In this document: piece by piece, positions 1-64,000 of the stretch | Position numbering within the stretch: the first letter of the stretch is position 1 | Layout of the letters: each line of letters begins with the position of its first letter | Origin: Arcobacter sp. EP1 | Lineage (GTDB): Bacteria > Campylobacterota > Campylobacteria > Campylobacterales > Arcobacteraceae | Length of the DNA: 64,000 bases | Assembly (NCBI GenBank): GCA_001655195.1 | Contig: LPNY01000139.1 | Location: 420,923 to 484,922, forward strand | Direction of reading: 5' to 3' | Translations under genes and position numbers: made by a program | The notes under the pieces: generated by a model | Databases searched by the model: none | What the model saw: only the letters and a program-made list of their open reading frames with translations | What the model was told of the DNA's origin: nothing

Positions 1-21
1 CGAACTTTAGTTCGGCGTGTA

Positions 22-330
22 TTATTTATAGTACGTATCCAGGTCAATAACTTCAACATTACATTTTGAACAAATATTATCTTGTACTTCTGATGCCCCG
101 TAGACTTTTTCGCACTTTGGACACTTAAAATATTCCTTATCACTCTTTTTATCTAACCACTTATATATTCCAAAAGTAAAACAAGTCAATAAACCTGATA
201 CTATTATATTCTTAAGAGAAGGCTCTAAAATTTTCCTTGCACCATAAACATCATAACCCAAAATCAAAAGTATTGTCTGGATTAATAAAAGAAAAGAAAA
301 TATTTTAATTATAAATTTCATTTGATTCAC
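22..330 (-). CDS. Small membrane protein with C-terminal zinc ribbon
   Basis: 102 residues. Two hydrophobic segments (about residues 5-25 and 41-55) are followed by a short zinc-ribbon-like module with two CxxC pairs, CPKC and CSKC, at about residues 70 and 87. The layout predicts a small inner-membrane protein with a cytoplasmic zinc knuckle. No named family is recognised and no function is assigned. A short hairpin (CGAAC/GTTCG, positions 1-14) lies just past its stop and could be its terminator. The four cysteines and the membrane segments are seen directly; metal binding is inferred. Confidence 0.6.
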   Translation of the reverse strand: MNQMKFIIKIFSFLLLIQTILLILGYDVYGARKILEPSLKNIIVSGLLTCFTFGIYKWLDKKSDKEYFKCPKCEKVYGASEVQDNICSKCNVEVIDLDTYYK

Positions 331-385
331 TTAAAGTAATATAGATACAATTATCTTAAAAAAGTTACAGTTTACGTCACAAAAA

Positions 386-1273
386 TCAAAAGCCTCGTAA
401 GAACTTTGGTCGTAGTAACGTCTCATCATCCAAAGCACTATCTAAAACCTCTAATAAATTCTCTTTATCTTTTGGCAAAGTCCCTTTTAAAGGCAACGCA
501 TTTGACGCATGATTTGACCTAAAAATGATTGCTTTTTTGGGATTGATTTGCGCGATGAACTGTTTTTGTTCTTCTAACATATCTAAATCACTAGCAAACT
601 CAAATGGTTTTCCTTTTTTCTCAAAACGTTCAAAAAAGGCATCTTCTTTTGTATCGGTTAAACCTAACTGCAAGGTTGATAGGTAATTGATATGTTCACA
701 TTTATTGACTAGTTTTGCAGTATCTTCGATATGCTCTTTTGACATACCTTTTCCACCAAGACCTAAAATAACTGTTGCTGATATTTTCATATTAGCTTTG
801 GTTGCTTTATTTAAGCCTTCTACCATTTTATCGGGATGCATGGGTTTGTTCACATATTTGAGTAACTCATGGTTACCTGATTCAATTCCATAATAAACCA
901 GACTCAAGCCATGTTCTCGTAAAAGAGCTAACTGTTCATCAGACTTTTCTAGTAAGTTATACGGACTTGCATAAGAAGCGACTCTTTGAAGTTTTGGAAA
1001 CTTCATTTTTAGGTAGTCTAAAATCTCAACTAGAAAATCTGTTTCACACGCTAGTGCATCCCCATCAGCTAAAAATACCCGTCGTGTTTCACTGTGGTAT
1101 GCCATAATATCGATATCTTCTTTGATATCATGCAAACTTCGCACATGAAATTTTTTGGTTTCGTACATGGAACAAAAAGCACATTTATTATAACTACAGC
1201 CAATGGCAACTTGTAAAATAAATGAATTGCCCTCAGCGGGTGGTCGGTATACAGGCTCGTGGTAATCAATCAT
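386..1273 (-). CDS. Radical SAM family protein
   Basis: About 295 residues. The iron-sulfur ligands are Cys26, Cys31 and Cys34, in GCSYNKCAFC. The spacing is CX4CX2C, not the canonical CX3CX2C; a CxxNxCxFC signature occurs in one COG1032-type branch of radical SAM proteins. Further motifs fit a TIM-barrel radical SAM core: YGIESGNHELL (the SAM-binding glycine and glutamate region) and ILGLGG. The substrate is unknown. ATG at 1273 is preferred to GTG at 1282; it overlaps the end of the PsiE-like gene by 8 bases (ATGATTGA), so the two are probably translated together. Confidence 0.8.
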   Translation of the reverse strand: MIDYHEPVYRPPAEGNSFILQVAIGCSYNKCAFCSMYETKKFHVRSLHDIKEDIDIMAYHSETRRVFLADGDALACETDFLVEILDYLKMKFPKLQRVASYASPYNLLEKSDEQLALLREHGLSLVYYGIESGNHELLKYVNKPMHPDKMVEGLNKATKANMKISATVILGLGGKGMSKEHIEDTAKLVNKCEHINYLSTLQLGLTDTKEDAFFERFEKKGKPFEFASDLDMLEEQKQFIAQINPKKAIIFRSNHASNALPLKGTLPKDKENLLEVLDSALDDETLLRPKFLRGF

Positions 1274-1691
1274 CACAATCACACTTTTTCATTTTAGTTA
1301 TTAAATATTGTTGTGAAGTTTTTACTGCTAAATAACGCACAAAAAGAAGAAAAACAATCACACCTGAAATAATCAAGATATTATAGTTTAAACTACTTGC
1401 AAACAAGGCATCCAACGAATCAATGTTCTCTTTATTGATTTTAACCACATTAACGATTAACTCTCGTAACGCTAAAATAATAAATGCATCAACGAGTAAA
1501 GCTAATACTACTCGCTGTTCTCTAATATAATTAATCACAGCACGCACAATTTCTAGGAAAATAATAAAATACAACATATAGATAATAAACTCCATAAGTT
1601 TATCCATCAATAACGCAATAACAAAGAGTAAAGAAGCAATTCCTAGTTCAATATAGAACTTGTCTTGGATAAATTTCATAAAATTCTTCAT
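1266..1691 (-). CDS. PsiE-like membrane protein
   Basis: 141 residues with four hydrophobic segments (about 13-30, 34-52, 61-80 and 100-120). The stretch DAFIILALRELIV between helices is the part that recalls the PsiE (phosphate-starvation-inducible E) family, a family of four-helix inner-membrane proteins without a known activity. It ends in a CDCDD tail. It is the first gene of a two-gene unit with the radical SAM protein, whose start overlaps its stop. The family call rests on recognition of the central motif; the function is unknown. Confidence 0.65.
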   Translation of the reverse strand: MKNFMKFIQDKFYIELGIASLLFVIALLMDKLMEFIIYMLYFIIFLEIVRAVINYIREQRVVLALLVDAFIILALRELIVNVVKINKENIDSLDALFASSLNYNILIISGVIVFLLFVRYLAVKTSQQYLITKMKKCDCDD

Positions 1692-1767
1692 AACTTCTCC
1701 TTATAATATTTTTGAGATAGGAGTTCATTATAAAGAGTTAACATTTATTTTAACTTAACTTTTTTAG

Positions 1768-1794
1768 TTGAAACAAAAGTTTAGTCAGTACAAT
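1768..1794 (+). promoter_or_regulatory. Candidate promoter giving a leaderless mRNA
   Basis: TTGAAA (1768-1773) and TACAAT (1789-1794) are separated by 15 bases. Only six bases separate the -10 hexamer from the ATG at 1801, and no Shine-Dalgarno sequence is present. Transcription starting at the usual distance would begin at the ATG itself. Confidence 0.45.
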
Positions 1795-1800
1795 GGTGTT

Positions 1801-2424
1801 ATGAAAAAACGACTCTATTATATACATGATCCTATGTGTGCTTGGTGTTATGCCTTTGCACCTACTTTTGAAACTATCAAACAAAATCTTGGTGAAGATT
1901 TTGAAGTGATTTATATCCCAGGGGGACTAGCTCCTCATACAACTGAACCTATGCCACAAGCAATGCGAGAAAAAATCGAAGGCTTTTGGTATCAAATCAC
2001 TGATGTAGTAGGTACAAAATTTAACCATGATTTTTGGACAAAATGTACACCAAGACGTTCAACCTATCTATCCTGTCAAGCTACCATTGCCGCACGTTTA
2101 CAAAACAAAGAATATGAAATGATAGGAGCCATTCAAGGGGCTTATTATCAAAGAGCTATGAATCCTAGTGACGAAGAGACACTTATTACGTTAGCTGGTG
2201 AGTTACATTTAGATGTTGAAAAGTTTACCCATGATTTAAGTTCACAAGAGGTGATTGAGATTTTTGAAGAAGAGTTAAACAAACGCAGAAAAATGTATGT
2301 TAACAGTTTTCCTACCTTGCTATTACAATATAAAAAAGAGTTATACCCTATTAATATAGAGTATAACCAACCTGAAAAGATGCTCGCTCACATCAAAGAT
2401 TTAAGTGAAAACATCTATTTCTAA
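1801..2424 (+). CDS. DsbA-family (FrnE-like) thiol oxidoreductase
   Basis: 207 residues counted from the ATG at 1801. The active-site CAWC is at residues 13-16, right after the first beta strand (YYIHDPMCAWC), and a cis-proline region (VNSFPTLLL) lies near residue 180. The order thioredoxin strand, helical insertion, thioredoxin strands is that of the DsbA/FrnE/2-hydroxychromene isomerase fold. There is no signal peptide, so it probably works in the cytoplasm, as FrnE-type proteins do. An in-frame TTG at 1768 would add 11 residues, but those bases look like promoter, so the ATG is chosen. Confidence 0.8.
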   Translation: MKKRLYYIHDPMCAWCYAFAPTFETIKQNLGEDFEVIYIPGGLAPHTTEPMPQAMREKIEGFWYQITDVVGTKFNHDFWTKCTPRRSTYLSCQATIAARLQNKEYEMIGAIQGAYYQRAMNPSDEETLITLAGELHLDVEKFTHDLSSQEVIEIFEEELNKRRKMYVNSFPTLLLQYKKELYPINIEYNQPEKMLAHIKDLSENIYF

Positions 2425-2433
2425 AGGCGTATT

Positions 2434-3291
2434 TTAGATATGCACTTTTATTTTTGTCCACTCTTGAGGGATTTTATTAACTCCATAACGTGCTACGAGT
2501 AATGATGCAACAATCATAGCTCGGGCAGAGTTATCGCCACCTGCTTTTGCATTTGCTTGCATTGCTTCTTTAAAACTGCTGTATTTAGCTAAAATATGAA
2601 TCACTCCTGCAAAACCACCATCAACACCACACGCAGGTCCAAAACGTCGAATAGCTTCAAAACTATCTTCTTCTTTTGAGTCAAGTCCATCATTGACCCA
2701 CGACTGAATAATTGTCGAATATTTCTCTTTTAGAGTTGTCATTGTAGGTACAATATCTTTGCCCTCCAATACTTCCCAAAGTAGTGCCGCAAAAAAATGG
2801 GCTGATTCAAGAATAGTGACATCGTTATGGGTTGCTTTGACAAATTGTTGAATATTGATAAGAAACTCTTCTTTACTGTTACTCACTTTTAATAAAGGCG
2901 TAATTCGTCCTATAATTGACAAGTCATGAGAAACTGCTCCACATGGAACTTCACTACCTGCTTCGATATTAACTATGGTATCTCGAGTAGAACCATCCAC
3001 ATAACCATTGTAGATTTTCATTCGGTCATACCAGTAGGTTACATATTCACTAACAGTAAAAGACTCTTTGTCTTCTAAGAACTTATACAGTAAATAGGTT
3101 TGGTCACCATAGTGGGTAAACTCACCTGCGAGTTTTCCTTTATGCCAAATAGAACACGCTTTATTGAGAGTCTCCCAATTAGTATTTAAATTTTTAAGTT
3201 GTTCTTCATCATACACCCAGTGACTGCCTAAACAGTATGCATCAGCAACAAGTGCTCCTAAAACTAAATCTCTAACTTTTTCATTAAACAT
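2434..3291 (-). CDS. ADP-ribosylglycohydrolase family protein
   Basis: 285 residues. The N-terminus (DLVLGALVADAYCLGSHWVY) and the C-terminal GGDNSARAMIVASLL are the paired acidic regions that bind two magnesium ions in ADP-ribosylglycohydrolases (DraG/ARH fold). Such enzymes remove ADP-ribose from proteins or other acceptors. No ADP-ribosyltransferase or nitrogenase regulator is visible nearby, so the substrate cannot be inferred. It faces the DsbA-like gene convergently, with only nine bases between the stops. Confidence 0.8.
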   Translation of the reverse strand: MFNEKVRDLVLGALVADAYCLGSHWVYDEEQLKNLNTNWETLNKACSIWHKGKLAGEFTHYGDQTYLLYKFLEDKESFTVSEYVTYWYDRMKIYNGYVDGSTRDTIVNIEAGSEVPCGAVSHDLSIIGRITPLLKVSNSKEEFLINIQQFVKATHNDVTILESAHFFAALLWEVLEGKDIVPTMTTLKEKYSTIIQSWVNDGLDSKEEDSFEAIRRFGPACGVDGGFAGVIHILAKYSSFKEAMQANAKAGGDNSARAMIVASLLVARYGVNKIPQEWTKIKVHI

Positions 3292-3330
3292 AATTTTTAC
3301 TCCTCATTAAATCTATACGTAATAGAAACT

Positions 3331-3597
3331 TTATTTATTCCAGTTTTTATAGTTTGTAAAAGAAGGAAATTGTTGTTTAAACTCTTCCTCATCACACATA
3401 AATTGAAAATTATCCATATAATCTGTGAGAACATCATAAGCTTCTTTTAACTCTTGAAACTTTTCATGACTTCCTGTCTCACTATCTGGATGAAATTTTT
3501 TAGATAATTTTAAATATTTCTTCTTTAAATCTTTCTTTGAAGTTCGCGTCAATATCCCTAAGGTATCAGCCGCTTTTTCAAACTCTTCATAATCCAT
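3331..3597 (-). CDS. Small stand-alone J-domain protein
   Basis: 88 residues, nearly all of it one J domain. Helix I/II begins near residue 10 (DTLGILTRTSKKDLKKKYLK), the HPD motif that stimulates DnaK ATPase is at about residues 36-38 (KKFHPDSETG), and helix III follows. It has no Gly/Phe region, zinc fingers or substrate-binding domain, so it would act as a specialised co-chaperone. Its ATG overlaps the stop of the upstream Cache protein by one base (TAATG). That coupling suggests the two products work together. Confidence 0.8.
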   Translation of the reverse strand: MDYEEFEKAADTLGILTRTSKKDLKKKYLKLSKKFHPDSETGSHEKFQELKEAYDVLTDYMDNFQFMCDEEEFKQQFPSFTNYKNWNK

Positions 3598-4754
3598 TAT
3601 AACCTTCTTTGATCTGTTTTTGTGGAGATTGCTAATGTTATAAGTGAAATAATAATCAACACAATGATAAATATCACGGCACTTGCAATTGTCACCATAT
3701 TAATACTTCGTTGAGTCTGTTTTTGCATGGCTTCAATTTTGGCTTCCACATCATCAACATATGCTCCAGTTCCAATAATCCAACCCCATGGTTCAAACTT
3801 TTGAACATAAGAAAACTTTGGTTGTGGTTCTTTGTAACCTGGTTTTTCCCACATGTATTTGATGATACCACCCTCTTTGACTTGTTCAGTTAACGTAACA
3901 AACTCTCTAAAAAGATATTGACCTTCTTTATCTTGCATATCCCCTACAAACTTACCGTTAAGTTCAGGTTGGATTGGATGCATTATCATTTTAGGTTTCG
4001 TATCGTTTATCCAAAAGTAGCCAGTTTTACCGTACCGTATCTCAGAGATTGTTTTGATAGCTTCTTGTTGCAATTTTTTGGTAACATCATCCACATACTC
4101 ACCCGTACCAATAACCCAGTTAAAGGCTTCAAAAAGTTTTACAAAAGAGACTTTATCTTGTGGTTTTTCAAAACCTGGTTTTGGCCAAACATAATCAACA
4201 TAACCCTCTTTGTACTCTTTGGCAACATGAGCAAAAGCTTTAAATATTTTTTTACCATTTTCATCTTGCCAGTCATAGAGGTTTTGATTGTCTAAATTAG
4301 TTTGAATAGGATGCATCACCATAACACCCTCTAGGTCATTTATCCAAAAATAACCGTTTTGCCCATAGCGAACAGAACGTACTATTTTTTTCAAATGCTC
4401 TTCCATCTCTTTTTTAGTGTACTTATCTTTATGGCTATTATACTGTTCATTGATAACAGTAAAGAGTAGACCCATTTGTTCATTTAAATGCTCTTGAACT
4501 TCTGATTTGATTTTTTCTTTTGAGGTTCGCTGATAAAAAGAGTCAATAGTTTTTAAGGTCACTTGCACATAGTTTTGCAGTTCTTGTTGTGTTTTTGCAT
4601 ACACATCATGTCGATAATTACTAATATTCTCTTCTGATATGGAGTTGATTGTAATAATAGAACCCACTAAGGTTACAATAGATAAAAAAAGTATTGAACT
4701 TATTGTGACTACTAAAAACTTTGTTTTTACGGAGATATTAATTGTACCAGTCAT
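3597..4754 (-). CDS. Membrane sensor with tandem Cache domains and no output domain
   Basis: 385 residues. A transmembrane helix (about 12-34) is followed by a periplasmic region with two similar sCache_2-type units. Each carries GYFWIND, MHPIQ, a WPKPG or WEKPG loop, and IGTGxYVDDV. A second transmembrane helix (about 355-377) ends in a tail of only about eight residues (TKTDQRRL). Proteins of this type usually continue into HAMP and methyl-accepting or kinase domains; none is present. The start has a good AAGGGG ribosome site. The downstream J-domain gene overlaps the stop, which argues against recent truncation and for a two-protein module. Confidence 0.75.
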   Translation of the reverse strand: MTGTINISVKTKFLVVTISSILFLSIVTLVGSIITINSISEENISNYRHDVYAKTQQELQNYVQVTLKTIDSFYQRTSKEKIKSEVQEHLNEQMGLLFTVINEQYNSHKDKYTKKEMEEHLKKIVRSVRYGQNGYFWINDLEGVMVMHPIQTNLDNQNLYDWQDENGKKIFKAFAHVAKEYKEGYVDYVWPKPGFEKPQDKVSFVKLFEAFNWVIGTGEYVDDVTKKLQQEAIKTISEIRYGKTGYFWINDTKPKMIMHPIQPELNGKFVGDMQDKEGQYLFREFVTLTEQVKEGGIIKYMWEKPGYKEPQPKFSYVQKFEPWGWIIGTGAYVDDVEAKIEAMQKQTQRSINMVTIASAVIFIIVLIIISLITLAISTKTDQRRL

Positions 4755-4868
4755 AACATACCCCTTTCCATCATTATTTTATAAAGTATACTATTTTCAA
4801 TATTGTGTGTCAATGAGAAATAATTTAAGATTTTTTTTTTAATTTCCTATAAGTTTATGTTCATTTGG

Positions 4869-4874
4869 TATAAT
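4869..4874 (+). promoter_or_regulatory. Candidate -10 element
   Basis: TATAAT lies 29 bases before the ATG of the membrane J-protein at 4904. The leader holds a good AGAGGA ribosome site. No consensus -35 is visible. Confidence 0.4.
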
Positions 4875-4903
4875 GTCAACTCATTTTAAAGAGGATACTA
4901 TTT

Positions 4904-5383
4904 ATGCCACAAGAATTATCATATTTTTTACGTGCCTTTATTAGGCTTGCTATTACATTTGGAATTTTATATCTAATATTTACAAACTTCGGAACATTTT
5001 TAATGATTTTACTGGCTATCTTCGCTTTAGGTTATTATGCTGTTTATAAATTTAAAAAGAAAATACATGAGCAACAACATACAGGATTTAAATTTACCTT
5101 TAATGGACAAGAGTTTAACTCACGGGGTCAACAAGGTTTTAACTTTAATGATTTTGAACGGCAGTTTAAACAAGGTGGTTTTCATCAAAATGCTCCTTTT
5201 GGAGAAGTTAATGATGCAAAAGCTTTTTTTGGATTTGACCATGACCCAAACAAAGAAGAGATCAAGAAAAAATATAAAGAGTTAGCCAGAAAATATCACC
5301 CTGATATTAATGATAATGATGACGTTATGATGAAAAAACTCAACCATTACCGTGATGTTTTAATGCAAGCATACGGGCAATAA
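4904..5383 (+). CDS. Membrane-anchored J-domain protein
   Basis: 159 residues. An N-terminal hydrophobic hairpin (about residues 10-48) anchors it. A Phe/Gly/Gln-rich linker (about 60-105) follows, and the protein ends in a J domain whose HPD is at about residues 144-146 (ARKYHPDIND). The order membrane anchor, linker, C-terminal J domain is that of DjlA/DnaJ-like membrane co-chaperones that recruit DnaK to the inner-membrane face. It is the second J-protein within 2 kb; the two are divergent and not close copies. Confidence 0.8.
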   Translation: MPQELSYFLRAFIRLAITFGILYLIFTNFGTFLMILLAIFALGYYAVYKFKKKIHEQQHTGFKFTFNGQEFNSRGQQGFNFNDFERQFKQGGFHQNAPFGEVNDAKAFFGFDHDPNKEEIKKKYKELARKYHPDINDNDDVMMKKLNHYRDVLMQAYGQ

Positions 5384-5391
5384 AAAAACAT

Positions 5392-5426
5392 AAAAAAAGG
5401 AAGAGAAATTTTCTCTTCCTTTTTTA
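5392..5426. terminator. Bidirectional intrinsic terminator
   Basis: A long stem GGAAGAGAAA/TTTCTCTTCC is flanked by A-runs on the left and T-runs on the right, so it works in both directions. It lies between the convergent membrane J-protein and LctP genes. Confidence 0.85.
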
Positions 5427-5458
5427 TTGGCTTTTATTTATCTAAAAATTAAATCTAT

Positions 5459-7150
5459 TTATCTCATCAATGGATCAACAAGATTCAGTACATACATACC
5501 AACTAGACCTAAGATACCAGCAATTAAACAATAATAAACTGTAGGGATAATTGTTCGTCGTAAGGTTTGTCCCTCTTGGTCAAGTAGACCTACTGTTGCA
5601 GACGCTGCTACAACATTATGAATCGCAATCATATTACCAGCTGCTGCTCCAACTGCTTGAAGTGCAATCATAAAGGCAGTTGAGATACCTAATGCATCCG
5701 CAACACCAAACTGGAATTGTGATAACATCATATTTGAAACGGTATTAGAACCAGCAATAAATGCTCCTAAAGCTCCAATCATTGGTGCAAATAATGGATA
5801 GATATCACCAACAGATGTTGCAACATAGTTTGCCATAGCTACTGGCATTGAATCAAATCCTGCTTCGTTAATTCCTGAGTTAATTAAGATTCTTACAAGT
5901 GGAATCGTAAAGATAAGAACAAATCCTGCCCCAATCATTACTTTTGATGATTCAGAAATTGCAGCTTTCATCTCTTTGAATTCCATTCTGTGGAAGAAGT
6001 ATGTTAATAAAACAACAAATACTAAAATACCACCTGGTAAATATAGTGGTGTAATAGAGTAACCAAGACCTTCACCTAAAATATCTTTAAAAGGAATTAC
6101 CCATGCTTTAACAAAAGCTCTTGCTTCATCAGAAACTCGTGTTAATACTAAGATAGCAGCAACAAGTACATATGGAATCCACGCTTTAGTTAAAGACATA
6201 GGTACTTTATCTGTCATTGCATCAAGTTTTACTTCAAACTTAGAAATCCAACCAACTGGCCACTCTTCTTTTGGTGCAAAATCCCAAGTGTTTTTAGGCA
6301 CTAAGAAACCTTTTTTAGCTGCTAGTGTCACAATAGGTAATCCAACAAGTGCTCCAATAAGAGATGGGAATTCAGCTCCTAAATAAATACCTGTTAAAGC
6401 ATATGGTATTGTAAATGCTAAACCACCAAAAATTGCAAATGGTAATGCTGATAAACCTTCAGTCCACGATTTATTCTTCCCAAAGAATCGTGTCATCATC
6501 ATAATCATAAATAATGGAATAAGTGTTCCAGTAATTGCATGTACAACTGCAACTTGTGACGTAATAGCTTGTAAATAAACATCCCAAGAAGAACCCATAG
6601 TTTGGAGTGTTTGACCAATTCCTTCTGAATCAAGTCCTTTATTAACTCCAATTAAAATTGGTGTTCCAACTGCTCCAAATGATACTGGTGTACTTTGAAT
6701 CATCATACCAATCATAACCGCAGCCATTGCAGGGAATCCAATTGCTACCATCAGTGGTGCAGCAATAGCAGCTGGTGTTCCAAAGCCAGATGCTCCCTCA
6801 ATAAATGAACCAAATAACCAAGCAATAATAATAACTTGAATTCTTCTATCAGGACTAACGTTGTTAAATCCTTGTCTAATTACAGCAATTGCACCAGAAT
6901 GTTTCAGTGTATTTAACAATAATATGGCACCAAAAATAATCCATAAAACTGCAACTGTAATAAGAAGACCTTGAATAGTTGAAGCTAAAACTCTATTAAA
7001 AGTCACTTCCCAAATATAAAGTGCTACAAGTGTAGTCACAACATAAACGATAGGCATTGCTTTTTTAGCAGGTAATCTAAGACCAACTAAAAGAATTGCC
7101 GCAACAAATATTGGTAACGCTGCACAAAGTGCTTGTAAACTAATATCCAT
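5459..7150 (-). CDS. lctP: L-lactate permease, LctP family
   Basis: 563 residues with about thirteen hydrophobic segments. The sequence GSFIEGASGFGTPAAIAAPL in the first third is the hallmark region of LctP/LldP lactate permeases, which import lactate or glycolate with protons. Conserved loops such as GAVGTPILIG, GALGAFIAGSNTVSNMM and the C-terminal AIHNVVAASATVGL also fit. The length is normal for the family. It stands alone here with no lactate dehydrogenase genes beside it. A ribosome site AGGAG precedes the ATG, and an inverted repeat upstream may be its operator. Confidence 0.93.
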   Translation of the reverse strand: MDISLQALCAALPIFVAAILLVGLRLPAKKAMPIVYVVTTLVALYIWEVTFNRVLASTIQGLLITVAVLWIIFGAILLLNTLKHSGAIAVIRQGFNNVSPDRRIQVIIIAWLFGSFIEGASGFGTPAAIAAPLMVAIGFPAMAAVMIGMMIQSTPVSFGAVGTPILIGVNKGLDSEGIGQTLQTMGSSWDVYLQAITSQVAVVHAITGTLIPLFMIMMMTRFFGKNKSWTEGLSALPFAIFGGLAFTIPYALTGIYLGAEFPSLIGALVGLPIVTLAAKKGFLVPKNTWDFAPKEEWPVGWISKFEVKLDAMTDKVPMSLTKAWIPYVLVAAILVLTRVSDEARAFVKAWVIPFKDILGEGLGYSITPLYLPGGILVFVVLLTYFFHRMEFKEMKAAISESSKVMIGAGFVLIFTIPLVRILINSGINEAGFDSMPVAMANYVATSVGDIYPLFAPMIGALGAFIAGSNTVSNMMLSQFQFGVADALGISTAFMIALQAVGAAAGNMIAIHNVVAASATVGLLDQEGQTLRRTIIPTVYYCLIAGILGLVGMYVLNLVDPLMR

Positions 7151-7187
7151 ACTTTACTCCTTTTCTTTTGACTCAAAAATCAATACT

Positions 7188-7201
7188 TGACTAATCAGTC
7201 A
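7188..7201. promoter_or_regulatory. Candidate operator of the lactate permease gene
   Basis: TGACTAATCAGTCA is an inverted repeat (TGACT/AGTCA) 37 bases before the lctP ATG. It lies just downstream of an AT-rich stretch that could hold the -10 on the minus strand. The binding protein is unknown. Confidence 0.35.
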
Positions 7202-7378
7202 TATGGTAAAAAGAATAATATAATGAACATATGACAATCAAATGATAAAACATAAAAGATAGCATTAAAATAGCATTTTTAAGGTTTATCGCAATATATC
7301 AAAATTATTTATACAAGTTTTTGTCTTTTAAAATTCTTTTTGTTACAATATTGTGATAACATAATCACAAGGTTTCAT

Positions 7379-7873
7379 TTGTTTATTAAAAGACTGCAAA
7401 TACTCTTTTTTACTGTTACTTTACTTGCACTTATTATCTTAGGATACAATTGGTACAAGAACTACCAGTTTAACACTAATCCTTTATCAAAAGAGATTAT
7501 GCAACGTATTCACCAAAAAGAGTTAATGCTAAAACAAAAAGCAAAAGAATACTATAGTATTAATACAAGCATACCTATTCTTATTTCTAATAAAATGCCA
7601 AGTCGCCTCTTTGGTGTAGCCACAACCAACGGGAAAAAGATTGCTGTGTATTTAAATAAAAAACGCTTTCAAGAGAGTGTTGATTATATGATTGATAATG
7701 TACTACCACATGAATATGCTCACGCCATAATGTTCAAGCTTGGCTTTTTGACCAACAAAAATGGTGGACATACTATAAAGTGGCAACAAATATGTATTAA
7801 TCTTGGAGGAATAAAGTGTGATCGTTTTGTCAATCATGAAGATATTCTCATTAACAAGATACCCGGATACTAA
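7379..7873 (+). CDS. SprT-like membrane-anchored zinc metalloprotease
   Basis: About 164 residues from a TTG start at 7379 with AAGG six bases upstream. An upstream in-frame TTG at 7340 has no ribosome site. One transmembrane helix (about 5-25) is followed by a compact peptidase domain with HEYAH at residues 111-115 and a likely third zinc ligand at His131 (GGHTIKWQQ), the HExxH...H arrangement of SprT-like proteins. The PHEYAHA stretch and the H-x3-W motif support this. The substrate is unknown; the domain is predicted to lie outside the cytoplasm. Confidence 0.7.
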   Translation: MFIKRLQILFFTVTLLALIILGYNWYKNYQFNTNPLSKEIMQRIHQKELMLKQKAKEYYSINTSIPILISNKMPSRLFGVATTNGKKIAVYLNKKRFQESVDYMIDNVLPHEYAHAIMFKLGFLTNKNGGHTIKWQQICINLGGIKCDRFVNHEDILINKIPGY

Positions 7874-7944
7874 GAATTTCTTTATAAACAATACACACTT
7901 CTTATGCTAAAATACTTTTTAAAATAATATTTAAAGTAAAGAAT

Positions 7945-9393
7945 ATGAACCTCAATACAAATAAAATAACAATTTTACACTATCTTGTTGGAATGATTCT
8001 ATTAGCTATTTATGGAGCGAAAGTCTGTCCCTTTTTAGACTCATTAAGTATACTTCAACTTATTGTGCCAATTATTATCTTTTTTAGTCTTGCTTTAGCA
8101 GTACGATTAAAACTTCAAAAAAACATTGATGAATTACCCTTAGAAAAACAGATTAAAGCACAGTTTTTTTTAGAGTTCAAAATATTTATGATTACAGGAC
8201 TTATTTTATCAATTTCGAATATTTTAATGTATCAGTTTCCACTAGAAAGTTCACTCAAAGTGATTTTTGGAACACTCATGTTAGGAATATTTATAGGAAT
8301 AGACCAAGCACTCATTAGAGAACGCATGACAATTAAAGCATACGTTGAACAAAAAATAAATCTAAATGTTTCTGATGCGTTTCTTTCTATACCAGGGAAA
8401 TTTATTACTATGTCTATTGTTATGGTAGGTTCTATTGCAACTGTACTGTTAATGGCAATGAAAAAAGATTTAGATTGGTTCCATGAAGAAGGTATTCATC
8501 TGGATTTTTTTAAAGCTCAAATGAGTATCCTAGGAGAAATTAGTTTTATAATTCTTATTATTTTTGGATACTCTTTACGGATTATTTTAATGTTTGGTTC
8601 TAATTTACGCATTTTGCTCAAACATCAAAATGAAGCCTTAAAAATGGTTGCCAAAGGCGATTTAGAGACTCAAGTTCCAGTGGTGACCCACGATGAGTTT
8701 GGGTTAATGGCAGAAGGAACAAATGCCATGATTCACGACTTAAAACTACAACGAGAAAAGGTCAAACAAACTCGAGATACAATTATTCAAGGAATGGCAA
8801 CCCTCGCAGAAACCAGAGACAATGAAACAGGTGCTCATATTATACGAACGCAAAACTATGTAAAAGTTTTAGCCAAAGAGTTACAAAAACAAGAACAGTT
8901 TAACGAGTACCTCACTGATGAAAATATTGAAATCATTTATAAATCAGCACCACTTCATGATATTGGAAAAGTAGGTATCCCTGATGAGATACTTTTAAAA
9001 CCAGGGAAACTCACCGATGAGGAGTTTCATATCATGAAAAAACACGCCTCTATTGGAGCTCATGCTATTGAAAATACCAAAGGTGAAATGCTTGATGATA
9101 GTTTCTTAAACTTTGCCCAAGAGATTGCCCACTATCACCATGAAAAATGGGATGGTTCAGGTTATCCAAAAGGTTTAAAAGGAGATGAGATACCACTGAG
9201 TGCCAGACTAATGGCAGTTGCAGATGTTTATGATGCACTCATTTCAAAACGGGTTTACAAAGATGGGTTTACCCACGAAAAAGCCAAAGAGATTATCATT
9301 GAAGGTCGTGCAAAACACTTTGACCCAATTGTTGTAGATGCCTTTATCGTTACTGAAGAGCAATTCAAAGCAATCAAAGAGGCTCACGAATAA
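7945..9393 (+). CDS. Membrane HD-GYP cyclic-di-GMP phosphodiesterase
   Basis: 482 residues. Six transmembrane segments fill the first 220 residues, a HAMP-like linker follows (about 225-275), and an HD-GYP domain fills the C-terminal 200 residues. Its metal and catalytic motifs are intact: HDIGKVGIPD, the HH pairs, and DGSGYPKGLKGDEIP. HD-GYP enzymes hydrolyse c-di-GMP to pGpG or GMP. It would oppose the two diguanylate cyclases at 32.4-34.9 kb. The input signal, sensed by the membrane region, is unknown. Confidence 0.88.
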   Translation: MNLNTNKITILHYLVGMILLAIYGAKVCPFLDSLSILQLIVPIIIFFSLALAVRLKLQKNIDELPLEKQIKAQFFLEFKIFMITGLILSISNILMYQFPLESSLKVIFGTLMLGIFIGIDQALIRERMTIKAYVEQKINLNVSDAFLSIPGKFITMSIVMVGSIATVLLMAMKKDLDWFHEEGIHLDFFKAQMSILGEISFIILIIFGYSLRIILMFGSNLRILLKHQNEALKMVAKGDLETQVPVVTHDEFGLMAEGTNAMIHDLKLQREKVKQTRDTIIQGMATLAETRDNETGAHIIRTQNYVKVLAKELQKQEQFNEYLTDENIEIIYKSAPLHDIGKVGIPDEILLKPGKLTDEEFHIMKKHASIGAHAIENTKGEMLDDSFLNFAQEIAHYHHEKWDGSGYPKGLKGDEIPLSARLMAVADVYDALISKRVYKDGFTHEKAKEIIIEGRAKHFDPIVVDAFIVTEEQFKAIKEAHE

Positions 9394-9409
9394 AACGTGA
9401 GCTCTTTTT
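9382..9409 (+). terminator. Intrinsic terminator of the HD-GYP gene
   Basis: GCTCACG/CGTGAGC stem with a seven-base loop, then TCTTTTT. The stop codon of the gene lies in the loop. Confidence 0.8.
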
Positions 9410-10310
9410 AACCTAACAAATCTTCAACTGCATCAAACTTTACAAAAAACTCTTTATAACTTTTATACTGTACCTCTTTTTTATCCACATACATGGTTTT
9501 AAATCGACTTGCCGCATAATAAACAGCACTATAAAGTAAATAGGGTTTGAGTTTTTGTAACGTGATTTGTTCATCATAATAGAAATTATACTCTTCTAAA
9601 AAAGCTTTCACAAAAGGCATATCCAATTCATCTTTTCTATCAAAACACCAGCTATGAATTACTACTGCTAAATCTAGAAGTTTGTCACTTTTAGAAGCAT
9701 TTGAAAAATCAAAGACTCCACTCAAAGAGTCTTGGTCAAACTTTGTATTATCAGGAAAAAGGTCACCATGGATAACATGTTTTGGTTTTAAAACAACATC
9801 TTTAACTTTAGCATACCGTTTTTTGAAAGCCTCTTTTACTTCAAAATAGACCTCTTTGTCATGTACGATTGTATTGATTTTTGTTTTTAAATCTTTTTGG
9901 GAGTACCGATAGGTATTACTAAACTCAATTTTTTCAGATAGGTCGTGAAATTGTGCTAAAAAAAGAGCAATTTGTCTCAGTTGAGTTTTGAGTAAAACTT
10001 TTGGTTCATGCCCCTTTAAGAAACTAAAAATCACAATGGGCTTTTTTTTGAAAATATGCACTTTTTTAGAGACAACCAATGGAACGTTGAGGCTTTTAAT
10101 TCGATTTAAAAAAGCCACTTCGTTTCTGACCTCATCATAACTTGCCTCTTCATAAAGTTTGATAACATAACGCTCACCTTTTTTGGTTGTTCCAATAAAA
10201 GTTGAATCGGTTATACCATCTTTGGTTGCTTTGATAGTGGTAAATAAAAGACCATCTTTTTTGGCAATAAAATTTATTTCATTTAGTGTTAATTTTGTTT
10301 GTACGCCCAT
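9408..10310 (-). CDS. thrB: Probable homoserine kinase (type II, APH fold)
   Basis: 300 residues of the aminoglycoside phosphotransferase/choline kinase fold. The ATP-binding lobe has YVIKLYEE with the conserved lysine near residue 51. The catalytic loop is VIHGDLFPDN (about 180-189) and the metal-binding motif is GVFDFSNA. HGDLFPDN is the form seen in type II homoserine kinases (ThrB), which phosphorylate homoserine on the way to threonine; other kinases of this fold remain possible. The ATG follows the stop of the upstream repeat protein with no gap, so the two genes are probably cotranscribed. Confidence 0.65.
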   Translation of the reverse strand: MGVQTKLTLNEINFIAKKDGLLFTTIKATKDGITDSTFIGTTKKGERYVIKLYEEASYDEVRNEVAFLNRIKSLNVPLVVSKKVHIFKKKPIVIFSFLKGHEPKVLLKTQLRQIALFLAQFHDLSEKIEFSNTYRYSQKDLKTKINTIVHDKEVYFEVKEAFKKRYAKVKDVVLKPKHVIHGDLFPDNTKFDQDSLSGVFDFSNASKSDKLLDLAVVIHSWCFDRKDELDMPFVKAFLEEYNFYYDEQITLQKLKPYLLYSAVYYAASRFKTMYVDKKEVQYKSYKEFFVKFDAVEDLLG

Positions 10311-10955
10311 CTAGTCGAGTTCTTTTGTGCCTTCGAATTCTTCTGCTATTTTATATAACTCTTCTGCCCACTGCTCATCTGCAAGGTTATCTTCATCGGC
10401 TATACTATCAGCAATATAGGTAAGTTCATCGCTGTCTGCTGCACACTCTACTGCTTTTTGATAGACATCCATTGCCCAATCTTTATCATCAAGCATATCT
10501 TTGTTACATAAAGATTCTGCAATACAGTAAAACTCATAAGCGATAGTGGATTTTTCAAGAGCCTCTTTATAAAGTTCAGTTGCGTATCCTCTATCATAAA
10601 AAGAGAGATTTTTTGTAGCAATAGCATCAGCAAGACTACGCAAGTCTCTTAGAATTTCAACCTTTTGGGTTGCTTTGTCCATGAGTTCTCGTGCCCACTC
10701 TTTATCATCAAACCCATTACTATTTCCAACGGCAAATGCTAACTCTTTATAATCTCTCCATGTTTCACATTTGTTTACGGCATACTCAAAGAGGATTTCT
10801 GCTAAATCAGTATTTTCATAATACTGCTCTGTACAAAATTTTCCTGCCCAATAGGTAATATTTACATCGTGGTTTAAATCTTTCATAATCTCTGGAAGTT
10901 TTTCATTTTCCATATACGTTGAGTTTATCTCTTCTAATACTTCGCTATCTAACAT
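10311..10955 (-). CDS. Acidic helical-repeat protein
   Basis: 214 residues, strongly acidic. At least four repeats of about 38 residues share the pattern (D/E)xxWAxELYxxA followed by LxxIAxSI, for example near DKEWARELMDKA, DKDWAMDVYQKA and DEQWAEELYKIA. These look like TPR- or Sel1-related helical pairs that form a protein-binding solenoid. There is no signal peptide. The stop abuts the start codon of the kinase gene downstream. The specific function is not recognised. Confidence 0.6.
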   Translation of the reverse strand: MLDSEVLEEINSTYMENEKLPEIMKDLNHDVNITYWAGKFCTEQYYENTDLAEILFEYAVNKCETWRDYKELAFAVGNSNGFDDKEWARELMDKATQKVEILRDLRSLADAIATKNLSFYDRGYATELYKEALEKSTIAYEFYCIAESLCNKDMLDDKDWAMDVYQKAVECAADSDELTYIADSIADEDNLADEQWAEELYKIAEEFEGTKELD

Positions 10956-11000
10956 CTATAACCTTATTTATTTATACTAAAAACGTATTGTACTCAATCC

Positions 11001-13406
11001 TTACTTTTTTTTACTCTTTTTTCCAAGACTTAAATCACTAAACTCAATTAAACGACTCTCAACAAGATAATTGAGGCTTTTTTTAGGGAACTTATCATTA
11101 CTTCCTCGAACACCTGCTTCAATATCCATTAATAGTTTAACCCCTTCATCCACATGTTTAATAGCATAAACTTTAAACTGCCCTTTTCGTACCGCATCTA
11201 AGACCTCTTCTTTTAGCATGAGGTTTTTAATATTACTATAGGGAATAATCACATTGGCTTTAAAGTTTCTATCTTTTAGTTTACACACATCAAAGAAACC
11301 TTCAATCTTTTCATTGACGCCACCAATTGCTTGAACTTCTCCACTTTGATTAATAGATCCTGTAACTGCAAAATTTTGTTTGATAGGAACATTTGCAATA
11401 GAAGAGAGCAAGATATACAATTCAGCTAAAGAAGCACTATCCCCATCAATGATAGAATAAGATTGTTCAAAAACTAAACTCGCTGTTAAACTCATGGAAA
11501 AATCGTGACTGTAACGTGAAGCTAAAAATGAGGACAAAATCATCACCCCTTTAGAGTGGATTGCACCACTTAGGTCAACTTCTCTTTCGATATCAACGAC
11601 ACCCTCTTTTCCCACGCGCGTTAATGCTGAAATCTTAACAGGAATAGAGAAAATAAAGTTTCCAAAGTCCAATACTGATAGTCCATTGATTTGTCCTACC
11701 TTTTCACCTGTTGTTTCTATTTGAAGGGTACCTTGTTTTATCTCTTCATAAATATCTTCTTTGATGCGTTCACTTCGCTCTTTTCTGTGATTTAGTGCTG
11801 TTAAAATATCTTCATTTTTAATATTTTTAGCTGCCCTATTTTGAGCAATGAAATTTGACTCTTGTAGTAAATCAATAATCGAACTAAAATCTGCGGAGAG
11901 TTTTTGCGAGTTATCCACCAAACGTGAACTAAACTCAATAACACGTCCCAATGCTTTTTTTGTTAAAGGCAAGAGTTCATGTTTTTTTAAAAGTGTTGCA
12001 ATGATTTGAGCATAAAGCAGAATGTTTTCATTATTTCTAATGGTTTCATCTTCAAAGTCAGCTTCTATTTTAAATAGGCGTTTAAAATCATCATCCTCTT
12101 CATAAAGAAGATAATAAATAAAAGGGGAACCTATCAAAACTATTTTTGCATCCAAATCCACACTTTGAGGATTGAGAGTTACACTACTACTTAATCCCAA
12201 AGACTCCTCAACAGTTTCAAGATGAATTTGTTTGCTTTGAAGCATTCGCTTTAAGCCTTCCCATGCGTAGTGCTGAAACAATAACGCTCGAGCATCAATA
12301 ACTAAATATCCACCATTGGCACGATGTAGGGAACCTGCTTTGATTAAGTTGAAATCCGTAGTGAGTGTTCCCATATGAGTAACGTGTTCAATACGTCCAA
12401 AAAGGTTGGAATAGGTAGGATTGTGTTCATAAATAATAGGCGCATTTTTCTGTTTTGCATTGTTTACAAATACGTTTACATTATAGATATCAAAACTAGG
12501 TGCTGTTGATAAACTCTGGCTTAAAAGGTTTTCCATACTATTTGAACTTGGCATTGTCTCTTCTTGAGTAAAGTCCTCAAAGTTTTCAATAACATCTTCT
12601 TGAACCTCATCAAGATACTCACTGACAGCTTCAAAGTTTTCATATTTTTGTTTAATATTGCGCATCATCTTTTCAACAATTGATGTTATAAATTCATTAT
12701 CTATAACTTTCATTTGTTCAATAAAATTACGCCCTACTTCCATCTCTAACTTAGCATTTTCATCCACCAATGTTTTATAAGTAATAATCTTTTTCTCAAT
12801 CTCTTCTCGATCATTTATATTCATGGACTGATACTCTTCATTGGTCAGGGTTTTCCCCTCTTTTAAAGGTGAAATTGTCACTCCTGATGTGGTATCATTG
12901 ATAAAAATATCATCTTTTTTAGCTTCATCTTTAAGAGCATAAAAAATTCGGTCTTGTTCCTCTTTTATTTGAGACTCCAAATCTTTTTTAACACTCAAAT
13001 ACTCTTTTTGTTTAAATGATTGAGGAATCTTTTCTTGAAAGTTTTTTATTAAGTTTTGCATATCTTTTTTAAACTTCACTCCCATTCCAGAAGGAAGTTT
13101 AAGAACAAGAGGTTTTGTGTAATCATTAAAATTATTCACATAACACCAATCTGATAATCCATTCTCTTTTTTGATTTTCTCTTTTAAAAGTTTATCTAGT
13201 AAAGAGTGTCGCCCTGTACCACTTTTTCCCATAACAAAAAGGTTGTAACCTTCATGACGAATTCCCAAAGCAGTATTAATAGCTTTTATAGCTCTATCCT
13301 GTCCTAAAGTTTTGGTTGTTGTTTTAAGTTTGGAAGTGGTTTGAAATTTAAATATTGAAGTATCACATCGTTTATAAAGTTGGTTTATTTTAAGTAGTTT
13401 AATCAT
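11001..13406 (-). CDS. Lon-family ATP-dependent protease
   Basis: 801 residues. A P-loop (GKSGTGRHS) near residue 60 starts an ATPase region interrupted by a long helical insertion (about 120-290). GGYLVIDAR provides the Walker B strand. The C-terminal S16 domain has GDSAS with the catalytic Ser657 and NEKIEG with Lys700. Their spacing of 43 residues equals that of Ser679 and Lys722 in E. coli Lon. The layout matches the AAA_32/Lon_C group (YcbZ/LonH-like), not housekeeping Lon, since the LonN substrate domain is missing. It probably degrades selected cytoplasmic proteins. Confidence 0.85.
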   Translation of the reverse strand: MIKLLKINQLYKRCDTSIFKFQTTSKLKTTTKTLGQDRAIKAINTALGIRHEGYNLFVMGKSGTGRHSLLDKLLKEKIKKENGLSDWCYVNNFNDYTKPLVLKLPSGMGVKFKKDMQNLIKNFQEKIPQSFKQKEYLSVKKDLESQIKEEQDRIFYALKDEAKKDDIFINDTTSGVTISPLKEGKTLTNEEYQSMNINDREEIEKKIITYKTLVDENAKLEMEVGRNFIEQMKVIDNEFITSIVEKMMRNIKQKYENFEAVSEYLDEVQEDVIENFEDFTQEETMPSSNSMENLLSQSLSTAPSFDIYNVNVFVNNAKQKNAPIIYEHNPTYSNLFGRIEHVTHMGTLTTDFNLIKAGSLHRANGGYLVIDARALLFQHYAWEGLKRMLQSKQIHLETVEESLGLSSSVTLNPQSVDLDAKIVLIGSPFIYYLLYEEDDDFKRLFKIEADFEDETIRNNENILLYAQIIATLLKKHELLPLTKKALGRVIEFSSRLVDNSQKLSADFSSIIDLLQESNFIAQNRAAKNIKNEDILTALNHRKERSERIKEDIYEEIKQGTLQIETTGEKVGQINGLSVLDFGNFIFSIPVKISALTRVGKEGVVDIEREVDLSGAIHSKGVMILSSFLASRYSHDFSMSLTASLVFEQSYSIIDGDSASLAELYILLSSIANVPIKQNFAVTGSINQSGEVQAIGGVNEKIEGFFDVCKLKDRNFKANVIIPYSNIKNLMLKEEVLDAVRKGQFKVYAIKHVDEGVKLLMDIEAGVRGSNDKFPKKSLNYLVESRLIEFSDLSLGKKSKKK

Positions 13407-13592
13407 AACAAGCTCCTTATTATTGGGCCAATATTTTCAACTTTTCTTCGGAATTTACTGATTATAACACTATTTCCTTCAATAAATATTTATTTACTTT
13501 AGCTACGTTAATAAATTAATATTAGCCTGCATACTAAATAAAGGCTTCACAAAAAGGAAGTACAATTGATACAGAATTTAAAAGGATTTAAA

Positions 13593-14180
13593 ATGAACAA
13601 ATACACTGTTATTGCGTTGATGGGTATTCTTCTTTTAGTTGTTACTTCTTTTAGTAGTAATCAAGAACCGATAAAATCAAAATATGAAAATGAAAATACA
13701 AAAAATGCCTACTTTGCAGGAGGATGTTTTTGGGGTGTGGAATATCACTTTGAAAAAAAAGATGGTGTATTAGATGTACTTAGTGGATACATGGGTGGAC
13801 ATGTCAAAAACCCAAACTACTATGAAGTTATCAAAGGCAAAACTGGCCACTTAGAAAGCGTTAAAGTTGTTTATGACCCTAATAAAATCTCTTATGAAGA
13901 GTTAACCAAACTCTTTTTTGAAATCCATGATATGGAACAAACCGATGGTCAAGGTCCCGATATAGGGAGCCAATACTTATCGGCTATTTTTTACAATGAT
14001 GATGCTGAGAAAAAAACAGTACAAAATGTGATTGATATTTTAACAACCAAAGGATACAAAGTAGCAACATCACTGTACGAAGCCAATGAGTTTTTCACTG
14101 CAGAAGGTTACCACCAAAACTATTATGCCCGTACAGGAAAACTTCCTTATTGTCATACTTATAAAAAGATATTTGACTAA
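13593..14180 (+). CDS. msrA: Peptide methionine (S)-S-oxide reductase with membrane anchor
   Basis: 195 residues from ATG 13593, which has AAAGGA six bases upstream; an earlier TTG would add nine residues. The catalytic motif GGCFW places the reactive cysteine at residue 45, and the conserved GYMGG, GHLESVKVVYDP and later GSQYLSAI and YHQNYY motifs are present. MsrA reduces the S form of methionine sulfoxide. Residues 1-22 form a signal anchor (TVIALMGILLLVVTSF), so this copy should act on envelope proteins. Its stop overlaps that of the convergent SRAP gene by four bases. Confidence 0.92.
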   Translation: MNKYTVIALMGILLLVVTSFSSNQEPIKSKYENENTKNAYFAGGCFWGVEYHFEKKDGVLDVLSGYMGGHVKNPNYYEVIKGKTGHLESVKVVYDPNKISYEELTKLFFEIHDMEQTDGQGPDIGSQYLSAIFYNDDAEKKTVQNVIDILTTKGYKVATSLYEANEFFTAEGYHQNYYARTGKLPYCHTYKKIFD

Positions 14181-14875
14181 AAAAGAGCCAACTGTCCCTT
14201 AAACTCCTTTTTTAAAGGCTCTATGGCCTCTTTTTGGCTATATAGTACTTTGTTAACTTCACTAGTAACTTCATAGAGTTCTAACTTTTCACTTGCATAG
14301 ATTTTCATCAAACTATTAAGCTCTTTTAAATCACTACTCTCTAGCCATGTTTTAAAATCTTTTTCTTCTAAAACAACAGGCATACGATGGTGAATTTTCC
14401 CTAGTTTTTCATTTGCATCACATGTTATTAATGCAACCGTAACAATAGTCATATTAAGTTCAGTGTCAAACCACTCATCCCAAAGCCCAGCAACTGCTAA
14501 AAATTTGCTCTCTTTATTGTGCACAAAATAAGGCCTTTTGATTTTTGTTTTATCATGGGTTTCCACTTCCCATTCATAAAAACCATTTAAAGGAATAATA
14601 CAACGCTGATATTTAAAGGCATCACGAAAGGTCTGTTTTTCAAAAACGGTTTCACTTCGGGCATTAATATTCATGGATTTTTTATCTTTTGCCCACGATG
14701 GCAAAAATCCAAAGTGCGTATACAAATAGTTACCGTTATTTAATAGCGCAGGAATTGGCAGTGTTGGAGGAATATTATACGAAAGAGTAAGTGTTCCAAT
14801 CATATCATTTTGTATTAAGTTACGGGCTTGTTCTTTAAATGCTATATCATCATATATCGCTAAACGCCCTGGCAT
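14177..14875 (-). CDS. SRAP (YedK/HMCES-like) protein with Pro2 in place of Cys2
   Basis: 232 residues. The SRAP fold is clear: FGFLPSWAKD, NARSET (71-76), GFYEW with Glu101, and IHHRMPVVL with His162/163. SRAP proteins attach covalently to abasic sites in single-stranded DNA through the N-terminal Cys2. Here the protein begins MPGRL in place of the usual MCGR, while the other active-site residues remain. The start is certain: an in-frame TAG lies six bases before the ATG. Methionine removal would expose an N-terminal proline, the same kind of nucleophile used by Fpg/MutM. It lies six bases downstream of a sensor kinase gene on the same strand. Confidence 0.88.
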   Translation of the reverse strand: MPGRLAIYDDIAFKEQARNLIQNDMIGTLTLSYNIPPTLPIPALLNNGNYLYTHFGFLPSWAKDKKSMNINARSETVFEKQTFRDAFKYQRCIIPLNGFYEWEVETHDKTKIKRPYFVHNKESKFLAVAGLWDEWFDTELNMTIVTVALITCDANEKLGKIHHRMPVVLEEKDFKTWLESSDLKELNSLMKIYASEKLELYEVTSEVNKVLYSQKEAIEPLKKEFKGQLALF

Positions 14876-14881
14876 ATAGTA

Positions 14882-16606
14882 CTACCCTAAAGTTCGAGGT
14901 AAAGAGATAGTAAATTGTGCGCCACTCAAAGTTTGGTTTTTATAAGAATAGGTCAAGTTTTCCACATAAATGCTTCCATTCATACTCTCGGTGATTATTT
15001 TGTAAGTCATATACAACCCCAATCCAGTACCCTTGGATGTGTGTTTTGTTGTAAAATAAGGTTCAAATATTTTATCAATAACATTTTTAGGAATACCTTG
15101 TGCATTGTCACGTATCAATAAACTAACATCATTTTCATTTTGCTGTAATTCAATAAAAATATACTTCTTTTCAACATCATTTGAAACTAACGCATCTTTT
15201 GCATTATTTATAATATTAATAAACGCTTGGGTTAACTCGTTGGGATAACTATTAACTTGCGCCGTATTGTCATCTTTAAAAATAACATCTATGGAGTTAG
15301 CTTTAAGATTACCCTTTAAAAGTTCCAAGTTTTTGTTAACATTTTCGCGAAGACAAAAGTTTATTTTTTCTTTATCCCCTTTGAGAAAGTTTCTAAAATC
15401 ATCTATAGTTTGAGAAAGATACTTTGTACTTTTTACCATACTATTTAGGTTTTCATTAAGGGCATCATCTTTTAAAATACCTAACTCGTTTTGTATTTTA
15501 ATACTACTAGCACCCGTTGAGATAACACTTAAAGGTTGTCTCCATTGGTGGGCAATATTTGCTATCATTTCACCCATTTCAGCTAACTTGGATTGTTCCA
15601 TAATCATGGCATCTTTTTTCATGATATTTTTATATAAATGATTAATCTTTTTTAAAAAATAATTCAACCCAAAGTTCAACACTAAAAACATCATAAGAAT
15701 AATAAATAACACCACATAAATATTTTGGATTAAAAGCTCTTTTAATTTGATGTTATAAGAAGTCAAATCATAAGATATGAGTATTTTTGCCGCCACCTCA
15801 TCCCTATGATTAAACAGATTCACATCAGTATCAATCAGGTATTCCGTACCATTAAAGTTGATATTCACAAACTTTTTTGTTAAATCAATCTCATCGATTT
15901 TTTTTTCAAAATGTTTATTTCCTCGGGCTAAATAGTATTGGTTGATACCTTTAAGATTTTGTTTTTCTAAAAAAATATCTGAATCTTGTTTTCGTATTAA
16001 AAGAGCAGACTCTACTTTTGAGATTTTATTAATTTTTGACACAATATATTCAGGTTCGATTCCAACTTCAACAACACCTAAAAAGTTATTATTGTAAAAA
16101 ATTGGGGTAACAACTCGGTATGTCATTTTGAGTTTGCCTACTTCAAAACCATACTGTTTTTCTTTTGTTTCAAGTGTATCAAGTATGATTTTTCTTTTTT
16201 TATTTAAAGCATCACCAAACATAGATGGCTTATGGACACGTAAAAAGGTACTACCATCAAATAATCTAAAGGTCATAATTTTTAAGTATCGATTTTTGCT
16301 CGCCATTCGTTGGTAGTTTTTTTCAACAAGACCATAAAGACGTTCTCTATCGCGGTCATAAAAGGCTTTTTGTACAGCTTTATTAGATAATATAAACTCC
16401 GTTTTTTCACTAATATCATATTCTAACTCTTCTAAGAAAAAGTCAAAACTTTTATGAACATAGTTATCTTTGATATTGATATCACTGCTAATATCATTTT
16501 TAATAAGTTGGTATTGATAAAAAGTTATGATGATTCCAGAAATTCCTAGAATCAATAACATCATCACCAATATAGTATTTTTAATCTTTTTATCATTCAA
16601 TATCAT
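14882..16606 (-). CDS. Orphan sensor histidine kinase with extracytoplasmic sensor domain
   Basis: About 574 residues from the ATG at 16606 (a GTG at 16612 is also possible). A transmembrane helix (about 11-30), a Cache-like periplasmic region (about 35-285) and a second helix (about 296-318) lead to a kinase core. Its phosphoacceptor is in IANIAHQWRQPLS, and the ATPase has INNAKDAL (N box), DNAQGIP (G1), and KGTGLGLYM (G2). The HisKA type is the one common in Campylobacterota. No response regulator gene is adjacent; the SRAP gene is the next gene downstream. Confidence 0.85.
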   Translation of the reverse strand: MILNDKKIKNTILVMMLLILGISGIIITFYQYQLIKNDISSDINIKDNYVHKSFDFFLEELEYDISEKTEFILSNKAVQKAFYDRDRERLYGLVEKNYQRMASKNRYLKIMTFRLFDGSTFLRVHKPSMFGDALNKKRKIILDTLETKEKQYGFEVGKLKMTYRVVTPIFYNNNFLGVVEVGIEPEYIVSKINKISKVESALLIRKQDSDIFLEKQNLKGINQYYLARGNKHFEKKIDEIDLTKKFVNINFNGTEYLIDTDVNLFNHRDEVAAKILISYDLTSYNIKLKELLIQNIYVVLFIILMMFLVLNFGLNYFLKKINHLYKNIMKKDAMIMEQSKLAEMGEMIANIAHQWRQPLSVISTGASSIKIQNELGILKDDALNENLNSMVKSTKYLSQTIDDFRNFLKGDKEKINFCLRENVNKNLELLKGNLKANSIDVIFKDDNTAQVNSYPNELTQAFINIINNAKDALVSNDVEKKYIFIELQQNENDVSLLIRDNAQGIPKNVIDKIFEPYFTTKHTSKGTGLGLYMTYKIITESMNGSIYVENLTYSYKNQTLSGAQFTISLPRTLG

Positions 16607-16774
16607 CGTCACATCTCTTTCGAAAACAATTATATAATTATTTTACTTTCATAAGCGAATCTTATAATTTTATATTTTGTTAGTTGAAGTATCGAAATTA
16701 ATTGGATAAGAATTTTTTTAGTTACTTTATATTTGTGAGTTTATTAGTTAGAGTTTAATTAGATATTTTGGCTT

Positions 16775-16937
16775 GATATCACAAAGAGGAGTACCTCTTC
16801 ACTCTATGTAACTTTTGCCTTAGAGGATTTAGTCACTTTGCTCTAGCATAGTGTAAAAGTAACCAAAAACGTCAACGGCTTCAACACCATGGGATTCCCT
16901 CTCTATAAGTTTTATATTTCTAGCTTGCGGAACTCAA
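16775..16937 (+). repeat. Hairpin-array repeat, truncated copy C3
   Basis: It matches the reverse strand of 57725-57850, sharing segments such as CGTCAACGGCTTCA, TTCCCTCTCTA and TTTCTAGCTTGCGGAACTCA. The first stem (AAGAGG/CCTCTT, 16784-16799) is kept. The second stem is weaker and its loop carries an extra hairpin insertion of about 35 bases. The later hairpins of the longer copies are missing. Several G-to-A changes relative to the other copy suggest decay. Confidence 0.8.
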
Positions 16938-17017
16938 TAATAATGAATATAAATAATACTGTCTAATTTATAATATTTTGTTTCTGATTTAAAATAATAG
17001 TATTTTTGAGTAAAATA

Positions 17018-17161
17018 GAAAACCTTTTTTAATCATTAGATTTCAAAATAGTTCAAGGCGGAGACAATTTATGTGGCGGGAGTTTACATAGGTAAATGAC
17101 CAAACATAAATTTTTGACAACGCAGAAATATGAAGAAAGATGATGATTAAAAAAGGTTTTC
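17018..17161. repeat. Element with 19-bp perfect terminal inverted repeats, copy S-A
   Basis: The left end GAAAACCTTTTTTAATCAT (17018-17036) and the right end (17143-17161) are exact reverse complements. Inside are two nested stems: AATTTATGT/ACATAAATT (17066-17074 with 17104-17112) and TTTAC/GTAAA (17083-17096). The core (CAAGGC, GGAG-TTAC-GTAA-TGAC, AACGCAGAAAT) recurs in the copy at 59394-59514. It has no ORF and resembles a MITE or a structured RNA. Its right end lies 14 bases before the uvrC -10. Confidence 0.82.
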
Positions 17162-17175
17162 AAAGATTTTTTGGA

Positions 17176-17181
17176 TAAAAT
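17176..17181 (+). promoter_or_regulatory. Candidate -10 element of uvrC (leaderless)
   Basis: TAAAAT ends six bases before the ATG at 17188 and no Shine-Dalgarno sequence is present, so the mRNA may start at or near the start codon. Confidence 0.4.
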
Positions 17182-17187
17182 TCGTTC

Positions 17188-19035
17188 ATGAATTTAGAAG
17201 AAAAACTCAAAGAACTTCCTAACAGTGCTGGTGTCTATCAATACTTTGATAAAGACGGTCGCCTACTATATATTGGTAAAGCAAAAGTTCTAAAAAACCG
17301 TGTTAAATCTTACTTTAAATTTACACCCCATTTAGCCCCTGCAGATAAACTAGGTGCACGTATTTATAAGATGATATCTGAGGTTACTAGTTTGGAGTGG
17401 ATTGTTGCTCCCAACGAACATGATGCTTTGATTTTAGAAAATTCATTAATCAAACAGTTAAAACCTAAATACAATATTTTATTACGAGATGATAAAACTT
17501 ATCCCTATATTTATATTGATAATAGCGAAGATTTTCCGCGCCTTGAAATCACACGACGAATTCAAAAAAGCAAACAAATAAAATATTTTGGTCCCTACTC
17601 TACAGGGGCACGAGATATGTTGGACTCTATTTATGAGATTGTTCCATTGGTGCAAAAAAAGGCCTGTATTAAAGGCAATGAAGCCTGTCTTTTTTATCAG
17701 ATAAAAAAGTGCCATGCTCCTTGTGAAGGTAAAATTTCAAAAGAAGACTACAGTAAACTCATTGATGAAGCCTTAGAGTATATTTATAATAAGAGTAAAC
17801 TCATCGCTAAACTGCAAGGTAAAATGGAAGAGTACTCAACAGAGTTTCGTTTTGAAGAGGCTATGAAACTTCGTGACCGTATTAAAACTATTGAAAAATC
17901 TGAAATCAAATCGGGTATGGATTTAGCAACCAATGAGAACCTTGATTTGTTTGCTATAAAAACTAACAATAAAAAAGCTGTTATAGTACGACTGTTTATT
18001 CGAGATGGAAAACTAGCGTCTAGTTCTCATAACTTTATCAAACTGGATTTTGTTGATGAAACTATGCAAATAGAGTTAGAAGAAGCCTATGAGAGAGCTA
18101 TCGTTAACTACTATGATAATGAAATTCCAGTGCTTCCAAAAGAAGTACTAGTTGCCAATGATTTAGAAGAAAAAACTGAATTAGAAAACTTTTTACAAGA
18201 ACGTTTTGATAAAAAGATTCCCATCAAATTTCCAAAAAGCGGAAAGAAGAAAGACCTACTCTCTATTGCACTGAATAACTGTGATGAACTGCTCCGTCTT
18301 GATAGTTCTCAAATGCAAAGTAGTGTTTATGAAGAACTTAAATATCTATTCAACCTTCAAACAACACCTCAAAGAGTTGAGAGTTTTGATAACTCACATA
18401 TGATGGGACAAGCAACTGTTGGAGCAATGGTTGTATGGGAAGAAAAGTTTGTTAAAACTGATTTTAGACACTACAATTTAGAATCAAAAGATGAATACAG
18501 TCAAATGAACGAAATGCTCTTACGCCGAGTAGAGAGTTTTGAAAAGAATCCCGCACCTGACCTTTGGATTATTGATGGAGGAGAGACTCTACTAAAACTT
18601 GCATATGATATTGTCGACTCTGTGGGAGTACGACTTGATATCGTCGCCATTGCTAAAGAGAAACTAGATGCAAAAGCTCATAGGGCAAAAGGTGCAGCTA
18701 AAGATGTACTACATTATAAAAGTGAAGGCATTTATAAAAGTCTACGATTAGAGACCAGTGATAAACGGCTTCAGTTTGTACAACGTCAAAGAGACGAAGC
18801 CCACCGTTTTGTTATCAACTTTCATAAAAAACAAAAACGAAAAGAGGATAAACAAATTTCACTGCTTCAACTCAATGGTATCGGGGAAGTTAAGGTAAAA
18901 AAACTACTCAATTATTTCGGGACCTTCGAAAATATCAAAGGTGCATCCATTGAAGAATTAAAAGTGGTTTTAAATGAAAAAGATAGTATCCTTATCTTCA
19001 ATCATTTTAAAACGCAAAACGTAGCAAATACGTAG
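17188..19035 (+). CDS. uvrC: Excinuclease ABC subunit C
   Basis: 615 residues, the normal length. The N-terminal GIY-YIG nuclease domain opens with GVYQYFDKDGRLLYIGKAK (residues 17-35). Central cysteines lie in ACIKGNEACLFYQIKKCHAPC, a UvrB-binding UVR motif lies near FRFEEAMKLRDRI, and the RNase H-like endonuclease region contains SFDNSHMMGQ and WIIDGG. The C-terminus has tandem HhH motifs (LLQLNGIGEVKVKKLLNYFG). UvrC makes both incisions in nucleotide excision repair with UvrA and UvrB. The start codon lies just after the inverted-repeat element. Confidence 0.97.
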   Translation: MNLEEKLKELPNSAGVYQYFDKDGRLLYIGKAKVLKNRVKSYFKFTPHLAPADKLGARIYKMISEVTSLEWIVAPNEHDALILENSLIKQLKPKYNILLRDDKTYPYIYIDNSEDFPRLEITRRIQKSKQIKYFGPYSTGARDMLDSIYEIVPLVQKKACIKGNEACLFYQIKKCHAPCEGKISKEDYSKLIDEALEYIYNKSKLIAKLQGKMEEYSTEFRFEEAMKLRDRIKTIEKSEIKSGMDLATNENLDLFAIKTNNKKAVIVRLFIRDGKLASSSHNFIKLDFVDETMQIELEEAYERAIVNYYDNEIPVLPKEVLVANDLEEKTELENFLQERFDKKIPIKFPKSGKKKDLLSIALNNCDELLRLDSSQMQSSVYEELKYLFNLQTTPQRVESFDNSHMMGQATVGAMVVWEEKFVKTDFRHYNLESKDEYSQMNEMLLRRVESFEKNPAPDLWIIDGGETLLKLAYDIVDSVGVRLDIVAIAKEKLDAKAHRAKGAAKDVLHYKSEGIYKSLRLETSDKRLQFVQRQRDEAHRFVINFHKKQKRKEDKQISLLQLNGIGEVKVKKLLNYFGTFENIKGASIEELKVVLNEKDSILIFNHFKTQNVANT

Positions 19036-19059
19036 CAATATTATATAAGGTAATACTTC

Positions 19060-20082
19060 TTGGCAAAAGTCATATTATATAGAGAAAATTATTTCCACAA
19101 CCTAAAAATAATTTCCCAACAAGCAGGCTCAAAAAATAAAATTGCAGTTGTCTTAAAAGATAATGCCTATGGTCATGGGTTATTAGAGATGGCAACACTA
19201 GCAAATGAGTATGGAATAACAAAAGCAGTTGTTAGAAATTATGATGAAGCAATTATTATCGAAAAATTATTTAGGGAAATCTTAATTTTAGCTGACACTA
19301 GTTTTCACACTTATTCACACACTTTTCACATCACAATCAACAAACTTGAAGATATTTATAGACTCCCCGAAAATACGAACGTTCATATCAAAGTGGATAC
19401 CGGAATGCACCGAAATGGTATTCATAAAAATGAGCTTAAAGAGGCTATTCATGGTATCTGCAAGCAAAACTTAAAATTCACTGGTTGTTTCACACATCAT
19501 CGTAGTGCAGATGAATTATCAACTGATTTCTACTGGCAATCCCATGAATTCGCAATAGTAAAAAAAGAAGTGAAAAAATTATGTGAACAACTTTCTTTAC
19601 CTCTTCCGGCCTTTCATTCGTGTAACTCTTCCGCTTTATTTAGAACTAAGAATTTCGATGAAGATTTTGCACGAGTTGGAATTGCCCAATATGGTTATAT
19701 TGAAAATAATCCTATATTTGATATTCCAAACCTCAAACCTGTTATGTCATTGTGGGGAAATAAGATTTCATCACGAAAAATAACGAAAGGTGAACATGTT
19801 GGTTATGGAGCAACTTATCAAGCACCAAAAGATATGGTTGTAACTAACTATGATGTTGGTTATGGTGATGGTTTTTTACGTATCAGTGGTGAACATGAAT
19901 ATAAAACACATGAAGGGTATCAACTTTTAGGTCGAGTTTCAATGGATAATCTTTCATTGGATTGTGACAAAGAAGAGGTTTGTATTTTTAATGATGTTAA
20001 AGAGTTAGCAAAACTACACAATACAATCTCCTATGAAATAACAACAACACTCAACCCAAGGATAAAAAAAGAGGTACAATGA
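19060..20082 (+). CDS. alr: Alanine racemase
   Basis: 340 residues, starting at a TTG with TAAGG nine bases upstream. The PLP lysine is Lys33 in [40 protein letters not shown] and the C-terminal [10 protein letters not shown] are the expected conserved blocks of the barrel and beta domains. The enzyme supplies D-alanine for peptidoglycan, which links it to the ddl-murF cluster at the far end of the window. It follows uvrC by 24 bases and overlaps the Sel1 gene by four bases (ATGA). Confidence 0.93.
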
Positions 20083-20753
20083 AAAAGGTAGCCCTATGTT
20101 CATTACTCACTATTTCATTATGGGCATCAAGTGCTTTGCAAATAGCTCAAGAAGCCGAATTACGTCAAGACTATAAAAAAGCCGTACGTTACTATAAAAA
20201 AGCCGCTTTTGAAAACAATGATGCCCAAGCCCATTACAAATTAGGAATTTTTTATTATGAGGGTACAGTTGTTAAACGAAACTTTACACAAACCTATCGA
20301 AGTTTTACCAAAGCCTCTTTATTAGGGCACAAAACAGCGCGTTATAATCTGGGAATTTTTTATGCCAGCAAACGCACACCCTATTTTGATATACAACACG
20401 CCTATAATATTTTTAAAGAGCTGGCCGTTCAAGGGCATGCAGGTGCACAAAATCGCGTGGGGATGTATTTAACCATAGGGATTAATGGTGTTATTGAAAA
20501 AGATTATAAAAAAGCCGTATTATGGCTTGAAAAGTCATCTAAACAAGGGTACGAAAATGCTCACTGTAATTTAGCTTATATGTATGCATCAGGAAAAGGT
20601 GTATGGAAAAATATGGGTAGAGCTCATGCTTTTGCAAAAGATGGTGTAAAAAAGAAAAATCCTCTGTGTATGAAAGTATGGAGAGAGTTTAGTTTAAAGA
20701 AATACCCAGAGGATAAAGGCTTTAAACTAAAATTTTATAATAAACCGCAATAG
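20079..20753 (+). CDS. Secreted Sel1-repeat protein
   Basis: 224 residues with a signal peptide ([19 protein letters not shown]). About four Sel1-like repeats of 36 residues follow, for example near [28 protein letters not shown] and [15 protein letters not shown]. Such solenoids usually bind other proteins, here in the periplasm. The gene overlaps the end of alr, which suggests joint translation. No direct enzymatic role is visible. Confidence 0.8.
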
Positions 20754-20770
20754 GAGTTTTAACTCCTATT
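20749..20770. terminator. Hairpin between convergent genes
   Basis: A perfect 10-bp stem AATAGGAGTT/AACTCCTATT with a two-base loop spans the stop of the Sel1 gene and abuts the chemoreceptor stop. No long T-run follows, so termination strength is uncertain. Confidence 0.5.
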
Positions 20771-23700
20771 ACTCTTCACAATGTACTATTAGTAAATTAT
20801 CTAACTCTGTAAAGATTTTATCCGTTGCATTTTCAATCTTAACCGCTGTTGCTTCTAAGATATCATTATCAATACGCTCATGATTTTGTGTCACATACTC
20901 TTGCACATATCCATGAATCTGCTCATGGGCACTCTTTAAGTCATTCCATGTAGTAGAGTTAGTAAAGCTTTTTCCACTCTCTTCTGTTGCAATAACCCAT
21001 TTACCTAATTTACACGATTTACAATCAACAACATGCCAATGGTCAAAAGTATCTAACTTAGCAAAGTTCGTATCTTTAAAGTTAATATGGTCATTTTTGT
21101 ATTGTGCTATCTCTTGTACTAAATCAAAATCACATACTTGTTTTTTAATCTCTGGATTAAATGTTGCTCGCTCAGTGATATTAATCAATCGAGTAGAGAG
21201 ATCAGAAACCTCTTTAGCTAAATTATCAATAGAGTTTGCTGTTGCAGCATTCTCTTGGGTTGTTCTATCTAAACTATTAACAGCATCATTAATTTGAGCC
21301 ATTCCCTCTTTTTGTTCACGACTTGATATGGTAACTGTATCAATAATCTCTTTGGTCTCTACGATTTTTTTGTTTAACTCAGTATATCCACCTATCATTT
21401 TTGTCGCCGCATCTTTACCTGCATGTGATTTTTGGGTTGCATCTTCAACCAGTTCTTTAATATCTTTAGCAGCTTCTGCAGACCTACTTGCAAGGTTTCG
21501 TACCTCTTGAGCAACAACAGCAAACCCTTTACCAGCTTCACCAGCAGTTGCCGCTTCAACAGCTGCATTGAGGGATAGAATATTTGTTTGGAAGGCAATT
21601 TGGTCAATCACTTCGATTGCTTCATTAATTGCCGTTACTTTACTGTTAATTTCATCCATTGAGCTTGCAGTTTGAGAGGCTAATGCTCTTCCTGTATCAG
21701 CAGAACTATTTAACTCATCTGCAAGACGAGACATATTAATCACGTTATCACTACTGTTTTCAATATTTGAAGTAATCTCTTCAATAGCAGCTGCTGTCTC
21801 CTCTAATGATGCCGCTTGTGCATTTGAAGAAGTAGAAAGGCTTTTAGACGAAGAGGTTAAAACATTGGTTGATTGAGTTAACTCTTCTCCTGCATTTGAA
21901 ATCATTGCCATCAATTGAGAAACTGATGTTCCTAATAGTACGGAAGAGGTAATTAATGACCCCATATCACCATTCATACCACGTTTTTCATTTTCATTTA
22001 ATGCAAAGTCATAGTTACCACCAGCATAATTATCAAGAATTTTATTAATACTATCTAATTTAATTTTTGTCTCTTTTAACATGTTATTGATATTGTTTCG
22101 TAGTTTTTCAACCTCTTGGGTTGCACCTTTTTCTTTAATAGTGTAACAGAAGAATCCACTTTTGATTTTTGCCATAACATCATCTATCTCTTGCACAACT
22201 TTTTTATCTTGTTCAATAATAAATGCTGTTTTTTCAATCTGTTCATTCATATCAGCAGTCATTTGTGCAAACTCATCAGAGCCAACTACAACCATTGGCT
22301 TTAAATAATCTTTTTCTCGAATAGCGTACTGGAAAAAGAATCCTAATCCCTCTTTAAAGTCTTTTAGGGACTTTAAGATGTTGATTGTAATTCCTCGACT
22401 CATAAATAGTACAACTAAGAGTGTCAAAATTGTAAATGACCAAATAAAAATTAGACTGTTTTGTGCTTCATCTTTTAGAGTTTCAATATTTTTTAACAAC
22501 GATGTAGCTAAATAATCATCAATTTTTTTAAGTTTATTAATTTTTAGTGTGATTTGTTCGAACCAATAAGTTGGGTCAATATTAAATCCACCAATAGTCG
22601 TAACACCTAGAGCAACGTCTCGCATACGTTGAACTTCATCAACTGGTTTACCTTGTACTGTATCAATATAGAATTTATAAACTTCACTTCGAGCTGACGC
22701 TTTAAATGACGTTAAATAAGATTTTTGCTCAGTTGTTAAAACAATAAACTTTCGTTTCATTCCTGGTAAAAACTTATTTCGTGCAAAAGTATTTGATAAC
22801 ACTGCTCGCTCAATCCCTGCTCGTTCTTTTGCCATCAAGAAGTTATAAAATGCCGTTAAGTCCTGACTCTCTTCAACATCTGTTGATTGTTTGATAATCA
22901 AAGCAATAGTATCTAAGAACTGCGCATTCATTCCTGTGTAGTATCCAATAGCATCTTTAGCTGAAATATCTAGAGCACTCACCTTTTGGCGCATCGCTTT
23001 TAAGTGTTTTAGTTTTGATAATGAGGCATTAAGGTTATCCCTAAAAACTTTTGGATAGTTATTTAAATTGACATTTTTTAAATATTTTTCTAATAAATCA
23101 ATTCTAAAAGAAGTAAGCTTTCTTTGGTCAGGTAATTTTTTAACAAACTTTTTCCCACCACTACCAATAAATCCAGCTGTGGCACCTCTCTCTTTTTGTG
23201 TTTCATGAAGTAAATTTGAAATATTACTGATAATATTAACACCAATTAAAAGTTCAGCATTATTAATAGTTAAGTTATCTCGAATATGATTTTCAACTTG
23301 TTTAAGTAGGTTAATCTTTTTAGTAATCGTATCAAACCAGTAAATTGGATCTAAACCAAATCCACCAATTTCATTGGCTGTTAATAGAATATTTCGAATA
23401 CGGTTTACCTCTTCAACATCTTTACCTTTTAGTGTTGTATCATAAAATTTATTAGCATCAGTTGTTGCATAATAACTAAAGGTTTTCATATATGAATTTT
23501 GTGCAGAGATTAGGTCATTGAGTTTTGTTCTCATTCCTGTCCCAAAGGAGTCTCGGCTTAAAGTATTTGCTCCTACTGCTCGCTCAATTCCTGCTCGCTC
23601 TTTTGATAAAAGGAAACTTGAATAGGCAGTGATTTGTTGTGTAATAACTGCATTATCAGACAGTTTAGCAATAGCAACAACATTATCTAATAAAATTCCA

Positions 23701-24158
23701 TTCATTTTTGTATAGTAACCAATAGCTTTTCCTACTGCAATAGATTGACTATCAACTTGAGGACGAATAGAGTTTAGCTTTTTAAAGCGGTTAATTGCAT
23801 CATTCATACGCTCATTAAATGCTTTTGGATAAAGAGAGAAATCAATTGTTTCATTGACTTTAATTAATTCATCGAACTTGCTATTTGCTAGTACTCGTTG
23901 TTTCAATAATGAATCTTTAAATTTCTTTCCTTTACTTCCAAGAAAGCCTGCTGTCATTCCCCGCTCTTTTTGTGTTTCATGGAGTAAAAAAGAGATTTTT
24001 GTTGCTAGATTAGCAATATCATTTATACGATTCATTCGTTTAAGCTCAGCATAAGTACCACTAATATTGACAACTGCAAAATAGAGTAAACCCAATAATG
24101 GTAAGAGAATAAGAATAATCAACTTTTGTTTGATTTTTATATTTCCAAAGAAATTCAT
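20769..24158 (-). CDS. Very large chemoreceptor: tandem NIT, MCP signalling and CZB domains
   Basis: 1129 residues. A transmembrane helix (about 10-32) precedes two successive NIT (nitrate/nitrite-sensing type) domains. Each has HETQKERG(M/A)TAGF(L/I)GS, AIGYYT.MN and [10 protein letters not shown] blocks (about 45-285 and 310-560). A second helix lies near 565-585, followed by a HAMP-like region, a methyl-accepting signalling hairpin with [20 protein letters not shown], and a C-terminal CZB zinc-binding domain ([13 protein letters not shown]). It should report to CheA/CheW. The tandem NIT arrangement with no helix between the copies is unusual; one NIT domain is typical. Confidence 0.88.
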
Positions 24159-24218
24159 AAAGCGTCCTTTAACCTTCGTTAAGAAATATTATATACAAAG
24201 GAGCTTTAAAGTAAATAA

Positions 24219-24974
24219 CTAATTTACTAATTTAAATAAATCTGTAAGTTTATACTCTATTTTTTCACTTATTAGATGTTGGATGATCTTATTAAACTCT
24301 TTATGAAGTAGCTTTTCATCGTAAGAACTCAAAGATAACACAACATTACGTTGTGTCCCTACTATTTTAGGCAAAGAAGAGAGTTCAATAGTTTTTGGTA
24401 GGTTTTGCATCAAAGGTATCAAATCATTTTCACTACACTGTGCTGTTAATGTTAAACGTGATTTTATATAATTATTTTTGGGATAATGTTTTTCTAGAGC
24501 TTCTTCAATCATAGCCTGACTCATGGAAGGGAAACCAGGTGTAAAAAAGAATCGGTTCTCTAAATAAAATCCCGGTACGTTATTCACTACATTTTTAAGT
24601 AGCTTCGCACCAATAGGAAGATGTGCCATATTTATACGATGAGGATAAGCTTCGTCTTTAAACTGGTTTTTGATTAATGTTTGCGCTTCTTTGTGGAACT
24701 GCATTTGCCCATTTGTAAATGCCCTAGCGGCAACCTTACGAGTGTAATCATCAGGAGTAGAACCAATACCTCCAAAACAGAACATGACACTATTTTCATC
24801 TACTTGAATCAGTTTAAAAATGTCGTACATAAAGTTTGGATCATCATCAATAACAAATGAGGCTTTATGATTCCATCCTCGTTTTAAGAGTTGCTCATTC
24901 AAAAAAGAAAAATGGGCATCTTTACGACGCCCATTTAAAAGTTCGGTTCCAATAATGACCGAATAAAAATTCAT
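24219..24974 (-). CDS. CinA N-terminal-like molybdopterin-binding domain protein
   Basis: 251 residues. The MoCF/MoaB-like fold is indicated by the opening SVIIGTELLNGRRKD, then FCFGGIGSTPDDYTRKV with the GG-x2-TxDD signature, and NVPGFYLENRFFFTPGFPSM. The C-terminal deamidase domain of full CinA is absent, so this is the stand-alone COG1058 form, sometimes linked to NMN or ADP-ribose pyrophosphatase activity. It starts 13 bases downstream of adk on the same strand. Confidence 0.8.
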   Translation of the reverse strand: MNFYSVIIGTELLNGRRKDAHFSFLNEQLLKRGWNHKASFVIDDDPNFMYDIFKLIQVDENSVMFCFGGIGSTPDDYTRKVAARAFTNGQMQFHKEAQTLIKNQFKDEAYPHRINMAHLPIGAKLLKNVVNNVPGFYLENRFFFTPGFPSMSQAMIEEALEKHYPKNNYIKSRLTLTAQCSENDLIPLMQNLPKTIELSSLPKIVGTQRNVVLSLSSYDEKLLHKEFNKIIQHLISEKIEYKLTDLFKLVN

Positions 24975-24987
24975 AAGTTATCTTCTA

Positions 24988-25572
24988 TTAGATTCGTGAC
25001 TGAACAAAACTATCCATTTGTTCTACAATTTCTTCAATGGTACCCTCACCTGAGATAACTTTTAAAAGATCTTTTTGTCCATAGAATTCTTGAATTTGCG
25101 CTAATGGTTCTGTGTAGAGTTTCATACGGTTTAAGAAGACTTCTTCGTTATCATCTGCTCGCACAATTTCAGCATCAGCAGCTCGCCCTAAAACTCTTTG
25201 AAAAGCTGTGTCTTGAGAGACTTCAACTTCAATAACATTGACAAGCTCAACCTCAGTTTCATTTTCTAAATACTTATCTAGCTCTGTCATCTGCTCAATT
25301 GATCGTGGGTATCCATCAATCACAATCACATCTGTTGGTGCTTTTTTAATTGCCCCAACAATTGTTTCAATTACAATTTCAATAGGTACAATTTTACCTT
25401 TAGAAACAAATGAGTCAATTCTCTCTCCTCGTTTACTTCCACTTGCAATTTCAGCACGTAACATATCACCTGTTGAATAGTGTGTAATTGTGTCGTGTTT
25501 TTGGGCAATTAACTCAGCATCTGTCGTTTTTCCAGAACCAGGAGCTCCAATAATTAAAAAAAGTTTTTTCAT
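24988..25572 (-). CDS. adk: Adenylate kinase
   Basis: 194 residues. The P-loop GAPGSGKT is at 9-16, TGDMLR and DGYPRS mark the AMP-binding and core regions, and GRAADAEIVRADDNEEVFLNRM forms a short LID without zinc cysteines. It is the short-type enzyme. It interconverts ATP plus AMP and two ADP. In many bacteria adk sits beside secY; here it lies 11 kb from the ribosomal operon, upstream of the CinA-like gene. Confidence 0.95.
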   Translation of the reverse strand: MKKLFLIIGAPGSGKTTDAELIAQKHDTITHYSTGDMLRAEIASGSKRGERIDSFVSKGKIVPIEIVIETIVGAIKKAPTDVIVIDGYPRSIEQMTELDKYLENETEVELVNVIEVEVSQDTAFQRVLGRAADAEIVRADDNEEVFLNRMKLYTEPLAQIQEFYGQKDLLKVISGEGTIEEIVEQMDSFVQSRI

Positions 25573-25662
25573 AATATCCCTTGATTTGAATCTATTGTTT
25601 CAATTTTAAAGATGGCATTATAACCAAAATGAACTTATCTAAAAAAGAAGTTCTTTATTAAA

Positions 25663-27393
25663 TTAGCTTTGCATTCCCGAAGAACTACATTTTCTTCGTT
25701 GATTATATTTTTTATCAATGACAATTGCTTTTTGTTTCTCTTTTCGTGCTCGATCTTTTTCTACAAAAATTTTCTTGCGTGTTACTGGGTCCATTTCAGT
25801 GTAATACATCACAGAAGAGTATGTTCCAGGCGTTGGAGTAAAGACTTGGGCTTGTTCGGGATTCATTTTGAGTTCATGGGTTGTAAACTGTTTGAGCTCA
25901 TGCATATCACGTTCTTCACAACCTGGATGTGCTGCAATTAAGTAGTAGGTCAAGAACTGTTTTTTACCAGACTCTTTATTTAACTTGTCATACATACGTT
26001 TAAAATCAATTAAAGGCTGTTTCCCAGGTTTTCCCATGAGATTTAAAACTCTATCAGAGGTGTGTTCAGGAGCTACTTTCATTTGACCTGAGATATGGTG
26101 ATCTACTAACTGTTTTAAATAATCATACCCATGTTTTTTATCTGCTGCTATAAAATCATATCGAATTCCAGAAGCCACAAAAGCTTTTTTAATACCAGGG
26201 ACTTTTCTCACCTTTTGCAGAAGTTTTAAATGTCGTGAGTGGTCAACTTTCATCACCTTACAAAGGCGTTCAAAATCCACACACCTAATATCATCACAGG
26301 TACCTTTTTTAAGCTTTTTTCCACACTCATACCCATACATGTTTGCTGTTGGTCCTCCAACATCAGAGATAACCCCTTTGAAGTCTTTATATTTTGTAAA
26401 CTCTTTGGCTTCTTGTAAAATATTGTTTTCACTTCGTGTTCGTATTGTTCGTCCTTGATGAACTCCAATCGCACAAAAATTACACTCACCCCAACATCCG
26501 TGGTGAGTTTGAATAGAGAATTTTATGGTCTCTAAACATTTTACTTTTCCTTGTGGTCTATGATATGGATGCAGTTCTCGTGTAAAGGGTAAATTTGCCA
26601 CGTCGTCCATCTCTTTTTCATCCAAATAATCACAAGGTGGGTTTTGAATGCTATAACGGCTATCTACTTTTTGAGAAAGTCCTTTTGCATTAATAGGGTC
26701 ATTATTTTGATAAAAGGCATCAAAAAGATCAATGTATTTCTCTTTATCTTTTAAACATTCATCGTGACTTGGTATTTGGATATATTCTAAAACAGGCTCT
26801 TTAGAGATATAACAAACACCTCGAACACTTTTTGGGTCATCACCATTGGCTAATGCTTTGGTAAACTCTTCAATAGCAATCTCACCCATACCATAAATCA
26901 AATAGTCTGCTTTAGCATCAAAAAGAATAGGTTTTCGTAATTTATTACTCCAAAAATCATAATGAGTAACACGACGAAGCGAGGCTTCAATCCCACCTAA
27001 AACAATAGGTGCAGTATTTTTAAAATGACGACGTATTAAGTTAGAGTAAACTAACGCCGCTCGATCAGGTCGTTTGTCATTTTTACCCCCTGGTGTATAA
27101 TCATCAGAGTTTCGAAACTTTTTTGTTGCAGTGTAGTTAGAAACCATAGAATCAATACTTCCACCACTCACACCCCAATAAAGTCGAGGCTCTCCTAAAC
27201 GTTTGATATCATCACTGTCAATATCAGGCTGACCAATAATTCCAACACTAAATCCCAGTTTTTCTAAAATTCTTCCAACAACTGCAACACCAATAAATGG
27301 AGAGTCAATATAAGCATCACCACTGACTAAAATAACATCTAACTGCTCAATTCCTTGACTATCTAATTCTTCTTTGGTTGTGGGTAAAAACAT
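25663..27393 (-). CDS. ygiQ: YgiQ-family radical SAM protein
   Basis: 576 residues. The N-terminal half resembles a B12-binding-like domain (DAYIDSPFIGVAVVGRIL). The radical SAM cluster is CWGECNFC (CX3CX2C) followed by HQGRTIRTRS, and the C-terminal region KVAPEHTSDRVL and ATP-like QVFTPTPGTYSS are typical for YgiQ. It is shorter than the E. coli protein because the basic C-terminal tail is reduced. The reaction is not known. The stop lies 90 bases upstream of adk on the same strand. Confidence 0.88.
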   Translation of the reverse strand: MFLPTTKEELDSQGIEQLDVILVSGDAYIDSPFIGVAVVGRILEKLGFSVGIIGQPDIDSDDIKRLGEPRLYWGVSGGSIDSMVSNYTATKKFRNSDDYTPGGKNDKRPDRAALVYSNLIRRHFKNTAPIVLGGIEASLRRVTHYDFWSNKLRKPILFDAKADYLIYGMGEIAIEEFTKALANGDDPKSVRGVCYISKEPVLEYIQIPSHDECLKDKEKYIDLFDAFYQNNDPINAKGLSQKVDSRYSIQNPPCDYLDEKEMDDVANLPFTRELHPYHRPQGKVKCLETIKFSIQTHHGCWGECNFCAIGVHQGRTIRTRSENNILQEAKEFTKYKDFKGVISDVGGPTANMYGYECGKKLKKGTCDDIRCVDFERLCKVMKVDHSRHLKLLQKVRKVPGIKKAFVASGIRYDFIAADKKHGYDYLKQLVDHHISGQMKVAPEHTSDRVLNLMGKPGKQPLIDFKRMYDKLNKESGKKQFLTYYLIAAHPGCEERDMHELKQFTTHELKMNPEQAQVFTPTPGTYSSVMYYTEMDPVTRKKIFVEKDRARKEKQKAIVIDKKYNQRRKCSSSGMQS

Positions 27394-27428
27394 ATCTCTT
27401 CTTTTAATTTTTGCTATTGTTGCTGTAG

Positions 27429-28253
27429 TTACTTAAGACGACTGATAGATTTTTTCTTGACCTCTTCAGCAAAAAGGTATAAGTTTCCCATCCAGTCATA
27501 TTTAAAGATTTCACTCTTTACGATTCGAGCATTGGCATTGGTTGAAATTGATTTGACAATATTTCTTGGCGTTTTATAATCAGTTAAAATAGCTCGTACA
27601 TTTCTTTTTTGACTTTTTTTAATAAAACGTGGAATTTCATCGGCATCTAAAACACGACTCTCAACTTTGTATAAAGGAAAATCAAAACGTCGTGCAAAAT
27701 AACCCCAATGGTCATCAAAAGCATACATGGAGAAATTAACATCACTATAAAGTTTTTTTATTTTTAAGTAAATTTCATCCAATTCCAGTAAAAACTTATT
27801 GTAGTTATTTTCATAAAAGCTTCTATTTTTAGGATCTTTTTGTGAAAGTTTTAGGAAAATAGTTTTAGAAATATCTCGTATTTTTAAAGGATCCATCCAA
27901 ACATACGGATTAACTTTTCCATCACTTTTTATCTTTTTGACATCTTTTGACATATCAAAAATTTCTAGTTTTGTATTGATGTTTTTTAATTCATCTAAAA
28001 ACTGTTTTTCAATATCTAATCCCATTGTCATATAAATATCGGACTCAGCTAACTTTTTTAGGGTCAATTGTTTGAATTTAACTTCAAAATTTGACTCTTT
28101 AAAGATTGTTTTGATAATAATCTTATCTTTAGCAATCTTTTGTAGAAAATATTTTTGAGGCTCGACAGTTACAATAATAACTGGCTTTTGAGCAAAAAGT
28201 GCTAAGGAAAAAAAAGATGAAAATAAAATCAGTGAGAGTAAAAGCTTTTTCAT
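27429..28253 (-). CDS. Periplasmic metal-binding protein, ZnuA-like
   Basis: 274 residues with a signal peptide (MKKLLLSLILFSSFFSLALFA). Features of cluster A-I solute receptors are present: VTVEPQKYFLQKIAKD, NPYVWMDPL, a long backbone helix, and AFDDHWGYFARRF. The usual first histidine of the ZnuA/TroA metal site (VxPHP or similar) is not obvious; DDHWGY and the WMDP region supply possible ligands. No ABC permease or ATPase genes adjoin it, so partner and metal are unknown. Confidence 0.72.
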   Translation of the reverse strand: MKKLLLSLILFSSFFSLALFAQKPVIIVTVEPQKYFLQKIAKDKIIIKTIFKESNFEVKFKQLTLKKLAESDIYMTMGLDIEKQFLDELKNINTKLEIFDMSKDVKKIKSDGKVNPYVWMDPLKIRDISKTIFLKLSQKDPKNRSFYENNYNKFLLELDEIYLKIKKLYSDVNFSMYAFDDHWGYFARRFDFPLYKVESRVLDADEIPRFIKKSQKRNVRAILTDYKTPRNIVKSISTNANARIVKSEIFKYDWMGNLYLFAEEVKKKSISRLK

Positions 28254-28266
28254 AAGTATAGTGTAT

Positions 28267-28294
28267 AAAAAAGGAGTTAAAACTCCTCTTTTAT
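28267..28294 (-). terminator. Intrinsic terminator of aspS
   Basis: Read on the minus strand: GGAGTTTTAACTCC followed by six T, between the aspS stop and the start of the ZnuA-like gene. Confidence 0.75.
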
Positions 28295-28301
28295 TTTTAG
28301 A

Positions 28302-30053
28302 TTACTGTTCAGTTTTACGAATTCGTAAACTTAACTCTTTAAGTTGTTCAGTATCAACAACTGATGGAGCTTTAGTCATAAGACATTGTGCTTTTTGTGT
28401 TTTAGGGAATGCGATTACATCTCGAATAGAATCAGTTCCAGCTAATAACATAATCATTCTATCTAGTCCCATTGCAAATCCACCATGTGGTGGCGCACCA
28501 AACTGTAATGCGTCTAATAAGAATCCAAATTTATCTTGTGCTTCTTCTTCTGAAATTCCCATCAGATTAAATACTTCATTTTGAATATGCTCTTTATGAA
28601 TTCTGATTGATCCACCACCTAACTCAGTACCATTTAATACTAAGTCATAAGCAATTGATTCAATCTCTTCAATATTCTCTTTATTTAAATCTTTTGGCAT
28701 TGTAAATGGATGGTGAAGTGCTTTTACTTTTCCATCTTCTACTTCGAACATTGGGAAATCAACAACCCACAAGAATTCAAAAGTATCTGCTGGCACAATA
28801 TCCATTTGCTCTGCTAAATAGAGTCTAAATCGTCCCATGTAATCCCATACTACTTTTTTGTGCCCTGCACCGAAGAATACAACATCACCAACTTCAAGTT
28901 CAGTAACTTTTACAATCTCTTCTAAATCAGATTCGCTGAAGAATTTCGTCAATGGACCTTTTAATCCATCTTCTTTCATTTGGAAGTAACCAAGACCTTT
29001 AGCTCCAAATTTTCTAACGTAATCTTCAAAACCTTTCATTTGTCGCTTAGAGAATAGGTTGTCTCCATTTGGACATTTGATTGCTTTGATTCTGTTGTGT
29101 GCTTTATCTTTTGCAATTTCAGAGAAAATTTCATTGGTGCTGTTAGCAAAAATATCAATAACATCTACCATTGGCATATCAAATCTAAGGTCTGGTTTAT
29201 CAGAACCATACATTTCCATTGCTTCATTGTATGTCATACGTTTGAATGATGTAGGAATATTCTCTTTCCCACACGCAGTAAACGTATCATAGATTAATTT
29301 CTCAGCAACTTTAATAACATCTTCTTGGTCACAAAATGACATTTCAACATCGATTTGTGTAAACTCAGGTTGTCTATCAGCTCGTAAATCTTCATCTCTG
29401 AAACATTTAGCAATTTGGAAGTATTTATCAAATCCAGAAACCATTAATAGTTGTTTGAAAAGTTGTGGTGATTGTGGTAGTGCATAAAATTCTCCACCAT
29501 GTACTCGACTTGGTACTAAATAATCCCGTGCACCTTCTGGTGTAGATTTTGTTAAAATTGGCGTTTCAACATCAAGAAATTCCATCTCATTTAAACAGTT
29601 TCGAATTGCAATATTTGCAGTACTTCGTAGTTTAAAAATATCGTATGATCGTTGTGTTCTTAACTCTAAGAATCTATTTTTTAATCGAATCTCTTCGTTA
29701 ACTTTTTCATCACCTAAATCAAATGGCATTGGCTTAGATCGGTTTTCAACAACAAGTTCATCTAAAATAATTTCGATTTTTCCAGTAACTAAGTTAGGGT
29801 TTTCTAAACCTTCACCTCTAGCTCTAACTGTTCCTGTTGCAATTAATACAAATTCATCTCTAACTGTTTCAGCAACGTTTAATGCTTCTTGACAATCTTG
29901 TGGGTCAGCTACTAACTGAACAAGCCCACCTTTATCTCGTAAATCAATAAAAATAATTCCACCGTGATCTCGTCGACTGTTTACCCAACCTGCAACAGTA
30001 ACTTTTTCACCAATGTTTTTTTCTGTAACATCTGTACAATAATGTGTTCTCAA
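28302..30053 (-). CDS. aspS: Aspartyl-tRNA synthetase (probably Asp/Asn non-discriminating)
   Basis: 583 residues from a TTG at 30053 giving MRTHYC, with GGAG eight bases upstream; the GTG at 30062 sits on top of the ribosome site. An OB-fold anticodon domain ([21 protein letters not shown]) is followed by the class II core with motif 2 [18 protein letters not shown] and motif 3 [14 protein letters not shown], with the bacterial insertion between. Campylobacterota often use this enzyme with GatCAB to make Asn-tRNA, hence the non-discriminating suggestion, which is inference. A terminator follows the stop. Confidence 0.96.
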
Positions 30054-30164
30054 TTTAATCACTCCACTATAGGATAATTATCTATTATCCCTTAAAATAT
30101 GCGCGATTATAGCTAAGTTTTACTTAATTTTTTTATTACGAATAAAGAGAAAGAAAGCTTCTCT

Positions 30165-31253
30165 TTATTCTATATTGATTTTTTGAAATCCGTAAGCAGT
30201 AGAATTATAAAGGTGTACTTTGTATTGCACTTGGTTATTGGCAATATGATTTTTGATTAAACCATCTTTGTTCCATGAAAAAAAGTGATTAATACCCACT
30301 AAAGAGGCATAGTTTACCCAGTTGTAGCCAATCTCTGCATCTAAAAGTGCTAAGTTCTCTGTCAAAACATCATCCGTTTTTTCAATTGAGTTTGCCGTAA
30401 TAAAATTAACTCGATCTTCAAATTGCGTTAAAGAGACTAACAAAGGATTATAGTTTAACTGAGTTGATAAAATAATATTGGGCTCAATTTCATGCGCTCG
30501 TAACTGTGAAAGAATAATTGAACTTTTAATAATTGGAGTATTAAGCATCAGTGCTTTACCATTTAATTTTTCATCTTCAACAAGACGTTTATATTTTGTA
30601 TCAATTCGACTAACAGGTTTTACAGGATTACTATGAGGTACTAAATTATCATAAGCAAACTTTAGTTTTCGCCCCAATGATGAATCTTCATAAAACATTG
30701 CGTTGGCACCATTTGAAAGAGTGAGTAGTTTTGATAACTGGTCATCATAAGAGATTCCACCATAAATAAAATTGTGATCTCTATAGGGTGAATCTTTTTT
30801 ATGAATCAATGGTAAAAAAAGTTCCATTTTTCTAGTTGCATCAATACTATAGATATTTTCTAGTGCACCTTTTGGGTATAAAGCAATAACTTTTGTATAT
30901 CCCTTTTGAGCAATATCATCAAAATTTCTTTTCATGTTTTCAAAATCTTGGTTAACACTATCAAAAGCTTCAATTTCAAACTTTTCATTTTTATAAAGTA
31001 AATATCCCATGATCGTATTAATCGTGCTATTTGCGTATTTTCCAACAATTTTTGATGGGAAAATAATTGCCACTTTAAAAATTTTCTCTTCATCAGTAAG
31101 TTCATGTTTTTGAACCGATTGTATAATGGGTTGAACAATCTCATCTTTTTTGACTTGGACTTCTTTTTGTGGTGCTGGAATAGTTACCACTTTTTTAGGA
31201 GCACACCCTAAAAATAAAAATATTGATAATATAAGAAATACTATTTGTTTCAC
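30165..31253 (-). CDS. Lipoprotein with periplasmic-binding-protein-like fold
   Basis: 362 residues. The lipobox FLGC gives lipidated Cys17. The body has alternating beta/alpha segments (KVAIIFPSKIVGKYANSTIN, TKVIALYPKG, NFIYGGISYDDQL, ANAMFYEDSSLGRKL) of the type I periplasmic-binding fold seen in LpoA/LppC-like proteins. LppC-type proteins activate penicillin-binding proteins, but that role is only a possibility. The start overlaps the uracil-DNA glycosylase stop by four bases (ATGA). Confidence 0.7.
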   Translation of the reverse strand: MKQIVFLILSIFLFLGCAPKKVVTIPAPQKEVQVKKDEIVQPIIQSVQKHELTDEEKIFKVAIIFPSKIVGKYANSTINTIMGYLLYKNEKFEIEAFDSVNQDFENMKRNFDDIAQKGYTKVIALYPKGALENIYSIDATRKMELFLPLIHKKDSPYRDHNFIYGGISYDDQLSKLLTLSNGANAMFYEDSSLGRKLKFAYDNLVPHSNPVKPVSRIDTKYKRLVEDEKLNGKALMLNTPIIKSSIILSQLRAHEIEPNIILSTQLNYNPLLVSLTQFEDRVNFITANSIEKTDDVLTENLALLDAEIGYNWVNYASLVGINHFFSWNKDGLIKNHIANNQVQYKVHLYNSTAYGFQKINIE

Positions 31254-31918
31254 ATTCTCTCCATTAATGATTTAATTTTTAACATATCATAATATGCCTC
31301 TTTTTTGGCTGTTGGATTACGCAGCAGAAAACTTGGATGAAATGTGGGTATTACATCCAATCCATTTTGATTGAGCACCGTACCTCTCACTTTACTGAAA
31401 GCGCTTGTATCATTTGTCAAATAAGCATAACTGGTCTCACCCAAAGCAACAATTAGTTTGGGTTTAATTAACTCAATCTGTTTTAATAAAAAAGCACGAC
31501 AACTGTTTGCATCCTCATTGCTAACCATATTATGTGAAGTTTTACATTTAACCAAGTTCGTAATATAGACCTCGTTCACACGTATTTCTAAAACATTTTC
31601 AATCATCTTAGTCAATAATGCTCCTGTGCGCCCTGCATAAAACTCACCCGTCTCATCTTCACTGATATTGGGTTCATCCCCAATAAACATAATATTGGCA
31701 TTACTGTTACCTCGTCCAAACAAGACGTTGGCACGATACTTATTTAATTGGCATAAATGACAATTTTGTGCAACCTCTTCTAATGCTTGCAAATCATTGG
31801 GTAGATGAAGTTGTTCATCATCATACAATTGAAGATTTACACTATTAGTATAATCATATCCTATGGATTTTAGAAAATTGAGTTGATAAAGAAGCCTACT
31901 TTTTACACGTTTTGTCAT
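31250..31918 (-). CDS. Family 4 uracil-DNA glycosylase
   Basis: About 222 residues from the ATG at 31918 (MTKRVKSRLLYQL). An upstream in-frame ATG at 32017 would add 33 polar residues with no good ribosome site. The iron-sulfur ligands are CHLC near the N-terminus and two later cysteines (NLVKCKT and NSCRAF). Motif A is FIGDEPNISEDETGEFYAGRTG and motif B HPSFLLRNP. Family 4 enzymes remove uracil from DNA. The DEP form of motif A (often GEAPG) is a modest deviation. It is cotranscribed with the lipoprotein gene downstream. Confidence 0.82.
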   Translation of the reverse strand: MTKRVKSRLLYQLNFLKSIGYDYTNSVNLQLYDDEQLHLPNDLQALEEVAQNCHLCQLNKYRANVLFGRGNSNANIMFIGDEPNISEDETGEFYAGRTGALLTKMIENVLEIRVNEVYITNLVKCKTSHNMVSNEDANSCRAFLLKQIELIKPKLIVALGETSYAYLTNDTSAFSKVRGTVLNQNGLDVIPTFHPSFLLRNPTAKKEAYYDMLKIKSLMERM

Positions 31919-32065
31919 GCAAAATTTTACAAAAAAAGAACTTTTGTTCTGTTTTGTTCCGTTATTTTGAACATAATTGTCAATTTTACTTGACATTTGT
32001 CCAAATATTTTATACAATGCCCTTAGAAGTTTTTCTAGAACCCGTGAAATACAAAAGGATTATTG

Positions 32066-32278
32066 ATGAGTGCACCTAGTTTGAGGAAATTAGAATCAGA
32101 TTTAGAGGTCAACAAAACAACACTACATAATTGGAAAAGAAACAGACCAAAACTTTATGAGTTTATTATTGAATCTTACAAAGATAGAGAGATATTAAAA
32201 AAGAATTTAGAGATTTTAGTTAAACAGAAAAAAATGATTGAAGAAGAAATATATTTAACCAAAAAAAGAGTATCATAG
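32066..32278 (+). CDS. Small HTH-like protein
   Basis: 70 residues from ATG 32066, with AAAGGA upstream; TTG at 32063 is less likely. Residues 8-35 (LRKLESDLEVNKTTLHNWKR) look like a helix-turn-helix with a recognition helix TTLHNWKRNRP, and the rest is a coiled coil of charged residues. This form suggests a small DNA-binding protein or regulator, but no family name is recognised. It is flanked downstream by an inverted repeat and lies divergent to the glycosylase gene. Confidence 0.6.
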   Translation: MSAPSLRKLESDLEVNKTTLHNWKRNRPKLYEFIIESYKDREILKKNLEILVKQKKMIEEEIYLTKKRVS

Positions 32279-32283
32279 TATTT

Positions 32284-32369
32284 TAAGTTATGGAGCTTGA
32301 GTTTCTGTTACTTTTTAAAGCGCGTGTGATAGTTACTTTGCATCCGGCATTAAAAAGCTCCATAAGTTA
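32284..32369. repeat. 86-bp imperfect inverted repeat between convergent genes
   Basis: Arms TAAGTTATGGAGCTT (32284-32298) and AAGCTCCATAAGTTA (32355-32369) pair at 14 of 15 positions around a 56-base interior that holds GTTACTTT twice. It could be a small RNA, a terminator or a remnant of a mobile repeat. Confidence 0.6.
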
Positions 32370-32387
32370 GAGTATTACTAAAAGTAC

Positions 32388-33617
32388 TTATAGAATCGTT
32401 TCATCATCAAAGAAAATTCGATTTCTACCTCCACTCTTTGCTTTGTATAAAATACTGTCTGCTGTATTAATTGCATCATCATAATTTTCATACTTTTCAC
32501 GTAAGGCAACACCTGCTGAGAAAGTGATTTTTACTCGTAAATCTTTATATTTAAATCGGTTTTTATTCACCATATATTTTACACGGGTAACATATTTTTC
32601 TAACTCTTCATTATCTTCATAATGAATAAGTGCAATAAACTCTTCACCACCATAACGTGCTACAATATCTTCCACACGTGTAAGCTGTTTAAGGAGTTTT
32701 GCGAAAGTACTTAAAATAACATCTCCACACTCATGCCCATAGTTATCATTTACATCTTTAAAATGGTCTAAATCAAAGAAAACTACGGCATAGTTATTAC
32801 CAAAAATTTCATACTCATTTTCAACTTTTTGAATTTCAGTATTAAATCCACGGCGATTTAAGAGTCCTGTTAAAAAGTCAATATCTTTATCTTTTTGAAT
32901 CTCCAAAATATTTTTTTCTAACATTTCAATTTTTTCTTGCAGTTTTTGACACTGAGCTTGACCTTTTTTAAGATCTTCTTGATTTTTATTCAGAACATTA
33001 TGAAAGGAATCAATAAGTTTTTCAAATTCCCCTTTAAGTTTTACAATATCTTGATCATCACTATCTTTTATTTTTTCATTAATGTCCATGACATCTCTGT
33101 CCACATTTTGACTATCTTGTAAGGCTTTATCAAAATAGGTAATCATTAAATCGGTGATTGTTTTAATATCTTTTGATTTGTTTTTTAAGGCAACTCTATC
33201 TTTTGAAACCCGTTTATCTGAAGCAGAGATAAGTTTATTAATAAATTTGTCTTTTATGAGATTAGTAGGATCTTTTGAGAGCTCTAAAATAAGTTTTTCT
33301 ATTTCATAAGTAATAGTATTATCAACAGAAGGTCGCATTAAAAAACTCAAATGTTTAATAAAACGGGTAATCTCTGATTTTTTAATACGATAATTTAAAA
33401 CTTCAGCCAGTTCGTAATAGGTAATAATATCTTCAGGTAAAATATCTTTTTCTGATTTGTCTAAATTTGTAACGAACCGTTCTAAATAAACAAGTTCATC
33501 AATATCCATTGATTTGTCTTTTGCTAATTGATAAAAGGCTCGAGTATAGTTTTGTGGGAGAGATTGTAAGTTATTATCAACTAATTGTTTTAATACTTCT
33601 TTTTCTAAAGTTCTCAT
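32388..33617 (-). CDS. Diguanylate cyclase (GGDEF), copy 1
   Basis: 409 residues. An N-terminal all-helical region (1-215) and a coiled coil lead to a GGDEF domain (about 235-400). The active site reads RYGGEEF, so catalysis should be intact. The inhibitory site RVED lies five residues before it, which predicts product inhibition by c-di-GMP. No membrane segment is present. It is a close paralog of the next gene upstream, with 77 bases between; the pair probably arose by tandem duplication. Confidence 0.9.
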   Translation of the reverse strand: MRTLEKEVLKQLVDNNLQSLPQNYTRAFYQLAKDKSMDIDELVYLERFVTNLDKSEKDILPEDIITYYELAEVLNYRIKKSEITRFIKHLSFLMRPSVDNTITYEIEKLILELSKDPTNLIKDKFINKLISASDKRVSKDRVALKNKSKDIKTITDLMITYFDKALQDSQNVDRDVMDINEKIKDSDDQDIVKLKGEFEKLIDSFHNVLNKNQEDLKKGQAQCQKLQEKIEMLEKNILEIQKDKDIDFLTGLLNRRGFNTEIQKVENEYEIFGNNYAVVFFDLDHFKDVNDNYGHECGDVILSTFAKLLKQLTRVEDIVARYGGEEFIALIHYEDNEELEKYVTRVKYMVNKNRFKYKDLRVKITFSAGVALREKYENYDDAINTADSILYKAKSGGRNRIFFDDETIL

Positions 33618-33694
33618 AATAATCTTTTCTTATGTTTTTTTTGATTATAACTAATTCGTATTAAAATTCAATTGACTCATAATAACTAATTTAT

Positions 33695-34945
33695 CTATAG
33701 AGTTGTTCCTTCGTCTAAAATAATCTTATCTTTTCCAGAGTGTTTTGCATCATAAAGCAGTTTATCCGCCCTTTTTACGGCCATTTCATAAGATTCATAT
33801 TTATTTCTGAAAGTAACCCCCGCAGAGAATTTTACAAGTAATTTTACCTCATTATTATAAATAAATTTATTTTGAGCAATTATCTCTTTAACTCTTTTGA
33901 TATATCGTTTTACTTCATTTTCATCGTTGTAGTGAATTAAAGCAACAAACTCTTCTCCACCATAACGACATATAATATCATCCTCACGGGTTAGTTTTTT
34001 CAAAATGGTTGCAAAGATATTTAAAATAACATCACCACACTCATGTCCATAAGTATCATTGATATTTTTAAAATTGTCAATATCATAAAAAACAATGGCA
34101 TAATTTGATTGGAAAATAGTAAATTCATTTTCAATCTTTGCAACTGCTGATGTGTAACCTCTTCGATTCATTACGCCCGTTAAAAAGTCAATATTTTTCT
34201 CTTTTTGAAGTTGTATTAACTCTTCTTCTAGTTCATTAATTTGTTTGTGTAAATCATTGGATTCATTTTGTCCTTTGATTAAATCTATTTTATTTTTTTC
34301 AATACTGTTTTCAAGTTTATAAATAGTATCCACTAAATTGGCTTGCATAGTTGTTAACTCACGAGTTGATTGTGAAGATAACTCTAACGCTTCAAGTTCA
34401 CCTTTAATTGTTATTATTTCGTCATAGGTATTATCACTTTGAATTAAAGAACGATCATAATATTTAGTAATAATATTAGTGAGTTTTTTCATGTCTTCAG
34501 ATTTTTCACGTAAGGCCTGTCGATCTAAACGTATACGTTCGTTAGTAAGTTCTTCGACAGTTTCTAGCGTTCTTTTTTCTAAAAGTTTTTCTGGCTTGTT
34601 GGAAAGTTCAAGAATCATCTCATCAATTTTACTATACATCTCTTGGTTAATTGAGGGTTTCATTAATGTAGTCATATGATTTACAAAACGAGAGATATCT
34701 GCTTTTTTAACCCGTTGTTTTAAAATTTGTATTAATTCTGTTGCAGTTTTTATGTTTTTTTCTTGAACAACTTTTTTTTCATCTTGTCCAAGGGTATCAA
34801 GTACCTTATAAAAGTTTTTTAAATCTTCAACTTCGTGATTGAGTTCTTCGGCTTTTGTATAAAACTCTTTAGCATAATTTTTGGGAGTTGCGTCTAGACC
34901 CTTATGTGCCAGTGAATTTAATGTTGTTTCGATTAGTTTTTTCAT
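33695..34945 (-). CDS. Diguanylate cyclase (GGDEF), copy 2
   Basis: 416 residues with the same design as its neighbour: a helical N-terminal region that opens with a shared pattern (LxNxxHKGLDATPKNYAKEFY against LQSLPQNYTRAFY), a coiled coil and a C-terminal GGDEF domain. The active site is RYGGEEF and the inhibitory site is REDD. It should make c-di-GMP in the cytoplasm. The shared N-terminal domain probably receives a signal or binds a partner and is the region where the two copies differ most. Confidence 0.9.
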   Translation of the reverse strand: MKKLIETTLNSLAHKGLDATPKNYAKEFYTKAEELNHEVEDLKNFYKVLDTLGQDEKKVVQEKNIKTATELIQILKQRVKKADISRFVNHMTTLMKPSINQEMYSKIDEMILELSNKPEKLLEKRTLETVEELTNERIRLDRQALREKSEDMKKLTNIITKYYDRSLIQSDNTYDEIITIKGELEALELSSQSTRELTTMQANLVDTIYKLENSIEKNKIDLIKGQNESNDLHKQINELEEELIQLQKEKNIDFLTGVMNRRGYTSAVAKIENEFTIFQSNYAIVFYDIDNFKNINDTYGHECGDVILNIFATILKKLTREDDIICRYGGEEFVALIHYNDENEVKRYIKRVKEIIAQNKFIYNNEVKLLVKFSAGVTFRNKYESYEMAVKRADKLLYDAKHSGKDKIILDEGTTL

Positions 34946-35006
34946 AGTTACCTTAGAAGTAAAGATTGTGTAACTATTTTATCAAAGAAGTTGTTAAAAA
35001 TAGAAT

Positions 35007-35030
35007 AAGAGACTTCAAAAGAAGTCTCTT
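35007..35030 (-). terminator. Terminator closing the ribosomal operon
   Basis: A perfect 10-bp stem AAGAGACTTC/GAAGTCTCTT with an AAAA loop stands six bases past the infA stop. On the minus strand it is followed by the T-rich ATTCTATTTTTAAC. Confidence 0.85.
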
Positions 35031-35035
35031 AACTC

Positions 35036-35254
35036 TTATTTGTAACGATGTGTAATTCTACCCTTATCAAGAGAATAAGGAGTAATTTCAACCTTTACTT
35101 TATCACCTGGTAAAATTTTGATATAGTGCATTCTCATTTTTCCTGAGATATGACACAGTACCACATGTCCATTATCTAATTCAACTCTAAACATTGCATT
35201 AGGTAATGCTTCAATAACTTTACCGTCGATAACTATAACATCATCTTTTGCCAC
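35036..35254 (-). CDS. infA: Translation initiation factor IF-1
   Basis: 72 residues of S1/OB fold: [29 protein letters not shown] and RITHRYK are the conserved IF-1 blocks. It binds the ribosomal A site during initiation. It is the last gene of the ribosomal cluster, 13 bases after map, and is followed directly by a strong hairpin terminator. Confidence 0.97.
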
Positions 35255-35267
35255 TTTTTTTCCTTTA

Positions 35268-36026
35268 CTAAACTTTGCTTAAAATTACTGCTTTTCCATC
35301 AACAACAGCAACTGTATGTTCATAATGACTCGTTCTTAAACCATCTTTAGAAACCACATCCCAATCATTTTCTAAAATAACAGGGTTTTCATCTTTTTGA
35401 CAGATCATTGGCTCTAAACAAAATACCATCCCATTTTTAATTTTGGGACCAGCTTTGACATTAGGTGTCTCAACATAGTTTGGTATTTCTGGTTCACCAT
35501 GAGGCTTTTTACCTATTCCATGTCCACAGAAACGTACGAGCGGAACATAACCTCTACCTCTAATGAAATCCTCTATTGCCTTTGATAATTCTTTAAAACG
35601 CATACCCTCTTTGATAACATCGATAGCATGGTATAAAGCATCTTTCGAACAAGCGATAAGTTCTTCATCTTCTTTTGATATTTTTCCAATTGGCATTGTT
35701 ATTGCAGCATCACCATACCACCCATCAATTTCACTTCCTATGTCAAGTCCGAGGATATCTCCCTCTTTTAAAACTGTTTCACTAGGAATTCCATGAATAA
35801 TAACTTCGTTTAATGATGTGCACACTGCGTTTGGAAAGCCGTATAAACCTTTAAATGCAGGACGAGCGCCAAGTGAACGTAAAAACTCTTCACCCATTGC
35901 ATCTACTTCTAGTAGTGTCATGCCTGGTTTAACATTGTGTTGTAAGTACTCTAAAGTCTTCGCAACAGCCTCACCGGCCGTACGAAGTTTTGCAATTTCA
36001 TTTGATTTTCTTAATGGGATTGCCAT
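35268..36026 (-). CDS. map: Methionine aminopeptidase type I
   Basis: 252 residues. The five metal ligands can be placed: Asp in [15 protein letters not shown] (two), His in [14 protein letters not shown], Glu in FCLEPM, and Glu in HYEHTVAV. It removes the initiator methionine from proteins with small second residues, including the exposed proline of the MPGR protein at 14 kb. It lies between secY and infA, as in many bacteria, five bases after secY. Confidence 0.97.
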
Positions 36027-36031
36027 AAGAT

Positions 36032-37294
36032 TTATAAACCAACTGCACTTAATGTTTGATATTTATTAGTGTATTGTTGCGCTTCAATCTTTCTCATTGT
36101 ATCAATAGCAACTTGAACAACAATCAGTACTGCAACACCACCAAAGTAAAATGGTACTCCCATTGCTTTAACTAAAAGCCATGGAACAGTAGAAATTAAT
36201 CCTAAGTAAATTGCACCTGAAACTGTTAATCTACCGGCTACTTCATTTAAGTATTCAGCAGTTGACGCTCCTGGTCTTACACCTGGGATAAATCCACCTT
36301 GTTTTTTAAGGTTTTCAGAAATATCTTTTGCATTGAATGTAATTGATGCATAGAAGAATGCAAAGAAAACTACAAACAAGAACATGAAAACATTAAAGGT
36401 ATATGAACTAGGACTTAAGAAATCTGCAATGGTTGTTAATACTGGATTTTGAGATCCTTGCAAGATTGTTGCAGGGAACATTAAAATAGCACTGGCAAAA
36501 ATTGCTGGAATAACACCAGATAGATTCACTTTAATTGGAATATAGTTCATAATTCTTTTATTTTGATTTTGCATCATTACTTTACGTGAATAAGATACAG
36601 GAACTCGTCGCTCACCTAATTCAACATAAATAATAGCACCAACTGTACCTAGGATAACAATTAAAATACCAATAACAACTAAGAAGTTCATTTGACCGTT
36701 GTTTACTAAGTCAATAGTTCCACCAATTGCACTTGGGATTGCAGAAACGATACCTGCAAAGATGATTAATGATATACCATTACCAATACCTTTTTGTGTG
36801 ATTTGTTCACCAATCCACATAAGAAGCATTGTACCTGTTAGCATAGAAATCGATGATACGGCAATAAATGTATCCATATCAATAGTAATCGCACTTTGTC
36901 CACCTTGACCAGTTAATGAATTTAATCCCATTGATACACCAATAGATTGGATAAGAGTAATTACAATTGTAGCGTATCTGATGATTTGCATATATTTTTG
37001 CATACCATCACGTTCTTTTTTCATTTTACCTAAAGCAGGGAAAGTTGCAGCAAGTAGCTCCATAATAATTGAAGCTGTAATGTAAGGCATAATACCTAAT
37101 GAGATAATAGACAGTCTTTCAACTGCATTACCACTAAACATATTTACAAGACCTAATGCATTGTTTGAATTAGTATCAAAAAATTCTTTAACTACGTCAA
37201 TATTTACTCCAGGTACTGGCACGTATGCCAATAACCTATAGAGTAGAATAAAACCTAATGTAATAAGAATCTTATTTAATAGATCTTTATTCAT
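36032..37294 (-). CDS. secY: Protein translocase subunit SecY
   Basis: 420 residues with ten hydrophobic segments. PYITASIIMELL, ERRVPVSYSRK and QGGFIPGVRPGASTAEYLN are signature regions; the plug and cytosolic loops match. It forms the SecYEG channel. Its two-base gap to rplO is typical of the spc operon. Confidence 0.97.
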   Translation of the reverse strand: MNKDLLNKILITLGFILLYRLLAYVPVPGVNIDVVKEFFDTNSNNALGLVNMFSGNAVERLSIISLGIMPYITASIIMELLAATFPALGKMKKERDGMQKYMQIIRYATIVITLIQSIGVSMGLNSLTGQGGQSAITIDMDTFIAVSSISMLTGTMLLMWIGEQITQKGIGNGISLIIFAGIVSAIPSAIGGTIDLVNNGQMNFLVVIGILIVILGTVGAIIYVELGERRVPVSYSRKVMMQNQNKRIMNYIPIKVNLSGVIPAIFASAILMFPATILQGSQNPVLTTIADFLSPSSYTFNVFMFLFVVFFAFFYASITFNAKDISENLKKQGGFIPGVRPGASTAEYLNEVAGRLTVSGAIYLGLISTVPWLLVKAMGVPFYFGGVAVLIVVQVAIDTMRKIEAQQYTNKYQTLSAVGL

Positions 37295-37296
37295 AA

Positions 37297-37695
37297 TTAG
37301 TTTCCAGTAGTTGTTACGTTTTCGTCTTTAATTTTAGATGCTAAATCTTTAGCAGCTGCACCAATCAATTTAACTTTTACAACTGACTTAGATAATTTGT
37401 ATACAGACTTGATTGACTCAAGTGTAATTTCTTCAAGTGCAGCAACTTGTTTTACTTTATCAACATTGATAGAGTAAGGCTTAGCCACTCTTGAAAAGAA
37501 TCCAATCTTAGGAAGTCTTTTTTGAAGTGGCATTTGTCCACCTTCAAAGTGTCTTTTGATCTTGTAACCAGATCTAGACTTTTGACCTTTTTGACCTCGT
37601 GTAGAAGTCTTACCCATTCCTGAACCTTGACCTCTACCTACTCTTTTAACATTTTTAGTACTACCAGCTGCTGGTTGTAAGTTATTTAATGCCAT
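37297..37695 (-). CDS. rplO: Ribosomal protein uL15
   Basis: 132 residues. The Gly/Arg/Lys-rich N-terminus ([21 protein letters not shown]) and the [11 protein letters not shown] motif are diagnostic. It is a large-subunit protein that binds 23S rRNA late in assembly. It lies four bases after rpsE. Confidence 0.95.
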
Positions 37696-37699
37696 CTTA

Positions 37700-38143
37700 T
37701 TATCCTTTAATCTTTGCTAAAGCTTCAACAGTAGCTTGTACAAGGTTATTTGGATTGTTTGAACCTAATGACTTAGCAATGATGTCTTTAACACCTGCAA
37801 GCTCAAGTACTGGTCTAGCCGCACCACCTGCGATAAGTCCTGTACCTTCTGATGCTGGTTTTAAAAGAATCTTTGATGAGTTATATTTATATTCAATATC
37901 ATGTGCAATAGTTGTTCCTTTGATAGAAACTTTTACTAAGCTTTTGAATGCGTCATCAAGACCTTTTTTAATAGCATCAGGAACCTCTTTAGCTTTTCCT
38001 GTTCCAAATCCAACTGTTCCGTTTTTATCACCAACAACAACTAAAGCTGTAAATCTGAATCTTCGTCCACCTTTAACAACCTTTGTTACTCTTCCGATTT
38101 TAACGATTGCTTCTTGAAAATCTTCTCTATTAACTGCCATCAT
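37700..38143 (-). CDS. rpsE: Ribosomal protein uS5
   Basis: 147 residues, with the dsRNA-binding-like N-domain ([30 protein letters not shown]) and the C-domain ([22 protein letters not shown]). The start MMAVNRE has two ATG codons. It sits near the mRNA entry channel of the small subunit. Confidence 0.96.
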
Positions 38144-38149
38144 TAACCC

Positions 38150-38509
38150 TTATAATTTGATACCGTTATCTCTAAGTGCGTCAGCGAATGCTGCAACTAC
38201 ACCATGATAAAGGTAACCATTTCTATCAAATACTACTGTTTCAACTCCAGCAGCTTTTAAAGTTTCAGCAAATTGTGCTGCTACTTTTACCGCATTTTCT
38301 TTATTCACGCTTAAGTTCATCGCTTTTGAACTAACAGCTGCTAAAGTAACACCCTCAACATCATTGATTGCTTGTGCACTTACGTATTTGTTAGACTTAA
38401 AAATTGTAACTCTTGGAGTTTCAGCAGTACCAAAAATTGATCCTCTTACTCTTCTTTTTCGTTTAATTCTTAAAGCGTTCTTTTTTGCTATATCTTTTGC
38501 TCTACTCAT
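38150..38509 (-). CDS. rplR: Ribosomal protein uL18
   Basis: 119 residues, with [28 protein letters not shown] and the C-terminal [23 protein letters not shown]. It binds 5S rRNA. It starts ten bases after rplF. Confidence 0.95.
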
Positions 38510-38519
38510 TCTTCACACC

Positions 38520-39053
38520 TTACTTAGCAGTTTTTCCGGCTTTTCTAACGATATGCTCGTCAGTATATTTAACACCTTTACCTTTGTACGGTTCTGGTTT
38601 TCTAAAGCCTCTAATGATTGCAGCAGCTTGACCAACTTGTTGTTTGTCAGCACCTTTTACGTGAATTAAGTTTTTCTCAACAGAAATCTCTAACCCTTCT
38701 GGGATATCGAAGTTGATCGGGTGTGAATAACCTAATTGTAGTTCTAAAACTTTACCTTTAACAGCAGCTCTATAACCAACACCGTTGATCTCTAAAGATT
38801 TTTGGAAACCTTTAGATAAACCATCAACAGCATTGTTAATTAATGCTCGGTATGTTCCCCAGAATGCAGCAGATTCTTTTTCTTCACCAACTTTAGCTAA
38901 AGTGATGTTTCCATCTGCAACTTCTACACCAACTCTTCCGTGTGTTTCAACAGGAATAGTTTTATTTCCTTTTTTTACATTTACAACTGTACCATCAACA
39001 GTGATTTCAACTCCTGATGGGATAGCGATAGGTCTTTTTCCAATTCTTGACAT
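38520..39053 (-). CDS. rplF: Ribosomal protein uL6
   Basis: 177 residues: two repeated beta/alpha domains, opening with [15 protein letters not shown] and ending in [17 protein letters not shown], the usual C-terminal block. It is located near the sarcin-ricin loop of the large subunit. Confidence 0.96.
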
Positions 39054-39064
39054 TAGTTACTCCC

Positions 39065-39463
39065 CTACCAAACAGTACATAGTACTTCACCACCAACGTT
39101 AGAAGCGAATGCTTCATCGTTAGCGATAACACCCTTGTTTGTAGAAACAATGATTGTACCATATCCGTTTTTGAAATTTTTAAGTTCAGCAGAGTTCTTA
39201 TATACACGTCTACCTGGAGAAGATACTCTTGTAATTTCGTTAATTACAGAGTTTTCACTCTCATCATATTTTAAAGTAACTTGTACTGATTTTTTATTGT
39301 TTTGTCCGTCAACAACCTTGAAAGACTCAATGTACTCTTTCTTCTCTAATACTGTTAAGATACCTACAACTGTATTAGAATGTAACAAAGTAGTAACGTC
39401 AAGTTTTCTCATTGCTGCATTTCTAATTCTAGTTAAAGCATCTGCGATTATATCATTCATCAT
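39065..39463 (-). CDS. rpsH: Ribosomal protein uS8
   Basis: 132 residues with [14 protein letters not shown] at the start and [23 protein letters not shown] and GGEVLCTVW at the end. Two ATG codons lie together at the start (39463 and 39460). It binds central-domain 16S rRNA and in other bacteria represses spc translation. Confidence 0.96.
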
Positions 39464-39475
39464 AGCTTTATTTCC

Positions 39476-39661
39476 TTACCAACTAGCTTTTCTAACACCA
39501 GGTAATAAACCTTCGTTAGCCATTTTTCTTAAACAAACTCTACATAAACCGAAATCTCTGTAAACAGAGTGAGGTCTACCACAAACAGAACATCTTGTAT
39601 ATGCTCTTGAAGAGAACTTAGGAGTTCTTTTTTGTTTTGCGATCATAGATTTCTTTGCCAT
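39476..39661 (-). CDS. rpsN: Ribosomal protein uS14, zinc-binding type
   Basis: 61 residues with CSVCG and CRVC, the C+ (type Z) form that binds one zinc ion. No zinc-free paralog is seen in the window. Its start overlaps the rplE stop by one base (TAATG). Confidence 0.96.
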
Positions 39662-40209
39662 TACGCTCTTCCTTTTGTAAATGGAATTCCAACAAGTTCT
39701 AATAATCTGAACGCTTCAGCGTCATCGTTTGCACTTGTAGAAATTGAAATATTCATTCCGTGTGTTTTGATGATATCATCATAAACAACTTCTGGGAACA
39801 TTAATTGCTCATCTAGTCCAAAGTTAAAGTTACCTTGACCATCAAAACCATTTTTGTTAAGACCTCTAAAGTCTTTTACTCTTGGTAACGCAACAGAACA
39901 AAGTTTGTCTACGAAAGTGTACATTTGCTCACCTCGTAAAGTAACTTTAACACCTACTGGGTAACCTTCTCTTACTTTAAAACCAGCAACTGATTTCTTA
40001 GCAATAACTTTAACTGCTTTTTGTCCAGCAATTAAAGAGATAGTATCTTGAATGTTTTGCATTAATTTACTATCTTTCATAGCTTCACCAGCTCCAACAG
40101 AAATAACAACTTTGTCTAACTTTGCAGTTAACATTTTGTTTTTTGGGAACTCAGATTCCATAGCTGGTTTGATTTCTGCTTTATATCTTTCTAATAGTCT
40201 AGCTGCCAT
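39661..40209 (-). CDS. rplE: Ribosomal protein uL5
   Basis: 182 residues from ATG 40209 ([10 protein letters not shown]), with AAGGTG upstream; a GTG at 40218 would overlap the ribosome site. Conserved blocks include [22 protein letters not shown] and RDFRGLN. It binds 5S rRNA. Confidence 0.95.
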
Positions 40210-40210
40210 C

Positions 40211-40450
40211 TTATTCACCTTCTACTTTTGCTACATTTGAGATGTTAATAGGCATCTCTTTGTTTACAAAACCACCATCTGGGTTTTTGTCTTGATCTGG
40301 TTTAACAGTCTTTTTAGCAACTTTACAATCTTTAACGATTACTTGTGCTTTTGCAGGAAGAACAGCTAAAACTTCTCCAGTTTTACCTTTGTCATCACCA
40401 GCAAGAATTTTTACTGTGTCACCTTTTTTAATTTTTAATTTAACAGCCAT
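40211..40450 (-). CDS. rplX: Ribosomal protein uL24
   Basis: 79 residues from ATG 40450 ([11 protein letters not shown]). The KOW motif ([20 protein letters not shown]) is intact. It is an early assembly protein. The start lies one base after the rplN stop. Confidence 0.95.
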
Positions 40451-40451
40451 C

Positions 40452-40820
40452 TTATAATACCTCCGGAGCAAGTGAAACGATTTTCATGAATCCTGAGTAT
40501 CTAACTTCTCTAGCTACAGGTCCAAAAATACGTGTTCCAATTGGGTCTTTTTTACCATCAAGAATTACTGCTGCGTTGTCATCAAATCTAATTAAAGATC
40601 CATTTTCTCTTTGAACTTCTTTATGAGTTCTTACAACTACTGCTTTAACTACTTGACCTTTTTTTACTTTACCAGTTGGTAAAGCTTTTTTAACTGAAGC
40701 AACGATGATATCACCAACAGATGCGTATCTTCTCTTAGAACCACCAAGAACTTTGATACACATGATTTGTTTTGCACCAGTATTATCAGCTACGTTTAAT
40801 CGTGTAAAACTTTGAATCAT
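40452..40820 (-). CDS. rplN: Ribosomal protein uL14
   Basis: 122 residues, with [19 protein letters not shown] and [11 protein letters not shown]. It lies at the subunit interface. The start overlaps the rpsQ stop by one base. Confidence 0.97.
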
Positions 40821-41074
40821 TATTTAACTCCTGTAGCTACAATTGTCTTTAATCTAAAAGATTTAGTTTTTGATAATGGTCGACACTCAATTGCAATTAC
40901 AGTATCACCTTCATTTAATTCGTTTCTTTCGTCATGAATTAAATATTTCTTAAATCTTTTAACCATCTTGTGATATCTAGGGTGAATAACTTGTCTAGTA
41001 ACTAATACAGAAGCTGTTTTGTCCCCAGATGTCTTAACTACTACACCTTGAATCTCTCTTTTATGTGTACTCAT
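40820..41074 (-). CDS. rpsQ: Ribosomal protein uS17
   Basis: 84 residues with an OB fold: [20 protein letters not shown] and [15 protein letters not shown]. It binds 16S rRNA early in assembly. It starts eleven bases after rpmC. Confidence 0.95.
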
Positions 41075-41085
41075 ACTTTGGATCC

Positions 41086-41277
41086 TTAGTTAGCTTTCGC
41101 TGCAGTAATAGCTGTTTGAATTCGAGCGATTTCTTTTTTCGCTACTCTTAATTCAGAAGTATTCGTTAACTGCATAGTTTTAAGCTTCGCTTTTAATTCA
41201 AAAAGAAGCACCTTTTTCTCTTTTAATAACTCATTAAGCTCGTTTAAGCTTTTGTCTTTAATATCAGTATAGTTCAT
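41086..41277 (-). CDS. rpmC: Ribosomal protein uL29
   Basis: 63 residues, a two-helix hairpin with [19 protein letters not shown] and the conserved [11 protein letters not shown]. It lies near the exit tunnel. It overlaps the end of rplP by 14 bases. Confidence 0.94.
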
Positions 41278-41689
41278 TTTCGCTATCTCTTGTTACAATT
41301 TTAGTTTTAAATGGTAATTTATGTTGTGCTAACGTTAATGCTGCTCGTGCTAAATCTTCTTCAACACCTGCCATTTCAAAACATACTCTACCTGGCTTAA
41401 TGTTCATAACCCATTTATCAACAGCACCTTTACCTTTACCCATTCTTGTTTCTAATGGTTTAGCAGTAAGTGGCTTGTCTGGGAATACCATAATCCAAAC
41501 TTTACCTTGTCTTTTAATTTTTCTTGTCATTGCAATTCTTGAAGCTTCGATTTGTCTAGAATCAATTCTTCCATGCTCAACAGCTTTGATACCGATATCA
41601 CCGTATGCTAAAGAGTTACCTCTAGAAGCTTTACCTCTGTTTCGGCCTTTCATCATTTTTCTGTATTTGGTTCTTTTAGGCATTAACAT
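41264..41689 (-). CDS. rplP: Ribosomal protein uL16
   Basis: 141 residues, starting [11 protein letters not shown] as in other Campylobacterota, with GAGG nine bases upstream. [17 protein letters not shown] and [11 protein letters not shown] are signature blocks. It helps shape the A site. Confidence 0.96.
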
Positions 41690-41691
41690 AA

Positions 41692-42390
41692 TTATTTACC
41701 TCTTCTCTTTTGTGGTCTTCTTTTTGGTCTTGACTCTTCAGCCTTCTCAGCAGGAATACCTTTAGCAAGTACTTCACCTTTGAAGATCCAAACTTTAATA
41801 CCAATACAACCATAAGTTGTGTGAGCTTCTGCAAAACCGTAATCGATTTTTGCTCTTAATGTATGTAATGGAACTCTACCTTCTAAGTACCACTCAGTTC
41901 TAGCCATTTCAGCTCCACCAAGTCGTCCAGAAACAGATACCTTAATACCTTTTGCTCCACCTTTAATTGCATTTTGCATAACTCGCTTCATAGCTCGTCT
42001 AAATGCAACTCTTCTTTCTAATTGTTGTGCAACATTTTCAGCAGCAAGTTGACCAGATAATTGTGGTTTTCTCTCTTCTTTAATGTTAACAGCAATCTCT
42101 TTTCCAACTAATTTAGAAAGATTATTTTTAAGTTTTTCTACGTCTGCACCTTTTTTACCAATAATGATACCAGGTCTTGCAGCAACGATAGTAACTCTAA
42201 CTTTTTTAGCAGTTCTTTCAACTACAGTTTGAGCTACACCTGCGTAGTATAATTCTTTTTTAATGAACTTTCTGATTTTGTCGTCTTCAGCAACGTTAGC
42301 TGGCATTTTAGAAAATGATGGGAACCATCGAGAATCCCAGTTTCTATTGATACCTAATCTTAAACCTATTGGATTAACTTTTTGACCCAT
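41692..42390 (-). CDS. rpsC: Ribosomal protein uS3
   Basis: 232 residues. The KH domain ([20 protein letters not shown]) and the C-terminal domain ([27 protein letters not shown]) are intact, and the tail is highly basic. The start overlaps the rplV stop by one base. It lies at the mRNA entry site. Confidence 0.96.
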
Positions 42391-42722
42391 TACTTCTCTC
42401 CTTTTTCAGCAGCAGCTACTTCAATCATAATGTGTGCAGTTGGTTTATGCTTTGGTGAAGCAGAACCTCTAGCTCTTGGAGTAAATCTCTTAAGAACTGG
42501 ACCTTTATCAACTCTAGCTGATTTAACTACAGCATCTTCTGGCTCTAAACCTGCATTTGCAACAGCAGATGCGATAACTTTAGAAATAATTCCAGCAGCT
42601 TTGTTTGGAGTGAACTCTAATGAAGCAATAGCGTACTCAGCATTCATTCCTTGAACTTCTCTAGCGATTAGTCTAGCTTTTGTAGGAGAAACTCTAATAA
42701 ATCTTAATATTGCTTTACCCAT
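42390..42722 (-). CDS. rplV: Ribosomal protein uL22
   Basis: 110 residues with [16 protein letters not shown] and [12 protein letters not shown], whose hairpin lines the exit tunnel and is where macrolide resistance mutations arise in other species. One base after rpsS. Confidence 0.96.
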
Positions 42723-42723
42723 C

Positions 42724-43002
42724 TTATCCTACCTTCTTCTGAACAGAACCTTTGTGGCCCTTGAATGTTCTAGTTGGTGCGAACTCACCAAATTTATATC
42801 CTACGTGATTTTCTGTAATATTTACAGGCACGAAGTTTCTTCCATTGTGTACGTTAAAAGTTAATCCAATCATGTCTGGTAAAACAGTTGATCTTCTTGA
42901 CCAAGTTTTAATTGGTTTTCTATCATTAGCTTCAACAGCTTTGATAACTTTTTTCATTAGGTGTGCGTCTACAAATGGACCTTTTTTTATTGATCTTGCC
43001 AT
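42724..43002 (-). CDS. rpsS: Ribosomal protein uS19
   Basis: 92 residues: [26 protein letters not shown] and GHKLGEF-type [16 protein letters not shown]. It is part of the small-subunit head. Confidence 0.97.
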
Positions 43003-43011
43003 CTTAAACCC

Positions 43012-43839
43012 TTACTTCTTTTTTCTTGAAATGATTAGTTTATCACTAGCTTTTTTCTTTCTAGTTTTATAACCTTTAGTTGGCATACCCCATGGAGTTA
43101 CAGGATGTCTACCAGAGTTAGTCTTACCTTCACCACCACCGTGTGGGTGATCAATTGGGTTCATTGCTGAACCTCGTGTTTGAGGTCTGATACCAAGGTG
43201 TCTACTTCTACCCGCTTTACCGATAACCATGTTAGAGAAATCTTCGTTTCCAACGATTCCTACAGTTGCGATACAAACACCTAAAATTTTTCTCATTTCA
43301 CCAGAAGGTAATCTTAAGATAACATATTTGTCTTCTCTACCCATAATTTGTGCATATCCACCAGCAGAACGAGCAATTTGCCCACCTTTACCTGGTTTCA
43401 TCTCAATATTATGAACCATTGTACCAACAGGGATGTTGATTAGTCTCATTGCGTTACCTGGTAAAATATCTAAACCAGAATCAGCAGCGTTAACTTTATC
43501 TCCAACTTTTAAACCAGAAGGTTGTAAGATATATCTCTTATCACCATCAGCGTAAGTAATTAAACAAATTCTACAGTTTCTGTATGGGTCGTATTCAATA
43601 GTTGATACTGTACCTTCGATACCAAACTTGTTTCTTTTGAAGTCAATAATTCTATATAATTTTTTTGCACCTGCTTCTTTGTGTCTAGAAGTAATTCTAC
43701 CGTTATTATTTCTACCAGCGCTTGCTTTTACTCTTACAAGTAAAGATCTAACTGTTGGTTTAGAAGTAATATCAGAAGTATCCATAACAGACATGAATCT
43801 TCTAGCAGGAGTTAGTGGTCTAAATTTTTTAATTGCCAT
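43012..43839 (-). CDS. rplB: Ribosomal protein uL2
   Basis: 275 residues with the central and C-terminal blocks [20 protein letters not shown] and [27 protein letters not shown]. The histidine loop near the peptidyl-transferase centre is kept. Confidence 0.97.
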
Positions 43840-43853
43840 TTTTTATACTCCTC

Positions 43854-44135
43854 TTAAGCTGAAAGGTTCGCAATTTCTGCGCCCTCTGGTAATGTAACGT
43901 AGAATTTTTTGAAATCTGGTCTTTTACCAGGCTTTCCTCTAAATCTTTTTACTTTTCCATTTTGTCTTAAAGAGTTAACTTTTGAAGGTGTAACACCAAA
44001 ATACTCTTTGAAAACTTCTTTTAAACTGTTTTTAGTCATTCTTGGACTAGTTTGAACAACAATTACACCGTTCTCTTGAAGGTCAATTGTTTTTTCTGTA
44101 TATAATATTGCTTTAATATCTGTAATATCAGCCAT
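43854..44135 (-). CDS. rplW: Ribosomal protein uL23
   Basis: 93 residues with [14 protein letters not shown] and the basic loop [21 protein letters not shown]. It forms the docking site for trigger factor and SRP at the tunnel exit. Confidence 0.94.
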
Positions 44136-44136
44136 C

Positions 44137-44727
44137 TTACGCCTCTTTTGTTAATGCTTCAAGTACTGATTTTTCAATAAGTACTGAGTGATATGCAGAA
44201 ATTAAGTAAGCGTTAACTTCTTGTTTTTCTATCATATAACAATTTTTAATGTTTCTAAATGCTAAATAAGTTTTCTCATCAACTGAATCAACAACAATTA
44301 ATGTATCTCTTTGATTTAACTCTTTTAAAACTGCAAGTGCATCTTTAGTTTTACCAGACTCTACGTTAACAGAATCAGTTACAAAAAGAGAACCTTTTTC
44401 AGCTTGTGCGTTAATAGCATAAGATAATGCTAAAACTTTTTGCTTCTTGTTAACTTTTTGATTATAGTTTCTATTACTTGGTCCGAAAACTTGTCCACCA
44501 CCTACAAATAAAGGTGATCGTTTAGAACCCCATCTAGCTCCACCAGAACCTTTTTGAGCTTTAGGTTTTTTACCACCACCGCTTACTTCAGATCTGTTTT
44601 TAACTCTAGCTGTATTTGCTCTTAATGAAGATAAATATGATTTAACATATAAATATAAGTTGTGCGAGTTAATGTCTTTGTAAGACTCTGGTAACTCGTT
44701 TGCATTTACTACTACTGCTTTACTCAT
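44137..44727 (-). CDS. rplD: Ribosomal protein uL4
   Basis: 196 residues with the tunnel loop [20 protein letters not shown] and the C-terminal Rossmann-like part. In E. coli L4 regulates the S10 operon; here the leader is only about 65 bases, so that mechanism is doubtful. It overlaps rplC by four bases (ATGA). Confidence 0.95.
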
Positions 44728-45299
44728 TTAGCAATCCTTACTCTACCTAATCCACCATTTGGTCCTGAAACAGCACCCTTAACAACTAAGATACCAGTCT
44801 CTGCGTCAAATGAAACAACATCATTTTTAACAGAATTTGTTGTATTTCCGTATTGTCCTGGCATTTTCTTACCTCTCATAACTCTACCTGGCCATTCACA
44901 GTTACCAATAGAACCAGTTCGTTTACCCATTCTATGTCCGTGAGATGCTCTACCACCAGCGAAGTTCCATCTTTTAACAGCACCAGAGAAACCTCTACCT
45001 TTTGTGTTAAAAGTTGTTTTTAATACTTTTGCTTCTGATAAACCAGCTACATCTAAATCACCTGCTTCAGTGTTTGCTACATCTAATGTTGCAAATCTGT
45101 TAAACTCTTTAGATAAGTCATATTTCTTTTGTTGCCCTTCAATTGTCTTATTCATCTTCTTACCAGATGCATAAGAAACAAATGCTACACCGTCAGTCAC
45201 ATCACATACTTTCGTATCTAGAACTTTTAAAAGTGTAACAGGAACTGCAGGAACTGAAATAGTTCTACTCATACCAATTTTTTCTACGATAAATTCCAT
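44724..45299 (-). CDS. rplC: Ribosomal protein uL3
   Basis: 191 residues with GMSRTI near the start, then [25 protein letters not shown] and [15 protein letters not shown], the loop that reaches the peptidyl-transferase centre. Confidence 0.96.
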
Positions 45300-45312
45300 C
45301 TATTACCCTTTC

Positions 45313-45627
45313 TTATTCTTGACCCATTGATCTAACTTCAACATCAACTTCTGGAGCTAAGTCAAGTTTCATTAATGAATCTACTGTATCAGGAGTTGCA
45401 GCAACGATATCAATCATTCTTGCGTGTACTCTGATCTCGAATTGTTCTCTAGCGTCTTTATTAACGTGAGGACCTTTAAGAACTGTATATCTTCTGATCT
45501 TTGTTGGTAAAGGTATTGGACCTCTCAACTCAGCACCAGTTCTTTTAACAGCTTCTACAATTGAAGCAACACTTCTGTCTAAAACTCTGTGATCATAAGC
45601 TTTAAGCTTTAATCTAATTTTTTCCAT
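45313..45627 (-). CDS. rpsJ: Ribosomal protein uS10, first gene of the S10-spc operon
   Basis: 104 residues: [22 protein letters not shown] and [19 protein letters not shown] are the signature blocks. It serves in the 30S head and, with NusB, in antitermination. AAAGGA lies upstream. A consensus promoter lies 67 bases before the start. Confidence 0.97.
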
Positions 45628-45693
45628 GTTTTTCCTTTAAAGAACTCGTTAGATGTACCATAAAAGCACTCTAACCATTTAAAATGGACGCGG

Positions 45694-45722
45694 ATTATAA
45701 CTTAAAATTAATTAAATGTCAA
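45694..45722 (-). promoter_or_regulatory. Consensus sigma-70 promoter of the S10-spc operon
   Basis: On the minus strand, TTGACA (45722-45717) and TATAAT (45699-45694) are both perfect and are 17 bases apart. The leader to rpsJ is about 60 bases and contains the palindrome CCATTTAAAATGG (45675-45687) near the expected transcription start. Confidence 0.85.
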
Positions 45723-45916
45723 GAATTATGGTATCTCGCTTCACTTTTTATATATTTTCTTTCCTTTTAAAAAGGATAACTATAGTTGTTTCGTATACCT
45801 TTTAAGTCAAAGCAAAGTTTCTATTATAAATTTCATCTTAAATTTTTCAGATATTTTAACTCTTTCAAAGATGCATTAGACTAAAGTTTTACGACAAATA
45901 AAGAAGGCAATATTAA

Positions 45917-46333
45917 ATGATTGAATACAAATGTGAAATATCAAATGAAGAGGGTTATATTAAATATAACCATTTTGAAATTAGTGATGCATTACAAACT
46001 ATATTAAGAGAAGACTATTTTGTTTATAACACCGACTCATTTGCCCATGAAAAAACAGTAGAGAACTTATATAAGAAAAACTTTACTGAAAAATATAATA
46101 GAGATGAAAATCAACAAATGTTTGCTCTTTATATTGATAATGAAAAGTTTCAAGAAAAAGTAAAATTTATCTACTCTATCATTGACCCAGAAAAATACCA
46201 AAAATTTGCACAGCTTAATAAAGAGTTAGATAATCCAAATGAACTCACAATTACTTATAATATTATTGATAGCCAAAATACAAAAGTTCAAATGTATCAC
46301 CTAAGCATTGTTGATATTGCATTTGTTTTTTAG
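45917..46333 (+). CDS. Hypothetical cytoplasmic protein
   Basis: 138 residues, acidic and rich in Tyr, Asn and Glu, without signal peptide or membrane segment. The start has AAGAAGG upstream with suitable spacing. No motif is recognised. The gene is followed three bases later by an amidase gene on the same strand, so the two are probably cotranscribed. Composition matches the neighbours. Confidence 0.55.
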   Translation: MIEYKCEISNEEGYIKYNHFEISDALQTILREDYFVYNTDSFAHEKTVENLYKKNFTEKYNRDENQQMFALYIDNEKFQEKVKFIYSIIDPEKYQKFAQLNKELDNPNELTITYNIIDSQNTKVQMYHLSIVDIAFVF

Positions 46334-46336
46334 TTC

Positions 46337-46990
46337 ATGATACGTCTTGCGCTTTTTCTACAACTCTTTATTGTAACTGCTTTTACTATTGAAATAATCC
46401 AAAAACCTATTATATTTAATGAAAAGCGCATAAGCCTAACACAAGAGTATATAAAAAGTCACTACGGCTTAACAGTTGATAAGATTACAATTATTCCAAA
46501 AATCATTGTGATACATCATACAGCATTTAGTACACTACAAAAATCCTTTGATGATTTTAATCCAATAACACTTAGCCAAAGCAGAAGTTACATTTCAAAA
46601 TCAAGTGCACTCAATACCTCAGCACACTATATGGTTGATAAAGATGGAACCATTTATCAACTCATGCCAGATAACATTATGGCACGACATGTCATTGGAT
46701 TAAACTACTCCAGTATTGGTATAGAAAATGTGGGTGGAGAAAACCATAAAGACAATTTAACTCACGCTCAACTAGAAGCTAATATCAAACTTATAAAGCA
46801 TCTAAAAAATAAATACCCGCATATTGATTATGTTCTTGCCCACTATGAGTATGAACGTTTCAGTTCCCATCCTTTGTGGTTAGAACTTGATAAAACCTAC
46901 CGAACTAAAAAATCTGATCCCAGTATTCGTTTTATGAAAGCATTACGACAAGAGCTTAAAAAAACAAATCTTTACTTTAAATCGCACTAA
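46337..46990 (+). CDS. Exported N-acetylmuramoyl-L-alanine amidase (Amidase_2)
   Basis: 217 residues with a signal peptide (LALFLQLFIVTAFTIE). The amidase_2/PGRP fold shows in IIVIHHTAFSTL (first zinc histidine), AHYMVDKDGTIYQLMPDN, RHVIGLNYSSIGIENVG, and LAHYEYERFSSHPLW. Such enzymes cut the bond between MurNAc and L-alanine in peptidoglycan. The last block differs from the usual AGH-x-DxxxKxDPG of AmpD, so the third metal ligand is less certain. It probably works in the periplasm in wall turnover. Confidence 0.82.
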   Translation: MIRLALFLQLFIVTAFTIEIIQKPIIFNEKRISLTQEYIKSHYGLTVDKITIIPKIIVIHHTAFSTLQKSFDDFNPITLSQSRSYISKSSALNTSAHYMVDKDGTIYQLMPDNIMARHVIGLNYSSIGIENVGGENHKDNLTHAQLEANIKLIKHLKNKYPHIDYVLAHYEYERFSSHPLWLELDKTYRTKKSDPSIRFMKALRQELKKTNLYFKSH

Positions 46991-47143
46991 ACACAACAAG
47001 CTCACACTACCCGTAATCTTAAAGCTTCCTAAATCAATAAAATAATTTTTATTTTTCATTAACCTTGCCATAACTTCTGCTATTATTCTAATGTAAGTAA
47101 AATTTATAATTAGTATAAGCGACGTTTATACGATTGAGTTCCT

Positions 47144-48400
47144 ATGCATAATCCACTTGATGATTTGAAACAGTGTAATATTCTTTATATTGAAAGCAAT
47201 CAAGAAGATGCAGATTATTCTTTGAACCTTTATCACTCTATTTTTAATCAAGTCTATTTTACACCTACAGGCTCTCAAGCTTTGGAAATATTCAAAACAG
47301 AACATGATAACATTGATTTAATTATTACTGAAGTTACATTAGAGGATATGTCAGGTATTGATTTGATTAGCCAGATTCGAAAAGAGTATGGGTATTCACA
47401 CTGTGTTATTTTCGCAACGTCTAAAACCCATGACGATACATTATTAAAGTGTCTAAAATTAGGCGCAGCTGATTATATTATTAAACCCGTACTTCACCGA
47501 ACCCATTTGGGTATTCTAATCAAAGTTCTTAAACCCATCTCTGATATTAAACAGATGTACCTCATGAACCAAGAGTTAGAAATTTATAAACAATCAGCTG
47601 ATTCAAAACTACTGGTTTCAAAAACAGATTTAAAAGGGAACATCACTTACGTCAATGAGATGTTTTGCCAAATCTCAGGATACTCAAAAGAGGAACTGCT
47701 TGCTCAAAATCACAATATAGTCCGACATCCTAATACCCCAAGTGTTGTTTTTAGAAATCTATGGAGCACTATTCAAAAAGGAAATGTTTGGAAAGGAAGT
47801 ATTCAAAACAGAAAGAAAAATGGGGAGAGTTATTATGTGGAAGCACTCATTTTCCCTATTAAAGATGATGAAGAGAATGTTATTGAATACATGAGTTTCA
47901 GGCAAGATGTTACCCAACATGTGGAAAACAACGAAAAAATCAAAAATGCTCTTAAAGATTCCCAATCAGATTATGCTAAAGTTTATGAAACAGCCCTTGC
48001 ACAATCGGAACAAAATGTGGCACAAGAACTTTATGGTCTGCGCAATGCTATTATAGTAGAACGTAAAAATACGCAAAACCAAACCAGTAAACGAAACTTG
48101 GCTGAAAAAAAACTCAATGAACTCACTCTAGTAAAAGAGCATGAAATCACCCACTGGAAAACAAAAATTAAAGAACTAAGTATTACCATGACACATATTA
48201 GTGATGCCAATAAAAAACTATCCAAAGAGTCGCAAAAACAAGCATTGGAAATCAATACATTAAGTGAGCAAGTGGAGATATACAAAAACTCTGAAGCCTT
48301 AGTAAAAAAAGTCGAAGAGAAGTTTGATAAAATCATCGCCGATAAAGATGATGTGATTGCTTACTTAGAAGATGAATTAGCTAAATGCAAAAAAGTGTAA
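47144..48400 (+). CDS. Degenerate receiver-PAS-coiled-coil protein
   Basis: 418 residues. The N-terminal receiver-like domain (10-130) has Glu63 in LIITEVTLEDMSG, where the phosphoacceptor aspartate normally lies. Its acidic pocket is IESN in place of a typical EDD or DD; the Thr/Ser (ATS) and Lys (IIKPV) positions remain. A PAS domain follows (about 155-270: GNITYVNEMFCQISGYSKEELL, WKGSIQNRKKNG, FRQDVTQHVE), close to Aer-type PAS. The last 130 residues are a long coiled coil. There is no output enzyme or DNA-binding domain. It may be a locked-on scaffold or signal adaptor. Confidence 0.8.
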   Translation: MHNPLDDLKQCNILYIESNQEDADYSLNLYHSIFNQVYFTPTGSQALEIFKTEHDNIDLIITEVTLEDMSGIDLISQIRKEYGYSHCVIFATSKTHDDTLLKCLKLGAADYIIKPVLHRTHLGILIKVLKPISDIKQMYLMNQELEIYKQSADSKLLVSKTDLKGNITYVNEMFCQISGYSKEELLAQNHNIVRHPNTPSVVFRNLWSTIQKGNVWKGSIQNRKKNGESYYVEALIFPIKDDEENVIEYMSFRQDVTQHVENNEKIKNALKDSQSDYAKVYETALAQSEQNVAQELYGLRNAIIVERKNTQNQTSKRNLAEKKLNELTLVKEHEITHWKTKIKELSITMTHISDANKKLSKESQKQALEINTLSEQVEIYKNSEALVKKVEEKFDKIIADKDDVIAYLEDELAKCKKV

Positions 48401-48547
48401 ATCACTTAAAAAGTCATAATAATTCCATATCTTTTGCTATACTTATTGGTTTGCTTAAACGTTAGCTCATAAAAACACCTATCATTTAAAGCACTCCACA
48501 AAAGCATATTATGCAAATTCAAAATATAATATATATGGAGTAATACC

Positions 48548-49828
48548 ATGGGAAACTTAAACTCACACTACGATGTAATTATCGTAGGTTCAGGACCGGC
48601 TGGTCTTGGTGCTGCATTTAAAATTGCACAAAACTCAAAACAATCTGTTTTACTCATTGAAAAGAAAAAAATCAGTTCAGGTGGTTTACGTAATGATTGT
48701 AAACAAAACTACACCTACCCTGTTGGCTTTCCTTTAGAGCACTGGGGAAAAGAACAAGCCGATGAACTCTTAAAAGAGGTAGCAAGTCACTTAAATCCAA
48801 AAATGGAAACACGACTCAACATTGAAAAGTACGTCAAACGTGCACAAAAACTGGGCGTTGATATTTTAGCCATTGACCAAGCCCATGTGGGTACGGATAA
48901 ATCAGCTGAACTCATTCGTGGTCTTGTAAATCAACTCAAAGAGTTAGACGTAACCGTTGCCCTTGAAACAGAAGTGAAAGAGTTATTATCAAATGATAAA
49001 GCATTAATCCTAGCCAATGAACAAACCATTAGTTTCAATCACATTATTTTAGGACCTGGTCGGGCTGATTATGATTGGATGCAAGAACAAATGGATAACT
49101 TAAATGTAGCCTACAGTGATAATATTGTTGATATTGGAATTAGAGTAGAGATGAAAGAAGAGAACTACTCTATTGTCAAAGACTACTATGACCCTAAAAT
49201 TCTATTTCCTAATAAAGTGCGAACCTTTTGTACCAATTCAGGATGTGCACATATTGTAAGAGAGAAATACAAAGGGTACTACTCAGTTAATGGTCACTCA
49301 TTATCACGTGATAAAAAAGCCAATAAACTTGTAAACTTTGCCATGCTTAAAACCATACGACTAACTGAACCTGTAGTTTCAGGTCAAGAGTTTGGAAAAA
49401 TCTTAGGGGAAATGGTTATGCAGCTTACTGGTGGTTCTGTTATCATGCAAAGGGTTGGTGATTTTAGACTGGGTCAGAGAAGTACAAAAGAGACCTTTAA
49501 TGATGACTTGTACGATTTTAAAAACACCCTATCAAATGCAGTTGCTGCGGATTTAAGTCTGAGTATGCCAGCCAAAATATTACGGGACATTTGGGAAGCT
49601 CTAAAACAGCTTGATACTATAGTTCCAGGTGTACTCCACCCTTCAACGATACTTTATTATCCAGAGATTAAAACCTACTCAAACAAACCACAGTTTATTA
49701 ATGATAACTTTATGGTCAAAGAGGGATATTATATCATCGGGGATGGAGCAGGAACTTCACGAGGAATAACTGCTGCTTGGGCTTCAGGAATTCGAGCAGT
49801 AAATGATATTTTAGACAAAGAGAGTTAA
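48548..49828 (+). CDS. FAD-dependent oxidoreductase
   Basis: 426 residues. An N-terminal Rossmann dinucleotide site, DVIIVGSGPAGLGAAFKIAQ (9-28), and a C-terminal FAD motif YYIIGDGAGTSRGITAAWASG match COG2509-type NAD(FAD)-utilising dehydrogenases. The central region contains CTNSGCAHIVREKYKGY. The substrate is unknown. A TATAAT at 48525-48530 and a GGAG site precede the ATG. The neighbours give no pathway hint. Confidence 0.8.
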   Translation: MGNLNSHYDVIIVGSGPAGLGAAFKIAQNSKQSVLLIEKKKISSGGLRNDCKQNYTYPVGFPLEHWGKEQADELLKEVASHLNPKMETRLNIEKYVKRAQKLGVDILAIDQAHVGTDKSAELIRGLVNQLKELDVTVALETEVKELLSNDKALILANEQTISFNHIILGPGRADYDWMQEQMDNLNVAYSDNIVDIGIRVEMKEENYSIVKDYYDPKILFPNKVRTFCTNSGCAHIVREKYKGYYSVNGHSLSRDKKANKLVNFAMLKTIRLTEPVVSGQEFGKILGEMVMQLTGGSVIMQRVGDFRLGQRSTKETFNDDLYDFKNTLSNAVAADLSLSMPAKILRDIWEALKQLDTIVPGVLHPSTILYYPEIKTYSNKPQFINDNFMVKEGYYIIGDGAGTSRGITAAWASGIRAVNDILDKES

Positions 49829-49838
49829 GCTCTTTTTG

Positions 49839-51239
49839 TCAAAACTGTAGGGTAATCTTTGTTCCCTTATTCAATTCACTTTCAACGCTAATTGTTGTAT
49901 TAAATCTATCACAGATTTTTTTCACAATAGATAACCCAAGCCCAACTCCTAAACTAAATTCACTTCGTGCTTTATCCACTCTAAAAAACCGTTCAAAGAT
50001 TTTGTCTACATGGTTAGCATCAATTCCAATGCCCGTATCACTAATCACAAAATAGGTGTGTCGGTTTTTTTTAAAAGCTTTTAACGTAATACTACCCTCA
50101 TGGGTGTATTTTATGGCATTACTCAAAAGGTTACTAAGTACAATGAGTAAATACCTACTCTCAAAGTTCACCCCTAAGTTTTCATCAATATCTAATTTTA
50201 ATTCTAAACTTTTTGATTCTAGTTGTTCTAAATGACTTTCAACACAATCAAACACTACCATATCAAGATTGCATTTTGAAACATTAATACTCTGCTTTTC
50301 TAAACGTGAAAGCAATAAAAAGTTTTGAATAATCTCTTGAAGCTTTTTTTGTTCACAGTTGATTTTTTCAATGACCTCTTTGAGTTCTTCAACGCTTAAA
50401 TTTTTATCTTGGCTTAATTCAATCTGCCCTTGAATAATAGTCAAAGGTGTTTTAAGTTCATGGGAAGCATCCGAAGAGAACTGTTTGATATTTTCTACAC
50501 TACGTTCAATATTATCAAGCATTGTATTTAACGTCAAAGTTAAACTCTCAAACTCATCATTGCTTTTTTGTACCTCTAAACGTTTAGTTAAATCTTGTGC
50601 ACTGCGTAATTGTACTAACTCGTCTAAAATAAGTTTTAATGGATTAATTGTTCGTTTAATCAGCATATAACCGACACCTAAAAGAAGTAAAAAAACAATC
50701 AAAGCAAAAGTAAAAATTCCCAATATCACATCATCCAAGTGATTATCAAAAACCCTTTCATCTAAACCTGTAAAAATTTCATAGTGGTCATACTCTTTTT
50801 CTAGTTCTTCATAAAGAATCAGAAAATCATCATCAACGACTTTTCGATGGGATTTATCTTCTCGTTTCTTCTTGTCGTGATGTTTTCTCTCATCTCGTTC
50901 TTTATAATCATGTTCATCATCCTCGAACTCATCATAAGCTTCTTGTAAAATTTTATTGGTTTTATAATTACTCTCACTGGTATAAAGAAGTTTTTCGTTT
51001 TTTATAATCACCACAAACTGATTTCTCAGCTCTATAAAACGATCCAATTCTCTTATTTTAGTATCACTATTCTTTTCAATAAAAGTATAGGTATTACTCA
51101 TTGTTTGATCAATTTGTGTAAAGAGCTCACTCTCTTGAGTAAATGAAAAAAGTTTTATAGAAATAAAAGAGAGCACCAGTAAAATGATAAAAATTACAAC
51201 AGTGAATCCAAAAAAAAGTTTTGATTTGACCGATTTCAT
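49839..51239 (-). CDS. Sensor histidine kinase with charged His/Asp/Lys-rich periplasmic loop
   Basis: 466 residues. Two transmembrane helices (about 7-28 and 168-190) bracket a periplasmic domain. Its middle (about 105-135) is a run of Asp, Glu, Lys and His (for example KERDERKHHDKKKRED). HAMP, HisKA (SSDASHELKTPL) and HATPase (NLLSNAIKYT, DTGIGI, GVGLGLSIV) domains follow and are complete. It overlaps the response regulator gene by four bases. The charged loop resembles the neighbouring periplasmic protein, suggesting a shared cation ligand, which is inference. Confidence 0.9.
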   Translation of the reverse strand: MKSVKSKLFFGFTVVIFIILLVLSFISIKLFSFTQESELFTQIDQTMSNTYTFIEKNSDTKIRELDRFIELRNQFVVIIKNEKLLYTSESNYKTNKILQEAYDEFEDDEHDYKERDERKHHDKKKREDKSHRKVVDDDFLILYEELEKEYDHYEIFTGLDERVFDNHLDDVILGIFTFALIVFLLLLGVGYMLIKRTINPLKLILDELVQLRSAQDLTKRLEVQKSNDEFESLTLTLNTMLDNIERSVENIKQFSSDASHELKTPLTIIQGQIELSQDKNLSVEELKEVIEKINCEQKKLQEIIQNFLLLSRLEKQSINVSKCNLDMVVFDCVESHLEQLESKSLELKLDIDENLGVNFESRYLLIVLSNLLSNAIKYTHEGSITLKAFKKNRHTYFVISDTGIGIDANHVDKIFERFFRVDKARSEFSLGVGLGLSIVKKICDRFNTTISVESELNKGTKITLQF

Positions 51240-51898
51240 TTTAAAACGTATCCAATATTTTTGACATTGTTGATATACTTTTCATCAAACTGTTTATCTA
51301 TTTTGTTACGTAAACGATAGATGTAAACTTTCACAAGATTACTAGCATTGGAATAATTCATATCCCAAACAGACTCAATAATCATACTTTCACTAACAAT
51401 TTGATTTTGATTTTTCACTAACAGCTCTAAAATAGCAAACTCTTTTGATGTTAACTCAATAGCTTTGTTATCTCTTGTAACTTGTTTGTTTAAAATATCC
51501 AGTTGTAAATCTTTAAAAGTAACAAGAGTTGAGCTACTTTGGTTTCTTCGTGTTAGGGCACGTATACGAGCGAGAAGTTCTTTTAGCACAAAGGGTTTAG
51601 TCATATAATCATCAGCACCACTATCAAGTCCTTGGATAATATCATCACTATCATCTTTTGCAGTTAACATTAAAATAGGTGTTGTTATGTTGTATTTACG
51701 CAATTCTTGGCAAAGTTCTAAACCACTCATAAAGGGTAGCATAATATCCAAAATAATAAGTTCATAACTATTTGTGGTAGCAAGGTAGAAACCCTCCTTG
51801 CCATCACTTGCAGCATCCACGGCATAAGCTTGTTCTTTTAAGCCTTTTTGTACAAACTCTACAATACTTGGATTGTCTTCAACGATTAAAACTTTCAT
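51236..51898 (-). CDS. OmpR-family response regulator
   Basis: 220 residues. The receiver has VEDN at the acidic pocket, Asp51 in LIILDIMLPFMSG as phosphoacceptor, and MTKPF with the conserved lysine. The winged-helix DNA-binding domain (about 125-220) is complete (ELTSKEFAILELLV, VYIYRLRNKID). It is the partner of the sensor kinase, whose start overlaps its stop. The DUF5666-like gene lies upstream on the same strand, with 54 bases between. Confidence 0.93.
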   Translation of the reverse strand: MKVLIVEDNPSIVEFVQKGLKEQAYAVDAASDGKEGFYLATTNSYELIILDIMLPFMSGLELCQELRKYNITTPILMLTAKDDSDDIIQGLDSGADDYMTKPFVLKELLARIRALTRRNQSSSTLVTFKDLQLDILNKQVTRDNKAIELTSKEFAILELLVKNQNQIVSESMIIESVWDMNYSNASNLVKVYIYRLRNKIDKQFDEKYINNVKNIGYVLK

Positions 51899-51952
51899 CT
51901 CTCTTCTTTCAATGATAACGCTTTATAGAAAATCCCTTCGCGTTACTTGGGA

Positions 51953-52369
51953 TTAATCCTCTTCAATAAAAAGTGCTTTAATTTTACCATTTTCTCTCTT
52001 TGCTAAAACCTCAACTTCATCTTTTAGATTAATTCCTTTTTCAAAAAAGAGTTTTGTTTTATCATCAACGATGACTTCATGACCTGAGATTGTCCACACT
52101 CCATTAAAACCCTTTTTAGGTCTTTTTTCCACATTACCTTCAAAGACCATATTTACCCCAAGTTTTTCTAAAAAAGCATGACTTAGTTCCATATCATCAT
52201 CTTCAAAATCACGGTATGACTTGTCATGGTGATCGCGATATTCGTATGATGATTTATCATGCCGGTCTTTTTTATACCCATTTTCTTTGTCAAACTTCTC
52301 ATAAGCAAAAACTCCTAGAGGAATTGCGCAGGCTAATGTGATTGCTACTATTTTTTTTGGTGTTTTCAT
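51953..52369 (-). CDS. Periplasmic charged protein, DUF5666-like
   Basis: 138 residues with a signal peptide (IVAITLACAIPLGVFA). Residues 25-60 are rich in Asp, His, Lys and Tyr, with DRHDKSSYEYRDHHDKSY. The C-terminal half is a small beta domain with GNVEKRPKKGFNGVWTISG, VIVDDKTKL and LKDEVEVLA, which matches the OB-like DUF5666 pattern. Position and composition link it to the following two-component system, which probably senses the same ligand or is modulated by it. The spacing to the regulator gene allows cotranscription. Confidence 0.65.
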   Translation of the reverse strand: MKTPKKIVAITLACAIPLGVFAYEKFDKENGYKKDRHDKSSYEYRDHHDKSYRDFEDDDMELSHAFLEKLGVNMVFEGNVEKRPKKGFNGVWTISGHEVIVDDKTKLFFEKGINLKDEVEVLAKRENGKIKALFIEED

Positions 52370-52500
52370 TTTCTATCCTTTTGTTTTAGTACTGTAAGTT
52401 TAAAGAATAGAAATAAATCATACGTGAATCTAAAATGAAATTTTATTCATTTTAGATTTTTACGTGAAAGTATTCATTAATAGGTTAAAGAGAGTACAAA

Positions 52501-53271
52501 CTACAGAGATAATTTTTCAGCCTCTTTTTTAAACTTTAAGATTAAGCCCTCTTTTTTCATCTGTTGTAATGTTTGTGTTAACAAAGGAACTAATTTAGCA
52601 TTCTTCTTATGTAAAAATGAGTGAACGTCTACCTTTTCCATGATGCCAATCTCTTTAAGTGCCGAATTTTTGAGTTTTTTATCGGCTTTAATAACATCAA
52701 CAATATTGTGTCGAACATCCACAAAAACTTTGGTACGGCCAACTAAAACCTGTTTTAAACCCTGATTATTTGTACTTGTAATAATCAGTCGGTCATTTGG
52801 AACATGTTTTATTAAGTTTGTTTCAGTTTTTTTAACCCCATTACGGTATCCAACTTTATAGTTACCCTCTTTTAAACTCTTCCAAGCATCCAATTTTAAA
52901 TCATCACCCATTCCATAAGCAACAAAATAAGCAGAATAGTGCGACTCACCAACTCTTAACATATTTGGATGTTTATTGGAGTAACTATATACACGATTGA
53001 TTTCTCCATCAACTTTTCCTAAATCAGAAAGCATACTTGCACGTTTTGCAGGATAAGCTTTATACTCTAACCTGTAGCCCAAACGCTTAAAGGCTTCTGT
53101 ATAAATAAGAGTCAGCCACTTTCCATGAAAAGACTCTTTTGTACTTCTACTTCCTACCATAACAATTGTTTTTTTAATTTCATTAGCTTGTAGGTATAAA
53201 GGAATAGACATACTACTAACGAGAAGTGAAAGTACAAAAAATGACTTAAGTAACTTATTAATAAGTGACAT
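52501..53271 (-). CDS. Periplasmic solute-binding protein (SBP_bac_3-like)
   Basis: About 256 residues from ATG 53271, which has AAAAAGG seven bases upstream; an upstream start would add 27 residues that overlap the divergent gene. A signal peptide (LLKSFFVLSLLVSSMSIPLYLQA) precedes a type II binding-protein fold: GKWLTLIYTEAFKRLGYRLEY, DGEINRVYSYS, and YKVGYRNGVKKTETNL. No permease genes adjoin it, so it may serve as a sensor or orphan receptor. The ligand is unknown. Confidence 0.75.
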   Translation of the reverse strand: MSLINKLLKSFFVLSLLVSSMSIPLYLQANEIKKTIVMVGSRSTKESFHGKWLTLIYTEAFKRLGYRLEYKAYPAKRASMLSDLGKVDGEINRVYSYSNKHPNMLRVGESHYSAYFVAYGMGDDLKLDAWKSLKEGNYKVGYRNGVKKTETNLIKHVPNDRLIITSTNNQGLKQVLVGRTKVFVDVRHNIVDVIKADKKLKNSALKEIGIMEKVDVHSFLHKKNAKLVPLLTQTLQQMKKEGLILKFKKEAEKLSL

Positions 53272-53402
53272 AAAAGAACCTTTTTCATTTAGTTTATAAT
53301 AAGAAGGATTAAATATATCTATAAAAAACTTGTCTAATGACATTGAATTCAAAAGATGATAAGTGTATAATTCTTAAAATTTTTATTAACACAAGGAAGA
53401 AA

Positions 53403-53867
53403 ATGAAAAAAATACTACTACTCTTAATTATGTTAAGTTCACTACTCTTTAGTGCAAAAGCAACTGCTAAAAAAGCAGGTTGTATTTTATCTCAAGATGG
53501 TAAGGTAGTTATTAACTGGCAAGACAAAAAAGGTTCAAAAGGTACATTTGATAATGTTGATTTTGTTGCTTTAAAAAAAGAGGGTGTCAATTTCAAAGAG
53601 GTTTTCGTAGGTTCTCAAATCGTTGTTAACTCAGATGCAAAACCAATCACACTCATGATTACAGGGGTTAAATCAAACCCACGAGTTAAACCAGACCCAC
53701 GAACAGGGACTATGACCTTTATGATTTTAGAACAACCAGGTAAAACTGTTACCTTAGATTTTATTTATGATAAAGGCAAAATGAATATCAAAGGAAAAAC
53801 TGATATTTATGATTTTACGATGTTAGATTTAAATATCAAAATCAAAGCGATTTTGTGTAACGTTTAA
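53403..53867 (+). CDS. YceI-like periplasmic protein
   Basis: 154 residues from ATG 53403 with AAGGA upstream; an earlier ATG at 53337 would extend into the promoter of the divergent gene. A signal peptide (MKKILLLLIMLSSLLFSAKA) is followed by a beta-rich domain with VINWQDKKGSKGTFDNVDFVAL and FIYDKGKMNIKGKTDIYDFTM, the pattern of YceI-family lipocalin-like proteins that bind isoprenoid or lipid ligands. The assignment is by pattern only. A strong terminator follows. Confidence 0.65.
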   Translation: MKKILLLLIMLSSLLFSAKATAKKAGCILSQDGKVVINWQDKKGSKGTFDNVDFVALKKEGVNFKEVFVGSQIVVNSDAKPITLMITGVKSNPRVKPDPRTGTMTFMILEQPGKTVTLDFIYDKGKMNIKGKTDIYDFTMLDLNIKIKAILCNV

Positions 53868-53889
53868 TACACTCTTATATATAAAAGCA

Positions 53890-53922
53890 AAAGTGATACA
53901 AGGTACTACATTGTATCACTTT
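53890..53922 (+). terminator. Intrinsic terminator of the YceI-like gene
   Basis: A perfect 12-bp stem AAAGTGATACAA/TTGTATCACTTT encloses a nine-base loop, 22 bases after the stop. Confidence 0.8.
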
Positions 53923-54105
53923 ATAAAAAACACTACGCTCTATTGATTTATTATAATTTAATATATACAAAAATTATTTTAATATCGAACTCATTTTCAC
54001 ATAACATTAATAATAAGTTTTATTTATAATTTTTTTTGATGAAAGTCAAAGGAACTCAGCTTTATTACGACTATAATATGTCTTATAAAATAACTTGGAT
54101 TCGCA

Positions 54106-55998
54106 ATGAAAGAAAAAAATATAAAAAAGTGGATTATTATTTTTCCTATTTTAGGAGTTATTCTAATTGCTATTATTCTAACAATAATCAACCTAGAAAA
54201 AACAAAAGAACACTATGACAAAGAGTTTCAACTTATGGTTGTGAATAAAAAGAAAAATGCTCAAAACATTATAAAAGAGAGAATTCTTACAACTGAAACA
54301 TTAATTAACAGTACTTTAGAAGGAAGAGACCATCATGATATGCAATATATTAAAAATCGTATACAATCTATTTTAAATATGATTTCATATGATGATATTG
54401 GATATATTTTTGCGTATGATTTAAAGGGTAATACCATCTCTCATATAAAAAAGAATCTTGTAGGAACGAATCGATGGAACCACAAAAAAAACGGAGAGTT
54501 CATTATTCAAAATATGATACAAAAGGCAAAAAGAGATAATGCCTTTTATATTGAATACCTTGCAACTGTAAATCCAAAGACCAACTTACCTGCACAAAAA
54601 GTCTCTTATGTAAAACTCATCGATAGTATTGGATGGATTATAGGAACAGGTATATATGTTGATGATTTAGAACAAGATATTCGTAATGAAAAAGAACTAA
54701 TCCTCAATCAAGATTTAGTTTCATATAGTCAAAAAATAGCCATGATTTCTATTTTGGTTACATTAATTGGTATTCTGATTATGGGTTACATTGCAAAAAG
54801 AACCTACGAGATTATCGATTCGTATCAAAAGAGACTTCTAAATCAAAATAAAGCCCTTGAAAAGAAAGTCAAATTAAGAACAAAAGAACAAAATGCACTT
54901 TTAGAACTTTTTGACCAAACAGATAGTGTCTTATATAAATGGAACTCTATTAAAGGTGAATTTAACTATATCTCCAAGAGTGTCCTAAAAATTTGGGGAT
55001 ATTCTGAACAAGAGTTCTTGAGCAAAGAGTTACTTTTTAATGATTGTATCCATCCTGAAGATTTAAAAAAATACCGTCAAGAGTTTATTCAAGCAATTAA
55101 AGAGAGACAAAGCTATTTTATCCATAACCCATATCGAATTAAAACCGAAGATGGACAAATAAAATGGGTACATGACTGTAAGTTAATCATTAGAAATAAA
55201 CACAATAAAATAGATAGTTTAATAGGATACATAACCGATATTACTTCCATTAAAAAACAAGAAAAACTATTAATTGAACAAAATAAAATGTCTTCACTTG
55301 CAGATATGATTCAAAATCTAGCTCATCAATGGAGACAACCTCTTTCGGCGATTAGTACACAAGCTTCTGGAATGCAACTTTATAACGAAATGGAAATTCT
55401 TGATAAAAAAAATATTAAAACATCCGTTGAGAGCATCGTTAAAAATTGTCAATATCTTTCACAAACAATTGACAGTTTAAATAACTATTCCCACCATGAA
55501 AATATTCAAGAAGTACTGGTTTTAGAAGATACGGTTAACAAATGTATAGACTTACTGCAAAACTCAATCACTACTCAAAATATCACAATAAAAATTAATA
55601 TTGAAGAGAATTTAAACTATTACGATGATGAGCAAGATATTATGCAAATTTTGATGAATATTATTAATAATGCTATTGATCAACTCAGTTACAAAGAAGA
55701 GGGTTTCAACAAAAAGATTACAATAGTTGGCTCACGTGAAAAGAACAACTTTTTTATTGAGATACAAGATAATGCAGGTGGTATTAACGATGATATAGTC
55801 GATAAAATATTTGAACCTTACTTTACTACTAAACACCAAAGTTTAGGAGCAGGCATGGACTTGTATATTACCAAAAAACTAATTGAAAATAAACAAGGTG
55901 CAATTAGTGTTATGAACAAAATAGTAGACGATGAAAAAGGAGCCTTCTTTCATATATCACTCCCCCTAAATATCGAAAGTTTTGCACATAACATATAA
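54106..55998 (+). CDS. Orphan sensor kinase with Cache and PAS domains
   Basis: 630 residues. A transmembrane helix (about 9-29), a Cache domain (about 35-200, ending IGTGIYVDDLEQD as in the sensor at 3.6 kb), and a second helix (about 210-230) lead through a coiled coil to a PAS domain (about 265-385). HisKA is LADMIQNLAHQWRQPLS and the ATPase has INNAIDQL and DNAGGI. The G2 box reads GAGMDLYI, with Asp where the third glycine is expected, so ATP-lid function may be altered. No response regulator adjoins it. Confidence 0.85.
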   Translation: MKEKNIKKWIIIFPILGVILIAIILTIINLEKTKEHYDKEFQLMVVNKKKNAQNIIKERILTTETLINSTLEGRDHHDMQYIKNRIQSILNMISYDDIGYIFAYDLKGNTISHIKKNLVGTNRWNHKKNGEFIIQNMIQKAKRDNAFYIEYLATVNPKTNLPAQKVSYVKLIDSIGWIIGTGIYVDDLEQDIRNEKELILNQDLVSYSQKIAMISILVTLIGILIMGYIAKRTYEIIDSYQKRLLNQNKALEKKVKLRTKEQNALLELFDQTDSVLYKWNSIKGEFNYISKSVLKIWGYSEQEFLSKELLFNDCIHPEDLKKYRQEFIQAIKERQSYFIHNPYRIKTEDGQIKWVHDCKLIIRNKHNKIDSLIGYITDITSIKKQEKLLIEQNKMSSLADMIQNLAHQWRQPLSAISTQASGMQLYNEMEILDKKNIKTSVESIVKNCQYLSQTIDSLNNYSHHENIQEVLVLEDTVNKCIDLLQNSITTQNITIKINIEENLNYYDDEQDIMQILMNIINNAIDQLSYKEEGFNKKITIVGSREKNNFFIEIQDNAGGINDDIVDKIFEPYFTTKHQSLGAGMDLYITKKLIENKQGAISVMNKIVDDEKGAFFHISLPLNIESFAHNI

Positions 55999-56005
55999 CT
56001 AAACT

Positions 56006-56043
56006 CTCATAAGCATAAAAGCAAAAGCCTTTATGCTTATGAG
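56006..56043. terminator. Bidirectional terminator
   Basis: A 14-bp stem CTCATAAGCATAAA/TTTATGCTTATGAG lies between the convergent kinase and VOC genes. Confidence 0.8.
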
Positions 56044-56044
56044 T

Positions 56045-56542
56045 TTATTTATAAGTATTCGAATAAATCAACTCGTAGGAGTGTGTATAAATCTCCACAA
56101 TATTTCCAAATGGGTCTTCGCAATAAACCATCTTATAAGGTTTTTCATTAGGAAAATACTCCCGTATAGGCATACGCTGTTTTCCGCCAGCTTTTATAAT
56201 CTTTTCAACTAAACCTTCAATATCAGGATCTTTTACACAAAAGTGAAAAATACCCGTTTGATAAGGGTTAAATTCATGTTGTGCTTTTACATTTTGAGGG
56301 AACTCAAACAGTTCAATACCAATAGTATCAGAAGTTGACAAGTGAGCGATTTTAAAACTACCCCACCCTGCTCCAAATACATCAATACACATTTGTCCAA
56401 TTGCTGTTTCATTCTCTTCTAAAACTTGGGTTGGTTCCATCATCACATACCAACCCATAACTTCTTTATAAAATTTTACTGCTTCTTCAATATTTGGTAC
56501 AGTGATTCCAATATGAGAAAATGCTCGTGGATATCGACTCAT
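56045..56542 (-). CDS. VOC (glyoxalase-like) family protein
   Basis: 165 residues with the paired beta-alpha-beta-beta-beta units of the vicinal oxygen chelate superfamily: FSHIGITVPNIEEAVKFYKEVMGW, GIELFEF, FHFCVKDPDIEGL and MVYCEDPFGNIVEIYTH. The expected metal ligands (His, Glu, His, Glu) can all be placed. Lyase, dioxygenase or resistance functions are possible. It is divergent from an HxlR regulator, which probably controls it. Confidence 0.85.
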   Translation of the reverse strand: MSRYPRAFSHIGITVPNIEEAVKFYKEVMGWYVMMEPTQVLEENETAIGQMCIDVFGAGWGSFKIAHLSTSDTIGIELFEFPQNVKAQHEFNPYQTGIFHFCVKDPDIEGLVEKIIKAGGKQRMPIREYFPNEKPYKMVYCEDPFGNIVEIYTHSYELIYSNTYK

Positions 56543-56605
56543 TTTTTATCCTTTTTTTCGATATAATTTATGAAAGACTAACCAAAAGTACGAGCCTATA
56601 CAAGA

Positions 56606-56631
56606 GGTTACTAGAAGGTAAACAGGTTACC
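56606..56631. promoter_or_regulatory. Candidate HxlR operator
   Basis: The intergenic region holds GGTTAC at 56606-56611 and 56625-56630, and the inverted repeat GGTAA-N5-TTACC at 56617-56631. It lies between the divergent VOC and HxlR genes, about 70 to 90 bases from either start. Confidence 0.4.
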
Positions 56632-56701
56632 TATAAGTTTCTCTTGCACAAAACTCATAGCTATAAAAGAGTGAAAAAATTTACAAATTTAAAGAAAAAC
56701 A

Positions 56702-57052
56702 ATGACACGAAGTAATGAAAAAATATACAAGTTCAATGAAAAAGAGTACAAATGTCCCCTTGAAGCTTCAATGGACTTATTAGCAGGAAAGTGGCGTTCA
56801 CTAATTTTGTGGCATCTTATCAAAGAGGACTTACGATTTTCACAAATACAAAAAATAGTTCCGGGAATCAGTAAAAAAGTTCTTTCAGAACACTTGCGAG
56901 TTTTAGAACAAAACGACCTAATCAAACGTACCGTTTTTCCTGAAGTTCCTCCTAGAGTTGAGTATAGTATTACGGCTAAAGGAAAGACGCTAGAGGAGCC
57001 TTTGGATATTTTGGAGAATTGGGCGAGGGAAAATTTGGAGGCTATAGAATAG
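56702..57052 (+). CDS. HxlR-family transcriptional regulator
   Basis: 116 residues, the normal size. The conserved start CPLEASMDLLAGKWRSLILWHL contains Cys18, which is the redox-sensing cysteine in some relatives. The winged helix follows (SQIQKIVPGISKKVLSEHLRVLEQNDLI) and the wing (PPRVEYSITAKGKTL). Such repressors answer to reactive electrophiles or oxidants and control adjacent enzymes. Here the divergent VOC gene is the probable target, possibly for detoxification. Confidence 0.9.
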   Translation: MTRSNEKIYKFNEKEYKCPLEASMDLLAGKWRSLILWHLIKEDLRFSQIQKIVPGISKKVLSEHLRVLEQNDLIKRTVFPEVPPRVEYSITAKGKTLEEPLDILENWARENLEAIE

Positions 57053-57082
57053 TTGTTTCTACGTTAGTGTCAAAGTCATATT

Positions 57083-57190
57083 TTATTTAATATTACACTT
57101 ACCGAATTTACATCGTAAGAATTTTATGAGTACGTAGAAGAAGTATAATACGATTGCAATTTCAAATATTGTGAAGAGTATTTGTTGCAT
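57083..57190 (-). CDS. Small hydrophobic protein of 35 residues
   Basis: The ORF starts with ATG at 57190 and ends at TAA 57083-57085. The product begins MQQILFTIFEIAIVLYFFYV, has a single transmembrane segment (about 3-24), and ends in a basic tail with two cysteines (Cys27, Cys32). An AGGA ribosome site lies five bases upstream, and an extended -10 element (TGATATAAT) precedes it. The length and form resemble small membrane regulators or toxins, but no family is recognised. Confidence 0.6.
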   Translation of the reverse strand: MQQILFTIFEIAIVLYFFYVLIKFLRCKFGKCNIK

Positions 57191-57212
57191 GGTTGTCCTA
57201 ATGTTTTTTTGA

Positions 57213-57218
57213 ATTATA
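57213..57218 (-). promoter_or_regulatory. Extended -10 promoter of the small ORF
   Basis: On the minus strand TGATATAAT matches TGnTATAAT; the start codon of the 35-residue ORF lies 22 bases downstream. Confidence 0.55.
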
Positions 57219-57294
57219 TCATAACCCAGAAAGCCTTCAAACTACACTCGCAAGGCTAAAGCCTTGAATACATCTTGAAAACTTTCAGTTTCCG

Positions 57295-57533
57295 CTATAT
57301 CATAAAGACCTAAAGGTCTTCACTCTACTTACTTTTGTATTTACGAAAAGTAAGCAAAAAAAACTGCCGGTTGATAAAGGCAAAGCTTCCCTACAGTTTT
57401 AAATTCATTTTCTGTCCTGCAGAACTCCCTAAAATGTGCTCCCAGCACATTTCTTAACGGTCAAACAGGCTTCGGACGGTTTCCGAAAATAAATCCAAAA
57501 CTTTCGGCTTTATCAAAGGCAGAAATACAACCC
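57295..57533 (+). repeat. Hairpin-array repeat, copy C1
   Basis: The order of elements is a stem AAGACCT/AGGTCTT (57305-57320), the spacer CACTCT, a stem CTTACTTTT/AAAAGTAAG (57328-57354), then CAAAA, CTTCCCT-ACA-GTTTT, and GCAGAACTC. A stem AAATGTGCT/AGCACATTT (57432-57452), TCAAACAG and a TTTCCGAAAATAAA/CTTTCGG module follow. The copy at 57615-57858 has the same order in the opposite orientation, with different stem sequences. Confidence 0.8.
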
Positions 57534-57614
57534 ATTGAACTCTAAACCTGAAATAAAACTAGTTGAGTGTAACACCAGTTTAAAGTTTAATGGTATTTAA
57601 ATAAGTCAATGTCC

Positions 57615-57858
57615 TTATCCCTGTCTTGTCAACCTCTGCAAGCGCCGAACGGAGAGTTTTTTATTTCGGAAAAAGCTGAGGACTGTTTGAGTAAAAGAAA
57701 GTACTAGATGTACTTTCTTTTATGAGTTCCGCAAGCTAGAAATACAAAACTTGTAGAGAGGGAACCCATGGCGCTGAAGCCGTTGACGCTTTTGGTCACT
57801 TTTACGCTAAAAGTAATAAAGAGTGAAGAGGTAATCCTCTTTGCGATATTACGCCAGT
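57615..57858 (-). repeat. Hairpin-array repeat, copy C2 (inverted)
   Basis: Read on the minus strand, the order matches C1: AAGAGG/CCTCTT, CACTCT, TTACTTTT/AAAAGTGA, CAAAA, CGGAACTC, then an 11-bp stem (57693-57721), CTCAAACAG, and TTCCGAAATAAAAAACTC with GTTCGGCG. The fourth stem (AAAAGAAAGTA/TACTTTCTTTT) shares almost no sequence with the C1 stem yet is perfect. Confidence 0.82.
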
Positions 57859-57942
57859 GAAATCAAATAATACTAAAAGTACAAACTTATCAATGAGAAA
57901 ATACCGTCTTATTACAGAATGGTTTCAATATAGAACCTGACC

Positions 57943-59322
57943 CTATTTTCTTTTAAAGGAGGAAATGATATCTGTGACAGTAACACTATTTTCATCTTGA
58001 ACTATTCCATGTGTTGTTTGTCTAAAAATACTTTCAATCATGATTTTTTTATCATTCTCTTCTAGTGCATTTCCTTCTTTTATTAAAGCTAGATATGTCT
58101 TAATCATTGTTACACGTTCCTTTGCATCAATTGATAAATGATAACTGCTTAATGCTATTTTCATTACTATTCGAATAATCCAAATCGCTAAAGAAATAAG
58201 CAAAATCATAAATCCATATTTTATAAAATCTATGTTCATTAATCCACTTTGAACTTTATCTATACCACTAGAGCTCTTAACTTGTGAGACATCAACAGTT
58301 TTAACAATTTCTGCTTTAGCATCAGCTGCAAAGCCTAAATCAATTTGAAAAATACTAAATACTAACAATAGAGAAGCTATTATTGCAATCCACAAATATT
58401 TTGTATACCGTTTTGAATAAAACTCTATTTGTTCTTCCCAAAACTCTTTTGATGCATTTGTTTTTATTTCACTCAATGCTGCATTTTTTGCATTCTCAAA
58501 TTCAGCCTTTATAGATGCTGATTCTTCATAGATAACTTTTACATTCTCAAAAAGTTCACTCTTATCATTTAATTGGTTTTCTAACTGCTTTATCTCACCA
58601 TAAAGTTTATCTTTATCGTCTTCCAACTGTTGTATTCTTCTACCATTTGTTGTCGAGTTTTTTAAATCTTCTTTAAAATCCTCTTTTTGGATTTCATCAA
58701 AAATTGTATTGTCAAAAATCTTTTCAACTATAATAGGTTCATAGGATTTGTAACTAGGCTCTCTATTTTCAAATGCAACTTCCATTAGTTTTTCTTTTGA
58801 AACAGGCATACCAGTTTTTTCTTCTCCACCTATAAAGACGATCGCATTATTTTTACTTCTAAATACTTTAAAAACCTTATTTCTAACTTTTGTTCTTAAC
58901 ACTAAATTAGGATTTTCTTCTGAAGTATTTAGTAAATCAATTAACTTATCATACCTCTTAGAAAACTCTTCTCTTGTGATTTTAATTTCATCAGGTTGAA
59001 GTTCATATCTATCTATCAATCTTTTAGAAAACTTCATTAGATAGTTCATATTATCTTCTATCTCTATAAAGTTACTTACAATAGAGTTTCTATTTGAACT
59101 TAATTCCATAATTCTTTCTAATCTAAGAATCATCTTCTCTTTTTCATGCTCTGTCAATAAAGTTTGAAAACCATTTGCTCTCTCTACATAAACCTTAATT
59201 ATCTCGTTGAAACTGTTAATTGTTTTATCCATGACACCAGCACTTTTTAAAACTTTAGCTACAGATTCACTAGCTAGTCTATTCTCTACATCTTCTAAAA
59301 TACTTTCAAATTTATTATTCAT
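57943..59322 (-). CDS. Coiled-coil membrane protein, DUF6161-like
   Basis: 459 residues. A soluble N-terminal helical region (1-215), a coiled coil (about 228-285), two transmembrane helices (about 310-330 and 367-390), and a C-terminal cytoplasmic region with SSYHLSIDAKERVTMIKTYL and IFRQTTHGIVQDE. The last two blocks recall the uncharacterised DUF6161 family. No enzymatic motif is visible. It is flanked on both sides by repeat families (57295-57858 and 59394-59514) and is the only gene between them. This suggests an accessory gene; its function is unknown. Confidence 0.7.
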   Translation of the reverse strand: MNNKFESILEDVENRLASESVAKVLKSAGVMDKTINSFNEIIKVYVERANGFQTLLTEHEKEKMILRLERIMELSSNRNSIVSNFIEIEDNMNYLMKFSKRLIDRYELQPDEIKITREEFSKRYDKLIDLLNTSEENPNLVLRTKVRNKVFKVFRSKNNAIVFIGGEEKTGMPVSKEKLMEVAFENREPSYKSYEPIIVEKIFDNTIFDEIQKEDFKEDLKNSTTNGRRIQQLEDDKDKLYGEIKQLENQLNDKSELFENVKVIYEESASIKAEFENAKNAALSEIKTNASKEFWEEQIEFYSKRYTKYLWIAIIASLLLVFSIFQIDLGFAADAKAEIVKTVDVSQVKSSSGIDKVQSGLMNIDFIKYGFMILLISLAIWIIRIVMKIALSSYHLSIDAKERVTMIKTYLALIKEGNALEENDKKIMIESIFRQTTHGIVQDENSVTVTDIISSFKRK

Positions 59323-59393
59323 GTATCACCTTGTTTTATTTTAGACTAACATTACTATGTCACAGTTTCTGTCACAAAAACAAAAATATATTA

Positions 59394-59514
59394 AAAAAGT
59401 CATATTTTTTATTAATTCAAGGCAGACAAGAATTTTTTAAAGGAGCTTACTAAAGTAAGTGACTGCAAAGAAATTTACAGTCGAACGCAGAAATCATGAA
59501 AAAGATAACTTTTT
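59394..59514. repeat. Inverted-repeat element, copy S-B
   Basis: Shares with 17018-17161 the blocks TTCAAGGC, GACAA, GGAG, TTAC-(4)-GTAA, GTGAC or ATGAC, AAATTT and AACGCAGAAAT. The ends (59394-59412 and 59496-59514) pair with a few mismatches. The inner stem is CTTAC/GTAAG where the other copy has TTTAC/GTAAA, a compensatory change. It sits just after the stop of the dadA-like gene. Confidence 0.8.
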
Positions 59515-59517
59515 CAA

Positions 59518-60738
59518 CTACTGGTAAAAGCCTGAGAAGGACTTATATGATTTATCATCTTTCTGAATTATATTAGCAATACTCTCCCCAATACTAGGAG
59601 CAAAAGTCATCCCTAACCATCCAAGTCCAGTTGCATAAACTAAATTATCATAATCCTCATCTTTACCAATAAGTGGCATATCATTTGGAGTAAGTGGTCT
59701 AAATCCACACCACTCTACTTGCTCTTCCATCTCAAAAGGAATAGTATACCGTTTGAAATTTGTTTTAATACTCTCTATTTGTTTTTTAACTACCTCTGGG
59801 TTAGTAGTTCCAAGTTCTAATTTAGAAGTAATTCTTGCGGTATCTTTACGTGGTGTAAACGCAATGAACATATCGGCAAAGAGTGTGGACATTTTTGGTT
59901 TTAGCTCTTGGGGCATTTTAAAGGTTACGCTGTATCCTTTGGCTGGGGTCATGACTAAATCTTTTTTGGCTTTTTTTGCCATGAGCGTTTGGTACCCTGT
60001 TGCCATGACAAAAGTTTGCGCTTCATAGGAGTCTTTTGGTGTTATGACACTGATGACCTTTCCATTATTGAATTCTACATCGGTTACTTTTGTATTAAGG
60101 ATAAATTCTACACCTAGTTTTTTTAATGCTTTTTTCATGCCTTCCATTACTTTTTGTGGGTCGATGTGGGCATTCTTTTTTAAGAGAACGGAGCCTTTTA
60201 TTTTATCGTTCACGCTTGGTAGGTACTCTTTGGTTTTAGCAACATCACATATTTCAAAACGGTTGGTATCTTGTGCATGGGACACTTTTAAATCAAAACT
60301 ATTTTGTTCGGTGTAAACCATCAGCAATCCATCATGATGATAATCAAAGTCTAGGTTTTCATCACTGATGATTTGTTCATATAAATCAAGGGAACGTTGA
60401 CCGTATTGTTCAAAAAGGCGCATGGACTTTTTCATGCGAGTTTCGTTGGCATTTCTCATAAACTTCCAAAGCCAACGGTAAAGTTTCCAGTCAAGTCCAA
60501 AATGTAATTGTGCTGGGGATTCACCCTTTGCCATGAGTTTTAAAGTTTGAGCAATGACACCGGGGTAACTTAAAGGGGTTTTATCAAAAGAGGAAAGCAT
60601 TCCTGCGTTTCCAAAGGAGGTATTACTTGTAATATCCCCTTCATCTATAATAGTAACTTTTCGTCCTGATTTTGTTAAATAATAAGCAGACATTAAACCA
60701 ATAACACCACCACCAATAACAATAACATCTCTTTTCAC
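59518..60738 (-). CDS. dadA: DadA-family D-amino acid dehydrogenase or related FAD oxidase
   Basis: 406 residues of the DAO fold. The FAD site is DVIVIGGGVIGLMSAYYLTKSG (4-25). FGNAGMLSS, MATGYQTLMA and the C-terminal GFRPLTPNDMPLIG and YATGLGWLGMTFAPS are family blocks. DadA oxidises D-alanine and other D-amino acids with a quinone. The context of peptidoglycan genes and Alr fits D-amino acid metabolism, but glycine or sarcosine oxidases share this fold. Confidence 0.85.
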   Translation of the reverse strand: MKRDVIVIGGGVIGLMSAYYLTKSGRKVTIIDEGDITSNTSFGNAGMLSSFDKTPLSYPGVIAQTLKLMAKGESPAQLHFGLDWKLYRWLWKFMRNANETRMKKSMRLFEQYGQRSLDLYEQIISDENLDFDYHHDGLLMVYTEQNSFDLKVSHAQDTNRFEICDVAKTKEYLPSVNDKIKGSVLLKKNAHIDPQKVMEGMKKALKKLGVEFILNTKVTDVEFNNGKVISVITPKDSYEAQTFVMATGYQTLMAKKAKKDLVMTPAKGYSVTFKMPQELKPKMSTLFADMFIAFTPRKDTARITSKLELGTTNPEVVKKQIESIKTNFKRYTIPFEMEEQVEWCGFRPLTPNDMPLIGKDEDYDNLVYATGLGWLGMTFAPSIGESIANIIQKDDKSYKSFSGFYQ

Positions 60739-60863
60739 GATAGACTCCTTTAAAGTCTTTGTTTCTTTAAAGTATATTACTCAATTCTTGATATGGGAGA
60801 AATAAAGCAGAAAATTAGTTGTTTGTTTTAATCTTCACATCCACTAATATAAAAGTTACGTTT

Positions 60864-61358
60864 TTATGAGAAATAAGTAGGTACTTTTTCTTTCATTTTC
60901 TTATACACTTCATTAAAATCAGATGAATAAATACGCTCACCTGCAATGGCTGTCATAAAGTTAGTATCTCGTCCCCAACGTGGTACTAAATGCAGATGTA
61001 AATGTTCAGCAATACCAGCACCTGCTGCTTGTCCAAGGTTGATGCCTATATTGACCCCTTGGGCATTAACTACATCTTTGATAAGTTGAACTCCACCATA
61101 TGCTAAGTTGTTCATATGCATCCACACCTTAGGGTCTAAATCTTCTAAATTTTCCACATGATTGTGAGGGATAATCATAAAATGACCCGGAGCATAAGGG
61201 TATTTGTTCATAATGACAAAACAGTGTTCGTCTTTGTATAAAATTCCTAGTTCTTCGTCATCGTCATTGGTTTTACTGGCATGACAAAATACGCACCCTT
61301 CGATGTTTTTAACATTTGAAACATAAGTTCCTCTCCAAGGTGCATATAGGCTTTTCAT
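60864..61358 (-). CDS. HIT family hydrolase (Ap4A-phosphorylase-like)
   Basis: 164 residues. It starts MKSLYAPWRGTYV, typical for this HIT branch, has CVFCHAS as half of a zinc site, and the histidine triad EHLHLHLVPRWGRD. It cleaves or phosphorolyses nucleotide polyphosphates or nucleotide conjugates; the exact substrate is unknown. The start lies eleven bases after the murF stop on the same strand. Confidence 0.9.
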   Translation of the reverse strand: MKSLYAPWRGTYVSNVKNIEGCVFCHASKTNDDDEELGILYKDEHCFVIMNKYPYAPGHFMIIPHNHVENLEDLDPKVWMHMNNLAYGGVQLIKDVVNAQGVNIGINLGQAAGAGIAEHLHLHLVPRWGRDTNFMTAIAGERIYSSDFNEVYKKMKEKVPTYFS

Positions 61359-61369
61359 TTCACTTTTCC

Positions 61370-62806
61370 TTAAATAAAGTTGGGTGCATCATTTGCAAAG
61401 AGAATTAAATCACCTACGTGAGTTTGTTCAACTAGAGTCTCTTCCATTTTTGACTTATCTTTTAAGAAGAAGGTTTTATCAGGACTCATATGGTCACCCA
61501 AAATCTTTGCATTGAGGCTTCCTGTGATAATTACAAAATCAAACTTTTCATTGATAGCTTTTGCTAATTGAATATTGGCTTCATCTGTTGATTCAACAAG
61601 TCCTGGGGTAATGATAACTTTTCGTCCCTCATATCCACTACAAATATTTACAGCCTCTAACATTCCATCAAGGTTTCCATTAAAACTATCATCAACGATA
61701 ACTTTTCCACCTGCTTTTATAAGCTGTAAACGGTGTTCAACGGGTTCGAGTTTATCAAAAGCAATTTTGATTTCATCAATACTCATACCCAATTCAAGAG
61801 CTACTAAAATAACAGCGGTTAAGTTGATAGCATTGAAACTTCCAAGCAGTGGTGCATGGAAGTGTTCTTGTTTTCCGTCGATTTCTAAATCAAACCAAAT
61901 ACCATCAAGATTACTCATGGTAATATTTAAGTTATTTGGAAACTTTTGTATAGTGTCATATTTTAAAATAGGTACAGTATCGTGAACAAAACCTTTGACC
62001 ATACGCGGAGTTTTTAAAATCTCCATTTTAGTATGAATAATATTATCTAAGGTTTTAAAATACTCAATATGTTGTTCACCAACTGAGCCAATAACAGGAT
62101 ACTGCGGTTCTAAGAACATGGTAATATCTTCGATATCTCCCTTTTCTCGTGCTCCTGCTTCTGCAATATAGATTTGAGTATCAGTGGGTAAATCTCGGTT
62201 AACATCTAAAACAATTCCCCCTAGAGTATTCACTGAACGAGGTGTTTTATAGGTTTTAAATTTTTTACTTAAAACTTGGTGCATGTAGTTTTTAATAGAG
62301 GTTTTACCAAACGAAGCCGTAATAGCAACAATTTTTAAATCACTCATGGTTTTGATTTTTTGTTTTGCTTTGTGTTTAAAAGAGATAAAAAACATCTTTT
62401 CTAAAAGTGTTGAAACCCCGTATGTTACAAATAATGGAATAAATACGGTTACCCCTTGGCAACTTGGAGCAAACATACATAAAATGTTAACGGCAAATGT
62501 TAGAAAGAGCAAAATACCTAAGAAACGTTTTACCCTCCCTGTCAACACTAAAGGCCTATCTAGTTTACGGTTCCATAAAACAAAGGCTGTTAAATAAAAG
62601 ATATAAAAAAATGCAGCAAAATAAAGGGGTTCTAAAATATAGTAAATAAAAATAGGTGCGGCAAAATAGTTAATATGCCAGTACTGTTTGTGGTGTTTAA
62701 ACAGAACTCGTTCAATTTTGTAGTTGTACCATTGAAGGTTAGTAATTAAATACCACCCTAACGCCATAATAAAAAGAATATGCGTAAATATATTAAAGTA
62801 TTCCAT
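61370..62806 (-). CDS. murF: MurF-like ligase with membrane-spanning N-terminus
   Basis: 478 residues from ATG 62806 (a GTG lies at 62809). The first 140 residues contain several hydrophobic segments. The Mur ligase core has the P-loop-like ASFGKTSIKNYM (about 171-182), the acidic AEAGAREKGD, GSFNAINLTAVILVALELG, and DDSFNGNLDGM. MurF adds D-Ala-D-Ala to UDP-MurNAc-tripeptide. The membrane region is absent from E. coli MurF and suggests anchoring near MraY. It overlaps the hydrolase gene by 14 bases and follows ddl, its pathway partner. Confidence 0.88.
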   Translation of the reverse strand: MEYFNIFTHILFIMALGWYLITNLQWYNYKIERVLFKHHKQYWHINYFAAPIFIYYILEPLYFAAFFYIFYLTAFVLWNRKLDRPLVLTGRVKRFLGILLFLTFAVNILCMFAPSCQGVTVFIPLFVTYGVSTLLEKMFFISFKHKAKQKIKTMSDLKIVAITASFGKTSIKNYMHQVLSKKFKTYKTPRSVNTLGGIVLDVNRDLPTDTQIYIAEAGAREKGDIEDITMFLEPQYPVIGSVGEQHIEYFKTLDNIIHTKMEILKTPRMVKGFVHDTVPILKYDTIQKFPNNLNITMSNLDGIWFDLEIDGKQEHFHAPLLGSFNAINLTAVILVALELGMSIDEIKIAFDKLEPVEHRLQLIKAGGKVIVDDSFNGNLDGMLEAVNICSGYEGRKVIITPGLVESTDEANIQLAKAINEKFDFVIITGSLNAKILGDHMSPDKTFFLKDKSKMEETLVEQTHVGDLILFANDAPNFI

Positions 62807-63512
62807 CACGTAAAATGTTCCCTATATCATTTGAATTTTTTAAGAAAAAGTAGTGGTCTTGCTCGTAGGTTTTAAATTGTGAATTTTTAATCAGTTTATG
62901 AATTTTTTGTCCTGAAGCTAATGAGGTTGCAGTATCAGTTTCACCCCAAAAAATGTACGCTTTGTTCTTAAAGTTAGCAAACTCTTTTTCTAAGTTTTCT
63001 GCAATAGCATTTTTAAACGTTGCGTACATGTGTTCACTCATTTGAACCACGTCTTTACTTCTAAAAGCTTTGGTGATTTTTCCTAAACCAAAAGCTTTTA
63101 AGGTTTTTGCAACAGCTATTTTAGCTTTGACTTTTGAAGATTTTTCTTCGATAATTCCAGCACTACTTAATAGAACTAAGTTTTCAGGGTTGAGCAGAGT
63201 TGCGACTTTACCACCATAAGAGTGTCCCATCACAACAAACTTTTTAGCACCCATTTTTTCAATAAAAGTGTCGATAATTTTTGCGTAGTCATAAACCGTT
63301 AAAACATACTCATTTGTTGATTTGCCAAAACCGGGTAAATCAATATAAATATGTCGGAAATCACTTAGGGTTTGAGAAAAAGCCTGTTTCATTATCTCTT
63401 TGTTACTTCCCCATCCGTGCAAAATAATCAAATCATTTTTTGCATTGGGATTAACAATATCATAGGCAATATCAAAAGATTGAGTGTCTAAACGTACTGC
63501 TTTTACTGCCAA
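62793..63512 (-). CDS. Alpha/beta hydrolase between ddl and murF
   Basis: 239 residues from a TTG start that directly follows the ddl stop, with AAAGGG seven bases upstream. The nucleophile elbow is GHSYGG (Ser near 98), the oxyanion-hole motif is HGWGSNKE, an acid lies in FWGETDTAT, and the histidine is in YEQDHYFF. The fold is clear and the substrate is unknown. It sits in an operon with ddl and murF, so a role in wall precursor metabolism or coupling to it is likely but unproven. Confidence 0.85.
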   Translation of the reverse strand: MAVKAVRLDTQSFDIAYDIVNPNAKNDLIILHGWGSNKEIMKQAFSQTLSDFRHIYIDLPGFGKSTNEYVLTVYDYAKIIDTFIEKMGAKKFVVMGHSYGGKVATLLNPENLVLLSSAGIIEEKSSKVKAKIAVAKTLKAFGLGKITKAFRSKDVVQMSEHMYATFKNAIAENLEKEFANFKNKAYIFWGETDTATSLASGQKIHKLIKNSQFKTYEQDHYFFLKNSNDIGNILRDGIL

Positions 63513-64000
63513 CTATTTACCCTTTGATGCTTGGATTTTATTAACATAAGCATAGTCAACTTTGATTTGACGCGTTTTTGGTAAGGCTTTTGCAAGTGAA
63601 GTTAATACTGCGTTAAAATCTTCAAAAAGGTAGTTTGCCATAGACCCTGGAATTGGGTTGATTTCATTTAAGTAAACTTCATCATTTTCAATAAATAAGT
63701 CACATCGAATCAATGAACCTTCGAAGGTATTGTTATAAACTTTTTTAAATGTCTCTTTTACTTTTTCTTGCATAGTTTCACTCAAATCTGCTGTGAGTGC
63801 AGTAGACGTTCGTGCGAAATCTAAGTACTTTTTATCAAAATCTAAGAACTCTGCTTTTTGAGGTTCTTCAATAATTGAGAAAAGAAACTCTCCATTAACT
63901 TTACATCCAGCAAGGTTATACTCTTTGATACCTGAAATAAAAGGTTCAATAATAATTGCATCATCAAACTCAAAAGCAACATCAAGAGCATAGTTTAACT
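63513..64000 (-). CDS. ddl: D-alanine--D-alanine ligase (3' part, runs off the window)
   Basis: The reading frame is open from the window edge through the stop at 63513. It encodes the ATP-grasp C-terminal region: IIIEPFISGIKEYNLAGC, EEPQKAEFLDFDKKYLDFAR, FEGSLIRCDLFIEND, and the metal-binding LNEINPIPGSM. This gives D-Ala-D-Ala for MurF. The beginning lies beyond 64000. It is the first gene seen of a ddl, hydrolase, murF, HIT gene series. Confidence 0.92.
   Translation of the reverse strand, partial: LNYALDVAFEFDDAIIIEPFISGIKEYNLAGCKVNGEFLFSIIEEPQKAEFLDFDKKYLDFARTSTALTADLSETMQEKVKETFKKVYNNTFEGSLIRCDLFIENDEVYLNEINPIPGSMANYLFEDFNAVLTSLAKALPKTRQIKVDYAYVNKIQASKGK

Follow-up and report, generated by a model that had tools for sequence, protein, structure and literature searches.

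A SRAP lineage of Campylobacterota with proline in place of the catalytic cysteine: a candidate Schiff-base enzyme of abasic DNA

The SRAP family is known for its suicide crosslink to abasic DNA, and its second residue has been called "absolutely conserved" (PMC3765255) and, in work on YedK, "invariant" (PMC9436759). The 64,000-nucleotide stretch of the Arcobacter sp. EP1 genome analyzed here (the window) nevertheless contains a SRAP gene with a proline codon at that position (Table 1), and the lineage to which it belongs raises the question of whether a SRAP protein can be a catalytic abasic-site (AP) lyase. A preliminary description of this DNA had suggested an AP lyase-like protein or a reversible sensor. 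No report of a proline-variant SRAP, or of SRAP in Arcobacter, was found in the open-access literature.

Table 1. Features at the SRAP locus (positions in the window)
Feature	Position	Strand	Evidence or remark
msrA	13566..14180	+	convergent, overlaps SRAP stop by 4 bases
Pro2 SRAP gene, 232 aa	14177..14875	-	ORF; PF02586 match; dN/dS of relatives
SRAP stop codon TAG	14177-14179	-	
C-terminal QLALF, fits beta-clamp-binding consensus QxxLF	14180..14194	-	alignment; low-pLDDT tail
His162 codon (YedK His160)	14390..14392	-	alignments, 36/36 Pro2 rows; L029, without the segment, is outside the 36
Glu101 codon (YedK Glu105, acid-base residue)	14573..14575	-	alignments, 36/36
Asn71 codon (YedK Asn75)	14663..14665	-	alignments, 36/36
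Pro2 codon CCA	14870-14872	-	Cys codon there in other SRAPs
ATG start	14873-14875	-	
Sensor histidine kinase gene	14882..16612	-	ends 6 bases upstream of SRAP start
uvrC	17188..19035	+	divergent, upstream of SRAP

The substitution stands as first described: the translated protein begins MPGRLAIYDD, and an in-frame TAG two codons 5' of the ATG fixes the start. Residues 1-210 match PF02586 (E 3.3e-57, 193.9 bits, cut-off 27.1), the sole Pfam family found at E <= 0.001; PF01149 (Fpg/Nei) gave no match at that threshold. All 11 distinct sequences retrieved by phmmer from the PDB were SRAP-type (BT_1218, HMCES, YedK, and phage-related Bordetella proteins). The gene is the single SRAP match in its genome (3.0 Mb in 229 contigs), so that a second, MCGR-type SRAP, which the preliminary description had considered as a possible active copy, is not found there. 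We file the protein in the SRAP superfamily by descent and fold and, because the defining residue Cys2 is missing, outside the Cys2 thiazolidine-forming class.

The AlphaFold2 model, based on 53 aligned sequences, has a mean pLDDT of 95.7, with a drop to 52 at its C-terminal end, and all 21 PDB matches found by Foldseek at E <= 0.001 were SRAP structures. In VIA-align, residues 2-223 of the model aligned with residues 2-224 of the Schiff-base structure of YedK C2A (8d2m; Z 25.8, rmsd 2.3, 210 residues), and the alignment with HMCES (Z 26.9) also ran from residue 2 onward; Pro2 therefore most likely sits at the nucleophile position in the predicted fold. No Fpg/Nei structure was listed among the VIA-align rows, a list that is no test of exclusion. 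The window protein shares with YedK and the SRAP domain of human HMCES the fold (Z 25-27), the Asn/Glu/His triad, the DNA-site arginines and PF02586 homology, but differs from both in having Pro as residue 2, which would leave it without a thiazolidine.

Whether Pro2 is a conserved clade trait, a point raised by the preliminary description, is answered by the homologs in the affirmative. SRAP was found in 30 of 104 Arcobacteraceae genomes, spread over seven of 20 genera, and Pro2 in all 30, the proteins starting [M/V/L]PGR; the Pro2 proteins that could be used, 36 in all, group in a single clade (see below). One of the 30 genes (in genome G074) is split across two contig ends (L030 and L450), and its N-terminal piece, L450, which reads MPGRLS, supplies the 30th Pro2; L028 is a duplicate of L027. 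SRAP occurred in 22 of 398 genomes of the order Campylobacterales and in 16 of 397 genomes of a phylum sample. Confinement of Pro2 to the Arcobacteraceae is ruled out by nine genes of a second family (f7), which is home to the nearest Cys2 relative and has SRAP in 16 of 228 genomes. Among the 15 readable f7 N-termini, nine have Pro2, again as [M/V/L]PGR (L466-L474; genera g27, g102, and g104), and six have Cys2, five as MCGR (L037, L461, L462, L463, and L465) and one as MCAR (L464). This second family with Pro2 and the C-terminal clamp-binding-like motif treated below are new relative to the preliminary description. The 16th f7 SRAP (G904; L475/L476) is a decayed pseudogene with several stops, and its tail ends in PRQGTLF. 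Where the start could be read, the remaining Campylobacterales SRAPs all have Cys2 (L035, L036, L435, L436, and, both broken, L452 and L454); L454 (G238) is a short ORF in which VCGRVDIHD runs straight into RMPVIL, and looks like an internal deletion in a Cys2 SRAP. A contig-end C-terminal SRAP fragment of family f9 (L438/L451, G690) ends in PRQGTLF like the f7 Pro2 proteins; the contig stops short of its N-terminus, and a third family may thus carry Pro2.

In an IQ-TREE phylogeny of 63 proteins, all 36 Pro2 rows fell in one clade (100/99) that adjoins the f7 Cys2 group (joint clade, 100/95); the clade was also recovered, with 27 Pro2 rows (100/98), in a previous tree of 83 rows. The residue-2 column, one of more than 230, was kept for tree building; L464 (MCAR) was left out of the 63-protein tree, and L027 was placed with f7 at 82/52 only. 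A single origin of Pro2 is the simplest reading of these trees, and Pro2 may since have been inherited vertically or exchanged between the two families.

The preliminary description had also held that the other active-site elements are kept, and we can extend this to the whole clade. NARSET (N71), GFYEW (E101), and IHHRMP (H162) are all found in the window protein, and the Asn, Glu, and His residues are present in each of the 36 Pro2 rows. In an alignment with Cys2 proteins, YedK among them, the catalytic His is the first H of I-H-x-R. The invariant residues in these rows are G3, R4, N34, P37, N71, A72, R73, and E75, and likewise R91, E101, W102, H162, R164, P166, and V203. L029 (G017), a Pro2 SRAP of one Arcobacteraceae genus that has lost the HHRMP segment after residue 158 in-frame and looks eroded, was kept out of the 36 rows, the trees, and the dN/dS analysis.

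The C-terminal pentapeptide of the window protein lies in an accessible tail (the low-confidence last residues of the AlphaFold2 model) and fits QL[S/D]LF or QxxLF, given as the common clamp-binding motif in a study in which Bacillus subtilis PolC has a C-terminal QLSLF (PMC12309361). A QxxLF end was found in 32 of 37 Pro2 proteins (23 of 28 distinct Arcobacteraceae proteins and nine of nine from f7) against none of 223 Cys2 proteins, a Cys2 set made up mostly of viral and E. coli-like sequences, without L464. The narrower Q[LQ]xLF end was present in 22 of 28 Pro2 proteins, against none of 211 Cys2 proteins and none of 195 non-SRAP neighboring ORFs. Because the Pro2 rows are one clade, this association of Pro2 with QxxLF is effectively one event rather than several independent ones. 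LF tails without Gln occur in seven of the 223 Cys2 proteins, and four f7 Cys2 proteins (L461-L464) end in TLF with Gln not at the right place (L464 has the tail GTLF), so some of the tail may predate Pro2. YedK, unlike the window protein, is without a C-terminal QxxLF. HMCES has a PCNA-binding motif. Unlike that of known clamp binders, the motif described here is carried by a SRAP protein; it suggests that the Pro2 SRAP probably associates with the clamp, and the tail offers a simple handle on fork targeting in bacteria.

Two precedents bear on the chemistry. Glu105 and His160 assist the Cys2 amine of YedK in forming a Schiff base, and a thiazolidine is then closed by the thiol; the C2A mutant gives no stable crosslink, was captured in a crystal structure as a borohydride-trapped Schiff base, and cleaves DNA as an AP lyase (PMC9436759). 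The Pro2 proteins resemble this mutant in having a SRAP active site without a thiol and, as predicted here, a free N-terminal amine, but the mutant is an engineered primary amine, whereas the Pro2 proteins are natural and present a secondary amine. In mycobacterial Nei2, removal of Met before Pro is presumed, the Pro2 amine is needed for AP lyase activity, P2A and P2C are both lyase-dead, and the enzyme acts on single-stranded DNA, a likeness to what we propose for the Pro2 SRAP (PMC11323726). The window protein would be like such Fpg/Nei lyases in having, once Met is removed, an N-terminal Pro at an AP-site active site, and is unlike them in its SRAP fold and lack of a PF01149 match, there being no such gene in 101 Arcobacteraceae genomes. 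In general, an initiator Met followed by Pro is cleaved off, and the window genome has a gene for a type I methionine aminopeptidase (309.6 bits against a cut-off of 171.35).

In the mechanism that we propose, removal of Met1 would free the N-terminal Pro2, the secondary amine of which would attack an abasic site in single-stranded DNA at its ring-opened aldehyde, and Glu101 and His162, judging from residue identity, would serve as their counterparts in YedK do, in opening the sugar and in proton handling. Because the thiol is absent, the iminium could not close to a thiazolidine, which would leave it two outcomes: hydrolysis, amounting to reversible holding, or elimination of the 3' phosphate, which is AP lyase activity; the chemical exclusion of a stable thiazolidine crosslink presupposes that the nucleophile is residue 2. 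The QxxLF tail would probably recruit the protein to replication forks through the beta clamp. Since a YedK-type active site is combined with a Nei2-type nucleophile, a Schiff-base enzyme is to be expected, and with moderate confidence we take the Pro2 SRAP to be a clamp-associated Schiff-base enzyme that acts on AP sites in single-stranded DNA with an N-terminal Pro nucleophile, probably as a lyase. We think that the nucleophile is convergent with that of Fpg/Nei, and that the protein would act like an N-terminal-proline AP lyase without Fpg/Nei membership. A bolder version, in which one Cys-to-Pro change turned a suicide crosslinker into a turnover enzyme, that is, a natural clamp-tethered, single-strand-specific and Fpg/Nei-convergent AP lyase in a phylum of which 200 genomes yielded no Fpg/Nei gene, is tentative, and we place it somewhat short of probable. 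The interpretation offered in the preliminary description remains plausible and well motivated, and is partly supported. Pro2 predicts cutting or reversible holding of the damaged site instead of permanent attachment to it, and a lineage in which Pro2 is fixed and the rest kept is a natural experiment on whether SRAP shielding is separable from the stable crosslink. Since the lyase activity of Nei2 was neither sufficient nor necessary for its crosslink-repair role in cells (PMC11323726), lyase chemistry alone would not reveal the biological role of the Pro2 SRAP.

The alternative that survives best is a reversible shield, in which the Pro2 iminium hydrolyzes without elimination and the AP site is protected transiently, with no long-lived crosslink needing removal. 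Cutting of a single-stranded template at a fork would be harmful, which makes this a serious rival, and the clamp-like tail fits a fork role. The YedK study describes AP-site shielding by SRAP proteins and crosslinks that are already slowly reversible, and it gives fitted rate constants for C2A, both Glu105-dependent, of 1.7 for the Schiff base and 0.05 for the lyase step (PMC9436759); with elimination so much slower than Schiff-base formation, cleavage by the Pro2 SRAP may be incidental. Weighing on the other side, cleavage of DNA is seen when YedK lacks the Cys2 thiol (PMC9436759), and in Nei/Fpg elimination is driven by proline amines (PMC11323726). We consider a pure shield unlikely, if well worth keeping in view, and think a net lyase appreciably more likely of the two.

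Less credible is a protein in which proline blocks the chemistry and which acts on AP sites or single-stranded DNA by binding alone. The DNA-site residues examined are all kept, and the contact that the active-site Asn makes with the residue-2 backbone in YedK (PMC9436759) might be disturbed by the proline ring. Against such a binder, Glu101 and His162, which have known roles in ring opening and Schiff-base formation, are invariant in 36 of 36 rows, and residue 2 is Pro throughout instead of drifting. That it is always Pro, and never Ala, Gly, or Ser, in this lineage suggests that a secondary amine is required and not mere loss of the thiol. Simple binding seems to us improbable.

Erosion, with loss of Cys2 equated to loss of function, is strongly disfavored. 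L029, without its His segment, and the decayed f7 gene of G904 are what this view would predict, but the same residue is found in 30 of 30 Arcobacteraceae and nine of 15 f7 genes, and the other catalytic residues are invariant. Moreover, pairwise dN/dS among the 27 distinct intact Arcobacteraceae genes has a median of 0.20 and a maximum of 0.59 (306 of 351 pairs with dS < 1.5), with values of 0.07-0.15 in the eight closest pairs, ratios by which these genes are under strong purifying selection. A sequencing error at codon 2 or a wrong start codon is refuted by the recurrence of Pro2 in all 30 SRAP-bearing genomes of the family, where the 29 readable loci encode it by CCT (16), CCA (10), or CCC (3) after ATG (23), TTG (4), or GTG (2) starts at the same position, and where 12 of these loci have a stop 0-3 codons ahead of the start. 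The observation is confirmed, and in a stronger form than the preliminary description knew: the proline codon is no error, and the gene is not a copy in decay.

How rare is the substitution elsewhere? Of 244 distinct SRAP proteins, in a set assembled without the f7 Pro2 genes, 215 have Cys at residue 2, 28 have Pro, and one has Arg. No Pro2 SRAP was found in IMG/VR with patterns for all four first letters of codon 2, which require ATG and limited spacing and so miss GTG or TTG starts and unusual spacings. Pro2 in mobile elements was rejected as a candidate on the pattern with first letter C, for which two of 27 stretches held a SRAP, both Arg2. First letter G gave 57 stretches with one SRAP, whose own start reads MCGR; first letter A gave 53 with none; and first letter T gave at least 120, of which the first 80 loci included 79 with SRAP, the readable ones all Cys. 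The two Arg2 genes (MRGRLS), one open (L181:512-1198, +) and one interrupted by a stop (L178), represent another loss of Cys2. Viral sequences scanned with L037, a Cys2 sister, gave no match. Cellular SRAPs beyond Campylobacterota came from one phylum, that of G456 (seven of 145 genomes, readable N-termini all Cys), and from E. coli K-12, and were joined by eight plasmid or phage records, seven with MCGR and one (L448) with MCYHIS, i.e., Cys2; given so narrow a sampling, Pro2 may occur in other phyla.

Co-transcription of the histidine kinase gene with SRAP is possible in the window genome. The kinase gene is not beside SRAP in most relatives, and no response regulator for it was recognized among the scanned neighbors. 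Beyond it in the window lie uvrC and alanine racemase. The uvrC neighborhood was dismissed as a functional link and is probably inherited gene order: uvrC lay upstream and divergent at 16 of the 20 loci examined in Arcobacteraceae (from 20 of the family's 30 SRAP-bearing genomes, 19 plus L031) and at none of 16 f7 loci (15 stretches plus L433, some of them short contigs). Pro2 as compensation for missing Fpg/Nei was likewise set aside, because PF01149 was found in none of 101 Arcobacteraceae genomes and none of 200 phylum genomes, an absence that is phylum-wide and not tied to Pro2. Four HhH-GPD matches in the window genome indicate that other glycosylases exist there, possibly with an Nth-type lyase among them. 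On the minus strand at 11001-13406, the window also encodes a LonB-like AAA protease (TIGR00764, 158.7 bits, below the cut-off of 516.6).

Follow-up and report, generated by a model that had tools for sequence, protein, structure and literature searches.

The stretch from 57299 to 57847 of the window, the window being the whole 64,000 nucleotides of Arcobacter DNA analyzed here, contains two facing units of a folded element that is dispersed in the genomes of its family and recurs in several other bacterial groups; with a slightly better than even chance, this is a dispersed non-autonomous mobile element whose folded single strand is recognized by trans-acting machinery. The A half of the pair, unit C1 (57299-57529, + strand; nhmmer profile E 4e-61; 147 bits with the covariance model R1), and the inverted B half, unit C2 (57629-57847, - strand; E 1.5e-39; 135.6 bits), flank a central spacer (57530-57628) of the roughly 50-100 nt kind that is partly conserved in relatives. 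These profile borders bear out a sequence-only reading of this DNA, according to which C1 and C2 are facing copies with one order of stems and linkers; the modules run P1 hairpin, CACTCT, P2 hairpin, CAAAA linker, P3, P4, P5, P6, ACTC, P7, TCAAACAG, TTTCCGAAA and P3'. In C1, the outer hairpin P1 (AAAGACC-TAAA-GGTCTT; 57304-57320, +), which shows compensatory changes, is followed by T-rich sequence, the P2 hairpin CTTACTTTT/AAAAGTAAG and the CAAAA linker echoing its 3' strand lie at 57328-57354 (+), and the core (57364-57522, +), closed by P3 (CTGCC..TTGATAAAG / CTTTATCAA..GGCAG), contains P4, P5, P6 and P7. The variable hairpin P7 of C1, AAATGTGCTCCCAGCACATTT (AAATGTGCT/AGCACATTT; 57432-57452, +), stands between the conserved ACTC and TCAAACAG. 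Its counterpart in C2 (AAAAGAAAGTAC/GTACTTTCTTTT; 57693-57721, -) is a perfect stem of unrelated sequence, as had been noted for this "fourth stem", its length being 12 bp and not the 11 bp first given. The third copy named in the same reading, C3, is a truncated or damaged one at 16778-16940 (+) covering profile positions 2-135 (nhmmer E 6e-17), and the earlier statement that no ORF explains the region agrees with the lack of any ORF of at least 60 aa running through C1 and C2.

Each unit comprises about 230 nt and seven helices, and the same fold was obtained by RNAalifold (83 non-redundant units), by mutual information and by the covariance model: a P1 hairpin, a P2 hairpin, the linker echoing the P2 3' strand, and a closing helix P3 followed by P4, P5, P6, an internal loop and P7. 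The internal loop is fixed, with ACTC on one side and CTCAAACAG opposite, while P7 is free to change in sequence between copies and P3 occurs as CTGCC/GGCAG, CCAAC/GTTGG, GTCAAC/GTTGAC or CCAGAC/GTCTGG. Over 119 distinct aligned rows, 92.3% of the cells were pairing, 992 cells were changed on both sides as compared to 307 in shuffles, and the covariation score was 0.521 as compared to 0.186 when shuffled and at most 0.109 with slid partners, an absolute value that leans upward because the alignment was fitted to the model; unfitted MAFFT alignments agree with this result. Compensatory changes thus exceed both the shuffled and the slid controls, and for 120 aligned matches the structure was better than in 500 of 500 shuffles on every measure. 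Together with about 20 related places found in the source genome by DNA search, the best of them with E values down to 4e-100, this means that the likeness of C1 and C2 is not due to chance. The proposal that conserved pairing in the face of changing sequence points to a structured RNA or a hairpin DNA element was thereby strengthened: the covariance model, the wider genome search and the covariation test that it called for were all positive, and neither an insertion sequence end nor a coding remnant nor an Rfam family was recognized. In the model-fitted alignment, the unit strand had 450 G-U or U-G cells and 129 A-C or C-A cells, where shuffling would give 597 and 372; this excess favors the unit strand as the folded strand, which may fold as RNA or as single-stranded DNA, both being compatible with it. 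Pairing of P7 alone, compared across phyla, reached p<=0.05 in 27% of 48 units, in a test that is weak given the many very short P7 loops.

The source genome and its relatives are termed Arcobacteraceae-like here on the basis of their gene content. Among 60 genomes searched at the DNA level, the source genome and nine others contain the unit; they all belong to one family and represent seven genera, and a profile built from about 75 fetched loci detects 127 units. When the covariance model was run, under stricter filters, against 200 genomes of the phylum, three gave matches, including one from a different family of the same order. The complete facing element measures about 550 bp, with a partly conserved spacer, and two-unit elements in Arcobacteraceae-like loci were oriented '><' in 45 of 45 cases; single units also occur. 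The elements are intergenic, lying between 18 convergent, 50 same-direction and 7 divergent gene pairs, and they are found near stop codons. In many copies of the source genome (L037-L043, L048, L050), a single unit precedes another conserved block of 220-350 bp, which has its own P2-like hairpin. Moreover, a hairpin-like insert of about 25 nt (TTGTGCTTGCACTCTCTTTGAGAA or its complement) recurs within units (L060, L300 and others of genomes G013 and G242) and resembles a small parasite of the element.

Copies within a genome resemble each other closely: the best copy elsewhere in the same genome has a median identity of 92-94%, reaching 98.2% for L039/L040 in the source genome (G000) and 98.7% for L060/L058 in G013. 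When G013 and G242 were compared at orthologous loci, the paralogue was closer than the orthologue in seven of eight cases, which fits recent spread or gene conversion. Relatives also differ in the presence of the element. At one core-gene gap of a Betaproteobacterial genus, several species have the full element and others a short gap, the latter sometimes with a terminator-like hairpin directly after the stop codon (L382, L384-L386, L389), and reduced remnants comprising P1-P2 or P1 only were found at this site as well (L379, L387). Likewise, within the G013/G242 pair, L056 carries the element and the same site in G242 and G030 has a terminator-like hairpin after the valS-like gene and a GGDEF/EAL-type gene, the element of L312/L300 and L316/L304 is absent in G013, and at L308 G242 retains P1-P2 alone. 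Target-site duplications could not be read at these sites, since the flanks of empty and filled sites are too diverged or replaced. In these respects the element is similar to MITEs such as NEMIS/Correia, ERIC and BrickBuilt of Porphyromonas, which are short, non-coding and dispersed, have inverted ends and are present or absent between relatives, and the facing units form inverted terminal repeats in all 45 two-unit elements of Arcobacteraceae-like loci. It differs from them in that the inverted ends, whole folded domains with covariation, account for most of the element, that no parent insertion sequence or target duplication was found among the fetched loci, and that one motif is common to several phyla.

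In the mobile-element reading proposed here, the complete element consists of two facing units around a short spacer. Each unit folds as a single strand, which would be RNA or DNA exposed during replication, the P1 and P2 hairpins preceding a domain that P3 closes around P4-P7 and the fixed loop ACTC / CTCAAACAG. A trans-acting enzyme would recognize this fold, and selection would therefore keep the pairing and the loop while the stem sequences drift. Copies would settle just downstream of genes, where the outer P1 hairpin may replace the transcription terminator, and once scattered they might provide portable homology for the exchange, presumably by homologous recombination, of flanking accessory genes, including defence genes in Arcobacteraceae-like genomes. 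Should movement be demonstrated, this would point to an unrecognized machine acting on folded RNA or single-stranded DNA.

The main alternative is a structured RNA serving the host at gene 3' ends, either as a two-sided terminator or as an mRNA-stabilizing 3' UTR, which was duplicated and kept by selection. This rather unlikely explanation is in line with the closeness of the elements to stop codons, with the terminator-like hairpins of several element-free genomes at L056 and at the Betaproteobacterial site, and with G-U cells being commoner than A-C cells on the strand that is read from the flanking gene. The P1 hairpin of C2 (57826-57842, -) also scores as terminator-like, at 57841-57826, being the only one to do so when a GC hairpin and a T run are sought as in intrinsic terminators. 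Furthermore, some elements are retained at orthologous loci across genera, an age that is high for a selfish element and suggests a function for which they are kept. Against this, the structure goes far beyond the needs of a terminator, the copies are scattered with patchy presence and arranged as facing pairs, and paralogues are closer to each other than orthologues. The mobile element outlined above is preferred.

Several possible movers of this element were considered. REP sequences are palindromes of 20-40 bp with a stem of 5-13 bp and a 4-bp tag at one end (GTAG/CGTC), and their inverted pairs have spacers of 20-100 bp and are intergenic near gene 3' ends (PMC3733652). The reading of the present element as an oversized REP/REPIN whose mover is a Y1 (RAYT, TnpA-REP) transposase is in line with its dispersed intergenic palindromes near stop codons, in facing pairs around a short spacer, as is also known from BIMEs (PMC3733652), and with the presence of a Y1 transposase in several element-carrying genomes. 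However, the present unit of about 230 nt exceeds the REP palindrome many times over and has a conserved multi-branched fold with an internal loop, and no Y1_Tnp match was found in the carriers G008 (99% complete), which is rich in elements, and G016 (74% complete). It is G008 that weakens this reading, which we regard as very improbable. A retro-element copied from folded RNA by a reverse transcriptase is hardly credible: the strongly folded, RNA-like unit and its strand preference would suit it, but eight genomes with several copies each (G000, G013, G014, G018, G030, G032, G252, G256) have no RVT_1 match, which largely refutes it as a resident mechanism. No autonomous relative with its own transposase was seen among the fetched loci. 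Genes for transposases of the IS110 family were found within units in two phyla (L105:2811-3797 of the Arcobacteraceae-like genome G008 and L254:3179-4201 of Ferrigenium), which is the likeness to IS110/IS1111 systems. IS110 as the mover was dropped: the two copies interrupt units at different points, each at a different conserved motif, and so look like later insertions into the element.

In Arcobacteraceae-like genomes, homology often breaks at the unit edge, with different accessory genes beyond it, some of them defence genes. At several orthologous loci the unit is constant and the adjoining gene different: L315 and L298 cease to be homologous 6 bp beyond the unit, after which their genes differ, and L065 and L302 do so after 11 bp, their homology resuming at a second palindromic repeat; the swapped gene codes for a TIR-like protein in one of the latter two genomes and for a KAP NTPase in the other. 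In the window, the gene adjoining the element (57943-59322, -) codes for a DUF6161 protein (Pfam PF19658, E 2.4e-13) matching the phage-resistance protein AbiZ (PADLOC, E 1e-8). The second palindromic repeat (AAGGAGC-hairpin-GTGACTG...CGCAGA) has a similar sequence in the window at 59417-59499, beyond the start of this accessory gene; near other accessory genes it was found at about 3786 of L065, 3982 of L302, 4566 of L072 and 1555 of L074, and it is exactly there that the homology of L065 and L302 resumes. Upstream of the DUF6161 gene, at 59359-59376 (-), lies the motif TGTGACAGAAACTGTGAC, which is common to other element-adjacent genes of the source genome; in the form TGTGACNGNAACTGTGAC it precedes several element-adjacent accessory genes of that genome (this one and those at L038, L042, L043, L045 and L046), and it has one exact match in the window where chance would give a mean of 0.01 with up to two mismatches allowed.

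PADLOC models gave 371 matches for 148 element-adjacent proteins as compared to 15 for 107 controls, counts artificially raised by redundancy among the models of restriction-modification proteins. Of 20 neighbors taken at random, four had PADLOC matches, as compared to no more than 16, and probably some ten, of the 107 controls, which is suggestive of an enrichment of defence genes by the elements, perhaps twofold, and does not establish it. The claim that a defence gene lies next to most elements was accordingly cut back on account of this random sample and of the Betaproteobacterial neighbors, which showed no clear excess of such genes. The clear defence-type neighbors comprise SIR2, KAP, TIR-like, HNH, and type I and II methylase and specificity genes, to which Pfam adds EcoO109I. 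The element marks accessory-gene turnover in Arcobacteraceae-like genomes, and the genes beside units thus offer a simple route in the search for new defence genes.

These swaps also bear on a quite improbable explanation, by which the unit would be the cis-acting recombination site of an integron-like gene-cassette system and the adjacent single gene its cassette. The same unit is found with different single genes at orthologous loci with breakpoints at its edge, some of the cargo is of defence type, and in a Gallionellaceae MAG an 8xMP (octameric membrane protein) gene is flanked by two nearly identical units that face each other at a distance of 1.3 kb (L188:72-1388). A folded element beside exchangeable single genes, some of them for defence, is likewise a feature of integron attC sites and of the attC-like OTH-22-1 motif (PMC8632094). 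Compared on these features, however, the present element differs in that its units form no arrays and that an integron integrase scored over the cut-off in only three of eight element-rich genomes, the source genome not being among them. In addition, the units of other phyla mostly lie between housekeeping genes, and the swaps are explained equally well by homologous recombination. Returning to the preferred mobile element, a more far-reaching version, which we consider unlikely, is that the units are the cis-acting ends of a phylum-crossing mobility system working on a folded single strand, which in some lineages would carry or swap single defence genes between chromosomes.

Evidence for the wider distribution came from a pattern search of genome contigs with GAACTC-gap-CTCAAACAG-NCC, a motif similar to intergenic sequence of proteobacteria. 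Matches in Dechloromonas, Azonexus, Gallionella, Niveibacterium and others represent the same unit with P1, P2, the linker and P3-P7 in order, while Marinobacterium and other groups match in part and chance matches are also present, as expected. Model R1, which was trained on Arcobacteraceae-like copies only, detects several of these units with E values of 1e-8 to 1e-4, and the consensus fold of 37 units from proteobacterial loci has the same helices. The groups with the motif are Beta-/Gammaproteobacteria, Bacteroidales, Lachnospiraceae, Gastranaerophilales, Myxococcota and Patescibacteria, the core motif alone having been checked in the more distant ones. The facing arrangement recurs as well, with a '+' unit followed by a '-' unit at a distance of 260-377 bp in 14 of 20 Betaproteobacterial regions and with facing pairs in Parcubacteria.

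No Rfam family scored above its gathering score in the window and 15 loci from other groups, and the relaxed-threshold matches to tsr26 and SQ2397, being weak and AT-rich, were set aside as chance. No published account of the motif was found by sequence or description in a literature search that reached the smaller part of subscription papers. A survey of GC-rich intergenic regions (GC-IGR) for structured ncRNAs covered a related genome, Arcobacter sp. L, and classed some of its motifs as mobile or repeat elements or as structured DNA (PMC6429828); the present element has no Rfam family match, is apparently uncatalogued and may overlap with an unnamed candidate of that survey or of the survey in PMC8632094. 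A folded element in several phyla, with up to dozens of copies per chromosome and in no RNA-family library, constitutes an annotation blind spot. The tested elements were absent from the E. coli and phage collections, and the plasmid collection gave two weak matches only, on very large replicons of Variovorax and Ilyobacter. In 19 genomes of other groups that had given a match, a tighter pattern found between 1 and 49 copies per genome, with 3 to 49 in 14 of them, and the reversed pattern found 0; as these genomes were picked for that match, the figures describe copy number and not prevalence. There were 49 copies in a Myxococcota MAG, 12 in Niveibacterium and 6 in a Bacteroidales MAG. A Candidatus Parcubacteria MAG of 0.8 Mb (G256; L221, L245) has at least 34 copies, which is remarkably many for a genome so reduced.
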